Assembly: GCF_009800925.1 (NCBI RefSeq)
Contig: NZ_WOYF01000003.1
Span: forward strand, 124,001 to 188,000
Direction: 5' to 3'
DNA length: 64,000 bases
Source of the DNA: Budvicia diplopodorum
GTDB taxonomy: Bacteria; Pseudomonadota; Gammaproteobacteria; Enterobacterales; Enterobacteriaceae
Part shown: piece by piece, positions 1 through 64,000 of the stretch
Layout: each line of letters starts with the position of its first letter
Position numbering within the stretch: the first letter of the stretch is position 1
The notes under the pieces: model-generated
What the model saw: the letters and a program-made list of their open reading frames with translations, nothing else
Told to the model about the DNA's origin: nothing
The model's database searches: none
Program-made: the position numbers and the translations under genes

Positions 1-312
1 CTTGCGGGTGGCAAGATTGAAAAACGGGATATTGATATACAGGCAAGAATGTTATCAATGGGCAAATTGCATCCTGTATTGGCGATAACTGGCGGTATTT
101 GTATTGGTGTTGCCGCGAAAGTTCCCGGTACGCTGGTCAATGAGGTTGTTGGCGTTGCCGCTGACAAAGATGAATTAAATATCGGCCACTGTAGCGGAAT
201 ATTATCCGTTGGCGCTCAGGTAAAAATTGATGGAGCAGCGTTTCAGGTATTCAACGGAACCGTTTATAGAACGGCCAGAGTCTTGATGAAAGGTTGCGTT
301 GAGCTAAATTAA
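1..312 (+). CDS. PrpF-family isomerase, C-terminal part (gene begins before the window)
   Basis: The reading frame is open from base 1 to a TAA at 310-312, so the last ~103 residues are visible. They include an ARMLSMGK segment followed by an ITGG...AAKVPGTLVNE stretch, which is typical of the C-terminal lobe of the PrpF / 4-oxalomesaconate tautomerase (GalD) family. These proteins move a double bond in methylaconitate- or oxalomesaconate-type tricarboxylates and have a diaminopimelate-epimerase-like fold. The apparent ATG at 49 is internal, because homology runs upstream of it. A carboxylate transporter follows 442 bases downstream on the same strand, consistent with uptake and isomerisation of a di- or tricarboxylate. 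The catalytic half is outside the window, so PrpF cannot be separated from GalD. Confidence 0.75.
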   Translation, partial: LAGGKIEKRDIDIQARMLSMGKLHPVLAITGGICIGVAAKVPGTLVNEVVGVAADKDELNIGHCSGILSVGAQVKIDGAAFQVFNGTVYRTARVLMKGCVELN

Positions 313-754
313 GAAATTATTTTTATAAACTTTAATATTTAGGAAATTTAATGTTAAAAATTATGCTTGGTTTAGCAAGGAATATGGTTACTTTATATTC
401 AATGTAATTGTTGCGGCTCCTTTGTGGTGCTTATTCGAACCATAGTAAGCACTACGTTATGAATAATAATTTTTATCAATCAGGTTCTATTGTTTAATAA
501 GATTACAAAGAACAATAAAAAACATTAAATTTATAATTTCTATTCATTCTACATCACATAATTTATATTTTATTAAGTGCATTATTTCAAATGCCCTATA
601 GAGGATTAATGTAATCAGTAAGCTGGGTGCCAGAGATATAAAATATAAATAACCATCTGGTGTGAAAACTACGTTGATACCGAATTTTAATGCTTATATC
701 TGGATGTATAAGCATCGCCGTCATTCTGTTTTTGTCTTAAGGAGAATGTAAGTA
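313..754. other. intergenic region with an inverted repeat and a possible 18-codon ORF
   Basis: This 442-base AT-rich gap holds no recognisable full gene. A short ORF at 351-407 (18 codons) has an AGGA ribosome-binding site six bases before its ATG, but it could be a gene remnant or chance. A perfect 9-base inverted repeat (ATGCTTATA at 690-698, TATAAGCAT at 707-715) lies 40 bases before the transporter start and could be an operator or leader hairpin. AAGGAG at 740-745 is the transporter's ribosome-binding site. Confidence 0.45.
690..715. repeat. perfect 9-base inverted repeat upstream of the DASS transporter
   Basis: The arms ATGCTTATA (690-698) and TATAAGCAT (707-715) are separated by 8 bases. 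The element sits between the presumed promoter region and the ribosome-binding site of the transporter gene. It may be a regulator binding site or an mRNA hairpin; the sequence does not say which. Confidence 0.5.
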
Positions 755-2188
755 ATGAGTAAAGATAAATTGTGGAAATTGTTATTATTATTGGCTATTC
801 CAATAGTAGTAGCATTACTTCCAACGCCGGCTGGCTTGCCAAATATAGCATGGCTATTATTTGGTTTATATTTGTCAGCAATTGTTGGTTTAGTGTTAAA
901 ACCTTATTCCGAACCAGTGATATTATTAGGAACAATTGCAGCATCTGCCGTTGTTATTGGTAATTTCGGTGGCGATGCGTTAAAGGTTTCTGAAGTTCTT
1001 AAAGGCTATGCTTCCGATACTACATGGTTAGTATTTGCCGCATTTACTTTAAGTGCAGCTTTTGTACTTACCGGTTTAGGAAAGCGAATTTCCTATATTC
1101 TTATCGGTAAGTTAGGAGGCACGACGCTAGGTTTAGGGTATGTAACAGCGATACTCGACCTGTTAATTGCTCCGGCTACCCCATCAAATACGGCTCGCGC
1201 CGGGGGAATCGTCTTTCCAATTATCAACAGCGTAGCGGTAGCATTAGGCTCCGATCCGAACGATAGTCCGCGTAAAGCTGGCCACTATCTCATGGTTAAC
1301 ATTTATATGGTCACTAAAACGACCAGCTATATGTTCCTGACTGCGATGGCACCAAATGCGCTGGCATTAGCCATGATGTCGGATATTTTGAATATCAAAC
1401 TGAGCTGGACCGGATGGGCATTAGCTGCATCTGTACCCGGCATCATCATGTTAATAATAACTCCGTTCCTCATTTATAAAATGTATCCGCCGGAGTTGAA
1501 AAAAGTTAACAACAAACAAATTGCTGCCGAAGGTCTTAAAGCGCTTGGTCCTATGACGATTCGCGAAAAGATGTTAGGCGGGGTGTTTTGTTTAGCGCTG
1601 CTTGGTTGGGTTGGCGCAGATTTCCTTAACGTTGAAGCATCAACGGTTGCTATCTGTGCGATGGCGATTACGCTGCTGTTAGGCATCGTGACTTGGGATG
1701 ACGTTCTTAAGAATAAAGGTGGCTGGAATACTCTGATATGGTACGGCGGTATCATCGGTATGTCAGGCGTGCTGACCAAGGCCGGATTCTTTAAGTGGTT
1801 AGCTAAAGTACTTGGTGAGAATCTATCTTTTGGCGATCACGCGATTGTTGCGCTATTGGTTGTGATGTTTATCAGCGTGCTTATTCGCTACCTATTCGCA
1901 TCAGGTGGTGCTTATGTGGCGGCGATGGTTCCGGTATTTGCTACCGTGGGCTTGGTTGCTGGTGCTCCTCCTATGCTTCTGGCGTTAGGTCTACTGTTCT
2001 CTAACTCCTACGGCGGCGCGTTAACCCATTATGGCGGCGCTGCTGCACCAATCGTGTTCGGTGCCGGTTACAACGATATCCGTTCATGGTGGATTATCGG
2101 TGGCGTTCTTGCCTTCTTAAGCCTGTTGGTCCATATGACCATTGGTATTGGCTGGTGGGAAATGCTAATCAGCATGGGCATTATCTAA
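755..2188 (+). CDS. DASS-family anion:Na+ symporter (di/tricarboxylate transporter)
   Basis: This 477-residue inner-membrane protein is almost entirely hydrophobic, with about a dozen predicted membrane segments. It has the two DASS hallmarks: an N-terminal SNT-type loop (PATPSNTARAGG, around residue 145) and a C-terminal SNSYGGALTHYGGAAAPI stretch near residue 420. Together these form the substrate and sodium sites in the CitT/TtdT/YbhI group. Such carriers import citrate, tartrate, succinate or 2-oxoglutarate in exchange for a product or with Na+. The start is supported by AAGGAG nine bases upstream. The preceding PrpF-type isomerase gene hints at a tricarboxylate or oxalomesaconate-like substrate. 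The exact substrate is unknown. Confidence 0.85.
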   Translation: MSKDKLWKLLLLLAIPIVVALLPTPAGLPNIAWLLFGLYLSAIVGLVLKPYSEPVILLGTIAASAVVIGNFGGDALKVSEVLKGYASDTTWLVFAAFTLSAAFVLTGLGKRISYILIGKLGGTTLGLGYVTAILDLLIAPATPSNTARAGGIVFPIINSVAVALGSDPNDSPRKAGHYLMVNIYMVTKTTSYMFLTAMAPNALALAMMSDILNIKLSWTGWALAASVPGIIMLIITPFLIYKMYPPELKKVNNKQIAAEGLKALGPMTIREKMLGGVFCLALLGWVGADFLNVEASTVAICAMAITLLLGIVTWDDVLKNKGGWNTLIWYGGIIGMSGVLTKAGFFKWLAKVLGENLSFGDHAIVALLVVMFISVLIRYLFASGGAYVAAMVPVFATVGLVAGAPPMLLALGLLFSNSYGGALTHYGGAAAPIVFGAGYNDIRSWWIIGGVLAFLSLLVHMTIGIGWWEMLISMGII

Positions 2189-2215
2189 AAATTTAAGATA
2201 AGTCCGTTTGTTGAG

Positions 2216-2252
2216 TCGCCCGAGGGTAGCTATCTGCCCCCGGGCGATTTTC
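2216..2252 (+). terminator. rho-independent terminator of the DASS transporter
   Basis: A GC-rich stem (TCGCCCG.GG pairing with CC.CGGGCGA) is followed by TTTTCTT, 28 bases after the transporter stop codon. Confidence 0.8.
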
Positions 2253-2433
2253 TTATTAAGCTCCGGGCAACACGCAAGAAAAGCCGGGTGAATGTGTAAT
2301 CTGCCGCTTAGGTTAGTGAAGATTTATCTTCTGAATTGGGCATAAATGTCAGGTTACCAGCGCTATCTTGAGCTAAATCGTCAATAAATGGATTTAGCTG
2401 CAAAAACAGGTCGATCTTTGAGGTCGACTTCCC

Positions 2434-2439
2434 TATAAT
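2434..2439 (+). promoter_or_regulatory. probable -10 element (TATAAT) of the rplM-rpsI promoter
   Basis: A perfect TATAAT is followed by a GC-rich discriminator (CTTGCGACCCC), as expected for a growth-rate-controlled ribosomal protein promoter. The -35 region is weak (TCGATC at 2411-2416, 17 bases upstream). The assignment rests on the -10 match and its position before rplM. Confidence 0.5.
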
Positions 2440-2460
2440 CTTGCGACCCCACGTTACAAC

Positions 2461-2483
2461 AAAGTTTTTTTCCCAAAAACTTT
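2461..2483 (+). promoter_or_regulatory. rplM leader hairpin, candidate autoregulatory element
   Basis: Perfect 9-base arms AAAGTTTTT (2461-2469) and AAAAACTTT (2475-2483) enclose a 5-base loop in the 5' leader of rplM. L13 is known to repress rplM-rpsI expression in E. coli at the mRNA level. That this particular hairpin is part of the binding site is inference. Confidence 0.4.
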
Positions 2484-2611
2484 AATAGTGCCGGCATTGA
2501 CTGCTCGAAGGGGTAGGTTTGCTGGACTCGATGGTCGTGTGAGCCTCAATAATGTTTCTTAACGTTTTGGTGTTCGCCAACGTGTAACTTTAGATTGGGT
2601 AAGTTATTTAA

Positions 2612-3040
<429 letters not shown>

Positions 3041-3052
3041 TCGGGATTATAG

Positions 3053-3448
<396 letters not shown>

Positions 3449-3480
3449 TATTTGGCCTTTTAGGCAACTTGTTAATGTTA

Positions 3481-3507
3481 AAAACCCGGTTTATACCGGG
3501 TTTTTTT
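3481..3507 (+). terminator. terminator of rplM-rpsI
   Basis: The stem AAAACCCGG / CCGGGTTTT with a short loop and a seven-T run lies 33 bases after the rpsI stop codon. Confidence 0.92.
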
Positions 3508-3780
3508 ATTGAGTCAGAGAAACCGAACTCGCTGCTGAAGTTTGCATGTATTTATACTGTTACGGCTGTTAAATCAGAATAGTTGAATAAATCATCAAGC
3601 CCCCTGAACAAGATGGTTAAAATCTGCTAAACTAGCGGGCGCTTTGTATGTTTTATCGATTTAAATCTCAAATCAGACCGTTCTGATAATTCATAGTCGA
3701 AAGCAAAAAAATTGAGAGGGATTGTCATATCAGGCAATTTTTCGCCATTGGTCATTATTTAGATAAACTTGGAGGTTTTC

Positions 3781-4422
3781 ATGGCTGTCGCTGCCAATAA
3801 ACGTTCGGTCATGACGCTATTTTCCGGCCCAACTGACATTTTTAGCCATCAGGTTCGTATCGTTCTGGCTGAGAAAGGTGTGAGCGTCGAGATTGAACAG
3901 GTCGACATGGATAACCTACCGCAGGATTTAGTCGATCTGAATCCTTATGGTTCTGTACCTACTCTGGTCGATCGTGAGCTGACGCTGTATAAATCCCACA
4001 TCATTATGGAATATTTAGATGAGCGTTTTCCTCATCCTCCTTTGATGCCGGTTTATCCTGTTGCGCGAGGGACTAGCCGTCTGATGATGCACCGTATTGA
4101 GCAAAACTGGTATTCATTACTGGACACTATTCTGACCGGCAATGCTCAGGATGCAGAAGCAGCGCGTAAGCAATTACGTGAAGAGCTTTTAGCCGTTGCG
4201 CCAGTATTTAATGAAGCGCCGTATTTTATGAGCGAAGAGTTTAGTCTGGTTGACTGCTATTTGGCTCCATTGCTATGGCGTTTGCCGCAAATGGGTATTG
4301 AGCTTTCAGGCGCGGGTTCTAAAGAGCTTAAGCTTTATATGAATCGCGTTTTTGAGCGAGAAGCATTTCTTGCGTCGCTGACTGAAACTGAGCGTGAAAT
4401 GCGCCTGCATATGCGGGGCTAA
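3781..4422 (+). CDS. sspA: stringent starvation protein A
   Basis: This 213-residue protein has a glutathione-S-transferase fold: a thioredoxin-like N domain from residue 5 to about 85 and a helical C domain. SspA binds RNA polymerase and supports stationary-phase and stress transcription, and P1 late genes in E. coli. The surface segment PHPPLMPVYPVARG, needed for its activity, is present. The start is placed at the ATG at 3781 because GGAGG at 3771-3775 is well spaced and the E. coli protein also begins MAVAANKRSVMTLFSGPTD. A longer in-frame start four codons upstream overlaps the ribosome-binding site. sspB follows six bases later. Confidence 0.97.
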   Translation: MAVAANKRSVMTLFSGPTDIFSHQVRIVLAEKGVSVEIEQVDMDNLPQDLVDLNPYGSVPTLVDRELTLYKSHIIMEYLDERFPHPPLMPVYPVARGTSRLMMHRIEQNWYSLLDTILTGNAQDAEAARKQLREELLAVAPVFNEAPYFMSEEFSLVDCYLAPLLWRLPQMGIELSGAGSKELKLYMNRVFEREAFLASLTETEREMRLHMRG

Positions 4423-4427
4423 GCCTG

Positions 4428-4934
4428 ATGGAGCCAACGCAGATGACACCGCGTCGCCCCTATCTGTTACGTGCTTTTTATGAATGGTTGCTTGATAACC
4501 AGCTAACGCCCCATCTGGTGGTTGATGTTTCTGTCCCCGGAATTTCGGTTCCGATGGAGTTTGCTCGTGATGGTCAAATTATTCTTAATATTGCCCCTCA
4601 TGCGGTAGGTAATCTTGAACTCGGCAATGATGACGTTCGTTTCAGCGCCCGGTTCGCCGGAATACCTCGTCAGGTTCAGGTACCTATGGCGGCTATTATG
4701 GCCATTTATGCCAGAGAAAACGGTGCCGGAACGATGTTCGAACCGGAAAGTGACTACCTGAGCGGTGATGAAGACTATGATGAGCCATTGGCTGACGGTC
4801 AGGCATCTTCGATCCATTTAGTCTGCGCTGACGATGTTGAAGAGCCAGATAGCAATGAGATCGATGAGAGTCATGATGATGAAGAGCCACCTCAACCACC
4901 TCGCGGTCGTCCTGCTTTACGGGTTGTTAAGTAG
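4428..4934 (+). CDS. sspB: ClpXP specificity-enhancing factor SspB
   Basis: The 168-residue protein has the SspB layout. A folded substrate-binding domain (residues ~8-112) grips the ssrA tag and N-RseA. A variable acidic linker follows, then the C-terminal ClpX-binding tail RGRPALRVVK, which is fully conserved. SspB delivers tagged proteins to ClpXP. It is co-transcribed with sspA, as in related bacteria. The linker differs from E. coli in sequence, as is usual. Confidence 0.97.
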   Translation: MEPTQMTPRRPYLLRAFYEWLLDNQLTPHLVVDVSVPGISVPMEFARDGQIILNIAPHAVGNLELGNDDVRFSARFAGIPRQVQVPMAAIMAIYARENGAGTMFEPESDYLSGDEDYDEPLADGQASSIHLVCADDVEEPDSNEIDESHDDEEPPQPPRGRPALRVVK

Positions 4935-4958
4935 TTAATTCAGCGATCTGAAATAGAT

Positions 4959-4987
4959 AAAAAGGCGGATATCATATCCGCCTTTTT
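4959..4987. terminator. bidirectional terminator between sspB and gltD
   Basis: AAAAAGGCGGAT and ATCCGCCTTTTT pair around a short loop with A- and T-runs on both sides. It lies between the convergent sspB and gltD genes and could serve both. Confidence 0.88.
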
Positions 4988-5092
4988 GCTGCCTTTGATT
5001 CAACCAGCTAATGGTAATCTGCTTAATTATCATCGGACCCTCCCCGCCGTCACCGGGATGACGACAGGGTAAGTCAACATGATGTACCAATG

Positions 5093-6514
<1,422 letters not shown>

Positions 6515-6525
6515 TTATCTTCCTC

Positions 6526-9500
6526 TCACTGCGCCTGAATCCGCAGCTCGGATGCAGAACGACTGCGGTGTCCGAGCAGCGCTTTGATATCGCTGGATTT
6601 TGGTTTTACTAAGGCAAATTTCGCCGCCCATTGTGACCAGTTGGCCAGAATCTCTTCTGCTCGGTCCGAGCCGGTATTCTGAACGTGTTCAGTCAGTAAG
6701 CCACGCAGGTGTTCTTCATGGATGGCTAGCTCGTCAACGGCTAACACTTCCACCAGCTCCGGATTTACGCGTTTACGGAATTCACCATCCTCGTCCAGCA
6801 CATAGGCAAATCCGCCGGTCATACCTGCACCAAAGTTGATGCCGGTGCGGCCCAGAATGCAGACAATACCGCCAGTCATGTATTCACAGCCGTTATCACC
6901 GATACCTTCAACCACCGTTATCGCTCCTGAGTTACGTACGGCAAAGCGCTCTCCGGCCCGGCCCGCAGCGAACAGTTTGCCGCCGGTGGCACCATATAGA
7001 CATGTGTTGCCGATGATGGTTGCTTCATGGCTACGGAAGGCTGAACCGACCGGAGGACGGATAATAATCATGCCACCCGCCATGCCTTTGCCGACGTAGT
7101 CATTGGCATCACCGGTCAGCGTCAGTTCAACGCCTCCGGCATTCCATACGCCAAAGCTTTGGCCTGCGGTTCCGGAGAAGTGGACCTTTATCGGATCGCT
7201 GGCTAAGCCCTGATCGCCGTGTTTTTCAGCGATAGCGCCTGACAGCGATGCGCCCACTGAACGGTCAGTATTACGAATATCAAAATAGAATGATTTACTT
7301 TGCTTGGATTCGATATAAGGCCCGGCCTGACTCAGCAAACTATGGTTAAGAATGCCTTGGTCAAACGGCGGATTATTTTCGGTGCAATACAGCGCTTTGC
7401 CCGGATGCGGCTGCGCGCAGGCCAGCAGGCTGGACAGGTCTAAGCGATGCTGCTTAGCGGTGAATCCTTCAAGCTCGGTGAGTAGATCGGTGCGGCCAAT
7501 GAGGTCAATAAGCTGAGCAACGCCCAGTTCGGCCATGATTTGTCGGGTTTCTTGTGCAATGAAACCGAAGTAATTAATCACGCGCTCAGGTAGGCCGTGA
7601 TAGTGGTCTGCACGCAGCTTTTCATCTTGGGTGGCTACGCCGGTAGCGCAGTTATTCAAATGGCAAATACGCAGGTATTTACAGCCTAATGCCACCATTG
7701 GCCCGGTACCAAACCCAAAGCTTTCTGCACCAAGAATGGCCGCTTTTACAATATCCAGACCGGTTTTTAAGCCGCCGTCGACCTGCAGGCGTATTTTGTG
7801 GCGTAGTCCGTTGGCGACCAAAGCCTGCTGCGTTTCCGCTAAACCTAGTTCCCAAGGGCTTCCGGCATATTTGACCGAGCTTAGCGGGCTGGCTCCGGTT
7901 CCACCGTCGTAACCGGCGATGGTAATCAGGTCCGCATAAGCCTTGGCTACGCCGGTAGCGATGGTTCCGACTCCAGGTTCTGACACCAGTTTGACCGATA
8001 TCATCGCCTTATGATTAACCTGTTTGAGGTCAAAAATTAGCTGGGCCAGGTCTTCAATCGAATAGATATCGTGGTGAGGCGGCGGTGAAATCAGGGTAAC
8101 GCCGGGAACGGAATAGCGTAGTTTCGCGATATATGGCGTGACTTTATCGCCCGGCAACTGACCGCCTTCGCCGGGTTTTGCGCCCTGAGCGACTTTGATC
8201 TGAATAACATCGGCGTTCACCAGATAAGCGGGCGTGACCCCGAAGCGGCCTGATGCGACCTGTTTAATTCGAGAGACCTTCTGGGTGCCATAACGCACGG
8301 GATCTTCGCCGCCTTCGCCCGAGTTAGAACGCCCGCCGATGGTATTCATGGCAATAGCTAAAGACTCGTGGGCATCCGGGCTTAAGGCGCCGATAGACAT
8401 CGCTGCGCTGTCAAAGCGGGTAAACAGCGATGTTGCTGATTCCACTTTATCAATGGTGATGGCGTTCGCCGGATCCTGTGGTTTCAGCGCCAGTAAATCG
8501 CGCAGCGTGGTGACCGGGCGGTTGTTTACCAGATCGGCATATGTCTGATAATCCTGATAATCACCGCTTTTCACCGCCGCCTGTAAGGTGGTCACCACAT
8601 CCGGGTTATAGGCATGATATTCACCGCCGTGAATGAACTTGAGTAAACCGCCCTGATCCAGCGGTTTGCGCTTTAACCATGCGCGCTTCGACAGGTTCAG
8701 CAGGTCTTGCTGGAAGTCGCTAAAGTGAGCGCCGCCAATACGGCTGGAAGCACCTTTAAAGCACAGGTTCATCAGGCTTGAATGTAGGCCGACGGCTTCA
8801 AACAGCTGAGAACAGCGATAAGAGGCCACGGTAGATATGCCCATCTTAGACATAATCTTATATAAGCCTTTGTTGATGCCGTTACGGTAGTTCAGCATCA
8901 CGACCCGCTGATTTTTATCTATCACATTGGAATCAACCATTTTTGCCAGCGTTTCGTAGGCTAAATACGGGTAGATTGCCGTCGCGCCAAAGCCCAGTAA
9001 TACGGCGAAGTGGTGTGGATCTCTGGCGCTTGCTGTTTCAACAATAATATTGGCATCGCAGCGTAAATTGCGTTCTACCAAGCGCGTTTGTAACGCGCCT
9101 ACGGCCATTGGCGCTGGAATTGGTAAGCGGTCAGGGGCAATGTTGCGGTCTGATAATACCAACAGCACCGTTCCCTGACGGACCTTACTTTCTGCGTTAT
9201 CACACATGGCGATCACGGCGGCTTCAAGATCGCCTTCGGCAGGGTTGTAGGTTATGTCGAGGATATCCGAGCGGTAGTGCTCTGCCTCTAAGGTGGTCAA
9301 CTGCACAAAGTCGGAGTACAGCAGTATCGGGGAAGGAAAGCTAAGCCGGTGAGCCTGACCTTCCGCTTCGCAAAATACGTTCATTTCGCGGCCAATATTG
9401 GTGGCTAGCGACATCACGTGCGCTTCCCGCAGAGGGTCGATTGGCGGGTTGGTCACCTGAGCAAATTTCTGACGAAAATAGTCATAGATAATGCGCGGGT

Positions 9501-10989
9501 GGCTTGATAGTACGGCAAACGGCGTATCATCCCCCATGGAACCCGTTGCTTCTTGACCATTTTCACCCAGAACCCGAATGATTTGCTCAAGCTCTTCATT
9601 GGTATAGGCAAACTGTTTTTGGTAGGTTTCTAACTGCACGTCGTCAAGCTCACGGCTGCCGACTCGATCGTCGGGTAGCGCTTCAAGCTGCGTCAGTCTG
9701 CGAACGTTTTTTGTCATCCAGCTTAGATAAGGGTGACGGCTTTTTAAATCGTTGTCCGTTTCGTTCGAGTGAAGAATTTTTCCTGTTCGGGTATCAATAA
9801 CCATTAATTCACCCGGACCAACCCGACCTTTTTCGACCACCTCATCGGGTTGGTAGTCCCAGATGCCGATTTCAGAGGCACAGGTGATGAGCTTATCTTT
9901 TGTTATCACGTAGCGGGCAGGGCGAAGGCCGTTGCGATCGAGGCTACAGGCGGCGTAACGACCGTCAGACATCACAATGCCGGCAGGGCCATCCCACGGT
10001 TCCATGTGCATGGAGTTAAAGTCAAAGAATGCCCGCAGCTCTTCGTCCATATCCGGATTATTCTGCCATGCAGGCGGTACTAACAAACGCATGGCCCGAA
10101 TCAGGTCCATACCACCGCTGAGAAACAGTTCCAGCATGTTATCTAAAGAGCTTGAGTCAGAACCGGTTTCGTTAACAAACGGCGACGCATCCTGCAGGTC
10201 AGGGATCAGCGGCGTTTTAAACTTATATGAACGGGCTCTGGCCCATTGGCGGTTACCCGTAATGGTGTTAATTTCACCGTTGTGCGCTAAATAACGAAAA
10301 GGCTGAGCCAACTGCCAGCGGGGAACGGTATTGGTGGAGAAGCGCTGGTGGAATAGGCAAATGGATGACTCTAAGCGTAGGTCTGCCAGATCGAGGTAAA
10401 AGCGCGGTAAATCAACGGGCATGCACAGCCCTTTATAGATACTCACCACGTTGGACAGGCTACAGACGTAGAATGTCTCATCCTGTACCCGTTTTTCGAT
10501 ACGGCGACGGGCCATAAACAGGCGGCGCTCCATATCTAATGAACGCCAGCCGGCTGGGGCATTAACGAATATTTGTTCAATGCGCGGTAGCGATGAGAGG
10601 GCTATTTCACCCAGCATATCGGGATTGGTCGGAACCTCTCTCCAGCCGATAACTGACAGGGTTTCGCGCTGTAGCTCTTCTTCGACAATGATACGGCTGG
10701 CTTCAGCCTGCTGCGGGTCTTGGCTTAAAAACAGCATACCAACGGCGTAGTTTTTTGCTAACCGCCAGCCTTTCTCTTCGGCTATCAGGCGAAAGAAGCG
10801 ATCGGGTTTTTGTAATAACAGACCACAGCCATCACCGGTCTTTCCATCAGATAAGATTGCGCCGCGGTGCTGCATTCGTGACAGACCATGAATCGCGGTT
10901 CTGACAACTTTATGGCTCGGTTCGCCTTCTATATGGGCGATAAGGCCAAAACCACAGTTATCACGTTCGTTCGACGCGTCGTATAGCAT
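6526..10989 (-). CDS. gltB: glutamate synthase (NADPH) large subunit
   Basis: The 1487-residue alpha subunit contains, in order, the class II glutaminase domain, a central domain, the FMN-binding synthase domain with the 3Fe-4S ligands in CKYLRICHLNNC, and the C-terminal beta-helix (GXXGG repeats). The glutaminase nucleophile is Cys12 after a short propeptide (RDNCGF). I place the start at the ATG at 10989 because GGAGAG lies eight bases upstream. A longer in-frame start at 11004 is a TTG that overlaps this ribosome-binding site. The 883-base region upstream lacks yhcC, which usually separates gltB from arcB. Confidence 0.97.
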   Translation of the reverse strand: MLYDASNERDNCGFGLIAHIEGEPSHKVVRTAIHGLSRMQHRGAILSDGKTGDGCGLLLQKPDRFFRLIAEEKGWRLAKNYAVGMLFLSQDPQQAEASRIIVEEELQRETLSVIGWREVPTNPDMLGEIALSSLPRIEQIFVNAPAGWRSLDMERRLFMARRRIEKRVQDETFYVCSLSNVVSIYKGLCMPVDLPRFYLDLADLRLESSICLFHQRFSTNTVPRWQLAQPFRYLAHNGEINTITGNRQWARARSYKFKTPLIPDLQDASPFVNETGSDSSSLDNMLELFLSGGMDLIRAMRLLVPPAWQNNPDMDEELRAFFDFNSMHMEPWDGPAGIVMSDGRYAACSLDRNGLRPARYVITKDKLITCASEIGIWDYQPDEVVEKGRVGPGELMVIDTRTGKILHSNETDNDLKSRHPYLSWMTKNVRRLTQLEALPDDRVGSRELDDVQLETYQKQFAYTNEELEQIIRVLGENGQEATGSMGDDTPFAVLSSHPRIIYDYFRQKFAQVTNPPIDPLREAHVMSLATNIGREMNVFCEAEGQAHRLSFPSPILLYSDFVQLTTLEAEHYRSDILDITYNPAEGDLEAAVIAMCDNAESKVRQGTVLLVLSDRNIAPDRLPIPAPMAVGALQTRLVERNLRCDANIIVETASARDPHHFAVLLGFGATAIYPYLAYETLAKMVDSNVIDKNQRVVMLNYRNGINKGLYKIMSKMGISTVASYRCSQLFEAVGLHSSLMNLCFKGASSRIGGAHFSDFQQDLLNLSKRAWLKRKPLDQGGLLKFIHGGEYHAYNPDVVTTLQAAVKSGDYQDYQTYADLVNNRPVTTLRDLLALKPQDPANAITIDKVESATSLFTRFDSAAMSIGALSPDAHESLAIAMNTIGGRSNSGEGGEDPVRYGTQKVSRIKQVASGRFGVTPAYLVNADVIQIKVAQGAKPGEGGQLPGDKVTPYIAKLRYSVPGVTLISPPPHHDIYSIEDLAQLIFDLKQVNHKAMISVKLVSEPGVGTIATGVAKAYADLITIAGYDGGTGASPLSSVKYAGSPWELGLAETQQALVANGLRHKIRLQVDGGLKTGLDIVKAAILGAESFGFGTGPMVALGCKYLRICHLNNCATGVATQDEKLRADHYHGLPERVINYFGFIAQETRQIMAELGVAQLIDLIGRTDLLTELEGFTAKQHRLDLSSLLACAQPHPGKALYCTENNPPFDQGILNHSLLSQAGPYIESKQSKSFYFDIRNTDRSVGASLSGAIAEKHGDQGLASDPIKVHFSGTAGQSFGVWNAGGVELTLTGDANDYVGKGMAGGMIIIRPPVGSAFRSHEATIIGNTCLYGATGGKLFAAGRAGERFAVRNSGAITVVEGIGDNGCEYMTGGIVCILGRTGINFGAGMTGGFAYVLDEDGEFRKRVNPELVEVLAVDELAIHEEHLRGLLTEHVQNTGSDRAEEILANWSQWAAKFALVKPKSSDIKALLGHRSRSASELRIQAQ

Positions 10990-11081
10990 AATCGTGCTCT
11001 CCAATTACCCCGGTTGGTGTCCTTGGTATTTGACGTCGCAGCGACGCTTATTCTCCCGAGTTACTGGCGGGAGTAGGTCCT

Positions 11082-11128
11082 TCTGGCTTCGCTCACTCGC
11101 TGCAACCCCAATTACTTTGGGTTATACA
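11082..11128. repeat. ERIC-like (IRU) half element
   Basis: The stretch resembles the right-hand end of an ERIC/IRU element: a CTCACTCGCTGCAAC block followed by AATTACTTTGGGT and ATA. The left half is not recognisable, so this looks like a truncated or degraded copy within the gltB leader region. Compare the fuller copy at 62323-62438. Confidence 0.4.
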
Positions 11129-11364
11129 TAAATAATTATTGTTGTGATGTTGTTGTTTTTTTTAAGGCCTCATCCAGCCAGAGCATAGTCTTGTGGGCAC
11201 CGTTCAGCCACGCGGATACGTCGCGTTAACGCGTCCTATAATGGCTTAAAATTAGTTTGCCCAGAGAGGAATGTATTAGTGCTGAAAATACATAACACAA
11301 CAGCTTCTGACTATCAGAGATCCTTGAATGTCCAACTTATATATAAAGAGAATTAAGGTCAAAT

Positions 11365-11412
11365 ATGATTCAAAAACTATGGTTTTTAGCATTTTTATGT
11401 TTAATTAATTGA
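11365..11412 (+). CDS. possible 15-residue hydrophobic peptide
   Basis: The ORF MIQKLWFLAFLCLIN has an AAGG motif six bases before the ATG in the otherwise empty gltB-arcB gap. It could be a small membrane peptide or chance. No homology is recognised. Confidence 0.12.
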   Translation: MIQKLWFLAFLCLIN

Positions 11413-11872
11413 TTATTAATGTTTTTTATCAATATTTTGTACTGTTCTTTAGGTTTTTAATCGACTTAAAATGTGAGCTAAGTCACTATGTTAAGGGGCT
11501 GAATTAAGTTCATGTTCTTCAAATACTAATAAGGCTAGATAGATATCCTGACTTTTGTTTTATATTTGAAGTTTCATGGCGTTATTTGTTGTGAATATGT
11601 TATCGGCCAAGCGGTCGACAGTATAAAAAGAAATCATAAATTCAGTGGGATCTTTACGTTACCTTATACCGAAGAGGAATTGGCGCTTAAGGTACTTTTC
11701 TGGTTGGAGATATCACTCGCTGAATTAATTTAGTATGGTTCTATTTTTTATGTATATATTGATAGCTCTTAACGCCGTCGCCTGATTTTTCATTCAGATT
11801 TAACATGCTTTATTCTCTACTTAAGCCATATTTACGGTATTATTCAGACGACAGTAAATCTTGGGAGTCACC

Positions 11873-14203
11873 ATGAAGCAGTTGCGGAAATTAGCCCAAT
11901 ACTATGTAGATGCGATGGTTAAGTTGGGCCTTGTTCGCTTCTCTATGCTTTTAGCATTTATTCTTATTGTTCTTGCCTTCACCGTTCAAATTTCCGTTAC
12001 CGTTGCTTTGCACGGTGAGATTGAACGCATTGACGTTATTCGTTCTATATTTTTTGGTTTATTGGTTACCCCGTGGGCCGTTTATTTCCTTTCGATTGTT
12101 GTTGAGCAACTTGAAGAATCACGCCAGCGATTGGCCCGTTTGGTGAAAAAGCTAGAAGAGATGCGCGATCGCGATTTAGTGCTGAATCATAAGCTGCGCA
12201 ATAATATCGAACTGCTCAATCAGGAAATCAATGAACGTATCAAAGCTGAAGAGGCAAGAGAGCAGGCTATTGATGAACTTCATGTTGAAATCGCTCAGCG
12301 TCAGCAGGCTCAGATTGAATATGAGCAGCAGTCGATTTTCCTACGTTCATTTCTCGATTCCTCTCCAGACCTTGTTTATTACCGTGATGAAAATGGTCAA
12401 TTTTCTGGCTGTAATCGGGCGATGGAACTGCTGGCTGGCAGAAGTGAGAAACAGCTGATTGGCCTGACGGCTAACGATATTTATAACAAGGAAGTGGCTG
12501 AAAAAGTTATTGAAACCGATGATAAAGTGTTTCGTCACAACGTTTCATTGACCTATGAGCAATGGCTGGTTTATCCGGATGGTCGTAAGGCCTGCTTTGA
12601 AGTGAGAAAAGTTCCGTTCTATGCGCTTGACGGCAAGCGTCATGGCCTGATGGGTTTTGGCCGTGATATTACCGAGCGCAAGCGTTATCAGGACGCATTA
12701 GAAAAAGCCAGCCGGGATAAAACCACATTTATATCGACTATCAGCCATGAATTAAGAACTCCGCTCAATGGCATTGTTGGCCTTAGCCGTATCTTGCTGG
12801 ATACTGAATTAAATAGCGAACAGCTCAAATACTTAAGAACGATCTATGTCAGCGCGACCACTCTGGGATATATTTTTAACGATGTGATTGAGCTCGATAA
12901 GTTGGAACGCCAGAAAACCCAGCTGGATGTTAATCCGCTTGATTTGATCGATTTTCTGTGTGATTTAGAGAACCTTTCTGGGCTACTGGTCGAACCTAAA
13001 GGGTTAACTTTCACGCTTGAGTATGACAAAAATTTACCGGCCTATATTTTGACTGACGGCACACGCCTGAGGCAGATCCTGTGGAATTTGATTGGTAATG
13101 CGGTCAAGTTCACCAGTCAGGGGGGAATTATTGTTAGGTTGAGGCGTGAAGGTGAAAGCCGGTTCTATTTTGACGTTGAGGATTCCGGTATTGGTATTCC
13201 GTCTGAAGAGATCGATAAGATCTTCGCCATGTATTATCAGGTTCCAAGCATACACGGTGGGCGTCCGGCAACGGGAACCGGTATTGGGCTGGCAATATCT
13301 AGGCGATTAGCTCAGGCGATGGGCGGCGATATTATTGTTAAAAGTGAAGTCGGTAAGGGAACCATATTTACGGTGTTTATTAATGCGCCGATAGCGGTAA
13401 AAGAGATCGCCCAGACAGAGGAGTTACCTGCACCTTCTTTACGCGTATTATTGGTTGAAGATATTGAGCTAAACGTGATTGTTGCCCGCTCGGTACTGGA
13501 GAAATTAGGACACAGCGTTGACGTAGCGATGACGGGAACCGCAGCGTTGGAACAGTTTAAACCCGATCTGTATGATTTAGTTTTACTGGATATTCAGTTA
13601 CCTGATATGACCGGTTTTGATATCGCCAAACGGTTTAGACAAACCTACGGGACATCAGAATTACCCCCATTGGTTGCCCTCACTGCTAATGTGTTAAAGG
13701 GCAAGCAAGAGTATTTAGATTCAGGGATGGATGATGTTCTGAGTAAGCCGCTTTCAGTACCGGAGTTAATGGTAGTAATAAAGAAAATTGGCAACGCTCA
13801 GCCAAAAATTTTACCTAAATTACAGGAGCAAGGTGCTATGAAATCCAATGAGTCTATACTCGATTTAACCATGTTAGAGCAGTATATGGAGTTAGTTGGT
13901 CCGCAGCTTATCCTTCAAGGCTTGGCGATGTATGAGCAGGTTATGCCCAGCTATCTGTCGGTATTAGAGTCGAATATGACGGCGAGAGATCAAAAAGGTA
14001 TCACGGAAGAGGCCCACAAGATCAAAGGCGCTTCAGGTTCCGTTGGTCTGCGCCATCTGCAGCAGCTTGCCCAGCAAATTCAAACACCAACCTTACCGGC
14101 ATGGTGGGATAATGTTGAAGACTGGATTGATGAGCTAAAAGGCGAATGGCGTAACGATGTCAAAACGTTACACGAGTGGGTAGAGTCTCAGGAGAAGAAG
14201 TAA
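11873..14203 (+). CDS. arcB: aerobic respiration control sensor kinase ArcB
   Basis: This 776-residue tripartite hybrid kinase has two N-terminal membrane helices (about residues 20-80), a leucine-rich coiled coil, and a PAS domain holding both redox-active cysteines (FSGCNRAM, Cys180; GRKACFEV, Cys241). The transmitter has His292 in SHELRTPLNG and an ATP-binding domain. A receiver domain (LLDIQLPDMTG) and a C-terminal Hpt domain (HKIKGASGS) follow. ArcB phosphorylates ArcA when quinones are reduced under low oxygen. The ATG at 11873 is chosen over the TTG at 11861 because the TTG overlaps the GGGAG site and the E. coli protein starts MKQ. This is relevant to the FNR-type anaerobic operons later in the window. 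Confidence 0.98.
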   Translation: MKQLRKLAQYYVDAMVKLGLVRFSMLLAFILIVLAFTVQISVTVALHGEIERIDVIRSIFFGLLVTPWAVYFLSIVVEQLEESRQRLARLVKKLEEMRDRDLVLNHKLRNNIELLNQEINERIKAEEAREQAIDELHVEIAQRQQAQIEYEQQSIFLRSFLDSSPDLVYYRDENGQFSGCNRAMELLAGRSEKQLIGLTANDIYNKEVAEKVIETDDKVFRHNVSLTYEQWLVYPDGRKACFEVRKVPFYALDGKRHGLMGFGRDITERKRYQDALEKASRDKTTFISTISHELRTPLNGIVGLSRILLDTELNSEQLKYLRTIYVSATTLGYIFNDVIELDKLERQKTQLDVNPLDLIDFLCDLENLSGLLVEPKGLTFTLEYDKNLPAYILTDGTRLRQILWNLIGNAVKFTSQGGIIVRLRREGESRFYFDVEDSGIGIPSEEIDKIFAMYYQVPSIHGGRPATGTGIGLAISRRLAQAMGGDIIVKSEVGKGTIFTVFINAPIAVKEIAQTEELPAPSLRVLLVEDIELNVIVARSVLEKLGHSVDVAMTGTAALEQFKPDLYDLVLLDIQLPDMTGFDIAKRFRQTYGTSELPPLVALTANVLKGKQEYLDSGMDDVLSKPLSVPELMVVIKKIGNAQPKILPKLQEQGAMKSNESILDLTMLEQYMELVGPQLILQGLAMYEQVMPSYLSVLESNMTARDQKGITEEAHKIKGASGSVGLRHLQQLAQQIQTPTLPAWWDNVEDWIDELKGEWRNDVKTLHEWVESQEKK

Positions 14204-14244
14204 GTTCTGGTACTTCACTTTTCGCGCAATTGATTGTTAATAAT

Positions 14245-14272
14245 GCGGCAGACCTCAGGGATGCCGCTTTGT
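14245..14272 (+). terminator. possible weak terminator after arcB
   Basis: GCGGCA and TGCCGC pair around an 11-base loop, followed by TTTGTT. It lies 41 bases after arcB and before elbB. The stem is short, so some read-through into elbB is likely. Confidence 0.45.
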
Positions 14273-14355
14273 TCATGGCATCGGTATTATTAGCCAGCTT
14301 TGGCTCCGTTAAATAAAATTCGTCAACAACGTAGAGTGTGTAACAGGAGTTAGTA

Positions 14356-15006
14356 ATGAAACGGGTTGCAGTCGTATTAAGTGGATGTGGCTTTTTAGAT
14401 GGTGCAGAAATTCATGAGTCGGTACTTACTCTGCTCGCATTGGATCGTGGCGGAGCTCAAGTGACCTGTTTTGCGCCAGACCAGCCTCAGGCTCAGGTTA
14501 TGAACCATTTTACCGGCCAGCCAGCGTCAGAAAGCCGGAACGTTTTAACGGAATCCGCGCGCATTGCCAGAGGTAAAATTCAGCCGCTTTCACAGGCTGA
14601 TGCTTCGCTGTTTGACGCATTGATTGTTCCCGGTGGGTTTGGGGCGGCTAAGAATTTGAGTACCTTTGCGACTCAAGGCGACGCGTGTGAAGTTAATCCG
14701 GATTTATCCCGGTTGGTTAAAGCGATGCATCAGGCTGGAAAACCGATGGGTTTTATTTGTATCGCTCCGGCTATGCTGCCTAAGCTACTGGGCGTTCCAG
14801 TCAGGCTGACCATCGGCAATGACATTGATACCGCCGAGGTTATTGACAGCATGGGCGGAGAGCATGTGACCTGTCCGGTTGATGACATTGTGGTTGATGC
14901 CGACCAAAAGATCGTCACCACTCCGGCCTATATGCTAGCGCAAAGCATTTCTGAAGCGGCTCTGGGTATTGATAAGCTGGTGGCGCGGGTGTTGGTGCTG
15001 AGTTAA
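14356..15006 (+). CDS. elbB: glyoxalase ElbB (DJ-1/PfpI superfamily)
   Basis: The 216-residue protein matches ElbB (SCRP-27A/YhbL) over its full length, starting [21 protein letters not shown]. It has the superfamily's nucleophile elbow in [11 protein letters not shown]. Related proteins degrade glyoxal and methylglyoxal without glutathione, and the E. coli gene has been linked to isoprenoid yield. An AGGAG site precedes the ATG. The stop codon overlaps the mtgA start by one base, so the two genes are translationally coupled, in the same order as E. coli. Confidence 0.95.
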
Positions 15007-15728
15007 TGAGAAAATCGGCCCGCTTTCGGGTAAAAGGGCGTTTTTTCTTTTGGATTACGCGGATCTGTCTGGCTGTTTTACTGCTCTGGGCGGCAGGCAT
15101 TCTGCTGTTTGCATTTCTGCCGGTGCCATTTTCTGCCGTTATGGTACAAAAGCAGCTTGGCGCTTGGGTAGGCGGCAATTTTTCCTACGTTGCCCGGCAT
15201 CAGTGGGTTTCTATGGATGATATATCGCCCAATATGGCGCTGGCGGTCATTGCTTCTGAAGATCAAAAATTTCTTATCCACTGGGGCTTCGATGTTAATG
15301 CCATCGAGTCAGCTATTAACCATAATGAGCGCAGGCCGAATAAGATCCGGGGCGGGTCAACGCTCTCGCAGCAGACGGCAAAAAATCTATTTCTCTGGAA
15401 TGGTCGTAGTTGGGTGCGTAAAGGGCTTGAAGCCGGGCTGACGGTAGGCATTGAACTGGTTTGGACTAAGCGGCGAATACTAACGGTTTATCTCAATGTC
15501 GCCGAGTTTGGTGACGGGGTTTTTGGCGTTGAACAGGCCGCTCAGCAATATTTTGGTAAATCGGCGAAAAATCTAACTCAGGCTGAAGCGGCACGTTTAG
15601 CTGCCGTATTACCTAGCCCCGTCCGGCTTAAAGCCAACAAACCCTCTGGCTATGTGCTCCAGCGCCAAAATGCGATTATGCGGCAGATGAACCTGCTGGG
15701 TGGAAGGGAATTTATTAAGGATTTATAA
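15006..15728 (+). CDS. mtgA: monofunctional peptidoglycan glycosyltransferase MtgA
   Basis: This 240-residue GT51 enzyme has one N-terminal membrane anchor (residues ~14-38) and a periplasmic catalytic domain. The catalytic glutamate is Glu85 in [15 protein letters not shown], and the second conserved GT51 motif, [16 protein letters not shown], follows. It polymerises lipid II into glycan strands but has no transpeptidase domain. It is transcribed with elbB and ends at a strong terminator. Confidence 0.96.
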
Positions 15729-15778
15729 CTTTCAGCGATGGCCCATTTTGATAATGGGCAGCTTTGATAACGAATAGC

Positions 15779-15804
15779 AAAAACGCCTCATTTGAGGCGT
15801 TTTT
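15779..15804. terminator. terminator between convergent mtgA and dolP
   Basis: AAAAACGCCTCA and TGAGGCGTTTTT form a symmetrical hairpin that can work in both directions. It lies 51 bases after mtgA and 27 bases after the dolP stop. Confidence 0.9.
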
Positions 15805-15830
15805 GATTTAAACAGGCGCTAAAGCTAAAC

Positions 15831-16409
15831 CTATTTCACATACTGGAACACGGTAATCACGCGTTTTACGCCGCTGACGTTACTGGCAACGCTTGCGGCT
15901 TCCTTACCTTGGTCTTCGGTTACCAGACCCATCAGGAAAACTTCGCCGTTTTCAGTTACTACTTTGACATTGCTGGACTTCACTTTATCGCTGGTCAGTA
16001 ACTGGGAACGAATCTTGGTTGTGATCCAGCTGTCGGTCGATGCCGTACCCATATCAACCTTTGAGCCTTGGCGTATGGCGTTATGAACGGTTTCTGCACC
16101 GTCGACACCGACGGCAATATTTTTGGCTCGCTCAGCAAGCTCTGCTTTTGGCGATTGGCCGGTGAGCAATACGGTACCGTGATATGCCGTCGTAATAATG
16201 CGCGCTTCTTGTTTGATCTGCTCATCTTTGGCAATGGCACTGCTGACACGGGCTTCTAATGTGACATCATCGACCTGAGTTCCCACAGTGCGCGGGTCGG
16301 TTGCAGTTTTCGTCGCAACGGCAGCACCACCGGCTACGAAAGCAATACATCCATGCAGCATGGTGGTGGTGAGTAAAATTGCAAGAGCCGTTAGGGTACG
16401 AATTTTCAT
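15831..16409 (-). CDS. dolP: outer-membrane lipoprotein DolP (YraP), two BON domains
   Basis: The 192-residue protein has a lipoprotein signal with lipobox LHGC (Cys21) followed by two BON domains (~45-115 and ~125-190). DolP sits at the division site in the outer-membrane inner leaflet, binds anionic phospholipid, and supports envelope integrity, BamA function and regulation of amidase activation. An AGGAG site precedes the ATG. The gene starts 11 bases after diaA ends, the conserved order, and it is typically also sigma-E controlled. Confidence 0.96.
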   Translation of the reverse strand: MKIRTLTALAILLTTTMLHGCIAFVAGGAAVATKTATDPRTVGTQVDDVTLEARVSSAIAKDEQIKQEARIITTAYHGTVLLTGQSPKAELAERAKNIAVGVDGAETVHNAIRQGSKVDMGTASTDSWITTKIRSQLLTSDKVKSSNVKVVTENGEVFLMGLVTEDQGKEAASVASNVSGVKRVITVFQYVK

Positions 16410-16420
16410 TAAAAACTCCT

Positions 16421-17011
16421 TCAGTCATCCTGGTGAGGGAATAGGGTGAAATCAATCAGATCGCAAAGACAGTTTACAATCAGCATATGCATTTCTTGTA
16501 TCCGGGCTCCCCGATAAGAAGGAATGCGAACTTCAACGTCTTGTTGACCGAGTAAACCAGCTAGTTCACCGCCGTCACAGCCGGTTAAGGCAATGATGGT
16601 CATATCGCGCGTTACTGCAGCCTCAACGGCTTTGATAATATCACGGCTGTTGCCTCTGCTCGATATCGCCAGCAATATGTCACCGGCCTGGCCTAACGCG
16701 CGAACCTGTTTGGCATAAACTTCGTCTTTTAGGCCATCGTTACTGATGGCCGTTAGCGTGACGTTATCAGCGCTAAGAGCAATGGCCGGTAAGCTCGGCC
16801 GCTCAGTTTCATAACGGTTAATTAAGTTAGCCGCAAAATGCTGAGCGTTAGCGGCAGATGCGCCGTTTCCACAGGTCAGTATCTTATTGCCATTTAACAG
16901 CGATTGCACAATGGTCGTTGCCGCTAAGGAAATGGGAACGGGTAATGCTTCGGCGGCGGCAATTTGTGTCTGAATACTTTCTGTAAAACAGCCTTTGATT
17001 CTTTCCAACAT
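16421..17011 (-). CDS. diaA: DnaA initiator-associating protein DiaA
   Basis: This 196-residue SIS-domain protein has the phosphosugar-binding loops [12 protein letters not shown] and SSRGNSRDI. DiaA is a homotetramer that bridges DnaA molecules at oriC and promotes timely initiation. It is close in sequence to GmhA, from which it is separated here by its lpoA-yraN-diaA-dolP context. Confidence 0.96.
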
Positions 17012-17065
17012 AGTATGAGTTCTGCTTACGTATTTCGCTTATTGTGACCCACGATGCCAGAAAAG

Positions 17066-17467
17066 TTACGATTCTCCGTTGGCATCAAAGGCGTTTGGCA
17101 ACCATTGTAACTGATTACCGGTGATCGCTAAAACGTCAAATCGACAGTTTGCCGTATCAATGCTTAATTGCCGTTGACTTAGCCAGCGGGAAGCCGCTGA
17201 TAACAGCCGTTGCCGTTTATGCCAATTGATTGAATCTGTAGCATAACCAAAGTATGAATTTCGCCGATATCTGACTTCCACAAACACCCAGATATCTCCG
17301 TCTTGCATAATTAAGTCAAGTTCACCCGAGCGAAACTTGATATTAGCTGCAATAAAAAGCAGGCCCGATCGTTCTAAATGGCGACGCGCTATAGCTTCAT
17401 AGCGCGCCCCGACCGTATAACTGGCTATTTTACGGGTACTAGCTGGCCCTGACGGTATTGTATCCAT
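17066..17467 (-). CDS. yraN: UPF0102 family endonuclease-like protein YraN
   Basis: The 133-residue protein has the compact UPF0102 fold of the Holliday-junction-resolvase-like nuclease superfamily. The candidate metal site is [10 protein letters not shown] followed by FVEVRYR. Its function is not established in enterobacteria. The gene overlaps the 3' end of lpoA by 43 bases, which implies tight co-expression. Confidence 0.93.
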
Positions 17468-19200
17468 GGCAATTGACGGTTAATCACACAGTTTTTGTCT
17501 GCCGTGAGTATGCCTGTCGCTCCGGCAACTTGGAAGTCTGGCTGCTGACGCATTTCTGAGAAATGCGAAGCAAGTTCCCAAGCATCGGCACCCAGGCCGT
17601 AAAGACGAAGCTGTGAGTAGTCATTGCTGTATTTAGTTCCGGCCTGCTGGTTTATTGCCGGAGATAAACCGACCAGTATTGGAATTTCACTAAACTGCAC
17701 GCCTTCCATTTCAAAACGGAAATCCGGGCCCGAGCCTGCCTGATAGCTGCGCGAACTGGCATATAGCGACGCTGACGCCGATGCTTTAGAAATATCCAGC
17801 ATTGGTTTTATCAACGCCAGTTCAGGCTGTGTGGCAATAATATAGATGGCGTCTACCGCGCCTGCCGGTGCTCCGGTTATACCCGATGCCAGTGTGATTG
17901 GCTGGCCCTGCAAACGCATTCCGCCACCGCCGGCAATCGCGTCTTTTAAGTCACCCAATTTACCAAAATATTGAACCTGAGCCGCACCGCTGCCGGTAGT
18001 GCTCCACTGTTCAGCGAAGGCTTTAGCCGCCCGGGTTCCTAAATCACCGCGTGGAGCAATAATCAGCGGCGATTTTTTTCCTTGAGCAAAAATATGGCGG
18101 GCCGCATCCTTCGCTTCATCTTCCGGCGATAGGGCAAAATAGCAGACGTTGAGGCGATCGGTTACTTTCTCTGGTTTGTTCAGCGCCAGAATAGTTAACG
18201 TTGAAGGCGATGCGGCTAATTGCTCAACGTCTTTTTTCAGCAACGGGCCAACGATTATCGTCGCTCCTTCCTGCTCAGCCTGAGTTAATAGTTCAGCCAG
18301 TGGTTTAGCACCGGTATCGTAAACTTTAACCTGAGAGGCCGCTTTGCTTAGCGATTTGGCCGCGTTAAACCCGTCTTGAATGGTTGGTCCAAACTGTTTA
18401 CCCGTGCCGCTTAGAGGTAGTAGTAGCGCAATACTCGCGTTAGATGATTTCTGAAAGCTTAACGCACGGGAAAGCTGACTTGGTAACACTTTAGACGCCG
18501 GGTGGCTGGCATAACGGTTTTGCCAGTCTTTAATCGCAGACTCTAGCATTTGGCGATCGGCTTTATTGTTCTGGTAAGCCTGCAGCAGCTCTAACCAACT
18601 GCTCAGCGTATTTTCATCTGCGTTAATCACTAACGTATTGAGCGTAGCCGGGGTGAACTGCGTTAGCAGATTCCAAGTTTGATCAATTACATTGGGGTGC
18701 TCTTTATCGCTAACGAGCGGTTCAATGTTGATGTAAGCCCGTAGCTGAGCCAAAGGATCTTTACCCTGATTAGCCATAATCTGAACTTGGTAATAACGGG
18801 CTTTTTGAACGTTAGAAAGATCGGGGACTTTAATGTTTTTTAGCCATAAGAAGGCGTCTTTGTTATCCTGTCGCTTCACCGCGAGTTCTGCGCGCAGAAG
18901 CTGCCTTTCTTGATCTTGTGGGATAGGTAATATATTCGGCAATTTTTGCAGAATATCGAACGCTTGTTTGGTGTTGTTTTCAGTAATTAGCGCCCGAACG
19001 GCCAGTAGCTGCCAGTTAACTTTGGCATCACCAGAGCTCTGCTCTACCTGTTGTAGATAGTAAGGTGATTTTTCAGCAATCTCACCCTGAATACTATTCG
19101 TTGAAGTTTTTAAGCTAGGGCATCCTGCCAGAAACAGCGCAGCCACTACTACTGGCAGCGCTCGGCTTGCCTTGGTACGGAGGTATGTGATTAAACGCAT
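17425..19200 (-). CDS. lpoA: penicillin-binding protein activator LpoA
   Basis: The 591-residue outer-membrane lipoprotein has lipobox LAGC (Cys27), an N-terminal TPR-like region to about residue 230, and a C-terminal periplasmic-binding-protein-like domain that contacts and activates PBP1a (MrcA). It is shorter than E. coli LpoA (about 680 residues) and nearer the Haemophilus length, apparently because the low-complexity linker is missing. The ATG at 19200 begins a normal signal sequence. It is divergent from rsmI with a 64-base gap, as in E. coli. Confidence 0.96.
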
Positions 19201-19264
19201 GCTGTATCCAATTTTATTTATATGTTGAGATCGTTAATATTAAATCGGTCATCCGGATGAAACA

Positions 19265-20140
19265 ATGAGCCAACACAATCAAGCAGCGATTTCACCTTCG
19301 ACACTTTACGTTGTTCCCACACCCATCGGTAACCTCAGCGACATTACCCAGCGGGCATTAGCCGTTTTGGGAAGCGTCGATCTAATTGCAGCGGAAGATA
19401 CCCGCCACACGGGCTTACTATTGCAACATTTTGCCATTAATGCTCATCTTTTTGCATTACACGATCACAATGAGCAGGCTAAAGCAGACATCTTAATCGG
19501 AAAACTAAAAGATGGACACAGTATTGCACTTGTTTCTGATGCCGGAACGCCATTAATTAACGACCCGGGATATCACTTAGTACGCCGCTGTCGTGAAGAG
19601 GGCATTCGCGTTATTCCGCTTCCCGGTGCCTGTGCCGCTATAACCGCCATGTCTGCCGCGGGTTTACCTTCCGATCGCTTTTGCTATGAAGGCTTTTTAC
19701 CGGCTAAAACTAAATCCCGCTGCGATACGTTACGTAGTCTGGAAGAAGAGCCAAGAACGCTGATTTTTTATGAATCCACACATCGGTTGCTCGATAGCCT
19801 ACAGGATATGGTCACCGTCTGGGGCCCTGAGCGTTACGTAGTATTAGCAAGAGAGCTGACAAAAACTTGGGAAAATATCAAAGGCGCACCGGTTGGGGAG
19901 CTTCTTGATTGGGTAAAAGAAGATGAAGTTCGCCGTAAAGGGGAAATGGTACTGGTTGTTGAAGGCTATAAAGTACCAAGCGATGATGCGCTACCTTCTG
20001 AAGCGCTGCGCACGTTAGCGTTACTGCAAAAAGAGTTACCGTTGAAGAAGGCTGCTGCGCTGGCCGCTGAAATTCACGGCGTGAAGAAAAACGCGCTGTA
20101 TAAATATGCGCTGGATCTTCAAGGAAGCAGCGACGAGTAA
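19265..20140 (+). CDS. rsmI: 16S rRNA 2'-O-ribose C1402 methyltransferase
   Basis: This 291-residue tetrapyrrole-methylase-fold protein has the N-terminal signature [15 protein letters not shown] and the SAM-pocket motifs [12 protein letters not shown] and [11 protein letters not shown]. It methylates the ribose of C1402 in the 30S decoding centre. It lies just upstream of the RNase P RNA gene. Confidence 0.97.
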
Positions 20141-20174
20141 CGATCTCGTTCTGGTATATCTGCCAAGGCGCATG

Positions 20175-20180
20175 TATACT
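20175..20180 (+). promoter_or_regulatory. rnpB -10 element (TATACT)
   Basis: TATACT eight bases before the RNA 5' end is followed by a GC-rich discriminator (GCGCGCC), as expected for a stable-RNA promoter. No good -35 is visible at 16-18 bases spacing, so the -10 call rests on position. Confidence 0.6.
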
Positions 20181-20187
20181 GCGCGCC

Positions 20188-20564
<377 letters not shown>

Positions 20565-20708
20565 TCTTATAAAACAACGTGTTGATGTAATTCTCGCCGT
20601 GTCTCAGATAATGGGATACAGAGTGGGATACATCGACAGTTGCCTTTCAGGACAATACGTTCCTTATACTTTTCGGCGAAACGGGATTTTTGTATCTCGG
20701 CTGGTGTC
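20565..20708. other. junction between rnpB and the polysaccharide island
   Basis: No gene is recognised here. A direct repeat TGGGATACA occurs at 20612-20620 and 20624-20632. Sequence character changes here from typical core to AT-rich accessory DNA. On the minus strand a ~40-codon open stretch with no start is present, possibly a remnant, but I cannot identify it. Confidence 0.4.
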
Positions 20709-21851
20709 TTATATTTCCTTATTGAGTAATAGGTATATCGATTCTATATATTTGGCGATCACGATGTTTTCATCGAATTCACGGGCGATCTTTAGCCGAC
20801 TGTTACGCCCCATTGACAGCCTTTTTTCATGGCTCAGATTGATCATTCGCTCGAGCGATTCGACTAAGCTTTCAGTGGATTGAGGGGTACACAGGAAACC
20901 GCTAATTTCATCATCAACGGTTTCTCTGCAACCAATGTTTCTGGTGGTAATAATGGGTTTACCCATGGCGCCCGCTTCCAACAGCGATTTAGGAACACCT
21001 TCCCGATAGTACGAAGGTAAAACGACACAGTCGGCGATAGATAGCTCTTGCTCCACTCGATCGGAAACGCCAAGGTAATTAATAATGCCCTCTTTAACCC
21101 ATGACTCGATTTTTTGCTTTTCCACTGCGCCGGGATTATGACAATCCAGAAAGCCAAGTAGCCTGAATTCACATCGTTCGCCATATTTAGCCTTTAATTG
21201 TCGGGCGGCCTCTGCGTAATGCTCAATGCCTTTGTGATAAAGCATTCTGGCGACCAGAATAAACCGGACCACGCCGTCATCAGGCGCTTCTTTAACTGAG
21301 AAACGGGTTAAATCAACGCCAGAACCTGGTATGCGATCGGTGTTGCTGCCGTCTCTAATGATATTTCTCAGAAATAGCGCCCGGTCATCTTCATTTTGGA
21401 AAAATATCTTATCAACGTGGCTCTGGCTGAACTTGTACAGAAATGTACAAATTCTAGAAATAACCCCCTTTTTGACAAAGATAATACCCAACCCGGCAAT
21501 GTTATTAATTACGCGAATATCAAAGCGCTTGGCTAGAATAGAGAAATAGATGTTATTTTTAGGCGTAAAATTAAGAAGCAGGCTAAAACTATTTCGGTAA
21601 AGAAGCATTGCCATTTTTGAAAAGGTTATGAGGTCTTTAATCGGATTGACTCCTCCCTGATCGATATCAATAGGAATATATCGGCACCCTAGCTCTGACA
21701 ATGAAACTGAATAACTGTCTCTGGGGGCAATGGCAACAACGTTATAACCCATATCTAATAATGAGTTTATGGTGTTTTTCCTGAAGTTATATAAATACCA
21801 GCTGGTGTTAGCTGTGATAGCTATAGTGTATTTCCTATTTTTTCTGAACAT
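20709..21851 (-). CDS. GT4-family glycosyltransferase
   Basis: This 380-residue GT-B protein has an N-terminal acceptor domain (ANTSWYLYNFRKNTI...) and a C-terminal GT4 domain with ARMLYHKGIEHY, PSYYREGVPKSLLEAGAMGKPII and the E-x7-E signature. Such enzymes transfer a nucleotide-sugar-derived residue to a lipid-linked oligosaccharide during capsule or O-antigen assembly; the sugar cannot be told. The ATG at 21851 has AGGGA seven bases upstream and is preferred to the TTG at 21872. It reads towards rnpB as the last gene of the island. Confidence 0.87.
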   Translation of the reverse strand: MFRKNRKYTIAITANTSWYLYNFRKNTINSLLDMGYNVVAIAPRDSYSVSLSELGCRYIPIDIDQGGVNPIKDLITFSKMAMLLYRNSFSLLLNFTPKNNIYFSILAKRFDIRVINNIAGLGIIFVKKGVISRICTFLYKFSQSHVDKIFFQNEDDRALFLRNIIRDGSNTDRIPGSGVDLTRFSVKEAPDDGVVRFILVARMLYHKGIEHYAEAARQLKAKYGERCEFRLLGFLDCHNPGAVEKQKIESWVKEGIINYLGVSDRVEQELSIADCVVLPSYYREGVPKSLLEAGAMGKPIITTRNIGCRETVDDEISGFLCTPQSTESLVESLERMINLSHEKRLSMGRNSRLKIAREFDENIVIAKYIESIYLLLNKEI

Positions 21852-22099
21852 CTCAATTTCCCTATGATGCAATATAAATTCGAATGATTTATAGGCGTAG
21901 GGATGCTCACCAGTATTTAGCTGATGGTTTGTGCTATCGCGGTCTTTCCCTACGGATTATCTTTTATTGATGCGTCTGATTTTTAAATAACTACTAAATT
22001 TTGATATGGTAGGAGAGCCTCGGTTTCTGATTGCCTATAGTCTGAATTTTGAGGTTGCTATAGCATTAACCGCGCTACGGCAATTATTCAGGTATCTTA

Positions 22100-23458
22100 T
22101 TATTTTGTATTTTCTTTTGTTTTTAATAGTGATAATTCTTTTATGCTGATGTTTCCGATGCTGAAATCAACCTGAAAAGGGCTGGTTTTACTATCATTAA
22201 AAAAGCCAGGCCAGTAAGTTTGTGCAATTTTAATCATTGGATATTTATATATCCCGTATTTTATTGTCTGGTTACTAGGGATATAAAAATGTTTCTCAAT
22301 AAAATTATTTTCTAAGAATGGCAGCTTGAATCTATAACCGTTATTATTGGCGATGATATATTTTTGCATTTCTCTTGCAGGTATTATTCTGAACATAAAG
22401 ATGTATCTTATTACCATATGGAAATCGTTTAATTCATCTTTCAATATCTCTATTTCATCATAAAATCTTTTAACTATAATATTGCCGCGTGAAGTTTGTT
22501 GATTCCTTTCTTCAACCAGCGAGTTTAGTAGCATTTCACTGTCTGACGGTGATGAGAGGCAATGTAAAATTTTAGTGATTCTATATAATAGACGGCCCGC
22601 TTTTGTTTTTTTATTTCCCCAAATAGGAAGTATTGAGAAAATTTTCGCAATAAAACGAATGAATTTCTTATGGTATAAATCATATAGCCTATCGTGAGGA
22701 AGCCCGCACAATAGGGAATCGGCCCCTTGCCCATCGAGGATTAAATGATTTTTGTCTAATTCAAGCTGGTCTGTAATTGCAGGAATAACCAGTGATATTT
22801 TATCGGAAATGGGTTCAGCTGCCAGATTCAGAAAGGTGTTAGCCTGACTCTCCAAATTATGGCTTACGCTAACAATCTTAATCGGTATTTGTTTTGACTC
22901 GCAAATTTTACCGGCCTTATTGCTTTCATCTGGCATAGAAGACATAAAGCAGTTTACTGCGTTGTCTACTTTATTTAGCTGTTCTGCAATTCCCAAAAGG
23001 ACCGCGGAATCAACGCCGGCACTGAATAATACGTTATATGGCCCGCTCTGTTGCTCGAGGGAAGCAATCAGGTCAGCTTTAATTTGTTCCTGATAGTCTA
23101 CTATTTTTGTATTTACATCTTCTTTGTTATCTGGAAAAAGAGTGGTAGTGCCAAACTGCTTTGATAGTGAAAATCCTATATAGGGAGCCATGATGAAAAT
23201 GTCAGAATATAGTGTGTATGGCGGTAGTATAAAGCCGTATCTCATATAGAAATCGGCAGCGTCCGGTTCGATTTTTGCACCGATCTCATTGATGAGTTCT
23301 TTTAACCTATCAGAAATTATTATTTTTCCGTCAAAATAAGTAATGTAAAGCCTATTTGTCAGGCTGTTATTAGTAATGAAATCATCTTTTCTGGTTAAAT
23401 TCATCGAATTGATAATGGTATCGTCAACGGATATCGTCAGGGGGTCTATGATGATCAT
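22100..23458 (-). CDS. asparagine-synthase-like protein without a working glutaminase domain
   Basis: In this 452-residue protein, residues ~125-440 match the ATP-pyrophosphatase (AsnB C-terminal) domain. It has the P-loop SAGVDS at 146-151 (usually SGGxDS) and DGQGADSLLCG at 242-252 (usually D/G-GEGADELFGG). The N-terminal ~120 residues are where asparagine synthetase carries its glutaminase domain, but there is no catalytic Cys2. Ammonia or another amine would have to be the nitrogen source, or the activity differs. Relatives in surface polysaccharide loci amidate sugar carboxylates. Amidation of a uronic acid in this polymer is inference. AAGGA precedes the ATG. It is divergent from the flippase gene, 84 bases away. 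Confidence 0.75.
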   Translation of the reverse strand: MIIIDPLTISVDDTIINSMNLTRKDDFITNNSLTNRLYITYFDGKIIISDRLKELINEIGAKIEPDAADFYMRYGFILPPYTLYSDIFIMAPYIGFSLSKQFGTTTLFPDNKEDVNTKIVDYQEQIKADLIASLEQQSGPYNVLFSAGVDSAVLLGIAEQLNKVDNAVNCFMSSMPDESNKAGKICESKQIPIKIVSVSHNLESQANTFLNLAAEPISDKISLVIPAITDQLELDKNHLILDGQGADSLLCGLPHDRLYDLYHKKFIRFIAKIFSILPIWGNKKTKAGRLLYRITKILHCLSSPSDSEMLLNSLVEERNQQTSRGNIIVKRFYDEIEILKDELNDFHMVIRYIFMFRIIPAREMQKYIIANNNGYRFKLPFLENNFIEKHFYIPSNQTIKYGIYKYPMIKIAQTYWPGFFNDSKTSPFQVDFSIGNISIKELSLLKTKENTK

Positions 23459-23542
23459 GATTTTCCTTTATTTAGAGTGTTGAAAGTTAATTTATATGAT
23501 TTTTTATTATTTAAGATATTGATAACCACATGATTTTGAAAA

Positions 23543-24820
23543 ATGGTTATAATACGATTAACTCAAAAAAACTTGGTTCTAACGGTGAAAATTTCATCCA
23601 GATATAAAGAAGTCCTGTCTAATTTTCTGGGACTCTCTTCGATAAATATGCTGAGCCTTTTGGTTACATTGATAACCATGCCCTATCTTTCAAGAGTGCT
23701 CGGTCCTGAATGCTATGGAACGTATTTTATTTATTTCACGGCATCAGCTTTTGCTATTATTGTTACCGATTATAGTACTAATATTACCGGCGTCAGAGAC
23801 GCTGCTCTAACCAAAAATAATCATCAGTTACAGACGATTTATTCTTACACCCAATCGGTCAGATTTATCTTTGGTATTTTATCTTTTGTGATTTTTAGCA
23901 GCTATACGCTATGTGTTACTGGCGATCGAAATGTCCTATTTGTGTTGTCTTACTATTTTATTAGTCTATTCGGTTACTATTTGACTGCTCCGTGGTTTCA
24001 TCAGGGAACGTCTAATATGATTTTTCTTGCTCTGTCATCGCTAATAGCCAGAATAATACAGATTGCGACTCTATTTTTTTTGGTAAAATCGCCCAATGAT
24101 TTAGCTTATGCCATTATGTCTAATGCCTTGGTGTTTATTGTTACCGGGATAATTATTTTTATCTATCGACACACTCGTATGGGTATAAAAGAAGAAGTTC
24201 GCTTTACCAATTCACTGGATAAAATCAAATCAGGTTTTGATAGCTTTATTGGTGATTTCGCCCCCAATCTTTACAGTAATATTCCTTTATTGATTATCGG
24301 GGCATTAACTACTCCGGCTATTTATGCCAGCTATTCCATCGCAATGCGTTTGACAGGGATCGCGGGTTCTATCCAGATTATGTTATCAAAAGCGGCCTAT
24401 CCGGTGATTGTGAAAGGCAACGGTACGCTGAAATTATTGCTGTTGCTTAATATTATTCTTTCCCTACCTCCTATTGCCGCCATTGTCTTTTTTGGTGACT
24501 TCTTGGTCAATATCTTTCTTGGCCCCGGTTATTCTGATGCGGTGCTGTATTTGATCTACCTTTCGGCAGGCATTCTGTTCAACGGCATATTGAACGCTTT
24601 TTCTTACGGTTATTTTCTTGCTAACGGTCTTGACCGGACCTTCCGAAATATATCTCTATTTGTATCCGTTTTTTCTGCCCTATTCGGTTATCTGATGATT
24701 TATTTTTTTGGCGTTGTTGGTTCTCTTGTAATGTTGGTTTTTGCCAGGTTCTTATTTGTAATCTGCTATTTTGTTGTATACCGCACTACTCAGAAAAGGG
24801 TTGATTCACGTAGTAGTTAA
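23543..24820 (+). CDS. Wzx-type polysaccharide flippase
   Basis: This 425-residue integral membrane protein has about 12 predicted helices and the MOP-superfamily N-terminus (SINMLSLLVTLITMPYLSRVLGPECYG) typical of RfbX/Wzx O-unit translocases. It would flip the lipid-linked repeat unit to the periplasm. It is the only plus-strand gene of the island, divergent from the asparagine-synthase-like gene and convergent with the Wzy-like gene, whose stop it overlaps by four bases. The start is uncertain: a TATAAT at 23548-23553 overlaps the first ATG, and a GTG at 23585 (411 residues) would suit the family better. Neither has a clear ribosome-binding site. Confidence 0.85.
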   Translation: MVIIRLTQKNLVLTVKISSRYKEVLSNFLGLSSINMLSLLVTLITMPYLSRVLGPECYGTYFIYFTASAFAIIVTDYSTNITGVRDAALTKNNHQLQTIYSYTQSVRFIFGILSFVIFSSYTLCVTGDRNVLFVLSYYFISLFGYYLTAPWFHQGTSNMIFLALSSLIARIIQIATLFFLVKSPNDLAYAIMSNALVFIVTGIIIFIYRHTRMGIKEEVRFTNSLDKIKSGFDSFIGDFAPNLYSNIPLLIIGALTTPAIYASYSIAMRLTGIAGSIQIMLSKAAYPVIVKGNGTLKLLLLLNIILSLPPIAAIVFFGDFLVNIFLGPGYSDAVLYLIYLSAGILFNGILNAFSYGYFLANGLDRTFRNISLFVSVFSALFGYLMIYFFGVVGSLVMLVFARFLFVICYFVVYRTTQKRVDSRSS

Positions 24821-25872
24821 TCAGAATTATGGTAGCCGTGCCGGGTAGTAATATATTGTTTTAAGTAAATTAGAAATACGCACATGGGCATGATTAGTCC
24901 AGAACGGTATCTCATGGCTGAACCGGCATTGAACACGCCAAAAGGGTAGTGAGCTATCAGCAATACGCAGGTAAAGGATATAAACAAAGACAGTGCCATT
25001 GTATTGATATTCTGGTTTCTTATTATTGACGTTGCGCTGTAAAAGATTATCAGCAGAAACAAAAAGCAGCCTTCAAAGAAAAAGGGGAGTAATTTTATAT
25101 TATTTATCGACTCAGGTAGCGTGGGTCCGATGAATGCCATCGGCAGGCCGAGTGGTATAAAGGTGAAGAAATCATACTCACTGTTCCAGAACTCATTGAT
25201 TCGGGTTGTTCCCCCATTGCGAGAGAAATGCTTTGGCATTATCTGAGTGTATTCAAAGATCGCCTCGATATAATAAATAGATGCCAGAATAATCAGACAA
25301 AATATGATGATATTGACGCTAATAGCCAGCTCAGACTTTATGCCATTTTTATAGGCCAATATCGTCAGCATCGATGAATATACGGCTACGGCATAGTGAG
25401 GTTTGATAAAGGTTAACAGTGCCAAAGCCACAATTTGAAAAATAGAGAGAAACGATCTTTTTCCGTTAATTAGCTCGATTAGTCCGCCAGTACAAATGCA
25501 GAATGAAAAAAGCACAAATATCTCTTTAGAAAAAATGGATGTCCATACGCCAAACGAAGGTAAAGAGAGTAATACCAGAACCAAAACAAGTTGGTTATTA
25601 CCTAATCGGGCCTTTTCCAACATATAGAGGATGCCGGTTATTGATAGCAAGAGCGATAGGAGAAAGCTGCCTACGGTTCCAAGCAATGAACCAATAACCG
25701 ACATCAGGTATGCCGTGCTGAAGAGATCATCCCGATCGAGATAATATCCATTGATATAGTCGTTGGTATCTCCCAACGAAGAGAATTGGGCAAAAACAAA
25801 AACGGCCAGAAATGAATACAATATTTTGATCAAGACAATATAATAAATTTTGTTTTTAGGTGTTGTTATCAA
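24817..25872 (-). CDS. polytopic membrane protein, candidate Wzy polymerase
   Basis: This 351-residue protein has about nine to ten hydrophobic segments and one larger loop near residues 215-250 with charged and glycine residues, a layout seen in Wzy O-unit polymerases. These are poorly conserved, so the call rests on topology and on position between the flippase and wzc. The reading frame opens with a TTG (an AGG lies nine bases upstream); no ATG occurs before the first helices. It lies 17 bases after wzc and is probably translated from the same mRNA. Confidence 0.6.
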   Translation of the reverse strand: MITTPKNKIYYIVLIKILYSFLAVFVFAQFSSLGDTNDYINGYYLDRDDLFSTAYLMSVIGSLLGTVGSFLLSLLLSITGILYMLEKARLGNNQLVLVLVLLSLPSFGVWTSIFSKEIFVLFSFCICTGGLIELINGKRSFLSIFQIVALALLTFIKPHYAVAVYSSMLTILAYKNGIKSELAISVNIIIFCLIILASIYYIEAIFEYTQIMPKHFSRNGGTTRINEFWNSEYDFFTFIPLGLPMAFIGPTLPESINNIKLLPFFFEGCFLFLLIIFYSATSIIRNQNINTMALSLFISFTCVLLIAHYPFGVFNAGSAMRYRSGLIMPMCVFLIYLKQYITTRHGYHNSD

Positions 25873-25889
25873 TTGGTTAAGCCTGTCTA

Positions 25890-28028
25890 TTAATAGCTGT
25901 AATACTCGCAGCCGCCGTTGCCGTAACGTTTAGCCGCTCTGTGCTCAACCGCATTAAGAACAATCCCTTTAATTTGAATGCTATTTTGTTCGAAGCGTTT
26001 GACCGCTGCTTCTATTTCGCCGATCGAGCTGGTTTCAAATCGGGTGACGATGATATTGGTTCCAGAGTATTGTCCGAGAATGGTTGAGTCAGTCGTTGCC
26101 AGAATTGGCGGCGTGTCTACGACCACTAGGTCATAGTTATTATTTGCCCACGTAAGAAATTCAGACAGCGTATTGCTCATTAATATCTCTGATGGATTGG
26201 TCGGGAGTTTGCCTCTGGGAAGAAAATCCAGACCTTCAACCGTGGTCTGATACAGGCATTGAGTCATTGGCCTGTGGCCTAATAGTATGTCTGATAGGCC
26301 ATTTTCCGAAGGTCGGTTGAATAAGGTATGTAAACTTCCTTTTCGCATATCCGCGTCGATGAGCAGCACTTTCTTGCTTGACTGGGCGACGACGGCCGCA
26401 AGATTACTACTAACAAAACTGTTGCCTACGCCGGAGGTGGCTCCTGCAACCATTAGAATTCGGTTTTTCGTATCCAGACCAGCGAAGCGAATGCTGGTTC
26501 TTAGGCCGCGAATGGCTTCAATCGCCAGATCGGTTGACTGCGTTACCGCCAGTAATGCTGGCGTATTCAGCTTCGGTAATAGTCTATTTTTCTTACCGGC
26601 TTTGAGTGCATTCTTTGACAGTGGAATATTGGCATAAAGGTTAATGCCAATATTCTCAAGCTGAGAGGAATCATTAATACATCGGCGAAAATACTCTCTG
26701 CTTAAAACCAGTGCGATCGACACCAGCAGGCTAAGGATAAATGCCATGCCAACCAGTGATGAATTTGGCTTTATTCTATTTGGCTGAGCTGCCGCGTTAT
26801 CAATAATTCTAACGTTGCCTACCATGCTGGCCTTGCTGATACTGAGTTCCTGTTGTTTATTTAATAGCAGCATATAAATTTCCTGATCGGACTGCGCATT
26901 CCGGGTCAGGCGTAATATTTCTTGTTGGGTTGTTGGTAGCGCGGTAATTCTCTGATTTAGGCGATTTCTTTCCTGTAATAAAGCCTGTTTTTTCTCCAGT
27001 AAAGCGCGATAGGCCGGATGTTCTTTGGTATAACGTTTGGATATTTCAGCCTCTTCGAAGATGGCTTCATTGATCTGAGAGGTGATTGATACCATAGACG
27101 CCAGCTCGGATTTTGTTTCTAAGGTTAAGTCTATCGACTCATGGGTTTGCCTGAACTGGTTTAGTTTGCTTTCAGTTTGTTCTAACTGAAGCTTTGTCAT
27201 TGGTAGCTGTTGCTCTAAGAACATCAGGTTTCTGGCGGCTTGTTCCGATTTTCTTTCAACGTTTTGCCGTAGGTAATTATTGCTGATGCTATTGATGATT
27301 TTTGATATTTCATCTTTATCTTCACCTTTAAGCTGTAGCTTTAATATTCCTCCGCCCTTAGTAATCTCAGATACTGAAAAATTAGCCTGTAGGTTATTCA
27401 TTACCGTAAGCCGATCTCGCTTTTTTATCTGGAATTGGGTTCCGACAGGTGCATCGATATCACTAATCAGAATAGTCAATTCATCCTGTTTTTTGATGAT
27501 ATTAATCTGGCCGTCTATCCGAATGTTACTGGCCGTTAGCCGGTAATTTTTTTCTGGTAACACTGTCAGGGTAAATTCTTCATCGTACATTGATTTTGGT
27601 ATTTCAAATTGAGATATAGCTATCTTTGCCGCGGGACTTCCCTGCATTTGGGCCATGATTTTGCCGAAAACCGGAAAATATTTCTCTGAAGCTTCTATAT
27701 CTAACTTAAGTTCGTCGATCGTTTTTCCTATAACCATTCGGGATTTAAGTAATTCAATTTCAGTCGCCGACTGCGATTTTCCATCGGGCAGTACTTCGGA
27801 GAATTGCTTTAAAATATTGGTAGGCGTATTACTTTCGATTTGAATAAGGATGTCAGCCAGATAAACCGGCGTGGCCAGCAGGCTATAAAGGATGCTGATA
27901 CCAGTACAGAGTAGGGTGAAAGTAATGACTATCCATTTCTGATCTATGATAATGCCAATAATCTTTCCTAGGTTTACTTCACCATTTTCTTTTAAGTGAT
28001 GATGCGAATTGTGGTGCTTACACGTCAT
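25890..28028 (-). CDS. wzc: Wzc-type polysaccharide co-polymerase / BY-kinase with altered P-loop
   Basis: This 712-residue inner-membrane protein has a Wzz domain with two membrane helices (~31-50 and ~425-442), a coiled-coil periplasmic region (~260-400) and a cytoplasmic BY-kinase domain (~490-690). Walker A' (VLLIDADMRKG, 554-564) and Walker B (DLVVVDTPP, 633-641) are intact. Walker A reads GATSGVGNS (529-537), with Asn536 where the family has the ATP-binding Lys. The C-terminal tail has four tyrosines (RYGNGGCEYYSY), fewer than E. coli Wzc. It works with Wza in polymer length control and export. AAGGA precedes the ATG. The cognate phosphatase gene wzb is not present next to it. Confidence 0.9.
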   Translation of the reverse strand: MTCKHHNSHHHLKENGEVNLGKIIGIIIDQKWIVITFTLLCTGISILYSLLATPVYLADILIQIESNTPTNILKQFSEVLPDGKSQSATEIELLKSRMVIGKTIDELKLDIEASEKYFPVFGKIMAQMQGSPAAKIAISQFEIPKSMYDEEFTLTVLPEKNYRLTASNIRIDGQINIIKKQDELTILISDIDAPVGTQFQIKKRDRLTVMNNLQANFSVSEITKGGGILKLQLKGEDKDEISKIINSISNNYLRQNVERKSEQAARNLMFLEQQLPMTKLQLEQTESKLNQFRQTHESIDLTLETKSELASMVSITSQINEAIFEEAEISKRYTKEHPAYRALLEKKQALLQERNRLNQRITALPTTQQEILRLTRNAQSDQEIYMLLLNKQQELSISKASMVGNVRIIDNAAAQPNRIKPNSSLVGMAFILSLLVSIALVLSREYFRRCINDSSQLENIGINLYANIPLSKNALKAGKKNRLLPKLNTPALLAVTQSTDLAIEAIRGLRTSIRFAGLDTKNRILMVAGATSGVGNSFVSSNLAAVVAQSSKKVLLIDADMRKGSLHTLFNRPSENGLSDILLGHRPMTQCLYQTTVEGLDFLPRGKLPTNPSEILMSNTLSEFLTWANNNYDLVVVDTPPILATTDSTILGQYSGTNIIVTRFETSSIGEIEAAVKRFEQNSIQIKGIVLNAVEHRAAKRYGNGGCEYYSY

Positions 28029-28188
28029 TCTTATTCCTTTAATTTCACGCTTGTATGTTTAGCTTTTATTTGAACGGAGAGCTTTATTTAGCTTTGTAAT
28101 ACTGCTTTTCACATTATTGCTGAGTTTGCTAAGCGTTGAAAAATGAGTTCGAGCAGCGCTAGATAAGCTGCCCGCATTGAGTCAAATA

Positions 28189-29346
28189 TCACAGTGACCA
28201 GTTCCTCATCCAACGGGCAGACTCGGTCATATAGTTAACGCCGGTAATGGTAGGGATAAGCTGAGATATAACGCGGTTCCAGCGGGTGATAGGGGCTGTA
28301 GTAATATAGACGATGTCATAAGGCTGTAGCTGAAATTCGTTGCCTAATATCAATGCGGTTGCGTCTTTTGCGTTGAGCTGGTAGATATTGGCCAGTTTCT
28401 TTCCTGCCTGTTTATCTTCTTTATTGAGGCCTTGCTCTGGGCGGATAACAAAGATCCCGCTGGCATCACTGACAGTTTGCTCGATACCTTGCGCATTACC
28501 CAAGGCTTCGGTCAACGTCATGCCGCTGCGATCCATGCGTAGTGTGCTTTGCTTTCTGACTTCACCCATCACAAAGATTTTCAAATCGTCGTTTCTTGGT
28601 ATATAGAGAATGTCGCCAGCGTACAGTAGCCGGTTTTGTGTCAGGTCGCCGTTTTGCATTAACGCCTGAAGTGATATGGGATATTTTTCACCGTTCCGGG
28701 TCAGCGTTACGTTACGCCAGTCGGCGTTTTCGGTTAGTCCACCGGCCTGATTCAGCGCATCAATGATGGTGAGTGGAATATGATTAATCGGCTGTTGGCC
28801 GGATTTTGTTACTTCGCCGGTGACATAAACTTTCTGCGACCGAAATGCGGCAATGCTGATGTCAATTTGTGGTGATTCAATAAACTGTGCTAGCTTTTTG
28901 ACTAGGATCTCTCGTACCTGATCCATCGTTTTACCTTTGACATACAGCTTACCGGCATAAGGATAGAAAATAGTGCCATCGAAATGTACCCAATTACCCG
29001 AGTCGCTAGCGCTACGATATTGGCCCGCTGGCATCGTGAGTTCAGGATGATTCCATACCGTTACCGTTAAGATATCGCCGATACCAATGCGGTATTGATA
29101 GTTTTGTAGTTCACTATCCAGCTGTGGGTTGGGCTGCGCCGTTGCAGGATGAATGCGTATGTTTTCGATTAGCTGAGGAGTAATAGGATAGACATTGACC
29201 AGCTGATTAATATCAAAATCACTATCGGATTGCTCAATAACGGTTTTATCTGTGATGTTAAAATTAGTTCCGGGAACAAGCGTACAACCATTTAATAAGG
29301 TTAATACCGCTACAAGTATGCTAATTCCGTATTTCTTTATCTTCAT
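28189..29346 (-). CDS. wza: outer-membrane polysaccharide export lipoprotein Wza
   Basis: The 385-residue protein begins with a lipoprotein signal ([20 protein letters not shown], lipobox Cys21). It carries the polysaccharide export (PES) domain at ~90-185, two SLBB domains, and a C-terminal amphipathic helix ending [13 protein letters not shown], which forms the octameric pore's outer-membrane barrel. The ATG at 29346 is used. A longer frame back to 29436 would run across the ops element and lacks a signal peptide at its start. Wza is first of the wza-wzc-wzy transcription unit. There is a 160-base gap before wzc with no wzb. Confidence 0.94.
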
Positions 29347-29421
29347 TCCATTAATACCTAAATAAGTTATTAAATTAAATAATACATAAAGTATTTGATT
29401 GCTATTACGAACCAGATTTTC

Positions 29422-29434
29422 CACGCTACCGCCC
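29422..29434 (-). promoter_or_regulatory. ops element / JUMPstart core
   Basis: On the minus strand the sequence GGGCGGTAGCGTG matches the ops core (GGCGGTAGCGTG) of JUMPstart elements. This element pauses RNA polymerase and recruits RfaH to long polysaccharide, LPS and F-pilus operons. It lies in the transcribed leader 76 bases before the wza ATG. It predicts RfaH-dependent read-through of the wza operon. Confidence 0.88.
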
Positions 29435-30125
29435 ATGGAATATGGGTTCCGTATGGCTAATTATTAAATTAAGCTTAAGTTTTAATTTTGAATTGATATG
29501 AAAACAACGAGCATCCCTATGTATTAAATAGAGCTGATTTACGTTAATTATAAAATTATTTTTATAAGTTAATTATATCAATGCTGTAATTTTCATGAGT
29601 CTATGGAGGCGGGTGGTAATTGTCAATGGTGTGTTTGTGATTTAACTATCGGCGCATTTATTTGGGTTTTTATTATATATTCACAATGAAAAATTCATTA
29701 TTGATAACGATGATTTTTGTTTATATCTTCTTATTTTTAGTGAGACTGTAGTTTTTAATTACATTGTTTTTGATGTGTTTATCTCGACTTTTTTATTTAT
29801 TTCTATATGTATAATCAATGTGTTGTAGTGATTTTTGTTTCATATTTGCCCTGAATTAAATAAGCTGTTATAGCACTTTATGATGGACGCTAAATTGTCA
29901 TTGATTACTTTTGATTTTATTTATTAAGATTTCTTATTTTAATTATGTGAATGTGATGTCAGAAGATTGAGGGATTTTGAGAATGAATTATCTATAAGTG
30001 AAGTGAATTTCATAACCAATATATTTATTAATGAGGATACAATTAATTAACGTTTTTATTCTTTGGATGAATATCTGGCGTATGCGGTAAAAGGATTCAT
30101 CGCATACGTCAGCTAACTGATTGAG
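29435..30125. other. AT-rich regulatory region upstream of wza
   Basis: About 690 bases of very AT-rich DNA lie between the ops element and the MerP-like gene, with no supported ORF. The wza promoter must lie here, and the length suggests several regulator sites. I did not find a convincing RcsAB box. A GC-rich 12-base inverted repeat (30075-30086 / 30101-30112) lies just downstream of the MerP-like gene. Confidence 0.5.
30075..30112 (-). terminator. hairpin downstream of the MerP-like gene
   Basis: CTGGCGTATGCG and CGCATACGTCAG pair (one G-U) around a 14-base loop starting 14 bases after the MerP-like stop codon. There is no clear T-run, so it may be a stabilising 3' hairpin or a weak terminator. 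Confidence 0.5.
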
Positions 30126-30431
30126 CTATTTATTTTCAGATGGGTTACTTTCTTGCTTCACTACTTGATTAACCGTTCCGCTATAGCCAGTTTTATCTAT
30201 TGATTTCAGCAGTTGGTTTAGGTCATAACCTTCCGGCACTATCACTTCGGCCTGTCGCGTTTTTAGCGATGCTTTCGCTTTAATCACTCCGTCGGTTTTA
30301 CGCAATGCCTGATTAATTGAGGTTACGCAGAGCGGGCATGTCATACCGTTCACATCAATAATCACTTTAACGTTTTGTGCATAAATCAGCGGAGAGAAAC
30401 AAAATAGGGTGGCAATGAGTAGCCGTTTCAT
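30126..30431 (-). CDS. MerP-like periplasmic heavy-metal-binding protein
   Basis: The 101-residue protein has a signal peptide (MKRLLIATLFCFSPLIYA) and one heavy-metal-associated (HMA) domain with the metal-binding loop GMTCPLC (Cys32, Cys35). This corresponds to GMTCAAC in MerP of mercury operons. The HMA domain ends about residue 90 and is followed by a short polar tail. Its ATG overlaps the MerT-like stop (ATGA), so the two are translationally coupled. In mer operons MerP hands Hg(II) to MerT. No merR, merA or merB is near, so the metal is not established and could be Hg, Cu or another thiophilic ion. Confidence 0.85.
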   Translation of the reverse strand: MKRLLIATLFCFSPLIYAQNVKVIIDVNGMTCPLCVTSINQALRKTDGVIKAKASLKTRQAEVIVPEGYDLNQLLKSIDKTGYSGTVNQVVKQESNPSENK

Positions 30432-30811
30432 TCAAATACCTCAAACAACCAGGGTAAGACAAAGGGGTAGAACTGGAGCATTAGTACAATGGGTACGGCC
30501 ATCCAATACAGGGTGAGCACCTGAGCTCGGCTCAGTCGACCAGTACAAAAGGGCTTTTTAGAAAAATAGAGGCGCCAGAAGCCTGAAATAATCAGGCCCA
30601 GAGAGATCGCTATCATCGGTATCTGTAGCCAGCCTAATTGCTCTATGCCGGAAAGACCGGCAGCAGATACGCCAAATACCAGATAAATCAATGGCCCGAT
30701 GCAGCACAGGCTCGACGCTGCGGCAGCGATTATTGCTGCCGCTAAGGTCGCTAAAGTGCCTTTATTACTACTCTTGAGATTGGTAGTCATAGACAAAAAC
30801 TTTAGGTTCAT
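30428..30811 (-). CDS. MerT-like membrane transport protein
   Basis: This 127-residue protein has three hydrophobic segments. The first contains the vicinal pair SSLCCIGPL (Cys36-Cys37) followed by GVSAAGLSG, the MerT hallmark that accepts metal from MerP. The cytoplasmic loop has a single cysteine (KPFC, Cys89) where MerT often has a pair. It overlaps the transglutaminase-like gene by 44 bases, or by 23 if the second ATG at 30790 is used. The start is unsure because neither ATG has a strong ribosome-binding site and coupling is likely. Function is inferred from MerT. Confidence 0.8.
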   Translation of the reverse strand: MNLKFLSMTTNLKSSNKGTLATLAAAIIAAAASSLCCIGPLIYLVFGVSAAGLSGIEQLGWLQIPMIAISLGLIISGFWRLYFSKKPFCTGRLSRAQVLTLYWMAVPIVLMLQFYPFVLPWLFEVFE

Positions 30812-31904
30812 AGTAGTTGACCGGATCGCCGTCTACTTCGGCATACGGATAGCCAAAGTTATTGATTGGCGCTTGCTCGGCATCCGGTGATAGATCAAAG
30901 TCTCGGCCGTAGTTGAAACCGACCCAGTTCATTTCCCAGTTACCAAACAGATAATCGTTAACCGCCTGAACGTTGGCGTCACTGTGCTCTTTCTTTTCGG
31001 TCAGGCGCATTTTTGTCACGTCTGCTGGATCGGCAGGTAACCAGCCATAGCCAGCCAGATAAAACTGAGCCCGGCAGTGTTGCCCGCCGCTGACGTTAGA
31101 TAGTCCCGCCGTATCGGCGCTGCCAAACGCGGTTCTAGAGTATTTGTCTAACTTGATCGATTTCCCTAAGCGTATGCCAAACATTTCACGGGCTGGAATA
31201 CCGACTGAACGGCAGAGCGCAACAAAGACTGAGTTAATGTCGGTACATTTCCCTCCCAGCTTGCCGCTTGCAAGAATAGTGGCAACGTCGCCGCTACCGC
31301 AGCCAATAACGCTATTATCGCGGAACATATTGGCGCTAACCCAGTTATAAATGAGGTGCGCCTTTTTTAACGGATCGGTTTCACTAGCAATTATTTTATC
31401 TGCGGTCTGCTTCACCAGACCGGTGGTTGGCATGTGGGTTGTCGCAAGCAGATACCGTTCTACATCGACCGGATAGCGAATTTTTTTCGGTGTTTTATAG
31501 GCTTTCAGATCACCGCTCTTTTCCGGTTCCCAATCCAGCGTTTCAATCACCATTTCTACGGTCATTTCCATTTTGCCTTTGGAATCAGGCCAGGTAGCAA
31601 ACAGCGTTTTAGCACCATAGCTGTTATCCGCCGTGATGTAGGCATCTTTATAGTTGCCGCGAAACGTTAACTTACGTAACTGCTGGAAATGGGTCTCTTC
31701 AGGCACCGGGATCCAAAGTTTAACTACGCCAGAAGAGCCTTCCGGGGCGGTGACATTATAACTCTGAACCAGCGTAAAACGGCGACGACCGTCGGTTGAG
31801 CACGTTTCCTGTGCGTGGGTGGTGGTGGTTGCGATAGCTGGCGTTATTAGACCAGCCGTCGACAGAATAGCCGCACTTTTAAGAAAGCTACGCCTTTTCA
31901 TCAT
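30768..31904 (-). CDS. Tat-exported transglutaminase-like (papain-fold) protein
   Basis: The 378-residue protein has a twin-arginine signal (MMKRRSFLKSAAIL, cut near THA-Q). Residues ~170-300 form a transglutaminase core. The predicted triad is Cys220 (GKCTDINSVF), His276 (GGQHCRAQFY) and Asp292 (WLPADPAD). Bacterial members are usually peptidases, amidases or cross-linkers; the substrate here is unknown. Three other cysteines (35, 202, 231) could suit metal or disulfide chemistry. The start at 31904 has AAGGA six bases upstream; a longer frame to 31934 has no ribosome-binding site. It heads an overlapping operon with MerT-like and MerP-like genes, a pairing I do not recognise from described systems. 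Confidence 0.8.
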   Translation of the reverse strand: MMKRRSFLKSAAILSTAGLITPAIATTTTHAQETCSTDGRRRFTLVQSYNVTAPEGSSGVVKLWIPVPEETHFQQLRKLTFRGNYKDAYITADNSYGAKTLFATWPDSKGKMEMTVEMVIETLDWEPEKSGDLKAYKTPKKIRYPVDVERYLLATTHMPTTGLVKQTADKIIASETDPLKKAHLIYNWVSANMFRDNSVIGCGSGDVATILASGKLGGKCTDINSVFVALCRSVGIPAREMFGIRLGKSIKLDKYSRTAFGSADTAGLSNVSGGQHCRAQFYLAGYGWLPADPADVTKMRLTEKKEHSDANVQAVNDYLFGNWEMNWVGFNYGRDFDLSPDAEQAPINNFGYPYAEVDGDPVNYYEPKVFVYDYQSQE

Positions 31905-32299
31905 TGAGATCCTTAATATTGGATGGAATGTCACTAATTCACGGATGTGGTCGCGAGCGTTACGCGGGAAAAGATTATCTGACTAATGTACGGAGGTATC
32001 AAGCATTATCACCGGTGTAATGAGGCCTATAAATAGCTGTGCGTTTGCCGTTCCGGCAACCATAATTAGACGTTTATCTACATAACTAGATGATTTATCC
32101 TATTGCTGGGGTAGGCTAAGGCAGTTGTATAATTTTCAGCGACAATGAAAATCATATATGTTGAGCGTGATAGGCGGGATGACCGTGTCATAAAAATAGC
32201 CAACTGTAGTTATTGTCTCTGGACGCTTATTCATTAGCGCGTTAGTCTGGTACCCATTATGTTAATCACTAGCATCTTACGGATTATTTACCCATAGCT
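31905..32299. other. intergenic region between divergent transglutaminase and yhaJ genes
   Basis: The 395-base divergent promoter region has no ORF. I see no clear operator. LysR-type regulators often bind such regions near their own gene, so YhaJ control of the neighbouring operon is possible but not shown. Confidence 0.4.
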
Positions 32300-33196
32300 A
32301 TGAATAAAGATAGAGCACTAACGCTTGAAGCGTTGAGAGTTATGGATGCCATCGATCGCCGCCGTAGCTTTGCTGCCGCTGCCGATGAGCTTGGCCGTGT
32401 TCCTTCGGCGCTCAGCTACACTATGCAAAAATTAGAAGAAGAGCTCGATGTGGTGCTTTTCGATCGCTCTGGTCACCGGACTAAATTTACCCCGGTCGGG
32501 CGCTTATTGTTGGATCGCGGGCGAGTATTACTGGAAGCGGCAGATAAGCTAACGTCGGATGCGGAAGCGCTGTCCCGCGGCTGGGAAACCCACATAACCG
32601 TGATTACCGAAGTTCTGGTACCGGCTTCCCGGCTGTTTCCGTTAGTTAACCGTTTGGCAGAAAAGTCCGATACTCAGATATCGATTATTACTGAAGTGCT
32701 TGCCGGAGCGTGGGAAAAGCTAGAGCAAGGGACCGCAGACATTGTTATTGGCCCGTCCGGTGCGTTCAGGCAGTCTTCCGAAATTAATTCCAGCCTGTTA
32801 TATAAAATTAGAAGTCTGTACGTTGCGGCACCTGACCACCCTATTCATCAGGAACAGAATCCTTTGGATGAGGCTACTCGCCTTAAATATCGCGGTATTG
32901 TGATTGCCGATACTGCACGCGAGCGCCCGATATTAACCGTGAAGGTGCTGGAAAAGCAGCGTCGGCTGACGGTAAGTTCAATGCAAGATAAACATCGGGC
33001 TTTGATTGCCGGGCTGGGGGTCGCTACGCTGCCTTCCGACCTGATTCAGGACGACCTTGCGGCGGGCCGCTTAAAAGTCATTGGTGACGATCCGGGGGCG
33101 GAAGTTGACATTATTATGGCCTGGCGGCGCGATCAGATCGGTAAAGCAAAAGCTTGGCTATTGCGGGAAATACCTAAATTACATATCGGGGCATAG
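32300..33196 (+). CDS. yhaJ: LysR-family transcriptional regulator YhaJ
   Basis: This 298-residue protein has an N-terminal winged helix-turn-helix (~6-65, LTLEALRVMDAIDRRRSFAA) and a LysR effector domain. It is collinear with E. coli YhaJ, including ALSYTMQKLEEELDV and the C-terminal AWLLREIPKLHIG. E. coli YhaJ responds to aromatic compounds such as dinitrotoluene and influences type III secretion in pathogens. The yqjG and pirin neighbours, linked to quinone and aromatic stress, match the E. coli block. Confidence 0.93.
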   Translation: MNKDRALTLEALRVMDAIDRRRSFAAAADELGRVPSALSYTMQKLEEELDVVLFDRSGHRTKFTPVGRLLLDRGRVLLEAADKLTSDAEALSRGWETHITVITEVLVPASRLFPLVNRLAEKSDTQISIITEVLAGAWEKLEQGTADIVIGPSGAFRQSSEINSSLLYKIRSLYVAAPDHPIHQEQNPLDEATRLKYRGIVIADTARERPILTVKVLEKQRRLTVSSMQDKHRALIAGLGVATLPSDLIQDDLAAGRLKVIGDDPGAEVDIIMAWRRDQIGKAKAWLLREIPKLHIGA

Positions 33197-33307
33197 CCCC
33201 CCGCCGTTAAAGCTATTACTTCCTATGCAGGCTGGAGCATATAGTAATAGGGCCTAACAATACCGACCTATCGCGAAGCCCTTCAGCTATTAACCGCGTT
33301 GAATCAA

Positions 33308-34162
33308 TTACGGGAACTGCCCGCTGTTGTAATCGTGAATCGCTTGCTGAATCTCTTCAATGGTGTTCATCACAAATGGCCCATACTGAACGACGGGTTC
33401 ATTCAGCGGTTTTCCTGCCAGTAGCATTGCTCGTCCGCCCAGAACATCGGCTTTCAGGTGAAGCATATTACCATCGGTAAGTACTGCGGTTTGGTCAAAC
33501 TGCAGGGTATGGTCGTCGACTTCAATTTCGCCTTCAAACAAAAACAGCAAGGCGTTCAGTCCGGCCGGAATTGGAATATGAATCTCCCCGTGCGGTGACA
33601 GGTCAATATCAGCAATTAACGGCTGAGTGACGTGAGCCTGAACTGGGCTAGAGTAAGTTTCGCCATCCATAGTCAGAGAACCGGCAATCAGCACTATCTG
33701 GCCGTTTTCCAGCAGTGAGATGTTTGGTAGCTCCTCAGCGGTAAAATTCTGATAGCTGGCTGGTTTCATTTTTTCTACTTTTGGCAGGTTTAGCCAGATT
33801 TGAAAGCCGCGCATTTGCCCATCAAGCTGTTGAGGCATTTCGGAGTGAATAATGCCTTTACCCGCAGTCATCCACTGAATGCCGCCGGTTTTTAATTCGC
33901 CCCGATGCCCGGCATTGTCTTCATGCAGCATGTTCCCTTCAAGCATATAGGTAATCGTTTCAAAGCCACGATGCGGATGGTCCGGGAACCCGGCGAGATA
34001 GTCTTCGGGGTTATCAGAGAAAAAAACGTCCATCATCAGGTACGGATCCATTCTCTGATCGTTAGTCTGGCCCAACGCCCGCTTTAGACTGACGCCTGCG
34101 CCGTCTTCAGTGGCCTGAGCGTGGAAGATTTGCTCGACGGTACGGTATTGTAGATTGCTCAT
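33308..34162 (-). CDS. pirin-family cupin protein
   Basis: This 284-residue bicupin has the pirin metal motif (FPDHPHRGFETITYMLEG with later HSE), giving the His-His-His-Glu metal site of the N-terminal cupin. It is followed by the pirin C-terminal domain. Some pirins are quercetinases or redox sensors. It is longer than E. coli YhaK (about 233 residues), so I do not assign that name despite the shared context. AGGA lies seven bases before the ATG at 34162. The upstream in-frame ATG at 34195 lies inside the yqjG coding end and lacks a site. Confidence 0.9.
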   Translation of the reverse strand: MSNLQYRTVEQIFHAQATEDGAGVSLKRALGQTNDQRMDPYLMMDVFFSDNPEDYLAGFPDHPHRGFETITYMLEGNMLHEDNAGHRGELKTGGIQWMTAGKGIIHSEMPQQLDGQMRGFQIWLNLPKVEKMKPASYQNFTAEELPNISLLENGQIVLIAGSLTMDGETYSSPVQAHVTQPLIADIDLSPHGEIHIPIPAGLNALLFLFEGEIEVDDHTLQFDQTAVLTDGNMLHLKADVLGGRAMLLAGKPLNEPVVQYGPFVMNTIEEIQQAIHDYNSGQFP

Positions 34163-34166
34163 ACGA

Positions 34167-35165
34167 TTATCCTTTCTGATTGGTGAAGCGGCCATGGCGA
34201 TCGTGAGGGGTATTCAGATCTTGCTCGGGTCCGATAGATATGATGCCCGTCGGATTGATCGTAGTATGACTGCAATAATAGTGATGTCGGATATGCGAGA
34301 GGTTTACCGTTTTTGCAACGCCGGGCAGTTGGTAAATATCTCTCAAAAACCCAGATAAGTTGGGGTAGTCGCTAATGCGCCGGTAGTCGCACTTAAAGTG
34401 GGTAACATACACCGGGTCGAAACGTACCAGAGTGGTCCATAGTCTGAGATCGGCTTCGCTTAACTGCTGGCCGGTTAGGTAGCGCTGGCGAGACAATATG
34501 GATTCTAGCTTATCCAATGCCTGAAAAACCTTGATGACCTCAGTTGAGTAGACTGCCTGACTGGTTGAAAAACCGGCTTTATAAACACCATTGTTAACAT
34601 CTTTATAGATCCAGCCGTTCAGGCTATCTATTTCTTCTCGTAATGCTTCAGGATAATAATCTGTCCCTTCCGCACCTAAATGGGCAAACGAGGTGTTAAA
34701 CATGCGAATGATTTCAGAGGACTCATTGCTGACAATGGTATTTTTTTGTTTATCCCACAGAACGGGAACGGTTACCCGGCCGCTGTAGCCCGGTATAGCC
34801 TTAAGATAAATTTGGTAGAGATAGTCTAGGCCGAAAAGCTCATCACCGGTTGTGGCTTCAAAGTTTGTGTCAAAAGTCCAGCCGTGTTCCAGCATTAAAG
34901 GGTGAACTACCGAGACCGAAATAACGTTTTCCAGCCCCTTCAGCTTACGCATGAGTAGCGTTCGGTGAGCCCAGGGGCAGGCCAGCGATACGTAAAGATG
35001 ATAGCGGTTGGGTTCAGCTTTGAATCCGGCATCACCGGTATTGCCTGCGCGGCCATCGGGGGTTATCCAGTGGCGAAACTGCGGTGATGTGCGTTGAAAG
35101 TGGCCGTTGCTCGATTTTGTGTCGTACCAAACGTTTTGCCAGATTCCGTTAACGAGTTGTCCCAT
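34167..35165 (-). CDS. yqjG: glutathionyl-hydroquinone reductase YqjG
   Basis: This 332-residue GST of the Xi class has its catalytic cysteine at Cys63 in SLACPWAHRT, the same position as E. coli YqjG. It reduces glutathionyl-hydroquinones to hydroquinones using GSH and so recycles quinones. A GGAGG site precedes the ATG. The pirin gene starts five bases after its stop codon, so the two are co-transcribed. Confidence 0.96.
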   Translation of the reverse strand: MGQLVNGIWQNVWYDTKSSNGHFQRTSPQFRHWITPDGRAGNTGDAGFKAEPNRYHLYVSLACPWAHRTLLMRKLKGLENVISVSVVHPLMLEHGWTFDTNFEATTGDELFGLDYLYQIYLKAIPGYSGRVTVPVLWDKQKNTIVSNESSEIIRMFNTSFAHLGAEGTDYYPEALREEIDSLNGWIYKDVNNGVYKAGFSTSQAVYSTEVIKVFQALDKLESILSRQRYLTGQQLSEADLRLWTTLVRFDPVYVTHFKCDYRRISDYPNLSGFLRDIYQLPGVAKTVNLSHIRHHYYCSHTTINPTGIISIGPEQDLNTPHDRHGRFTNQKG

Positions 35166-35319
35166 ATGTACCTCCGCCGATAGCCGAGTGGTTATATATC
35201 CCTCGTACTTGCAGGCGCATCAGCATTAGTTGCGAGCTCTTTTGAGTATAAAAGATATTGTACGGATTAGCCTGATGGGCCTTTCCATCTCTGTGGGTTC
35301 GACTGTTGAATGAAAATAT

Positions 35320-35347
35320 ACGGGCTGCGGTAAAACGCGCAGCCCGT
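35320..35347 (-). terminator. probable terminator downstream of yqjF
   Basis: Ten-base arms ACGGGCTGCG and CGCAGCCCGT lie 14 bases after the yqjF stop on the minus strand. They are followed by a weak T-rich tract (ATATTTTCATT). Confidence 0.6.
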
Positions 35348-35361
35348 TAGTTCAAACTAAA

Positions 35362-35757
35362 TTACCATTTCTTTTTTAGCAGGCCGTCGATACTCCACGC
35401 GCCCGGGCCAGTGACGGCTAACAGCAGATAACCACCGGCAATAGTCAGGTTCTTCATAAACATTAATTGGTTAACGCCTTCGGCAAAGTTAGTATGAAGA
35501 ATAAAGGCCGTTGCCAGCGTAAAGAATGCGGTAATCAGTGCGGTTGTACGGGTCAGTAGGCCAAACAGCACGGCCAAACCGCCGCCGAGCTCAAGTAAAA
35601 TAGTTAAAGGTAACAAGAATCCGGGAATGCCCATCGCCTGCATATACTGTTGTGTACCCGCATAGGCGTCGCCCAACTTACCGTAACCGGCCATAATGAA
35701 CAGGATTGGCATTAAAATACGAGCGACAAGTATGGCCAGAGAATTAAGGTTTTTCAT
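35362..35757 (-). CDS. yqjF: DoxX-family membrane protein YqjF
   Basis: The 131-residue protein has four predicted membrane helices and DoxX features (ILMPILFIMAGYGKL, LELGGGLAVLFGL). E. coli YqjF is induced by nitroaromatics under YhaJ control. It lies between yqjG and yqjK, as in E. coli, but with its own terminator and a 285-base upstream gap. Confidence 0.92.
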   Translation of the reverse strand: MKNLNSLAILVARILMPILFIMAGYGKLGDAYAGTQQYMQAMGIPGFLLPLTILLELGGGLAVLFGLLTRTTALITAFFTLATAFILHTNFAEGVNQLMFMKNLTIAGGYLLLAVTGPGAWSIDGLLKKKW

Positions 35758-36042
35758 TTTTACTCTAGAACTCCATCAGAATTGTTTAATGTGTTTGCCC
35801 AGATAACCTGTGCAAGCCTTGTTTGGTTAAGATGGCGTAATCGTAATTTAACGGTGAACGATATGTTAGCTAGAAGAATTGCATAATTAATTCAAAAAAA
35901 TTGATGTTAAGTTTTGAGTGTAACTTAATGATATTAAATATATTTTATATTGGCGATGTAAAGGTGGATCTTAATGGACTCAGATGGCAGCAGTTTTATT
36001 GTTGATATACAGGGGAGGGCTGGAAAGCGGTGGCGGAAATGG

Positions 36043-36330
36043 TTATTTGGCGTTGAGGCTATTTCTGACTAAGCGCAGGGTACCCCATATGCCCAGTGCT
36101 CGTCGGCCCCAAAGCATCAGTTTACGCGGGTGACGTAATACATAAATTGCTATAACTCCGGCACCTGCAGCCGTGATCTTCGGGTATTTCATCAAGGTCA
36201 GGCAGCCGTTATCAAACGTCGACGTATATTCAATAAATGCCTGACGATTGACCGCTAATTCAGATCGCTGCCGCGCTATTTTATGCAGTAACAGCGCTTT
36301 TTTTAGCTCCCGGCTCTGCTGTTTACTCAT
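36043..36330 (-). CDS. yqjK: YqjK family protein
   Basis: This 95-residue basic protein has a charged N-terminus (KQQSRELKKALLLHKIARQR) and one possible membrane segment near residues 53-66. It matches YqjK by length, composition and position. Its ATG overlaps the yqjE stop (ATGA). Function is unknown. It is probably part of the yqjDEK stationary-phase membrane operon. Confidence 0.88.
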   Translation of the reverse strand: MSKQQSRELKKALLLHKIARQRSELAVNRQAFIEYTSTFDNGCLTLMKYPKITAAGAGVIAIYVLRHPRKLMLWGRRALGIWGTLRLVRNSLNAK

Positions 36331-36722
36331 TTTCTGTTCCTCAGTAATGAGCTATCCAGCTTTAGCTGATTGCGAGTCTCTTTCAAAAATGTTGACTGAC
36401 GGGCTTTGCTTATGGCCCATAGGCCGCTGGCCAGAGATAGAACAAACAAAATGCCGGTAAGAATTGACAGTGCCATGAGCCGATATGCGGGATCGATAGC
36501 AAAGCAGATAAGAATGAACAGCCCCATGAGGAAAAAACCGGCGAATAACAACGTCAGGCCGATGACGATTAGCAGCTGGGTCAGATGGGCCTTTTGTTCT
36601 TCTAGTTCAACGCAAAGCAGTTCAATACGGGTTTCAACCATGCCTAACAGCAGGGCGAGTATGCGTTGGATAGTGCTCAGGGCTCCTTTAGCAGGGCCCT
36701 GAGGGTGCGAGTTATCCAACAT
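36327..36722 (-). CDS. yqjE: phage holin family / YqjE membrane protein
   Basis: The 131-residue protein has two membrane helices (~45-70 and ~80-105) joined by a short loop, as in the YqjE (DUF1469, holin-superfamily III) group. The ATG at 36722 is two bases after the yqjD stop and gives the E. coli length (134). A longer frame back to 36791 overlaps yqjD and has no support. Confidence 0.9.
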   Translation of the reverse strand: MLDNSHPQGPAKGALSTIQRILALLLGMVETRIELLCVELEEQKAHLTQLLIVIGLTLLFAGFFLMGLFILICFAIDPAYRLMALSILTGILFVLSLASGLWAISKARQSTFLKETRNQLKLDSSLLRNRK

Positions 36723-36724
36723 GC

Positions 36725-37036
36725 TTAACGACGGGTTAACAGAACGCCGAGCACCACACCTACTGCTGCTCCGATGCCAACGCCTGCCCACGGTTTTTCA
36801 TGAACGTAATTGTCAGCTCGACCGGCAATTTCTTTAGTTTGGTCAACAATTTTTCCACTGGTATCGCTTAAGCGGGCGCGGGTGTCTTTTAACATACTTT
36901 CAGCTTTAGAACGGAGTTTATCGAGTTCAGCTTTAGGTTTGTCTGCGGATGAACTGAGGACCTCTTCTAACGTGTTAGCCAGCGTTTCCAGCTCGCTACG
37001 CAATTGGTCTGAAGTGCTTTCTTTTTGCTGTGCCAT
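36725..37036 (-). CDS. yqjD: YqjD: DUF883 membrane-anchored ribosome-binding protein
   Basis: This 103-residue protein has an amphipathic helical N-terminal part (coiled-coil-like, ~5-80) and a C-terminal glycine-rich membrane helix (WAGVGIGAAVGVVLGVLL) ending in RR. Members YqjD, ElaB and YgaM tether ribosomes to the inner membrane in stationary phase. AAGGG lies upstream. It is first gene of yqjD-yqjE-yqjK. Confidence 0.93.
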   Translation of the reverse strand: MAQQKESTSDQLRSELETLANTLEEVLSSSADKPKAELDKLRSKAESMLKDTRARLSDTSGKIVDQTKEIAGRADNYVHEKPWAGVGIGAAVGVVLGVLLTRR

Positions 37037-37302
37037 ATGGATATACCCTTAACGTTAGTGAAATGTACTATTAAACATAGTCCATAATCAGAGGTTGTTA
37101 AAGGAGAAATTGTGTAATTAGCCTGACCGGTAGGAAAAGAAGTCAACGGCAGGGCGTGATAATATCTTTTTGTATCAGTTAATTACGGCTGGTGAGTGTT
37201 TCGAAGGATTTGTTTACGGGCCAGTGCTAGCGCTGCTATGGCCCGGGTGGCACATTTACTTTTGGTTTAAGCGTTTTGGCTATTATAAATCTGCGTTATG
37301 CG

Positions 37303-37968
37303 CTACTTTTTGCCATGCGAGTGTTTTTTGCGCCAGATGACAATAATTGAGCCGATCAGGCCTACAACCAGTAAAACGACGGGTAATAGCACCAAGCATT
37401 TCATCAGTTGATCTTCATATAAATCAAACAGCTTGGTTTTTCCTAATCCGTAGCCTAAGCCGGTAAGAATCAGTACCCACAGGAATCCACTCATCCAGTT
37501 GAATAACTGGAACCGGCGCGGGCTTAGGCCTGATATACCTGCCAGCGTAGGCAAAAGAGTACGGACAAACGCCAGAAAACGACCGACAAACAGTGCGGCA
37601 AGGCCGTGTTTATGGAAAAGATTATGGGCGCGTTGGTGATAGTGTGGAGGAATATGGGACAGCCAGTTTTGTACTATTTTAGTATTGCCGACCCAGAGGC
37701 CCTGAAGGAAACCAAGCCAGCTGCCTAGGCTTGCACCGGTGGTAAGAATCACAATCACTAATGGGTAATTAATCGCGTCTTTGGCAACCAGAACGCCCAC
37801 CAGAAGCAAAAGGCTATCGCCGGGTAAGAATGCCGCAGGTAATACGCCATTCTCTAATAATAAGATAACAAAAAGTATGCCGTAGAGGGTCCATGTCAAT
37901 GATGGATTAGTGAGCATTGCTATGTCGTGATGCCAAAGTGCTTGCCAGAGCGTTTGTATTACATCCAT
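37303..37968 (-). CDS. yqjA: DedA-family membrane protein YqjA
   Basis: This 221-residue protein has the DedA signature (LPAAFLPGDSLLLLVGVL, GRFLAFVRTLLPTLAGISG) with the essential acidic and arginine residues. YqjA and YghB support envelope homeostasis and alkaline/osmotic tolerance in E. coli and belong to the family implicated in undecaprenyl-phosphate or lipid scrambling. AGGA precedes the ATG. In E. coli mzrA and yqjC follow; here only 266 empty bases separate it from yqjD. Confidence 0.94.
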   Translation of the reverse strand: MDVIQTLWQALWHHDIAMLTNPSLTWTLYGILFVILLLENGVLPAAFLPGDSLLLLVGVLVAKDAINYPLVIVILTTGASLGSWLGFLQGLWVGNTKIVQNWLSHIPPHYHQRAHNLFHKHGLAALFVGRFLAFVRTLLPTLAGISGLSPRRFQLFNWMSGFLWVLILTGLGYGLGKTKLFDLYEDQLMKCLVLLPVVLLVVGLIGSIIVIWRKKHSHGKK

Positions 37969-38426
37969 TTGTTATTCCTAAATCGCTATAACCGGAACGG
38001 GTTCCCGAGGGGCTATAAGCTATAAACTGTTGCTAGAGATTGATCTTGCTAAAGTAAGGCTTGGTATCTGGCATTGGTCATAACCTGAACATCCACAGAC
38101 TTCTTTCAACGTTAAGTAATCTAGAGCTGAATGGGTAAACCATTACGGTAATTGGTACCCTTATGTATAACTTGGGTGAAAATAACACTATCTGATTGAT
38201 AAAATTTATACATTTTTGCGCTCTCACTTTTTTAGTGTGCTTTATTCGTCAACGGGAGAGCAAAACCTGATGCGCACTGTACCAAAGTTCATCTGACTGA
38301 AACAGGGGGAAAAAACCGTTTCAGGCCGATTATGCGGTTCTTTTAACATCTTTACAGAAATAGAGAATGTCAGGATATCATGGGTTCATCAATGGATTTT
38401 TTATAAAAACCAAACAAGTCATCTAG
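37969..38426. other. intergenic region between yqjA and crcB
   Basis: 458 bases without an ORF. A short inverted repeat (CTGAAAC at 38297-38303, GTTTCAG at 38318-38324) is the only structure noted. It lies upstream of yqjA (minus) and downstream of crcB (minus), so it holds the yqjA promoter. Confidence 0.4.
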
Positions 38427-38813
38427 TTATTGAGTTTTTATCAGCAATAGATAGCCAATAGACACCGCGGCTAAACAGAGTACTACGTTGAGCATGATAT
38501 TTAAGCCAGCTTTTAGCCATTCGCCCTGAGTAAACAGCAGCATAGTATCAAAGGAGAAGGTTGAGAAGGTGGTGAGTGCGCCGAGAAAACCTATGCCAAT
38601 CAGTGGTTTCCAAGTTGGAGAAATTAGCGTTCCGTTTGTCAGGGCAGACATCAGCAACCCCATAATTAGCGAGCCGACAACGTTAACCGCTAAGGTAGCA
38701 TAGGGGAAATTGGTGCCAAACCAGACCGAAAACCAGTTAGTTATCTGAAAACGGCTAACAGCCCCGACTGCACCACCGAACGCAACAATTATTAACGTTA
38801 TGCTATAGCTCAT
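38427..38813 (-). CDS. crcB: fluoride ion channel CrcB (Fluc)
   Basis: This 128-residue protein has four membrane helices with the Fluc signatures GGAVGAVSRF, NVVGSLIMG and GFLGALTTFSTFSFDT, which line the double pore and Na+ site of the dual-topology dimer. It lowers cytoplasmic fluoride. The leader just upstream weakly resembles part of the fluoride riboswitch (38823-38876), listed as a finding. Confidence 0.95.
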   Translation of the reverse strand: MSYSITLIIVAFGGAVGAVSRFQITNWFSVWFGTNFPYATLAVNVVGSLIMGLLMSALTNGTLISPTWKPLIGIGFLGALTTFSTFSFDTMLLFTQGEWLKAGLNIMLNVVLCLAAVSIGYLLLIKTQ

Positions 38814-39245
38814 TATTTTTTCTCATATCAACGCGATTTTTAACCGGAAGGTAACGATGGAACGCTATCACCGGTGGTTAAGTATAGCGTGTGGAAAATC
38901 TGAGGAACAACTGAAGTTTGTCATGGTAAGCCAGCTTTATTCGCGGCTACGGGGTTGGAATTAAGACGTTCTGTTTAATCAACCGACCGATATCTTCTTT
39001 TTATGGATGTTAAGGCATTATCGACTATGCCATCTTGTTCTCCTAAACGTGCTGGAGGCGGTTTTATCCATTCAGGAGAATAACGGTCGGTGCGTATTTG
39101 GCGCGATATGCTCTATGATTTATTCTGCTTTTTATCGAAAGTTACAATAATCGAATTATGCTGCTATCAATATAGAATACCGGCTGTAGACGACGGTCAT
39201 AATTCCTGTAAGACTGAAACAACTTTTTATTCAGGATGAATAAGT
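38814..39245. other. divergent intergenic region crcB / DUF2339 gene
   Basis: 432 bases without an ORF. The crcB-proximal part (38823-38876, minus strand) has some resemblance to a fluoride riboswitch but lacks clear P1 pairing. The rest has no recognisable motif. Confidence 0.4.
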
Positions 39246-42077
39246 ATGGATTCGTTGATCTTATTTGGAATACTGATTCTTATGGTCATTGTAGCCTCTC
39301 CGATTATGGTAATTATTGCTTTAAATCGGAGTCGTGAAGCCAGTGATGCCGTATCTCGTTTAAAGCAACAGGTTGAAGCTCTACAGAAGCAACTGGCGGC
39401 CAGAGAAAAGGAATGGGCCGATATTCCGGTTGCTCCTCGTCAAAATGCGACAGCCTCGTCGGTTTCAGAATCCGTCGATCAAACCGTTGGCATTGACGAT
39501 CGGCCAGCTATTGCTCCGGTTGAAGCGACGCGTCCACTTCCAGACAAGGCGCTACCAGCGCCTAAGCCAGAACCTGCGGTTGTTCAACGCCAGTCGGCTG
39601 CTCCTATTGATACCCGCGTTCTGATAGCTGCTACAGGGCCTAAAGCCGTTCCAAACCCGGTCACGCCGGGAACGACACCGACCTCGACGCCTAGAGTACG
39701 CCCGCCAGAAGCAGAGCCGGTAGCTAACCCGCTGTCTGGCGTGATGACGTGGCTGTTTAAAGGTAATCCGGTCGCGAAGCTTGGCATTTTGCTGCTGTTT
39801 TTTGGTATCGCTTATTTACTCAAATATTCAATCGATCGGAACATGTTCCCGATTGAACTGCGTCTGGCCAGCGCCGCGCTCGGTAGCGTGGTACTGCTGG
39901 CGCTGGGCTGGCGTTTACGCCATAAGCAACCGCTATATGGTCTGATTTTGCAAGGCGGTGCGATTGGTGCGCTTTACATTACGGTGTTCGCTGCCTTTAA
40001 GCTCTACTTCCTGTTACCTCATCTGTTTGCCTTTGCTCTGATGGTGATTATTTGTGCCGCCAGCGTAGGGCTTGCCGTGATGCAGAGGGCGTTGAGTCTG
40101 GCGGTGTTGGCCAGTATCGGCGGCTATCTGGCTCCGGTGATGCTGTCTACCGGCAGCGCCGATCATATCGGGCTATTCTCTTACTATTTGCTGATCTCAG
40201 TTGGTATTTTGGCGATTAGCGTGTGGCAGTCGTGGCGAGTGCTTAACCTGATTGGTTTTGCGTTTACCTTTGGCATTGCCGCACTGTGGGGCGCCGAGCA
40301 TTACCGGCCGGAATATTATCTCTCCTGCCAGCTATTCCTAGTTGCTAACCTCGTGCTGTTTAGCCTGCTGGCCGAGCTGTTTGCCGTGAAGCACCGTATT
40401 CAGCAGCATATGGCGATTGACGCCACGCTGTTGTTTGGCCCTGCGCTGATCGGTTTTGGCATGCAGTATATTATTACCGAGCACTGGCCGTTTGGTCCGG
40501 CGTTTTCCGCTCTTGGTTTTGGCATTATCTATCTGCTGATTACGTTGGGAACGCTAAAACGCTTTCCGGAACACGGTCGTCGTCTGGCGATTGGCTATTT
40601 GGCTCTGGGGGCAAGCTTTGTCACGCTGGCCATTCCTCTGGCGCTGTCGGCTCAGTGGACGGCGTTGGCATGGTCGGTTGAAGGGTTGGGTATTTTGTGG
40701 TTTGGCCTGTTGCAGGGGCAGCGGCGAATCAGCTGGAGCGGTACCGGCCTGTTAGCACTGGCACTAGTGGCTCAGCTTACCGCTTATTTTGATAATCCGT
40801 GGGACGTATCCACCGCCTTTGTTTTACCGGTGCTTTTCTGCTGCTTTATCGCGGCCGGTAAGTTGTGGCGTCATTATCATCCGGAGAAGACTCCGTGGCA
40901 GGCACTGAGCTTAGGTGCGTTGCTTATCGGCATCGCCGTTTGGCTATGGTGGCTGGTGAGCGCGCCAGTTATCCTTTATCGAATGGTCTATCCGCTCGAT
41001 CCAGAACTGATGTCCTACGTAATAAATACTGAGTTTATTTCACTGCTTGGCCTGAGCCTATCGGTATGGATATGGCGTAAGGCAGGGCTACGTTTAGCGT
41101 GGCCAGCATTGAGAAACATGGTCTGGCTGCTGTGGCCGGGGGCGCTGCTGGTTTTATTGGTTCAGCTTACTACCCATTCCCATCCGCTTTATAGCGGTAT
41201 GTGGAATCTGGTATGGGTTGCCGCTATTGGCAGCGCGGGGCTACTGCTTAAGCGTGATAGTGAAACGCTACGGCCGGTACAAACCAAAGGGCTTCATTTA
41301 TCTCTGTTCTGGATGATTCTTCTGCTGCTAGGTTCAGAAGTGGTATGGCGAATCGGTCGGTTAGCTTGGGGCATGGAAGAGTGGCGCTTCTATCTGTATA
41401 TCATTAGCCTGTCGGTTGTTATTCTTGGCGTATGGATCGCCGAGCGCCGGAAATGGTGGCCGGTGGTTACCCATGCGGGCACTTACTGGCTGGGGACGCT
41501 CCCGCTGGCTTTAGCTATTCTTGGTCTGCTGGTCTTCGGTAATGCCCTTGACGGGCAAATCATTAACTGGACCTATATTCCGCTGGTCAACCCTTTGGAA
41601 GAGGGGGCGATTTTCGGGCTGCTGATGCTATTTGTGTACCTTCAGCGGGTTATTCCGTGGTCCGGTCAGGCTGAACCACTGCTCAAAACCTGGGGGTATT
41701 GGCTCATATGGGGACTTGCCGCGTGGTGGTTTAACGGTAGCCTTATGCGTACTCTGGCCTATTATGCGGATTTACCGTGGTGGTTCGATATGCTGTGGGC
41801 CTCGCGTCTGATTCAGACAACGTTTGCCATTGTCTGGGCTTTAGTTGCGCTGATCTGCATGATCTACTCTGCGAGAACCGGGCGTCGTAACGTTTGGTTT
41901 GCCGGTGCTGCAGTATTGGGCGCTGTTATCATTAAACTATTCTTGGTAGACAGCGCCCACGGCGGCGGTTTGGCCCGGGCCATTGCATTCTTGGGAGTTG
42001 CCGTGTTGCTACTGATTGTCGGATATTTTTCTCCATTACCACCCCGCGAGCCGATTGATAAGGAGTCAAAGGCATGA
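39246..42077 (+). CDS. DUF2339 large polytopic membrane protein
   Basis: The 943-residue protein has an N-terminal membrane anchor, a coiled-coil stretch (~28-55), a Pro/Ala-rich linker (~60-165) and then about 25 or more hydrophobic helices to the end. This is the DUF2339 layout. Function is unknown, and the size and helix number suggest a transporter or scaffold for envelope work. AGGA lies ten bases before the ATG. Its stop overlaps the start of the DUF3999 gene (ATGA), a pairing seen in other gamma-proteobacteria. Confidence 0.88.
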   Translation: MDSLILFGILILMVIVASPIMVIIALNRSREASDAVSRLKQQVEALQKQLAAREKEWADIPVAPRQNATASSVSESVDQTVGIDDRPAIAPVEATRPLPDKALPAPKPEPAVVQRQSAAPIDTRVLIAATGPKAVPNPVTPGTTPTSTPRVRPPEAEPVANPLSGVMTWLFKGNPVAKLGILLLFFGIAYLLKYSIDRNMFPIELRLASAALGSVVLLALGWRLRHKQPLYGLILQGGAIGALYITVFAAFKLYFLLPHLFAFALMVIICAASVGLAVMQRALSLAVLASIGGYLAPVMLSTGSADHIGLFSYYLLISVGILAISVWQSWRVLNLIGFAFTFGIAALWGAEHYRPEYYLSCQLFLVANLVLFSLLAELFAVKHRIQQHMAIDATLLFGPALIGFGMQYIITEHWPFGPAFSALGFGIIYLLITLGTLKRFPEHGRRLAIGYLALGASFVTLAIPLALSAQWTALAWSVEGLGILWFGLLQGQRRISWSGTGLLALALVAQLTAYFDNPWDVSTAFVLPVLFCCFIAAGKLWRHYHPEKTPWQALSLGALLIGIAVWLWWLVSAPVILYRMVYPLDPELMSYVINTEFISLLGLSLSVWIWRKAGLRLAWPALRNMVWLLWPGALLVLLVQLTTHSHPLYSGMWNLVWVAAIGSAGLLLKRDSETLRPVQTKGLHLSLFWMILLLLGSEVVWRIGRLAWGMEEWRFYLYIISLSVVILGVWIAERRKWWPVVTHAGTYWLGTLPLALAILGLLVFGNALDGQIINWTYIPLVNPLEEGAIFGLLMLFVYLQRVIPWSGQAEPLLKTWGYWLIWGLAAWWFNGSLMRTLAYYADLPWWFDMLWASRLIQTTFAIVWALVALICMIYSARTGRRNVWFAGAAVLGAVIIKLFLVDSAHGGGLARAIAFLGVAVLLLIVGYFSPLPPREPIDKESKA

Positions 42078-43510
42078 TGTTTTTAAAGGATATAAGAAAA
42101 TTAACATTTGGCCTAACGGCTATGGTGGCTATGGGATGCCTTCCCGCCGCCTTTTTCGCTCAGGCGGAAGACGCTCCATTAACTCCTCAGGAATTTTATC
42201 AGGGGGCACAGTTGACTACCGACCGGGTGGCGCCATTTTATCGCCTGACCCTGCCGGAATCGGCGTATTTAAATACCGCATGGGCCGATTTACGGGATAT
42301 TCGGGTATTTAATAATGCCGGTAAAGCGGTGACGTTTTCGCTCCTGCGGGTTGATACGCCAAAAATTGAGCAAACTAACGTTCCATTACGCATCTTCCCT
42401 ATGGACATGAACGTAGTGAAAGCAGATAAATCGAATCAGGGCGATTCCAGAGACAAGGTGAAGCTAAAATCGGCAAACGGCGTCGAAATTGAACTGTATC
42501 AGGATGAACAAAGCAGCGTAGGGACGTCGTATCTGCTACAGATGAGCGATGGTACGGAGCTAAGTGACGGCTTTAATCAGATTTTACTCAACTGGGCACA
42601 GCCAAAAAGCAACTGGCAGGCCAACGTATCGCTCTATAGCAGCGATGATTTGAAAGAGTGGGATAAGCAGGCCGACAATGCCCCGTTGATGGATCTGACT
42701 TCTGGATCGGAACGTTTACTGCTCAATCATATTGATATTAATGCCTACAGCGCTAGCCGGCATGCCCGTTACTGGCTGCTAGTGATTGAAGGGAATAAGC
42801 AATCGGTGGCTCCGGTTATTGCTAAAGCGGAAGGGATTGTTATTAGCCGCTATTCCAAAACCGAAACGCTGGAATTACCGTTCAGCGCTAAGCCAATATC
42901 CGATAGCGAAGTGGAGTATCAACTGGCTCGCCCTCAGCCTCTTTCCAGCTTATCTATTTCGCTGTCTGAGAGAAATACCGTTGTGCCCGTCAGCGTTGAA
43001 TACCGTAGTCACGCAACGGATGATAAGTGGCTACCGCTGGCTAAGACGGTAGTTTATCAAATGGATGATAATCGCGTATCCGAACCGCTAGCTTTGGATC
43101 AGTCATTGGTTCAGAGCGTTCGCCTTAAAGCGATTAACGGCAGTTGGGGAGATTCGCCACCCCGCGTTATCGGTGAACGAAGCCAGGTTGACGTGATTTT
43201 TAATGCTCAAGGCAGCCCGCCTTATACGTTAGTTTGGGGGGCTAATTTGGCCTCTTCAGCCACTATCGATGCCAAGCTATTAGTTCCTGCCAGTGAGCTA
43301 CCGGAAGGTGGTTTGGCTGAGTTACCAAAGGCTTATGTGGGTGAATTTATCATTATTGGCGGCGAAGAACGCCTGAATGCGGTAAGCCCGGCCGAGCGCG
43401 CCGGTCAATGGCAAACGTGGTTGCTGTGGGGCATATTGATTCTGGGCGTACTGGGTCTTGGTTTTATCATGATTAAGCTGGCCAAAGAAATGATGGGTAA
43501 AGAGAAATGA
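42074..43510 (+). CDS. DUF3999 periplasmic protein with C-terminal membrane anchor
   Basis: The 478-residue protein has an N-terminal signal (cleavage near FFAQA), a large beta-rich periplasmic region, and a single C-terminal helix (WLLWGILILGVLGLGFIMI) followed by a short basic tail. It fits the DUF3999 family. Coupling to the DUF2339 gene by four-base overlap implies a membrane complex in which this subunit reaches into the periplasm. No catalytic motif is recognised. Confidence 0.86.
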   Translation: MMFLKDIRKLTFGLTAMVAMGCLPAAFFAQAEDAPLTPQEFYQGAQLTTDRVAPFYRLTLPESAYLNTAWADLRDIRVFNNAGKAVTFSLLRVDTPKIEQTNVPLRIFPMDMNVVKADKSNQGDSRDKVKLKSANGVEIELYQDEQSSVGTSYLLQMSDGTELSDGFNQILLNWAQPKSNWQANVSLYSSDDLKEWDKQADNAPLMDLTSGSERLLLNHIDINAYSASRHARYWLLVIEGNKQSVAPVIAKAEGIVISRYSKTETLELPFSAKPISDSEVEYQLARPQPLSSLSISLSERNTVVPVSVEYRSHATDDKWLPLAKTVVYQMDDNRVSEPLALDQSLVQSVRLKAINGSWGDSPPRVIGERSQVDVIFNAQGSPPYTLVWGANLASSATIDAKLLVPASELPEGGLAELPKAYVGEFIIIGGEERLNAVSPAERAGQWQTWLLWGILILGVLGLGFIMIKLAKEMMGKEK

Positions 43511-43541
43511 TGGGTAATAAGGGGCAGTAGGTATTGCTTAT

Positions 43542-43577
43542 AAAAAAACCGGCGTTAGTTAATACGCCGGTTTTTTT
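43542..43577. terminator. bidirectional terminator after the DUF3999 gene
   Basis: AAAAAAACCGGCGT and ACGCCGGTTTTTTT pair around an 8-base loop. The element lies between convergent genes and can serve both directions. Confidence 0.92.
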
Positions 43578-43604
43578 AACTCATCATCCGATTTAAACGA
43601 GCTA

Positions 43605-44042
43605 TTAGCTCTGTTTTTCTAGCTTAGACCCGTCAGCTTTAGGCTCATCAATCTTGAATTCATCAACTGAAGGTTTGGGCAAATGCTGTTGCTCGGGTAC
43701 GGCGATTGAAAGCGCTTGCGCAGAGCAATCGTCTTTGATGTCCAGATGGAGCAAAAGCGACAGGATTGTCCGGATAACCACGATGGTGAGCAGAGTGGCT
43801 AGCTGCCTGTAGCCTGGCTCAAGAATGGTTTTTAGAATTTCGGTGGCGATCAGAACATCAAGGCCCAGTAACAGGTATGAAGCCAGATTAACGCGGACTT
43901 TTCTCAGCCCCTTGAAATCGATGATTCCGTTTTTTATTTCACTTTTGATAAAACAGAATATCGCTCGAAATACGCCGTAAATAATAATTAATATACTGAT
44001 AAATAATAGTATGTTAGCAATAAAATTAAGAATGTTTCCCAT
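43605..44042 (-). CDS. DUF1622 membrane protein
   Basis: This 145-residue protein has three hydrophobic segments and the DUF1622 signature (LLLGLDVLIATEILKTILEP, then VVIRTILSLLLHLDI). A polar Lys/Asp/Pro-rich tail follows. Function is unknown. I use the ATG at 44042 because AGGGA lies seven bases upstream; the ATG at 44048 is too close to that site. Confidence 0.82.
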   Translation of the reverse strand: MGNILNFIANILLFISILIIIYGVFRAIFCFIKSEIKNGIIDFKGLRKVRVNLASYLLLGLDVLIATEILKTILEPGYRQLATLLTIVVIRTILSLLLHLDIKDDCSAQALSIAVPEQQHLPKPSVDEFKIDEPKADGSKLEKQS

Positions 44043-44206
44043 ATTCATATCCCTATAATTGGTGAACTTTAAGTCGCATATAACCTTTTTCCTAAAGATT
44101 AGCTCATGAATTTGCTTCTCAAAATAGCTGTCAATATTCCCTGCTTTTGCCTTAGATATAGGCCACGATTAACGCTAAATGTTCCATGAAAGTAAAAAGA
44201 TAAATA

Positions 44207-44476
44207 TCAAGTGACCATGGTTATGATAAATAGCTTATCTTTCAGTACCTCTTCCGGTGCTGTAATGACCTTTATGTCCATTACTTTCAGCATGTAGTCG
44301 GTAGTCAGCGATAGGTAGGGGGCATTTTTGTTGGAATAGCGCAGCTTAAATAGTTCATGCATGTCATCTTTTCGCATCAAGATCAGTAGCTTATCTGGTG
44401 GGACTTTGCCGTACTGCCGATAAATACCTTCTTCCTTACGCTGAATATCTTCAATTAGCCGTTCAAGTAGGAGCAT
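44207..44476 (-). CDS. small protein of unknown function (89 residues)
   Basis: I do not recognise this protein. It is charged in its N-terminal half (LLLERLIEDIQRKEEGIYRQYG) and has a mixed alpha/beta pattern with a hydrophobic C-terminus. The ATG at 44476 is preferred to a TTG at 44482. It stands alone between the DUF1622 gene and the toxin-antitoxin pair, in AT-rich surroundings. Confidence 0.5.
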   Translation of the reverse strand: MLLLERLIEDIQRKEEGIYRQYGKVPPDKLLILMRKDDMHELFKLRYSNKNAPYLSLTTDYMLKVMDIKVITAPEEVLKDKLFIITMVT

Positions 44477-44753
44477 AGCCAATTCTCTGAGAAAGTAAGA
44501 ATAAAAATATTACTATTTTTAGCGTTTATAAATAGTACGTTAGCATTAGGCGCGATGCGTGTGTTGGCGTGATGCATCTTTTCTTTGTGTTTACTACCGT
44601 TAAGTTAAGTCAATTAACGGCAAATAGTCCAATCATGTAGAGTTTATATTTTCGCGTGAATCAGGCGTTAGTGCAGCGCCTCTGATAGGCCAGTTTTAAT
44701 GATGGGATTGGCACAGTGGTTTAGCCTATATAGCGATATAAATAACGATGTGT

Positions 44754-45218
44754 TTAGTCAGACAGAAAGCGTTGATCAAAACTTAATGGCTTTATTTCAA
44801 CAGACTGAATGCATGTTATTAGCTCATGATGCCGAGGATTGAGTAGAGCATTGTACTCTGTTGGTACGATAACCGACGGGACCAGTAAACAGGCAGAGGA
44901 GTAGCTTTCGAGCCAACTGTCGCCGATGTCCATGGTTTCATCCGGGGCAGGGTAACTGTTCCAGCCGTTGCTTAATGAGGATATTTCCAGCGTTGTAATT
45001 TGTAGGTCGGGGATCTCAATGGCTAGCGTTACGTAATTTTCTAACAGCTGACTTTTTTGTAAATGTACCAGCATTTCAAGCATGGCTAGTGAAATGCTGG
45101 TTGCAGCATAAATTGCGGCATAGCCGGGGTGATTCCATCGCCCGCCGTACTGTTCTGCACCAAAGCCTGACCATGCAGAACCCAGATGTTTCGTTTTAAC
45201 AATCCGGTAAAGCTTCAT
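44754..45218 (-). CDS. RES-domain toxin (NAD+-degrading)
   Basis: The 154-residue protein is a RES domain: YRIVK near the N-terminus, the GGRWNHPG loop, a central LAMLEMLVHL helix with the conserved glutamate, and a C-terminal NPRHHEL motif. RES toxins (MbcT, Res) phosphorolyse or hydrolyse NAD+ and arrest growth. Its ATG overlaps the antitoxin stop (ATGA), the usual arrangement. Confidence 0.92.
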   Translation of the reverse strand: MKLYRIVKTKHLGSAWSGFGAEQYGGRWNHPGYAAIYAATSISLAMLEMLVHLQKSQLLENYVTLAIEIPDLQITTLEISSLSNGWNSYPAPDETMDIGDSWLESYSSACLLVPSVIVPTEYNALLNPRHHELITCIQSVEIKPLSFDQRFLSD

Positions 45219-45676
45219 GAGAATACGCCGTGCTCCAGCCGGCCTATCAAGTTACTGACTTCCAACGCTCCGGTTTCAGTTGCCAGCATGTCTTTAGGCG
45301 ATAGGCTTCCTAACGCAGTAGACGGGGTATTTATCCATTCAACGGCCGCATTTTTATCACCTTCAAACAGCGTAATAGCTGAATCCATAATACGAACCAG
45401 ACGAGCGACTCTTTCGCTCTCTTCTGGTTTCAGCCTGCCGTGCTCATTTTTACGTCTGGCAAAGCTGCGTTCGTTAATTCCAGCTACGTTCAGGATATAC
45501 ATTTTTGAAACGTCCAGCTCATTATTGAGTTTAGCTATGATATCAACTGGCAATCCTTTTTGTATGGCGTTAATCAGCTTAATTCCGCCACTTGCGGGTA
45601 ACCCTGCACTTTGCCAAAGCTTTGCATGAGAGTTATGCACTGGTTCTGTGATCTTGTTCTGAGATTTGATAGCCAT
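45215..45676 (-). CDS. Xre/MbcA/ParS-family antitoxin
   Basis: The 153-residue protein has the Xre-like N-terminal helix-turn-helix region (~40-100, VAGINERSFARRK) and the C-terminal DUF2384 toxin-binding region (LFEGDKNAAVEWINTPSTALGSLSPKDML). The ATG at 45676 is chosen because the promoter -10 lies at 45714-45719, leaving an upstream ATG at 45712 at or before the transcript start, and an AAGGA site lies between the two. It likely represses its own operon through the palindromes at 45700-45734. Confidence 0.9.
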   Translation of the reverse strand: MAIKSQNKITEPVHNSHAKLWQSAGLPASGGIKLINAIQKGLPVDIIAKLNNELDVSKMYILNVAGINERSFARRKNEHGRLKPEESERVARLVRIMDSAITLFEGDKNAAVEWINTPSTALGSLSPKDMLATETGALEVSNLIGRLEHGVFS

Positions 45677-45699
45677 AATTTTTTCTATCCTTACGATCG

Positions 45700-45734
45700 T
45701 GACACTTGTCATAATTATAGCATGACATCTGTCT
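45700..45734 (-). promoter_or_regulatory. toxin-antitoxin promoter and twin palindromic operators
   Basis: Two 12-base palindromes of the form TGACA-NN-TGTC(A/T) (45700-45711 perfect, 45723-45734 one mismatch) have centres 23 bases apart, about two helical turns. A perfect -10 TATAAT lies on the minus strand between them (45714-45719). A TTTAAA 16 bases upstream could be the -35. The layout predicts autorepression by the Xre antitoxin. Confidence 0.7.
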
Positions 45735-46373
45735 GTTTAAACTGCGAGTGCACAAGTAATCATCAAAAAGCTAGGAGTAAGAATTATTATCAAGCCATAT
45801 TTTTCATGGCAGGAAGGGGGTAATATAAAGGTATTTTTGATTAAGGAATTTAGCGTTATCTAATGCTAGTTTATTAAGATAATTATTTATTTTGATGAAA
45901 GCTAAATTTTCAATTATAAAACTAATAATCTTTACTTTCTGTAGGCCATAAAATATTAATGGAAATTACTATATTTATTTCTGGTCGGCTAAATATTTGT
46001 CTTTTTTTCTTATTTTAAACCATTCAATAGCGTTGCCATTTGATGATGCTTTGTTTTTTTATAATAAAAATCAATTAATTAAATAATTTTCAATAATATA
46101 AAAATTTATTTATAAATCAGATTTAATTACTCTTATTGATCGCTTATCTCTATGTAAAGCCGGTATTTGATAGTTTTTATCAATCAAATGAGTGGTTTTT
46201 TTAGATTCTAACGATTTGTATTGATATGGGTAAATAGTTAGTTTTATAGAAAATAAATAAAGTCAAAAGTGTTATTATGGATAATGACTAAACTCAGACG
46301 GGTCTGTCTGTCTTTATTTATACTCCATAATTTGTAATTAAATAGTTAATTAAATTAATATGGAGTGTTAATA
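45735..46373 (+). other. AT-rich region upstream of the autotransporter
   Basis: About 640 bases of very AT-rich DNA without a supported ORF. It contains an inverted repeat TTGATA...TATCAA near 46167-46183, a short (GTCT)3 run near 46304-46315, and the leader hairpin at 46322-46366. The promoter cannot be fixed. Confidence 0.45.
46322..46366 (+). promoter_or_regulatory. leader hairpin that buries the autotransporter ribosome-binding site
   Basis: The arms ACTCCATA (46322-46329) and TATGGAGT (46359-46366) are perfectly complementary, and the second contains the GGAG ribosome-binding site. Inside them TAATTAA (46335-46341) pairs with TTAATTA (46346-46352) around an ATAG loop, and AATT can pair with AATT between. 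About 18 pairs are possible, mostly A-U, with small bulges. The ATG is at 46374. It looks like a translational switch, for instance a thermosensor. Confidence 0.6.
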
Positions 46374-49300
46374 ATGAATAAAAGCTATCAGGTTATTTGG
46401 AATTCAAAAGTTGGCCGCCATGCGATAGCATTAGCGACTTGTGGATTAAGCGTAGTTGGCTCACTGAATGCTTATGCTACTGACTATGTAAATATTACTG
46501 CATATGCCGGTGATTCTGTTGTATTAAATGTAGGCGATCGAGTTACCGGCCCACCCCCTTATGCATTAACTGGCCTATTACACGCACTTGGTGTAGGTGC
46601 AAAAATTACCGCCACTGGCATTGCTGTCGATAATACGGTTGTCGGTGCCTATGGTATTATCTCAAGTAACGGTGCTTTGATTGATTTAACCAATACAACA
46701 ATTACTTCAGTGGATTTAGGTATTTTAGCGATTGATAACGGGAATGTGATATTCACCAATAGTTCAGTGGCTAGTTCTGGCGCAGACACGGTCAATCTTG
46801 TTCGAGTTAATTTCTCCTCTAACGGTAGTAAAATTCAGTCCAGCGGGGATCATCGGGGTCTGTTCGCCACTGAGTCAACGGTAAACTTAATTGATACTAA
46901 TGTGGAAACCAACGGGCTGGGTGCTAACGCACTAGATATTAACCATCTTAGTCAGGCAACCTTAACTGGTGGCAATATTCTTACTGAAGGCGATTATTCT
47001 ACAGGCCTTCTTTTTCTCGGCGCTAGCCTGAATGTTAATGGAACCACTATCTTAACCAAGGGAAGTGAATCAACGGGCCTTACCGCTTCAGGCGATGTGA
47101 CTATACTGAACGGCGGTAGCGTCACTACGCAGGGAGATAATGCTACCGGCATTTTAAGTGGAGGCCAGTTCCGTGCAAACGGGACTTCAGTTAGCGTGTC
47201 GGGTAACGATTCCCGAGCTTTGACAACCACGTACGGCACCTCTGATGTAGAGCATATGGATATCCGCTCTACGGGTAACGCAACGGCAGGTAGCAAATCT
47301 GCCGTTTTAGCTTCATATTCTGCAAATCTTACTATCAAAAATAGCCAGATTAATTCATCAGGTATCAAGATGGGTGGCCTTGAGCTACTGCGTGATGCTG
47401 ACGTTCATCTTATTGATACCGATATTATCGCTACCGGTGATAATGCTTATGGTATATCGGCTCAGCGCGGCAAAGTCGATGTGTCCGGTGGCACTATTCA
47501 TTCATCGGGTACTGGTATACAGGGTTCTAATTCTACGGTAGTTGCCAGCAATACAACGATCTTAACCACTGGAATTGGGGCGGAAGGGGTCATGGGGGCT
47601 ACTGGCTCCAATATGACGCTGACTGACGTTAATATTCAAACTGGGGGAGCGTCTTCAAATGCGGTCGATGCGAATGCCGCTAATATTAATTTGAACTCTG
47701 TCATGCTTACGACTCAGGGTGAACAAGCCTCTGGGTTAATCGCTCAGGGCAACAATGCCACGATTAATGGTCGTAGCGTTATTGTGCAAACCGCGGGTGT
47801 TGATGCGGCCGGTATTCAAATTAGCCACTCAGCCTCGTCTGCCAGCACAATTAATTTGCAAAACAGTTTGTTAAATAGCGCACAGTCTGACGGTATGCTG
47901 GTCTCATCTGCCTTAGGTGCGATTAACTTAACTAACAGTATTGTCACCGGTGGTAACGGTAATGTACTCAACGCGGAAAATGCCTCCCAACTAACTCTGA
48001 AAGCGGACTCATCGATACTGAATGGCGATCTGCAAGTGTCTAATGATAGTACCGCCGACGTTAGCCTACGCAATGGCTCTGTGCTTAAAGGTGCTGCGCA
48101 TAATGTTACCGTTCTGAATATGGACAATAGTCAGTGGCTGATGAGCGCTGATTCCGATCTGCGTTCATTGAACTCGAATAGCTCGGTTATTTCCTTTAAT
48201 CAGCCTGTGCTTGGCGTGTTTAAAACTTTAACCATCGGCAACCTTTCAGGTAATGGCTCCACCTTTGTACTGAACACGGTACTCAATGAGGGTGATAGCA
48301 ATGCTCAAAGTGATAAGATCCACATAATCGGTGATGCGACAGGTAATCATAGTTTAGTGGTCAACAATGCTGGTGGCCTGGGGGCTTTAACCGTTGGTGA
48401 TGGTATTCAGGTGGTGTCTATTGATGGTACCTCTGGCAGCAAGTTTAAGCTGGGTAATACCGTTAGTGCCGGAGCCTATGAATATCAGTTGTATCAGGGA
48501 GGTTCAACCGATGCTAATGACTGGTATTTGCGTACTTACCTGCCGTCACCGACTCCGGATCCTACTGATTATGTGATTGCATATCGCCCTGAGGTGGCTG
48601 GCTACATTGCTGCGCCGTACCTGAACCAACAGTATGGTTTTGATACCATCGGTACATTGCATGAACGTATTGGCGATAACGTAACCCGTGGTAATAATGA
48701 CACATGGGCCCGTATGGGTGGACAGCACCGGACCAATGACGCGGGCCGTTTTGGCTATCGCGGCGGCAGTTGGTTTGTGCAGTTTGGTTCAGATCTGTAT
48801 CAAGATAAAACGGACTCCGGTACGTTGGTTAGTTCGGGCCTGATGGTGACCATGGGTACGCAGAGCACCGATACGCAAGACCGTTTGCGTTCGCTGAATC
48901 CAACTCTGTCGGTGAATACCGGTAAAGTGGTGAGCGATGCCGTGAGCTTAGGCGGTTATTATACCCGTATGGCTCAGGATAATAGTTATCTGGATCTGGT
49001 GGGCCAAGGAACCTATTACCATAACAAATATGAAAGTGACCACCGTGCAAATCAGAACGGTTATGGCGCAGTGTTGTCTGGGGAAGTGGGTAAACCGTTT
49101 GCGCTGGGCGGTAATATGACTTTAGAGCCACAGGCACAGCTAATGTATCAATACCTGTATCTGGATAGTTTTAATGATGGTGTGAGTAATATTGACAATA
49201 CGTCAAGCCATAGTGGCTTAGCTCGTGGTGGTTTGCGTTTAAGCTACGAGGTGACAACCATAAAACCGTACGTGGTAGTCGATGCCGTGCAGCGGCTGGG

Positions 49301-49496
49301 CGGTAACACGTCAGTGGGCATTGGTGATACTGATGTGAGTGCAGACTTTACCGACGGCTGGTGGCAAACCGGTGCCGGAGTCAGTGTGCAATTAGCTGAA
49401 GATACGCAGATGTATGCGGATGCTAAATACCTGTGCGGTTTTGATGGCGGAATGGAAGGTTACACCGGCCATTTAGGCGTAAAAGTTAGCTTCTAA
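46374..49496 (+). CDS. autotransporter (type Va) with beta-helix passenger
   Basis: This 1040-residue surface protein has an extended signal region (MNKSYQVIWNSKVGRHAIAL...NAYA, cleavage near residue 35). The passenger (~36-700) is Asn/Thr/Ser/Gly-rich with repeated short G-A-x-x-x motifs of a pertactin-like beta-helix. The C-terminal beta-barrel starts about residue 755 and ends GVKVSF. It is AIDA/pertactin-like in layout with no protease or esterase motif seen, so adhesion or aggregation is the likely role. A GTG at 46365 overlaps the ribosome-binding site and is rejected in favour of the ATG at 46374. Confidence 0.9.
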   Translation: MNKSYQVIWNSKVGRHAIALATCGLSVVGSLNAYATDYVNITAYAGDSVVLNVGDRVTGPPPYALTGLLHALGVGAKITATGIAVDNTVVGAYGIISSNGALIDLTNTTITSVDLGILAIDNGNVIFTNSSVASSGADTVNLVRVNFSSNGSKIQSSGDHRGLFATESTVNLIDTNVETNGLGANALDINHLSQATLTGGNILTEGDYSTGLLFLGASLNVNGTTILTKGSESTGLTASGDVTILNGGSVTTQGDNATGILSGGQFRANGTSVSVSGNDSRALTTTYGTSDVEHMDIRSTGNATAGSKSAVLASYSANLTIKNSQINSSGIKMGGLELLRDADVHLIDTDIIATGDNAYGISAQRGKVDVSGGTIHSSGTGIQGSNSTVVASNTTILTTGIGAEGVMGATGSNMTLTDVNIQTGGASSNAVDANAANINLNSVMLTTQGEQASGLIAQGNNATINGRSVIVQTAGVDAAGIQISHSASSASTINLQNSLLNSAQSDGMLVSSALGAINLTNSIVTGGNGNVLNAENASQLTLKADSSILNGDLQVSNDSTADVSLRNGSVLKGAAHNVTVLNMDNSQWLMSADSDLRSLNSNSSVISFNQPVLGVFKTLTIGNLSGNGSTFVLNTVLNEGDSNAQSDKIHIIGDATGNHSLVVNNAGGLGALTVGDGIQVVSIDGTSGSKFKLGNTVSAGAYEYQLYQGGSTDANDWYLRTYLPSPTPDPTDYVIAYRPEVAGYIAAPYLNQQYGFDTIGTLHERIGDNVTRGNNDTWARMGGQHRTNDAGRFGYRGGSWFVQFGSDLYQDKTDSGTLVSSGLMVTMGTQSTDTQDRLRSLNPTLSVNTGKVVSDAVSLGGYYTRMAQDNSYLDLVGQGTYYHNKYESDHRANQNGYGAVLSGEVGKPFALGGNMTLEPQAQLMYQYLYLDSFNDGVSNIDNTSSHSGLARGGLRLSYEVTTIKPYVVVDAVQRLGGNTSVGIGDTDVSADFTDGWWQTGAGVSVQLAEDTQMYADAKYLCGFDGGMEGYTGHLGVKVSF

Positions 49497-49510
49497 TTAT
49501 TGCTTTGAAG

Positions 49511-49539
49511 AAACGGAGGTATTTATTCCTCCGTTTTTT
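49511..49539 (+). terminator. terminator of the autotransporter gene
   Basis: AAACGGAGG and CCTCCGTTTTTT pair around a 7-base loop, 14 bases after the stop codon. Confidence 0.92.
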
Positions 49540-49748
49540 ACGTTTATTACTACAAGCATCGCTGTTTATTTGTAGCTTTTATTTGGCTTATTTTATATTT
49601 TTATTGGTTTTATATTAATTATTTGTAACTTAATGTAAATGTAGTTATTACAGAGACGATGACATTTTCTATTTTAATAGTCATATTCTATTTTTATTTA
49701 GTTTAATATTTTATTTATCAGTGGCATAGTAATTATTGCACTCGTCAG

Positions 49749-49767
49749 TGTAATGATAACTATTATC
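49749..49767. promoter_or_regulatory. candidate Fur box
   Basis: The core ATGATAA-CTA-TTATCAT is an inverted repeat. The 19-base window agrees with the Fur consensus (GATAATGATAATCATTATC) at about 15 of 19 positions. It lies about 100 bases before the FNR box. AT-rich context raises the chance of a false match. Confidence 0.4.
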
Positions 49768-49850
49768 ATTCATTTCGCTGGTTAATTAAAGTACAGCTAT
49801 CAGTAAATTTATAAATAATATTGTAAATACTTATAGATAGGTATTATTCA

Positions 49851-49892
49851 TTGATTGTTATCAACTGATTGATTAAATAAGTTCTTTATACT
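49851..49892 (+). promoter_or_regulatory. FNR-activated promoter of the first operon
   Basis: TTGATTGTTATCAA (49851-49864) is a perfect match to the FNR consensus TTGAT-N4-ATCAA. A -10 TATACT lies at 49887-49892. The box centre is about 41 bases from the predicted start (~49899), the class II activator position. The transcript would begin about 20 bases before the ATG at 49920. Confidence 0.85.
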
Positions 49893-49919
49893 TGCTTTAT
49901 TTATGTGAGCAGAAGACTT

Positions 49920-52319
49920 ATGAAAAATAATGATACAAATAAGCCTGAGTTAGCAGAATTCAGCCGGTTTACCATTAACCGCCGCCGGTTTTTACAGACC
50001 GGAACTGCATTAGTCACGCTTCCTTTTATTGCTTCTAAAGCGGGGGCGGTGAGCACCGGTACCGAAACGTCGGCTTTACCTGACTCTGCTGGCGATGAGC
50101 GGATCGTTCAAACCTGTAGTACTTTTGACTGTGGCGGCAAATGTGACGTAAGAGCACACGTTAAGCAGGGAACCGTTGTGCGTATTAGTACTCTGCCTGA
50201 TGGGGCACTAGACCCAGAAATGCCCGTTATGCGGGCCTGCGTTCGCGGTCGTGGCTATCGAAAATTTGTCTATCACCCGAATCGACTGAAATATCCTATG
50301 CTGCGGGTAGGTAAACGCGGTGAAGGTAAGTTTAAGCAGATTAGCTGGGATGAAGCGACAACCCTGATTGCCGAGAAAATGAAGCAGATTACTGCTCAAC
50401 ACGGCCCGGCATCCCGCTTTGCCCATACGGCGACCGGCGTTTCCGGCGGCGCTTTTTCCGGCGACGGTATGCTCAAGCGCTTGCTTAACCTGACCGGTGG
50501 ATACCTGCGTTACTACCACTCAGTGAGTATGGGAAATACGGCCGCGGCGACGCCATATACTTATGGTACAGCAGCCTCCGGCAACTCGCTGGATACCTTA
50601 CTTGATACCAAGCTGGTCATTCTGTGGGGGCATAATCCCACAGAAACTATCTTTGGTCACACCAACCATTTCTATCAGCAGATGAAGAAAAACGGTACTC
50701 GCTTTATTGTCGTGGACCCGCGCTACTCTGATTCTGCCTGTAGCTTCGCCGATCAATGGATCCCGTTATTGCCGACCACGGATAACGCCCTGATGGATGC
50801 CATGATGTATGTGATTGTTACTGAAGGCTTGCACGATAAAGCCTTTATCGATCGCTACACCTTAGGCTTCGATGAATCCAATATGCCTGAGGGCGTAGGT
50901 GAAAATGAATCTCTGGTGAGCTATCTGACCGGTAAAAAAGACGGCGTACAGAAAACGCCTGAATGGGCGGAGCAAATCACTAAGGTTCCGGCCCACACTA
51001 TTCGTCAGCTAGCCCGGGATTATGCGACCACTAAACCGGCAGCGCTGATTCAGGGCTGGGGCCCACAGCGTCACATTTGCGGAGAGCGTAGCGCTCGGGG
51101 TTCTACACTGTTAGCAACCATTACCGGAAACGTTGGCGTTAAAGGCGGATGGGCCGCTGGCTACGGCGGCATTGCCAGCCGTAAGTTTATGACCGGTGTC
51201 GATCAGGGAACCAATCCGGTTAAAGCCCGTATTTCTATTATGAACTGGATGCAGGCCGTTGATGATGCGTCTAAAGTCAGACCGGAAGACGGTCTGAAAG
51301 ATGCCGATAAGCTGGATACCAACATTAAGATGATGTTCTCGCTGGCCGGTAACTACATGGCTAACCAGAACCCGGATATTCATCAGGCGGTTAAGCTGCT
51401 GGAAGATGAGTCAAAGGTTGAGTTTATCGTTGCCAGCGATCTCTATCTGACGCCAAGTGCTAAATATGCCGACCTTCTGCTGCCTGAAACCAGCTTTATG
51501 GAGCGCTGGAATATTGGTCAAACCTGGGGCACCGGCAATTACGTGATGCTGTCAGAAAAGCTGATTGAGCCTGACTTCCAGCGTCGGTCTGACTACGAAT
51601 GGCTGCGCGAAGTGGCTGAAAAGCTGGGCGTTGAACCGGCATTTAGCGAAGGCAGAGATGAAAAGCAGTGGATAGAATTCATCGTTGAACAAACCCGTCG
51701 GGCAATGCCTGATGAAAACATGCCGACGTTCGAACAGCTGCTTAAACAACGCCAGCACCTGTTTAAAAGCGCGTCGCACGTGGCTTTTGAAAAGAATATC
51801 AACGACCCGGAAACGAACCCGTTCCCTACACCGTCGGGCAAAATCGAGATCTTCTCTAAACGCCTGTATGACATGCAAAACCCTGAAATTCCGGCGCTAT
51901 CTCACTATGTTCCGGCTCAGGAAGGACCTGAAGATCCTCTACGGGATAAATATCCGCTGCAGATGATTACCTGGAAGGGTAAGAACCGCGCAAACTCAAC
52001 GCAGTACGCTAACCCATGGCTGCAGGAAGTTCAGGCTCAAACGCTGTGGATGAATCCGATAGATGCGAAAAAGCGGGCGATTTCTGAAGGGGATCAGGTA
52101 AGGATTTATAACGATCGTGGGGTGAGTATTATTCCGGTAGAGGTGACTTCTAGAGTCATGCCGGGCGTGGTAGCGATGCGTGCGGGAGCCTGGTGGAACC
52201 CAGATAAAGACGGTATCGATCGCGGCGGTTGTCCTAACGTTCTGACTTCGGCCCGTATGACGGCCTTGGCTAAGGGAAATTCTCATCAGACATTACTGGT
52301 TGAGGTGAAAAAAGCATGA
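49920..52319 (+). CDS. DMSO-reductase-family molybdoenzyme, catalytic subunit (first copy)
   Basis: This 799-residue Tat substrate has signal NRRRFLQTG (20-28). Cys66, Cys71, Cys75 and Cys107 are the 4Fe-4S (FS0) ligands. The predicted Mo ligand is Ser203 (YYHSVSMGN), aligning with the serine in DmsA. Domains follow the DMSO reductase plan, ending in the molybdopterin dinucleotide-binding domain. It differs clearly from the second copy and resembles the DmsA-like paralogues of Salmonella, so the substrate may not be DMSO. The ATG at 49920 fits the FNR promoter; a GTG at 49905 would be only six bases into the transcript. The stop overlaps the B subunit. Confidence 0.88.
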   Translation: MKNNDTNKPELAEFSRFTINRRRFLQTGTALVTLPFIASKAGAVSTGTETSALPDSAGDERIVQTCSTFDCGGKCDVRAHVKQGTVVRISTLPDGALDPEMPVMRACVRGRGYRKFVYHPNRLKYPMLRVGKRGEGKFKQISWDEATTLIAEKMKQITAQHGPASRFAHTATGVSGGAFSGDGMLKRLLNLTGGYLRYYHSVSMGNTAAATPYTYGTAASGNSLDTLLDTKLVILWGHNPTETIFGHTNHFYQQMKKNGTRFIVVDPRYSDSACSFADQWIPLLPTTDNALMDAMMYVIVTEGLHDKAFIDRYTLGFDESNMPEGVGENESLVSYLTGKKDGVQKTPEWAEQITKVPAHTIRQLARDYATTKPAALIQGWGPQRHICGERSARGSTLLATITGNVGVKGGWAAGYGGIASRKFMTGVDQGTNPVKARISIMNWMQAVDDASKVRPEDGLKDADKLDTNIKMMFSLAGNYMANQNPDIHQAVKLLEDESKVEFIVASDLYLTPSAKYADLLLPETSFMERWNIGQTWGTGNYVMLSEKLIEPDFQRRSDYEWLREVAEKLGVEPAFSEGRDEKQWIEFIVEQTRRAMPDENMPTFEQLLKQRQHLFKSASHVAFEKNINDPETNPFPTPSGKIEIFSKRLYDMQNPEIPALSHYVPAQEGPEDPLRDKYPLQMITWKGKNRANSTQYANPWLQEVQAQTLWMNPIDAKKRAISEGDQVRIYNDRGVSIIPVEVTSRVMPGVVAMRAGAWWNPDKDGIDRGGCPNVLTSARMTALAKGNSHQTLLVEVKKA

Positions 52320-52936
52320 CAGCATTTGTAGAATTTAAACCAGTAAGCAATAAACAGCTGGGATTTTTTATTGATTCATCACTCTGCTCGGGCTGTAAAG
52401 CCTGTCAGGTAGCCTGCAAAGATAAGAACGATCTTGAAGTTGGTCGTCGGTTCCGCCGTATTTATACCGTTCAGGGCGGTGGCTTTACTGAAAATGGACA
52501 GGGTGGATATTTGAACAATGTCTATGCCTATAACCTGTCTGTTGCGTGTAATCACTGTGCCGATCCGGCATGCGTGAAGAATTGCCCGACGACGGCGATG
52601 CATAAGCGTGAAGGTGACGGCATCGTGCGGGTTAATACCGATAAATGCATCGGCTGTGGCTATTGTTCTTGGTCCTGTCCTTACGGTGCGCCACAAATGA
52701 ATCACGAAGCTGGTCAAATGTCGAAGTGCGATTTCTGCATCGATTTACAGGCTAAGGGTGAGCAACCGGTGTGCGTAGCAACTTGTCCTCTGGGGGCGAT
52801 TAAGTATGGCCCGATTGACGAACTGAGAGCGAAATACGGAACGTTAAGCGACGTACAGGGTTTGCCAGATTCGGCCATTACTCATCCGAACTTAGTGGTT
52901 AAAGCGCATTCCGGTGCCGAAATGGGGAGTAAATAA
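52316..52936 (+). CDS. DmsB-like iron-sulfur electron-transfer subunit (first copy)
   Basis: This 206-residue ferredoxin-type protein has four cysteine groups binding four 4Fe-4S clusters (CSGCKACQVAC, CNHCADPACVKNCP, CIGCGYCSWSCPYG, CDFC...CVATCP). It carries electrons from the membrane subunit to the Mo subunit and travels with it through Tat, without its own signal. Its start overlaps the catalytic subunit stop (ATGA). Confidence 0.93.
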   Translation: MTAFVEFKPVSNKQLGFFIDSSLCSGCKACQVACKDKNDLEVGRRFRRIYTVQGGGFTENGQGGYLNNVYAYNLSVACNHCADPACVKNCPTTAMHKREGDGIVRVNTDKCIGCGYCSWSCPYGAPQMNHEAGQMSKCDFCIDLQAKGEQPVCVATCPLGAIKYGPIDELRAKYGTLSDVQGLPDSAITHPNLVVKAHSGAEMGSK

Positions 52937-52938
52937 TT

Positions 52939-53808
52939 ATGCATGAGTGGCCACTTATTGCTTTCACCTTGCTGATACAAGCTTCAGTCGGTGCAACCTT
53001 GTTCGCAGGGCTGTTTGGCTGTTGGATCAATAAATCAGCAGGTCAGGAACACGGTTTCCAGGTTATCCGGCCGGTATTGCTGACTATTTGCATAATGACC
53101 GCCGTTGGGCTAATGCTGTCGGTTGCCCATTTGGGATACCCGATGAACGCCTTTAACTCGCTTCGTCACGCAGGTAGCTCATGGCTTAGCCGGGAAATTA
53201 TCTCTACCGGTGTTTTCTTTGGCGTCATCTGTCTGGTTAGTTTGCGTATGCTGATAGCCAAGCGCATATTGCCAACGCTCTTGCTCATTGCGGCAATCGT
53301 TGGGCTGGTTGACGTGTTCTGCATGGCGGAAGTGTATCGTCACACGATGGTAGTAACCTGGGCGCACATTAATACGCAGTTTACCTTCTTTGGCTCGGTG
53401 CTGGCGCTGGGTGCAAGTATCAGCGTCTTGTTGATTGCCCTGAAGTCTAAAGGCAAAGTCGGCGATGAACTGGGGTTTAAGATGGTCTTCGTTGCTGCGC
53501 TGTTTATTGGGATAAGTCTGGTTGGTCGTTTAGCCGTTCTGCCTTGCTATATTAGCGCGCTACAGGCGCTCTCTTCTGCCGGGGGGGCAACCTTCCCAAT
53601 CGATGCTCTGACTCAGTTTAATCAGTCAGCCTGCCTGCGCATGACCGGCTGGATTATCGGATTACTGGGGCTTTTACTGACGGTTCTGGCAATTTATAAA
53701 GGGCGTAGTCAGGCTGTGGCTAAGCAGGCCAGCATGTTAACGCTTGGTAGCCTGTTGGTGATAGCCGCTGAGATAGTTTCTCGCTATACCTTTTTTATGA
53801 TTAGTTGA
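52939..53808 (+). CDS. DmsC-like membrane anchor (first copy)
   Basis: The 289-residue protein has eight predicted membrane helices and the DmsC-family start (MHEWPLIAFTLLIQASVGATL). It would oxidise menaquinol and anchor the A and B subunits on the periplasmic side. It starts two bases after the B subunit stop. Confidence 0.92.
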   Translation: MHEWPLIAFTLLIQASVGATLFAGLFGCWINKSAGQEHGFQVIRPVLLTICIMTAVGLMLSVAHLGYPMNAFNSLRHAGSSWLSREIISTGVFFGVICLVSLRMLIAKRILPTLLLIAAIVGLVDVFCMAEVYRHTMVVTWAHINTQFTFFGSVLALGASISVLLIALKSKGKVGDELGFKMVFVAALFIGISLVGRLAVLPCYISALQALSSAGGATFPIDALTQFNQSACLRMTGWIIGLLGLLLTVLAIYKGRSQAVAKQASMLTLGSLLVIAAEIVSRYTFFMIS

Positions 53809-53824
53809 GTTCTATTGTGTTTTT

Positions 53825-53856
53825 AGGGCGTTAATTGATATTGCGGTTAACGCCCT
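53825..53856 (+). terminator. hairpin after the first molybdoenzyme operon
   Basis: Perfect 10-base arms AGGGCGTTAA and TTAACGCCCT with a 12-base loop begin 17 bases after the membrane-anchor stop. There is no T-run, so termination may be weak or Rho-assisted. Confidence 0.5.
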
Positions 53857-54079
53857 GAAGTTTGAGGCGCTCTGCGTCTTGGAGTTTCATATAACCTGTT
53901 TTTTAACATAGGGTTATATGATATTTACTCCTATCAGTTCACGTTAAGCCTTGCCGCTATTCCTATGAGGTCATTCTTGCAAATAATTTTGTTAGTTTAA
54001 TTAATTTAATTAATTAAAATATATCAATAAATTTCAAGAATACCAACGCATTGAAATACTCGATAATTAGCTGAGTACG

Positions 54080-54122
54080 TTGATGTAGATCATTCAAGGC
54101 CTACGCGTATTGGGCGTACTAT
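54080..54122 (+). promoter_or_regulatory. FNR-activated promoter of the second operon
   Basis: TTGATGTAGATCAT (54080-54093) matches the FNR consensus at nine of ten positions. TACTAT at 54117-54122 is a suitable -10, placing the box about -41.5 from the predicted start. The spacing is the same as in the first operon. Confidence 0.75.
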
Positions 54123-54183
54123 CGTAAGACATAATAAATAAAAATTTTATATATCTTTTTGTTATTGCCAGGAGGGTAATGTG

Positions 54184-56604
54184 ATGCGTTCAAAAGAAAT
54201 ATCTCAGCCGAGATTGGTGACCAGGCGAGAATTTATTCAGACCTCGGCCGCCGTTACCGGCGCGGCTGCGGTTGCCGGGTCTATATCTCTACCTTTTACT
54301 GCCAGCGCGACGGCCACTGCGGTTGATGCCACTGGAGAAACATTTAAATATAGTGCCTGCCTTGTTAACTGTGGTAGCCGATGCCCGTTAAAAGTGCATG
54401 TGAAAGACGGCGTAATTACCAAAATTGCGACTGAATCAATTTATGACGATTCTATGTTTGGTGAACATCAGATTAGACCCTGCCTAAGGGGGCGTTCCGT
54501 TCGCTGGAAAACCTATAACCCCGATCGGATCAAGTACCCGATGCTGCGTACCGGCAAACGTGGTGAAGGAAAGTTTAAGCGCATTAGTTGGGATGAAGCC
54601 ACCACTATTGTGGCTGATAAGCTAAAGCAAACCATTGATAAATATGGCAACGAAGCAATCTATTATCAGTATGGCTCGGGCTCTACGGGCGCTAACTTGC
54701 AGGGGCGTAATGCCTGTAAACGTATGCTTAACTTGCTTGGTGGCTATCTTGAGCAACATGGAACCTATTCAACCGCTCAGATTAATACCGTCATGCCGTA
54801 TATTTACGGCGGTGTGAATGAAAGCCTGCTGCTAGAGATTAAAAACTCCGATTTGGTGGTGATGTTTGGTCATAATCTGGCTGAAACCCGTATGTCCGGC
54901 GGCGGTCAGTTTTATGAAACCCTGAAAGCGCTGGAACAAAGTAACGCAAGAGTGATCATCATCGACCCGCGTATGACTGACAGCGTCACTACGTTGGACG
55001 CTGAGTGGGTGCCAATTTATCCGGGTACCGACGGTGCACTGGTTGCTGCGCTCGGCTACGTCCTGATTCAGGAAAATCTGACTGATGAAGATTTCCTTAA
55101 ACAGTATTGCGTTGGTTGGGATGCCACAACGCTGCCGGAGTCTGCGCCGGCTAACGCCTCATATAAAGATTATCTGCTCGGAAACGGCCCAGACGCTACG
55201 CCAAAAACCCCCGCATGGGCCAGTAAGATCACCGGTATTTCTGAAGCTCGTATTATTCAGCTGGCCCGGGAAATTGGTAATGCTAAAGCGGCTTGGATCT
55301 CTCAGGGCTGGGGATTACAGCGCACCGCCAACGGTGAGCAAGCTTCTCGAGCAATAATGATGTTGCCGCTGATGAGCGGTCATATCGGCAGGGCCGGAAC
55401 CAATACCGGCGCATGGGGCGGTAACGTAAAATATTCGGTGCCGGGATTCGGTATTCCTAATCCGGTGAAAACCGTTATTCCGTGCTTTATGTGGACCGAC
55501 GCCATCGTGCGCGGTACTGAAATGACGGCAAAAAATGCTCACGTTCTTGGTAAAGAAAAGCTAGGCACTAACATTAAGTTCTTATGGAACTATGCTAGTA
55601 ACGTGATGATGAATCAGCATTCTGATACCAATAAAACCCATACTATTTTACAGGATGAATCACTGTGTGAATTTGTTTTGGTATGGGAAAACCACATGAC
55701 CGCCAGCGCCAAATATGCCGATCTGCTGCTACCGGACGTGACCTCCGTTGAGTCCAACGATTTGATCGACAACTCCTATGCCAGCGGTGCTTACAATTAC
55801 TTTACCCGCCTGCAAAATACCATCGAACCGCTATGGGAGTGCCGCCAGTCTTATGACGTTCTGGCGGAGATTGCCGGTAAGCTTGGGATCCGTGATGCCT
55901 TTACTGAAGGGCGTACCCATGAGCAGTGGATTGAATTTTGTTATAACAAGATGCGTGAAAAGAACCCGTCGTTGCCAACCTATGCTGAAACCGACGGTAA
56001 AGGCATTATCGATCGAGTTCTGGCCGATAGCGGTAAAAATATTGCCCTGAAAGACTTCCGCGACAATCCGCAGGCTAATCCGTTGAAAACGCCGTCAGGC
56101 AAGATTGAAATCTATTCCGCAGCGTTGGCTCAAAAGGGCCAAGAATGGGAGCTGGCCGATGGTGACCGGATCCCTGCCGTGGCGGAATACTGTCCGACTT
56201 TTGAAGGGGTAAGCGATACTGAAAAGCTGAAAACCTACCCGTTACAAATGATCGGATTCCATACTAAGGGTCACACACATTCATCCTACTATTCTGTTGC
56301 CATGCTGCGAGAAGCGGTACCGCATATGGTGTGGATGAATCCTATCGATGCAGACGTTCGCGGGTTGAAAGCGGGTGATATGGCAGAGATCTTTAACGAT
56401 CGCGGCCGTATTCGTATTGCTGTCAAAATTACCGAACGGATTTTACCCGGCGTAATTGGCGTTCCACAGGGGGCATGGCGTAATACCAATCAGGAAGGCG
56501 TAGACGTAGGTGGCTGTATTAATACTCTGACTACTCAGCGACCTTCTCCATTGGCTAAAGGCAACCCTCAACACACCAACCTCGTTGATGTAAAACGTGC
56601 ATAA
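54184..56604 (+). CDS. dmsA: DMSO reductase catalytic subunit DmsA
   Basis: The 806-residue molybdoenzyme has Tat signal TRREFIQTSAA. The FS0 ligands are Cys59, Cys63, Cys67 and Cys100 in the DmsA-type C-x3-C-x3-C pattern. The Mo ligand is Ser196 in HGTYSTAQI, and the C-terminal domain ends SPLAKGNPQHTNLV, all as in E. coli DmsA. It reduces S- and N-oxides in the periplasm. The ATG at 54184 has GGAGG eight bases upstream; a GTG at 54181 is too close to it. It is more DmsA-like than the first copy. Confidence 0.92.
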   Translation: MRSKEISQPRLVTRREFIQTSAAVTGAAAVAGSISLPFTASATATAVDATGETFKYSACLVNCGSRCPLKVHVKDGVITKIATESIYDDSMFGEHQIRPCLRGRSVRWKTYNPDRIKYPMLRTGKRGEGKFKRISWDEATTIVADKLKQTIDKYGNEAIYYQYGSGSTGANLQGRNACKRMLNLLGGYLEQHGTYSTAQINTVMPYIYGGVNESLLLEIKNSDLVVMFGHNLAETRMSGGGQFYETLKALEQSNARVIIIDPRMTDSVTTLDAEWVPIYPGTDGALVAALGYVLIQENLTDEDFLKQYCVGWDATTLPESAPANASYKDYLLGNGPDATPKTPAWASKITGISEARIIQLAREIGNAKAAWISQGWGLQRTANGEQASRAIMMLPLMSGHIGRAGTNTGAWGGNVKYSVPGFGIPNPVKTVIPCFMWTDAIVRGTEMTAKNAHVLGKEKLGTNIKFLWNYASNVMMNQHSDTNKTHTILQDESLCEFVLVWENHMTASAKYADLLLPDVTSVESNDLIDNSYASGAYNYFTRLQNTIEPLWECRQSYDVLAEIAGKLGIRDAFTEGRTHEQWIEFCYNKMREKNPSLPTYAETDGKGIIDRVLADSGKNIALKDFRDNPQANPLKTPSGKIEIYSAALAQKGQEWELADGDRIPAVAEYCPTFEGVSDTEKLKTYPLQMIGFHTKGHTHSSYYSVAMLREAVPHMVWMNPIDADVRGLKAGDMAEIFNDRGRIRIAVKITERILPGVIGVPQGAWRNTNQEGVDVGGCINTLTTQRPSPLAKGNPQHTNLVDVKRA

Positions 56605-56614
56605 GGAGATAGTG

Positions 56615-57232
56615 ATGAAACAATATGGTTTTTATGTGGATAGCTCCAAATGCACTGGTTGCAAAACCTGTCAGATCAGCTGCAAAGACGAGAAAAATTT
56701 GGAGCTTGGTCCTAAGTTTCGCCGGGTTTACGAGTATGGCGGCGGTAACTGGGCTAAGCAGGGTAATATCTGGACTCAGAACGTGTTCAACTATTATCTG
56801 TCCATTGCCTGTAACCATTGCTCAGAGCCGACCTGCGTAGCCGGTTGCCCGACCGGAGCAATGCATAAACGCGCTGAAGATGGCCTGGTGGTAGTTAATC
56901 AGGACACCTGCGTAGGCTGCCGGTATTGTGAAATGCGCTGTCCGTATGGCGCGCCGCAGTTTGATGCAGTGAAGAAAGTGATGACCAAATGCGACGGCTG
57001 CTACCAGCGTGTGGCGGAAGGCAAAAAGCCCGTGTGCGTAGAATCCTGCCCACAGCGGGCTCTGGATTTTGATGACATTACGCTGCTGCGGGAGAAATAT
57101 GGTCATGAAGATGCCATTGCACCGTTGCCGGATCCTAAGCTGACTAAGCCTAATCTGGTCATTAAAGCTCATCGGGATGCAAAACCTAGCGGTGATTCAT
57201 CCGGTCATATTCAAAACCCGGCGGAGGTCTAA
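56615..57232 (+). CDS. dmsB: DMSO reductase iron-sulfur subunit DmsB
   Basis: The 205-residue protein has four 4Fe-4S motifs (CTGCKTCQISC, CNHCSEPTCVAGCP, CVGCRYCEMRCPYG, CDGC...CVESCP). The ATG at 56615 has AAGGAG six bases upstream; the frame open to 56597 overlaps dmsA. It transfers electrons between DmsC and DmsA. Confidence 0.94.
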   Translation: MKQYGFYVDSSKCTGCKTCQISCKDEKNLELGPKFRRVYEYGGGNWAKQGNIWTQNVFNYYLSIACNHCSEPTCVAGCPTGAMHKRAEDGLVVVNQDTCVGCRYCEMRCPYGAPQFDAVKKVMTKCDGCYQRVAEGKKPVCVESCPQRALDFDDITLLREKYGHEDAIAPLPDPKLTKPNLVIKAHRDAKPSGDSSGHIQNPAEV

Positions 57233-57233
57233 A

Positions 57234-58001
57234 ATGCATGAATTACCACTGGTATTTTTTACCGTATTTGGCCAAAGCGCCGTTGGCTTACTGTTGCTGG
57301 CGTTTATCAGCGACCGCTTAACCATGACCGATGAGCCACTATTAAAACGCGCCAACCTGCTGGCTTTGATCCTGATGGGGATCGGGCTGATCGTCGGTAT
57401 ATTCCACGTTGGTCAGCCGCTGCGGGCAATAAATATGCTAATAGGCCTTGGCCGTTCTGCAATGAGCAATGAGATTCTGCTCAGCGGTGCGTTCTTTAGC
57501 CTTATTTGTTGTACCGTTATCTTCACTTGCCTGAAGAAAAATGCCGCCGTTGCCGGAGTATGTAACGCTCTAGCGATTGTGGTTGGTCTGGCTTTCGTCT
57601 GGTCGATTACTCAGGTTTATCAGCTTAGTACGGTGGCTAACTGGGACACTATGCATACATCGCTACAGATGTGGCTGACGGTGTTAATTGGCGGTGGTGC
57701 CTGTGCTGTGCTGATTGGAGCACACAAAGTCGGCGGGTGTTTCCTGCTGATTGGCGCAACGATTAGTTTGATCGCTAAACCAGAGTATCTGGTCCAGCTT
57801 TCCCCTTCGTTGGCTGCTGCCCAGACGCTATTCTGGAGCGTGCAGGCGTTCTGCTTAGCGCTGGCCGTTGCGGTCGGGGTAGTCGCCTTCATTAAGCAAC
57901 AAAGCTGTGGTTCAGCTCTGATGCTTGGCGTTTTCGGCGCTGTGGTTGGTGAGCTGGCCGGGCGCATTGCATTCTATAACCTTTGGGCTATGGCGATGTA
58001 A
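57234..58001 (+). CDS. dmsC: DMSO reductase membrane anchor DmsC
   Basis: This 255-residue protein has eight hydrophobic segments and begins MHELPLVFFTVFGQSAVGLL. The ATG at 57234 has GGAGG seven bases upstream, just after the dmsB stop; the longer frame from 57177 lies inside dmsB. It is about 30 residues shorter than E. coli DmsC. Confidence 0.93.
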   Translation: MHELPLVFFTVFGQSAVGLLLLAFISDRLTMTDEPLLKRANLLALILMGIGLIVGIFHVGQPLRAINMLIGLGRSAMSNEILLSGAFFSLICCTVIFTCLKKNAAVAGVCNALAIVVGLAFVWSITQVYQLSTVANWDTMHTSLQMWLTVLIGGGACAVLIGAHKVGGCFLLIGATISLIAKPEYLVQLSPSLAAAQTLFWSVQAFCLALAVAVGVVAFIKQQSCGSALMLGVFGAVVGELAGRIAFYNLWAMAM

Positions 58002-58012
58002 TTTGTTGTTAC

Positions 58013-58043
58013 TAAGCGGCCGGGCAGGTTTGTCGGCCGCTTA
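58013..58043 (+). terminator. hairpin between dmsC and the chaperone gene
   Basis: Ten-base arms TAAGCGGCCG and CGGCCGCTTA enclose an 11-base loop 12 bases after dmsC. There is no T-run. It may protect upstream mRNA or reduce expression of the downstream chaperone. Confidence 0.55.
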
Positions 58044-58050
58044 GGTTATT

Positions 58051-58083
58051 ACTATCAATGAACTATCAATGAACTATCAGTGA
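58051..58083 (+). repeat. three tandem 11-base repeats before the chaperone gene
   Basis: ACTATCAATGA occurs twice in a row and is followed by ACTATCAGTGA, ending 13 bases before the TTG start of the chaperone gene. The 11-base period is about one DNA turn. Each unit carries a TGA. Confidence 0.8.
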
Positions 58084-58096
58084 ATAAGGTAATAAT

Positions 58097-58696
58097 TTGA
58101 CGCTGCTAAATACCACTATTCCCCGCATTCTCGGGGCCTGCTTTTATTATCCCCCGGATTCAGACGCTATTTCTCGCCTAAGAGCAACGCTGCCTGAACT
58201 GGCCGATCTTTTTCCATGGCCGGATGCTGAGCTTGTGCGCCAGAAATGCGAGAGCATTAGCGCTATAGATTCGCAACGCCTGATCTATGATTATTCCGTG
58301 CTGTTTGAAGGTCAGGGCGTTATGCCTGCTCCTCCGTGGAGTTCCGTCTATTTAGAGAGTGAGAACCTATTGATGGGCGCATCTACGCTGGCCTATCGGG
58401 ATTTTCTTTCCCGCCAAGGGATAGTGACAGATACTGATAATCCGGAGCCTGACGATCAGTTTGGGCTAATGTTAATGGCGTTTGCTTATCTTATTGAATC
58501 TGATAAGCCAGAGGCCGCCGCAAGTTTACTGAGTGAGCACCTGCTTCCATGGGCCGGACGCTATCTAGAACTGGTTCAACAGACCGAGACCGAACAGCCG
58601 TTTTACCCCGTGCTGGCTGAAGTTGCCGGGGTTTATCTGGCGCGCATGAAGCAAGGGATGAATCTTCAGGTTAATCAGGTTGAGCTGTATTTATAA
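58097..58696 (+). CDS. dmsD: TorD/DmsD-family molybdoenzyme chaperone
   Basis: This 199-residue all-helical protein has the family core PPWSSVYLESENLLMGASTL and EPDDQFGLMLM. DmsD binds the Tat signal of DmsA and holds the apoprotein until Mo cofactor is loaded. The gene starts with TTG: the frame is closed by a TAA at 58085-58087, AAGG lies seven bases upstream, and no ATG exists near the N-terminus. Low expression relative to the reductase is expected. It may serve both operons. Its stop overlaps the next gene by one base. Confidence 0.9.
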   Translation: MTLLNTTIPRILGACFYYPPDSDAISRLRATLPELADLFPWPDAELVRQKCESISAIDSQRLIYDYSVLFEGQGVMPAPPWSSVYLESENLLMGASTLAYRDFLSRQGIVTDTDNPEPDDQFGLMLMAFAYLIESDKPEAAASLLSEHLLPWAGRYLELVQQTETEQPFYPVLAEVAGVYLARMKQGMNLQVNQVELYL

Positions 58697-59235
58697 TGAA
58701 AGACGAGCGCTTTTATAAAGCCTATATGGAACACCGCACGGTAAGCCGCAGGGGATTATTACGCGGCTTATTTAACGGCGTCGGCAGCGCTCCTTCGATA
58801 GAAAATATTGCTGATAACGGTATCGATGCGGCAACGGTTATACGACCACCGGGAGCCGTGACTTTGTTTGACCAAACCTGTTCCGGCTGCGGTGAGTGCG
58901 TTTCTGCCTGCGGGGAAGGGGTGGTGGTAATGAATAACCATCGGCCTGAGTTAGATTTTCTCTCTAGCTACTGTACGCGATGCGATGCCTGCATCCGGTC
59001 CTGCCCGACGGGTGCTTTGCAACAGGCTCAGTTTCAGATTAATGCTCGCCCTGCGTTGAATAATCCCTGTCAGAATACCTATATGTACTGCGACAGCTGT
59101 GCCGATCGCTGCCAGAAGAAGGCTATCCAGTGGCAACGCAATCAGTCGCCGGTGATTGAGCTTTCTGGCTGTGACGGCTGCGGGGAGTGCGCTTTTGTTT
59201 GTCCGGTTAATGCATTGGAAATGGTGCTTGCCTGA
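58696..59235 (+). CDS. NapF-like polyferredoxin
   Basis: This 179-residue protein begins with an SRRGLLRG motif and carries CSGCGECVSAC, CTRCDACIRSCP, CDSCADRC and CDGCGECAFVCP motifs, the NapF order. NapF is a cytoplasmic Fe-S protein that helps mature the periplasmic nitrate reductase NapA. Here it is coupled to dmsD, so a matching role for the DMSO-reductase-type enzymes, such as repair or insertion of the FS0 cluster, is likely but inferred. No nap genes are in the window. Confidence 0.85.
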   Translation: MKDERFYKAYMEHRTVSRRGLLRGLFNGVGSAPSIENIADNGIDAATVIRPPGAVTLFDQTCSGCGECVSACGEGVVVMNNHRPELDFLSSYCTRCDACIRSCPTGALQQAQFQINARPALNNPCQNTYMYCDSCADRCQKKAIQWQRNQSPVIELSGCDGCGECAFVCPVNALEMVLA

Positions 59236-59280
59236 TTAACGGGAGGCGCGATGCCCCCCGAGTGCGGAATATGAGTAACA

Positions 59281-59823
59281 TTAGCCGCCGATTTTCACGT
59301 GCTCAGGCACGCCAAACTTATCCTGACCCACCTGCTTTTTAAGATACTCAAGCACGGCATTAGCTATGCCGTTTTCGCTGTCGCCGTAAACTTCCATATT
59401 GTCCCAGCCTTCAATTTCATAATAGCTCTGGCCTTGCATCTTTCCTGAAAGGTCAAACGTCTGGGTGAGCAAACCATTGGCCGCAACTTTTTGCGGGATC
59501 ATGGCGTAATAGGTGATAGACATACAAGGCGTTCCGTCACAGCGCGCTGCCGGGAGATCCTGCTTCTCACGGTAAACTAAATAGTCGATACCAAAGCGCT
59601 CTTCCAATCTTATCGATGCTTTATCGATAGAAATTTTGCCGTAGTTATTGTCCTGAAAAACCTGCACCCACTCAGGTTTGTCACTGATAGTTGGGAAGGG
59701 TACGGAGAAGAAGTTATATGAGTTAGCTCTCGGAACCGTTAAGCCATTTCCAGACCCTTCAGGATCGGCTAATGCAGCACCAGACAGTATGAGAAGGGAT
59801 AATGCGAGTAAAATACTTTTCAT
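59281..59823 (-). CDS. secreted protein of unknown function
   Basis: This 180-residue protein has a clear signal peptide (MKSILLALSLLILSGAALA). The mature part has WVQVFQDNNYGKISIDKASI and a CDGTPC pair suggesting one disulfide. The pattern of a tryptophan, then IDKASIR, then YLVYREK recalls small periplasmic proteins such as the surface-adhesin-E or CNP1-like groups, but I cannot assign it. It stands alone between the NapF-like gene and the tRNA. Confidence 0.7.
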   Translation of the reverse strand: MKSILLALSLLILSGAALADPEGSGNGLTVPRANSYNFFSVPFPTISDKPEWVQVFQDNNYGKISIDKASIRLEERFGIDYLVYREKQDLPAARCDGTPCMSITYYAMIPQKVAANGLLTQTFDLSGKMQGQSYYEIEGWDNMEVYGDSENGIANAVLEYLKKQVGQDKFGVPEHVKIGG

Positions 59824-59970
59824 TTTTCACCACTAAGTCAATTTAATGAGAGATATCGGTCCTTGGAGTTGGTGTTATAGCATTTTGTGGGATAGGAGTT
59901 AACTAGCAATTGAGACCATATCAAGTTCATTTTTGTGTGGACGTCGCTTGGACATTTTGATTTAGATAAT

Positions 59971-59998
59971 AAAAAAGCCCGCTGATAACAGCGGGCTA
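59971..59998 (-). terminator. terminator downstream of tRNA-Ile
   Basis: On the minus strand GCCCGCTG and CAGCGGGC form a stem followed by six T, 26 bases after the tRNA 3' end. Confidence 0.9.
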
Positions 59999-60023
59999 AC
60001 TATATCTATTTACAACTAAAATT

Positions 60024-60100
60024 TGGTGGCCCCTGCTGGACTTGAACCAGCGACCAAGCGATTATGAGTCGCGTGCTCTAACCAACTGAGCTAAGGGGCC
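60024..60100 (-). tRNA. ileX: tRNA-Ile2 (anticodon CAU, lysidine-modified)
   Basis: The 77-base cloverleaf includes the encoded CCA. The acceptor stem is GGCCCCT / AGGGGCC, the anticodon loop CTCATAA, and the T loop GGTTCAAGTCC. It matches E. coli tRNA-Ile2, which reads AUA after TilS changes C34 to lysidine; a Met tRNA would differ in its acceptor stem. Its location next to rpoD is as in E. coli. Confidence 0.93.
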
Positions 60101-60111
60101 AAGTGGCGGGG

Positions 60112-60141
60112 ATTATACGGTAATCATTATCCTTTCGTCCA
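60112..60141 (-). promoter_or_regulatory. ileX promoter
   Basis: On the minus strand, -10 TATAAT (60112-60117) is followed by a GC-rich CCCCGCC discriminator typical of stringent control. A partial -35 (TGGACG, 60136-60141) lies 18 bases away. Confidence 0.65.
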
Positions 60142-60277
60142 TAGCTGCGTGGTGTAACCGTTGGTTTTATGAACAGTTGTAAGCCGTTATGTTTATGGGC
60201 AGTATCGGTCGTGCGTGATTTAGCCCATAAAATGGTTGAGCAATTATGATTACCGATATTCTGTGGCTCGTTCATAA

Positions 60278-60306
60278 TAAAAAAACCCGCTGGAGCGGGT
60301 TTTTTA
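60278..60306 (-). terminator. terminator of rpoD
   Basis: AACCCGCT and AGCGGGTT with a T-rich tail on the minus strand, 31 bases after the rpoD stop. Confidence 0.92.
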
Positions 60307-60336
60307 CTATTACATTACGATTACTTCACCAATGTA

Positions 60337-62172
60337 CTAGTCATCCAAGAAGCTGCGCAGAACTTCTGAACGGCTTGGATGGCGCAATTTACGCAGTGCT
60401 TTAGCTTCGATCTGACGAATACGCTCACGGGTTACGTCGAACTGTTTACCCACTTCTTCTAAGGTGTGGTCAGTGTTCATATCGATACCGAAACGCATAC
60501 GTAGAACTTTCGCTTCACGAGCCGTTAAGCCCGCCAGCACGTCGTGCGTTGCAGAACGCAGGCTTTCGGAAGTTGCAGAATCCAGCGGCAGTTCGAGGGT
60601 GGTGTCCTCGATAAAATCACCCAGATGCGAATCTTCATCGTCGCCGATTGGCGTTTCCATGGAGATTGGCTCTTTGGCTATTTTCAGCACTTTACGGATT
60701 TTGTCTTCCGGCATTAGCATACGCTCAGCCAGCTCTTCAGGCAGCGGTTCACGCCCCATTTCTTGCAGCATCTGGCGTGAAATACGATTGAGTTTATTGA
60801 TAGTTTCAATCATATGCACCGGAATACGAATGGTGCGCGCCTGATCGGCAATCGAACGGGTGATAGCCTGACGGATCCACCATGTTGCATAGGTCGAGAA
60901 TTTATAACCGCGGCGGTATTCAAACTTATCGACTGCCTTCATTAGACCGATATTACCTTCTTGAATCAGATCCAAGAACTGAAGGCCACGGTTGGTGTAT
61001 TTTTTGGCAATAGAGATAACCAGACGTAAGTTAGCTTCAACCATCTCTTTCTTCGCACGGCGCGCTTTCGCTTCACCGATAGACATACGACGGTTAATGT
61101 CTTTAACCTGCTCGATGGTTAAACCCGTTTCTTCTTCGATTAAACGCAGCTTTTGTACGCTACGTTCAACGTCTTCGCTTACTTCTTTTAGTTTTTCAGA
61201 CCAAGGCTTACCCATGGTTAGCGCAGTGGTAAACCAAGTCGGGCTGGTTTCATTACCGGCAAACAGCGTAACGAAGTTTTTCTTCGGCATTTTACTTTGT
61301 TCAACGCATAGCTTTAGGATTAGGCGCTCTTGAGTACGCACACGGTCCATCATCTGACGCATATTGTTGACGAGGTAATCAAACTGCTTTGGTACCAGAC
61401 GGAACTGCTTGAATACTTCTGATAGCTTTAAGATCTCTTCAACCGCTTTACAGTGGCTGCGGCCGTGCTCTTTAATCGCTATGCGAGTGGCTTCATATTG
61501 TTCACGCAGATCGTTGAATTTTTCGCGAGCCAGCTCTGGATCGATTCCGATATCTTCATCGGCATCATCGTCGGCATCTTCATCTTCATCGTCATCCTGC
61601 TCTTCAGTGGACAATTCAGATCCAACGTGGGTTGCTGTGGGCCCGATGGTGTCGTCTGCGTTCGGATCGATAAAGGCAGTAATAATGTCAGACAGGCGAG
61701 TTTCGCCGGTCTCAACGCGATCGTATTGCTCTAGCAGGTAGGTAATTGCTTCAGGGTACTCTGCAACAGAGCACTGCACCTGATTGATACCTTCTTCGAT
61801 ACGCTTCGCAATATCGATCTCGCCTTCGCGGGTTAATAGTTCAACGGTGCCCATTTCGCGCATGTACATGCGTACGGGGTCGGTTGTCCGTCCAATTTCA
61901 GATTCAACGCTGGACAGCACCTGTGCGGCAGCTTCTGCAGCGTCTTCATCGGTATCTGCAGTGTTTTCTGCCAGCATAAGATCGTCGGCATCAGGTGCTA
62001 TTTCCATAACCTGAATACCCATATCATTGATCATCTGAATGATGTCTTCGATCTGATCTGAGTCGATGATATCTTCTGGCAGATGGTCATTGACCTGAGC
62101 ATAGGTCAGGTAGCCTTGCTCCTTGCCCAGGGTAACAAGAAGTTTAAGCTGTGACTGCGGGTTTTGCTCCAT
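60337..62172 (-). CDS. rpoD: RNA polymerase sigma-70 factor RpoD
   Basis: This 611-residue primary sigma factor has region 1.1 (1-90), region 1.2 ([21 protein letters not shown]), the acidic non-conserved region (~190-215, [11 protein letters not shown]), region 2 with the -10-binding helix ([22 protein letters not shown]), region 3 and region 4 with the -35 helix-turn-helix ([33 protein letters not shown]). It is near E. coli RpoD (613). It is the last gene of the macromolecular synthesis operon after dnaG. Confidence 0.99.
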
Positions 62173-62322
62173 AAGACGGTATCCACACTTCAGAGTATTT
62201 AAGTTTTATCGGCTAAGCCGGTAATGATAAGTAGTCGGGCTATTTTTATCAGCTGTCGCCTTTAATACAGCTATACGCGGGATTTATTCCCCGCAATGTT
62301 CGGCACTTAAGCCGGAAATAGG

Positions 62323-62438
62323 TATACCCGTCATCTTTCAAGTTACAGGTGCTTGCTCACCCGAATCACTGACTTTAGTCAGCTCATCGGGATTCACTCA
62401 CTGGTTGCCTTCCTGCAACTCGAAACATATTAAGTATA
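62323..62438. repeat. ERIC (IRU) element
   Basis: This 116-base element starts TATACCCGTCAT, continues CACCCGAATCACTGACTTTAG, and has the central GCTCATCGGGATTCACTCA and the right end CCTTCCTGCAACTCGAA ... AGTATA. This follows the ERIC consensus along its whole length. It is an imperfect palindrome that folds in RNA. It lies in the dnaG-rpoD gap, so it is transcribed in the operon mRNA and could affect processing. Confidence 0.85.
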
Positions 62439-62441
62439 AAA

Positions 62442-64000
62442 CTAATCTTTTTTAGCCAAGGCCATATTCAACGACCATAGCTCTTTACGCTCTTCTGAAC
62501 TTAACCCGTGCGTTCTGTCACGAGCAATAAGCTCTTCCTGACGTTGTTCTAATACTGAATCATACAGTTTGCCCAACGTATCAAGAAAAGTTTCTTCAAT
62601 CATGTCCTCTACAATCATGTGGTTCCATGTTGCTAAGGTTTCAAGCTGTTGGCTAAATTTATTACCACGGTATAACTCTAAAAGCTGCCCGGTAGTTAAG
62701 CCAGGCTGAGCTAAACAGGTATTAACCAGCTCAATAAATAATTCGATTCCTGCCAGACCGGTTTGTTCCAGCCCTTGGATTGACGGTATTTGGGTGGCTA
62801 GCCGTGGCCGTTGAATCAGCAATCCTATCAGTATACGCATAGTTGTGCGTTTTAGCTTCGGTGCCTGATAATTACTCTGTTCAGTCTCAAGCTGTTTTGG
62901 CATCAGCTTATCAAGCTGGCTGTCATCAAGTATGCCCAGCTTTTGGCCCAACTGTTGACGCAGATATAAACGCAGAGTCTCACCGGGAACTTTGGTAATC
63001 AATGGCAGCGCCAGTGTGCTCAGTTTAGCACGTCCGTCGGGTGAGCTGAGGTCAACCTGCGGCATTAGTGTATCAAATAAAAAGGTAGAAAGTGGTTGGG
63101 CTTGTTCTAATCGCAGTTGGAATGCCTCTTTACCCTCTTTTCGTACCAGCGTGTCAGGATCTTCTCCATCAGGTAAAAACATGAAGCGTAGCTGACGGCC
63201 ATCGGTTAAGTAGGGTAGAGCAGTTTCTAACGCCCGCCAAGCGGCTTCTCGCCCAGCATTATCACCATCGTAGCAGCAAATGACGTTATCCGTGCTGCGA
63301 AACAGTAGCTGAATATGCTCAGCCGTTGTTGAGGTTCCTAATGAGGCGACCGCATAGTCGATGCCGAACTGAGCCAGTGCGACAACGTCCATATACCCTT
63401 CAACGACCAATAGTTTACTGAGTTGGTTATTGTTTAGCTGTGCTTCATAAAGGCCGTAGAGCTGGCGGCCTTTATGGAATATTTCTGTTTCCGGTGAGTT
63501 AAGGTATTTTGGCGTTCCGCTGCCTAAAATACGCCCACCAAATGCGATGACCCGACCGCGTTTATCGCGGATAGGAAACATAATTCGTTCACGAAAGCGG
63601 TCATAGGTACGACCGTTATCGTTAGTCACTAACATACCGGCATCGCTGAGCGATTCCCGGTTTTCTACCGAGCGGCCAAAACGTTTTAATACGTTATCCC
63701 AACCGGCAGGAGAAAAGCCAATGGCAAAGCGCTGTACTATATCGTCGGATAAGCCCCGCTGAGCGAGATAATTACGAGCATCCTGCGACTGTGGTTGGTT
63801 TAGTGATTCTTGGTAAAACTGGGCAAGCGGTTCCATCAGTTGATAGAGACTTTGCCTTTGATGCCGTTCAAGCTGGCTGCTGCCAGTACCGGATTCGTAA
63901 GGAACCTCCAGACTGTGCATACTGGCCAGTTCTTCGATGCTTTCGACAAACTCCAGTCGATCGAAATTCATCAGGAAATCAACGGCATTGCCGTGAGCTC
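62442..64000 (-). CDS. dnaG: DNA primase DnaG (5' end beyond the window)
   Basis: 519 residues are visible. The frame runs to base 64000, and the residues before the apparent ATG at 63971 (AHGNAVDFL) belong to the zinc-binding domain end, so that ATG is internal. The TOPRIM core is present with VVEGYMDVVAL and the metal-binding DGDNAG. The C-terminal helicase-binding domain ends SSEERKELWSLNMALAKKD. It primes Okazaki fragments with DnaB. It is upstream of rpoD as usual. Confidence 0.98.
   Translation of the reverse strand, partial: AHGNAVDFLMNFDRLEFVESIEELASMHSLEVPYESGTGSSQLERHQRQSLYQLMEPLAQFYQESLNQPQSQDARNYLAQRGLSDDIVQRFAIGFSPAGWDNVLKRFGRSVENRESLSDAGMLVTNDNGRTYDRFRERIMFPIRDKRGRVIAFGGRILGSGTPKYLNSPETEIFHKGRQLYGLYEAQLNNNQLSKLLVVEGYMDVVALAQFGIDYAVASLGTSTTAEHIQLLFRSTDNVICCYDGDNAGREAAWRALETALPYLTDGRQLRFMFLPDGEDPDTLVRKEGKEAFQLRLEQAQPLSTFLFDTLMPQVDLSSPDGRAKLSTLALPLITKVPGETLRLYLRQQLGQKLGILDDSQLDKLMPKQLETEQSNYQAPKLKRTTMRILIGLLIQRPRLATQIPSIQGLEQTGLAGIELFIELVNTCLAQPGLTTGQLLELYRGNKFSQQLETLATWNHMIVEDMIEETFLDTLGKLYDSVLEQRQEELIARDRTHGLSSEERKELWSLNMALAKKD

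Follow-up and report, generated by a model that had tools for sequence, protein, structure and literature searches.

An overlapping transglutaminase, MerT-like and MerP-like gene trio of Budvicia diplopodorum and its association with selenium-using genomes

The three-gene locus

The window, a stretch of 64,000 nucleotides of Budvicia diplopodorum DNA, carries three overlapping genes on the minus strand for an exported transglutaminase-like protein (TGase), a MerT-like inner-membrane protein and a MerP-like HMA-domain protein. The gene identities and the operon arrangement had been proposed in a preliminary description made from the sequence alone, and both are borne out by the Pfam domains and the gene overlaps. 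Capsule-export genes resembling wzc and wza flank the trio at one end, and at the other end are LysR, pirin and GST-like genes. Neither merR nor merA was present among the five window neighbours that were scanned.

The TGase gene (30768-31904, minus strand) encodes 378 amino acids with a Transglut_core domain (Pfam, E 4.4e-23) and the triad C220, H276 and D292, as first described, which places the protein in the transglutaminase-like superfamily. NCBIfam models returned nothing for this protein beyond weak Tat-signal matches. A TGase alignment of 65 sequences, 46 of the trio type and 19 more distant, possesses C220 and H276 throughout, and 64 of the sequences possess D292 together with C202 and C277, two extra conserved cysteines that flank the triad. 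The sole exception is a second copy in one genome (L130, in G305), from which C202, C277 and D292 are absent together. The predicted fold model of the TGase has a mean pLDDT of 84.9, and a Foldseek search with it gave 3ISR as the best match (E 9.5e-15, TM 0.52 by query), with the periplasmic domain of TgpA (6G49, E 5.1e-6) among others. Tat export of the TGase, as originally suggested, was upheld in part: the protein begins MMKRRSFLKSAA and a Tat signal peptide is probable (31815-31904, minus strand, end approximate; relatives favour a start at 31901) because the N-terminus reads MMKRRSFLK, but the Pfam TAT_signal model scores 14.9 bits, below its cut-off of 22.7. The RR motif is absent from the Pasteurellaceae TGase members.

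The MerT-like gene (30428-30811, minus strand; 127 amino acids as annotated) encodes a protein that passes the Pfam MerT cut-off (35.4 bits against 32.9) and has three hydrophobic stretches, with a CC pair (C36/C37) in the first and C89 between the second and third; all three cysteines are invariant among 11 relatives. A methionine at residue 8 of the window annotation is also invariant among the 11 relatives compared, and the MerT-like protein therefore probably starts at 30790, giving an overlap of 23 bases with the TGase gene (30768-30790, minus strand) if this methionine is the start. The 44-base overlap first reported assumes a start at 30811 and is not favoured, whereas the 4-base overlap reported between the MerT-like and MerP-like genes (30428-30431, minus strand) stands. 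The MerP-like gene (30126-30431, minus strand) encodes 101 amino acids with an HMA domain (Pfam, E 1.1e-10), the motif MTCPLC (C32, C35) and, by inspection, a signal-like N-terminus. Besides Transglut_core, MerT and HMA, the only Pfam matches in the trio were sub-threshold ones to TAT and TusA. Conserved cysteines are present in all three proteins, and all three look exported or membrane-bound, with export signals judged by inspection, which would place their step at the cell envelope.

Conservation and surroundings of the trio

A scan of a genome contig collection confirmed 153 TGase relatives, the best 80 of which were taken as trio loci. The preliminary description had proposed a search for the same neighbourhood in other genomes, and had named rare co-occurrence as the outcome that would refute it, but the genes do stay together: a MerT-like gene follows the TGase gene in 80/80 of these loci and a MerP-like gene follows MerT in 79, the contig of the remaining locus (L079) stopping just past MerT. 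The TGase/MerT overlap within the best 80 of 153 is 29 bases in 39 loci, 23 in 28 and 26 in 13, when the MerT start is taken as the start codon closest to 28 codons ahead of the CC pair. An MxCxLC motif is present in all 79 MerP-like proteins from these loci, and 33 of the 80 MerT-like relatives have one or two further cysteines at unmapped positions. The three-gene operon is therefore real and conserved.

The best 80 of the 153 loci belong to Budviciaceae, Enterobacteriaceae, Yersiniaceae, Morganellaceae, Shewanellaceae, Pasteurellaceae, Alcaligenaceae and Wohlfahrtiimonas, and the genera include Haemophilus, Citrobacter, Shewanella (for instance Shewanella sp. ANA-3, L030) and Alcaligenes. 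Within Budvicia, the trio is present in Budvicia aquatica (L020) and in a genus-mate (G197). Two plasmid records, one from Providencia rettgeri and one from Pasteurella multocida that is labelled as such, also carry it, and in both the genes are labelled only 'transglutaminase family protein', 'mercuric transporter MerT family protein' and 'heavy-metal-associated domain-containing protein'. The trio of Haemophilus influenzae was found as locus L098, and we take HI1048-1050 of this species to be the same genes. HI1048 (P44103) appears in one listing as a transglutaminase family protein (PMC3877243). A sialic-acid link for 'HI1048' (PMC2836998) was set aside, as the passage concerned treats the mutarotase NanM and does not fit a TGase.

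The immediate neighbours of the trio, counted in 76 of the loci, form 57 clusters upstream and 43 downstream, and no cluster occurs in more than three genus labels; the neighbouring open reading frames were chosen by length and some are not genes. This variation in the outer neighbours indicates that the trio is a self-contained unit. A functional tie to a DMSO-reductase-like gene, to sodC or to tor-like cytochromes was rejected, given that no cluster exceeds three genus labels across the 76 loci. An FNR box upstream of the trio was also rejected, as matches with at most two mismatches occur in 15 of 80 upstream regions and in about 15 per shuffled set.

One reading that draws on these surroundings is that the trio supplies an enzyme of the periplasm, for instance Cu,Zn superoxide dismutase, with copper or another metal, any association with SelD being a by-product of lifestyle. 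The MerP-like protein also matches CopZ models, and sodC is the downstream neighbour in 8 trio loci (Pfam Sod_Cu in the one checked). However, these loci are limited to three genus labels, and copper delivery would leave unexplained the selD genes that lie beside distant TGases (below), making it very improbable.

Selenium genes alongside the TGase family

SelD was sought with TIGR00476 in the same genome samples as the TGase. Trio genomes were reached through 50 of the 80 loci (best 80 of 153), covering 29 of 34 genus labels, with the Haemophilus and Aggregatibacter types left to a Pasteurellaceae sample, and 49 of the 50 possess SelD. The SelD-negative genome (L062) is a probably incomplete Kluyvera record of 2.8 Mb, and three other Kluyvera are SelD-positive. 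In a sample of the order, SelD is present in 64 of 197 genomes and in 11/11 that possess the TGase, one of which (G149) has a broken copy (Fisher 2.3e-6, uncorrected for kinship). In a sample of the phylum, SelD is present in 129 of 398 genomes and in 20 of the 21 that possess a TGase, 6 of trio type and 15 distant (Fisher 8.6e-10, uncorrected for kinship); in one of the 20 (G459) the SelD match lies within a 769-aa open frame, and in the exception (G243) a TGase relative occurs without SelD. Among Pasteurellaceae, 124 of 131 genomes possess SelD, including all 90 with a TGase (five of them fragmentary), and all seven SelD-negative genomes, from four genera, are without TGase (Fisher 2.0e-4, uncorrected for kinship).

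The damaged genes in Pasteurellaceae point in more than one direction. Of the five fragmentary TGases (G149, G648, G585, G619 and G652), one is in a genome in which SelD is damaged too (G585), but three (G149, G648 and G619) are accompanied by a full-length SelD match, and a further genome (G633) has an internal TAA in its SelD match and an intact TGase, both of which count against the association. Restriction to SelD-containing genomes, the criterion used for YedE, is nevertheless observed with two exceptions, G243 (phylum sample) and L062 (50 named genomes). The trio is thus almost confined to SelD-containing genomes, and an association of the trio and the TGase with selenium is very likely. 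Conversely, 34 of the 124 SelD-positive Pasteurellaceae are without TGase, and a search of 20,395 E. coli records with a Citrobacter trio found nothing close, although the E. coli control has SelD, so that the module is dispensable for selenium use. No trade-off between the TGase and YedE was seen, as TIGR04112 matched 4 of 80 SelD-positive genomes, all four with a TGase (one broken), although this comparison is limited by the E. coli control genome, which the model did not match.

To place the distant TGases (E 1e-61 to 1e-77, from 15 further genomes of the phylum sample), the flanks of 16 loci were compared with E. coli selA, selB, selD and selU and with fdo/fdh proteins. A sel gene is present in 6 of the 16 loci, leaving out a weak selB-like match, and selD adjoins the TGase or lies one gene off in 5, being the next gene in L123, L124 (where selU follows) and L132, and separated by one redoxin gene in L122 and L126. 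The chance of selD lying beside a distant TGase in 5 of 14 genomes is approximately 2e-9 under a rough uniform model. Genes for selA, selB and fdo/fdhE are found in L123, L131 and L132, and L129 has fdo/fdhE and the uncounted selB-like match (29%). The TGase also lies with sel genes in three of four plasmid regions: on pSymA of S. meliloti R28 it comes one gene after selD, and selA, fdhE and fdo lie approximately 7 to 10 kb farther on; on a Rhizobium sp. CC-CFT758 plasmid it is one gene after selD, with selB-TPR-selA-fdhE beyond; and on a Paracoccus ferrooxidans plasmid it is 5 to 6 kb from both selB and selA. In the fourth region, on an Alloyangia plasmid, no sel gene is annotated close to the TGase. 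A redoxin-family gene sits beside the TGase in 10 of the 16 distant loci, instead of or along with MerT/MerP, which adjoin it in 1 of 16; in this locus (L134) redoxin, TGase, MerT-like and MerP-like genes stand in a row, and MerT/MerP matches were absent from the other 15.

The trio loci themselves differ in this respect. Their flanks (80 loci, the best of 153; 67 flanks of at least 17 kb) contain no match to E. coli selA, selB, selD, selU, fdoI, fdhE or fdhD, and weak fdoG/fdoH matches (25-34% identity) in 4 of the best 80 look like other molybdoenzymes, with one of the four checked by Pfam. The trio type is therefore linked to selenium only by co-occurrence. In a tree of 36 of the 65 TGases (17 trio-type and 19 distant; midpoint root only), the trio-type TGases form one side of a well-supported branch (100/99), with G243 and L130 as long outliers on the distant side. 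Transfer of function between the trio and distant types would rest on their homology and on the separate co-occurrence of each with SelD.

The co-occurrence with SelD and the neighbourhoods of the relatives thus indicate selenium rather than the mercury uptake first proposed for the MerT/MerP-like pair. The trio could serve mercury or other soft-metal uptake or protection that selenium users happen to keep, for example by guarding selenols from Hg, since the MerT-like protein exceeds the Pfam MerT cut-off, an HMA domain is present and mercury binds selenols tightly. The NCBIfam equivalog cut-offs for both mercury proteins are widely missed, however, and no immediate neighbour occurs in more than three genera (76 loci), which speaks against a fixed mer partner. 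Import in the absence of a reductase would moreover fill the cytoplasm with Hg, and TGase relatives without MerT/MerP retain the selenium link, which makes a soft-metal system of this kind quite unlikely. Selenium resistance or disposal, in which the trio would clear reactive selenium from the periplasm, is the least probable of the alternatives: the same thiol chemistry would suit detoxification, but such a function would also be of use without SelD, whereas the trio is nearly restricted to SelD-positive genomes and its relatives cluster with selD, selA and selU.

Selenium branches were assigned with TIGR00474 for selA and TIGR03167 for selU. The 26 TGase-positive genomes comprise 13 with selA only, 7 with selU only, 5 with both and 1 with neither (G243), and 24 SelD-positive controls without TGase comprise 10, 8, 6 and 0, respectively. 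The TGase family therefore favours neither branch and tracks SelD, which suggests a step upstream of both the selenocysteine and selenouridine branches, such as selenium acquisition, transport or reduction. This applies to the family and not to the trio: all 11 trio-type genomes tested possess selA (9 selA only, 2 both) and every selU-only genome has a TGase of the distant type, so the argument from the branches depends on the distant TGases.

The same counts bear on a reading that gives the module no part in transport, namely that the TGase works in the periplasm with MerP or a redoxin as a thiol or folding factor that serves exported selenoenzymes, formate dehydrogenase among them. Several distant TGases adjoin fdoGHI/fdhE, the redoxin beside 10 of 16 distant TGases would fit such a factor, and so would the presence of selA in 11/11 trio-type genomes. 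On the other hand, selU occurs without selA, and hence without a standard selenocysteine pathway, in 7 of the 26 TGase-positive genomes, each with a distant-type TGase, and the MerT-like membrane protein would be left without a role; a folding factor is accordingly considered unlikely.

A putative selenium-supply route and comparison with known systems

Taken as a selenium-supply module, a reading given slightly better than even chances, the operon is likely to act at a step upstream of SelD. Thiols and selenite together form S-Se-S adducts, one of which is selenodiglutathione, and Hg(II) is passed between thiols through MerP and MerT in an established relay. By analogy, selenium would enter the periplasm as selenite and form adducts of this kind with thiols, and the TGase, with its catalytic cysteine and two more conserved cysteines, would process or unload the selenium-thiol adduct, perhaps at a gamma-glutamyl bond, a guess based on the fold's acyl chemistry. 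Selenium would be picked up by the CxLC pair of MerP and move to the first-span CC pair of MerT and on to the cysteine after the second span, from which cellular thiols would free selenide for SelD. The thiol-exchange route of Hg(II) would thereby be followed with selenium as the cargo. A role for MerP/MerT as a selenium relay is plausible, at a little under even chances. The thiol-peptide metabolism that the preliminary description offered as an alternative could take the form of such selenium-thiol adduct processing.

A more tentative proposal, possible but rather short of probable, is that the trio represents a chemically distinct class of selenium importer, in which thiol-adduct selenium is handled by a periplasmic enzyme of transglutaminase fold and carried by a MerP/MerT-like Cys-to-Cys relay to the cytoplasm and SelD and, by extension, that selenium is the cargo of some proteins annotated as mercury transporters but encoded outside mer operons. 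If so, the question of selenium uptake would become open to a direct genetic test, and the mercury annotation of the trio genes would be corrected. In line with the earlier statement that no joint system of these genes had been described, no description of the trio, or of such a TGase with selenium, was found in the open-access literature searched, subscription papers being mostly outside it.

The MerT/MerP pair of mer operons is similar in that a small membrane protein with CC in its first span precedes a CxxC-bearing HMA protein. Membership in the mercury families is not supported, however, as the window MerT-like protein scores 36 bits on PRK13751 (cut-off 150) and the MerP-like protein 37.4 bits on TIGR02052 (cut-off 92.55). 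The window MerT-like protein has one loop cysteine, whereas mer MerT has two, C76 and C82, and the trio differs further from the mer pair in its MxCxLC motif (79/79, from the best 80 of 153 loci), the overlap with a TGase gene and the tie to SelD. Two NCBIfam families that include selenocysteine members are also matched: the UxxU metal-binding family NF041115 is the best NCBIfam match of the window MerP-like protein and matches 11/11 MerP members, and the MerT/CopZ-like selenoprotein family NF045683 matches the window MerT-like protein (E 1.7e-7). The trio proteins have cysteine instead and score below both cut-offs (47.8 against 95 and 30.9 against 375, respectively). The TGase model shares the transglutaminase/cysteine-protease fold with the uncharacterised TGase-like 3ISR from Cytophaga and the TgpA periplasmic domain (6G49), but at 12-14% identity, and we know of no selenium link for either.

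According to reviews of 2022 (PMC9312934) and May 2026 (PMC13188914), a specific, high-affinity transport system for selenium has yet to be identified in prokaryotes. The proposed role of the trio resembles that of YedE/FdhT (TIGR04112) and SelF of the DedA family, both proposed selenium importers. In one study, YedE was proposed from a SelD association of the same kind, and a transglutaminase-like enzyme is named once, in a STRING table under YedF (PMC5322559). FdhT and SelF of Campylobacter are described as influencing formate dehydrogenase at limiting selenite, giving experimental support to these proteins as importers (PMC11237541). YedE/FdhT and DedA/SelF are unrelated membrane proteins, and neither domain was found by Pfam in the trio, which, unlike them, is a relay-like set that includes an enzyme.

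Flanks of the trio in the window

The trio of TGase, MerT-like and MerP-like genes is separated from a wza-like gene by an AT-rich stretch of approximately 690 bases (29437-30125), in which no ORF of 60 amino acids is present. On its other side (32300-35165) lies a divergent LysR gene, followed on the other strand by genes for a pirin and a GST-like protein, the latter of which we take to be glutathionyl-hydroquinone-reductase-like. Across the 76 loci counted, each kind of gene directly adjoining the trio is confined to three genera at most.

Sulphur and selenium genes near TGase

In genome G004, a divergent gene for a YeeE/YedE-family sulphur transporter (Pfam Sulf_transp; L003:1-902) adjoins the trio, and the selenium-specific model TIGR04112 has zero matches in this genome. 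The TGase-containing selenium region of Paracoccus ferrooxidans (L145:9078-16942) is also annotated with cysteine desulfurase, TusA-family, DsrE and trxB genes.

On two rhizobial plasmids, a small Gly/Ser/Thr-rich protein of 125 aa (L144:9402-9779) or 131 aa (L146:9331-9726) is encoded between selD and TGase. Both proteins possess a signal-like N-terminus and end in a cysteine, neither belongs to a Pfam family, and their motif was absent from all other loci then in the comparison set. The small protein is possibly a thiol carrier or a substrate of TGase.

Trios in records of doubtful origin

A metagenome-assembled genome labelled Acidobacteriota (L036) possesses the trio, with a TGase exhibiting 66% identity to that of the window and a SelD containing an in-frame TGA; either transfer or a binning error may account for this. 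A record titled Pseudomonas stutzeri (L085) contains a Pasteurellaceae-like trio with a sodC-type neighbour, as in Haemophilus and Aggregatibacter, and its label is probably wrong.

Variant TGase loci

The second TGase copy of genome G305 (L130:8009-9109) retains C220 and H276; C202, C277 and the aspartate of the triad are missing from it. At L134:7234-10101, genes for a redoxin, TGase, MerT-like protein and MerP-like protein lie in a row, uniting the redoxin-TGase and TGase-MerT/MerP architectures.
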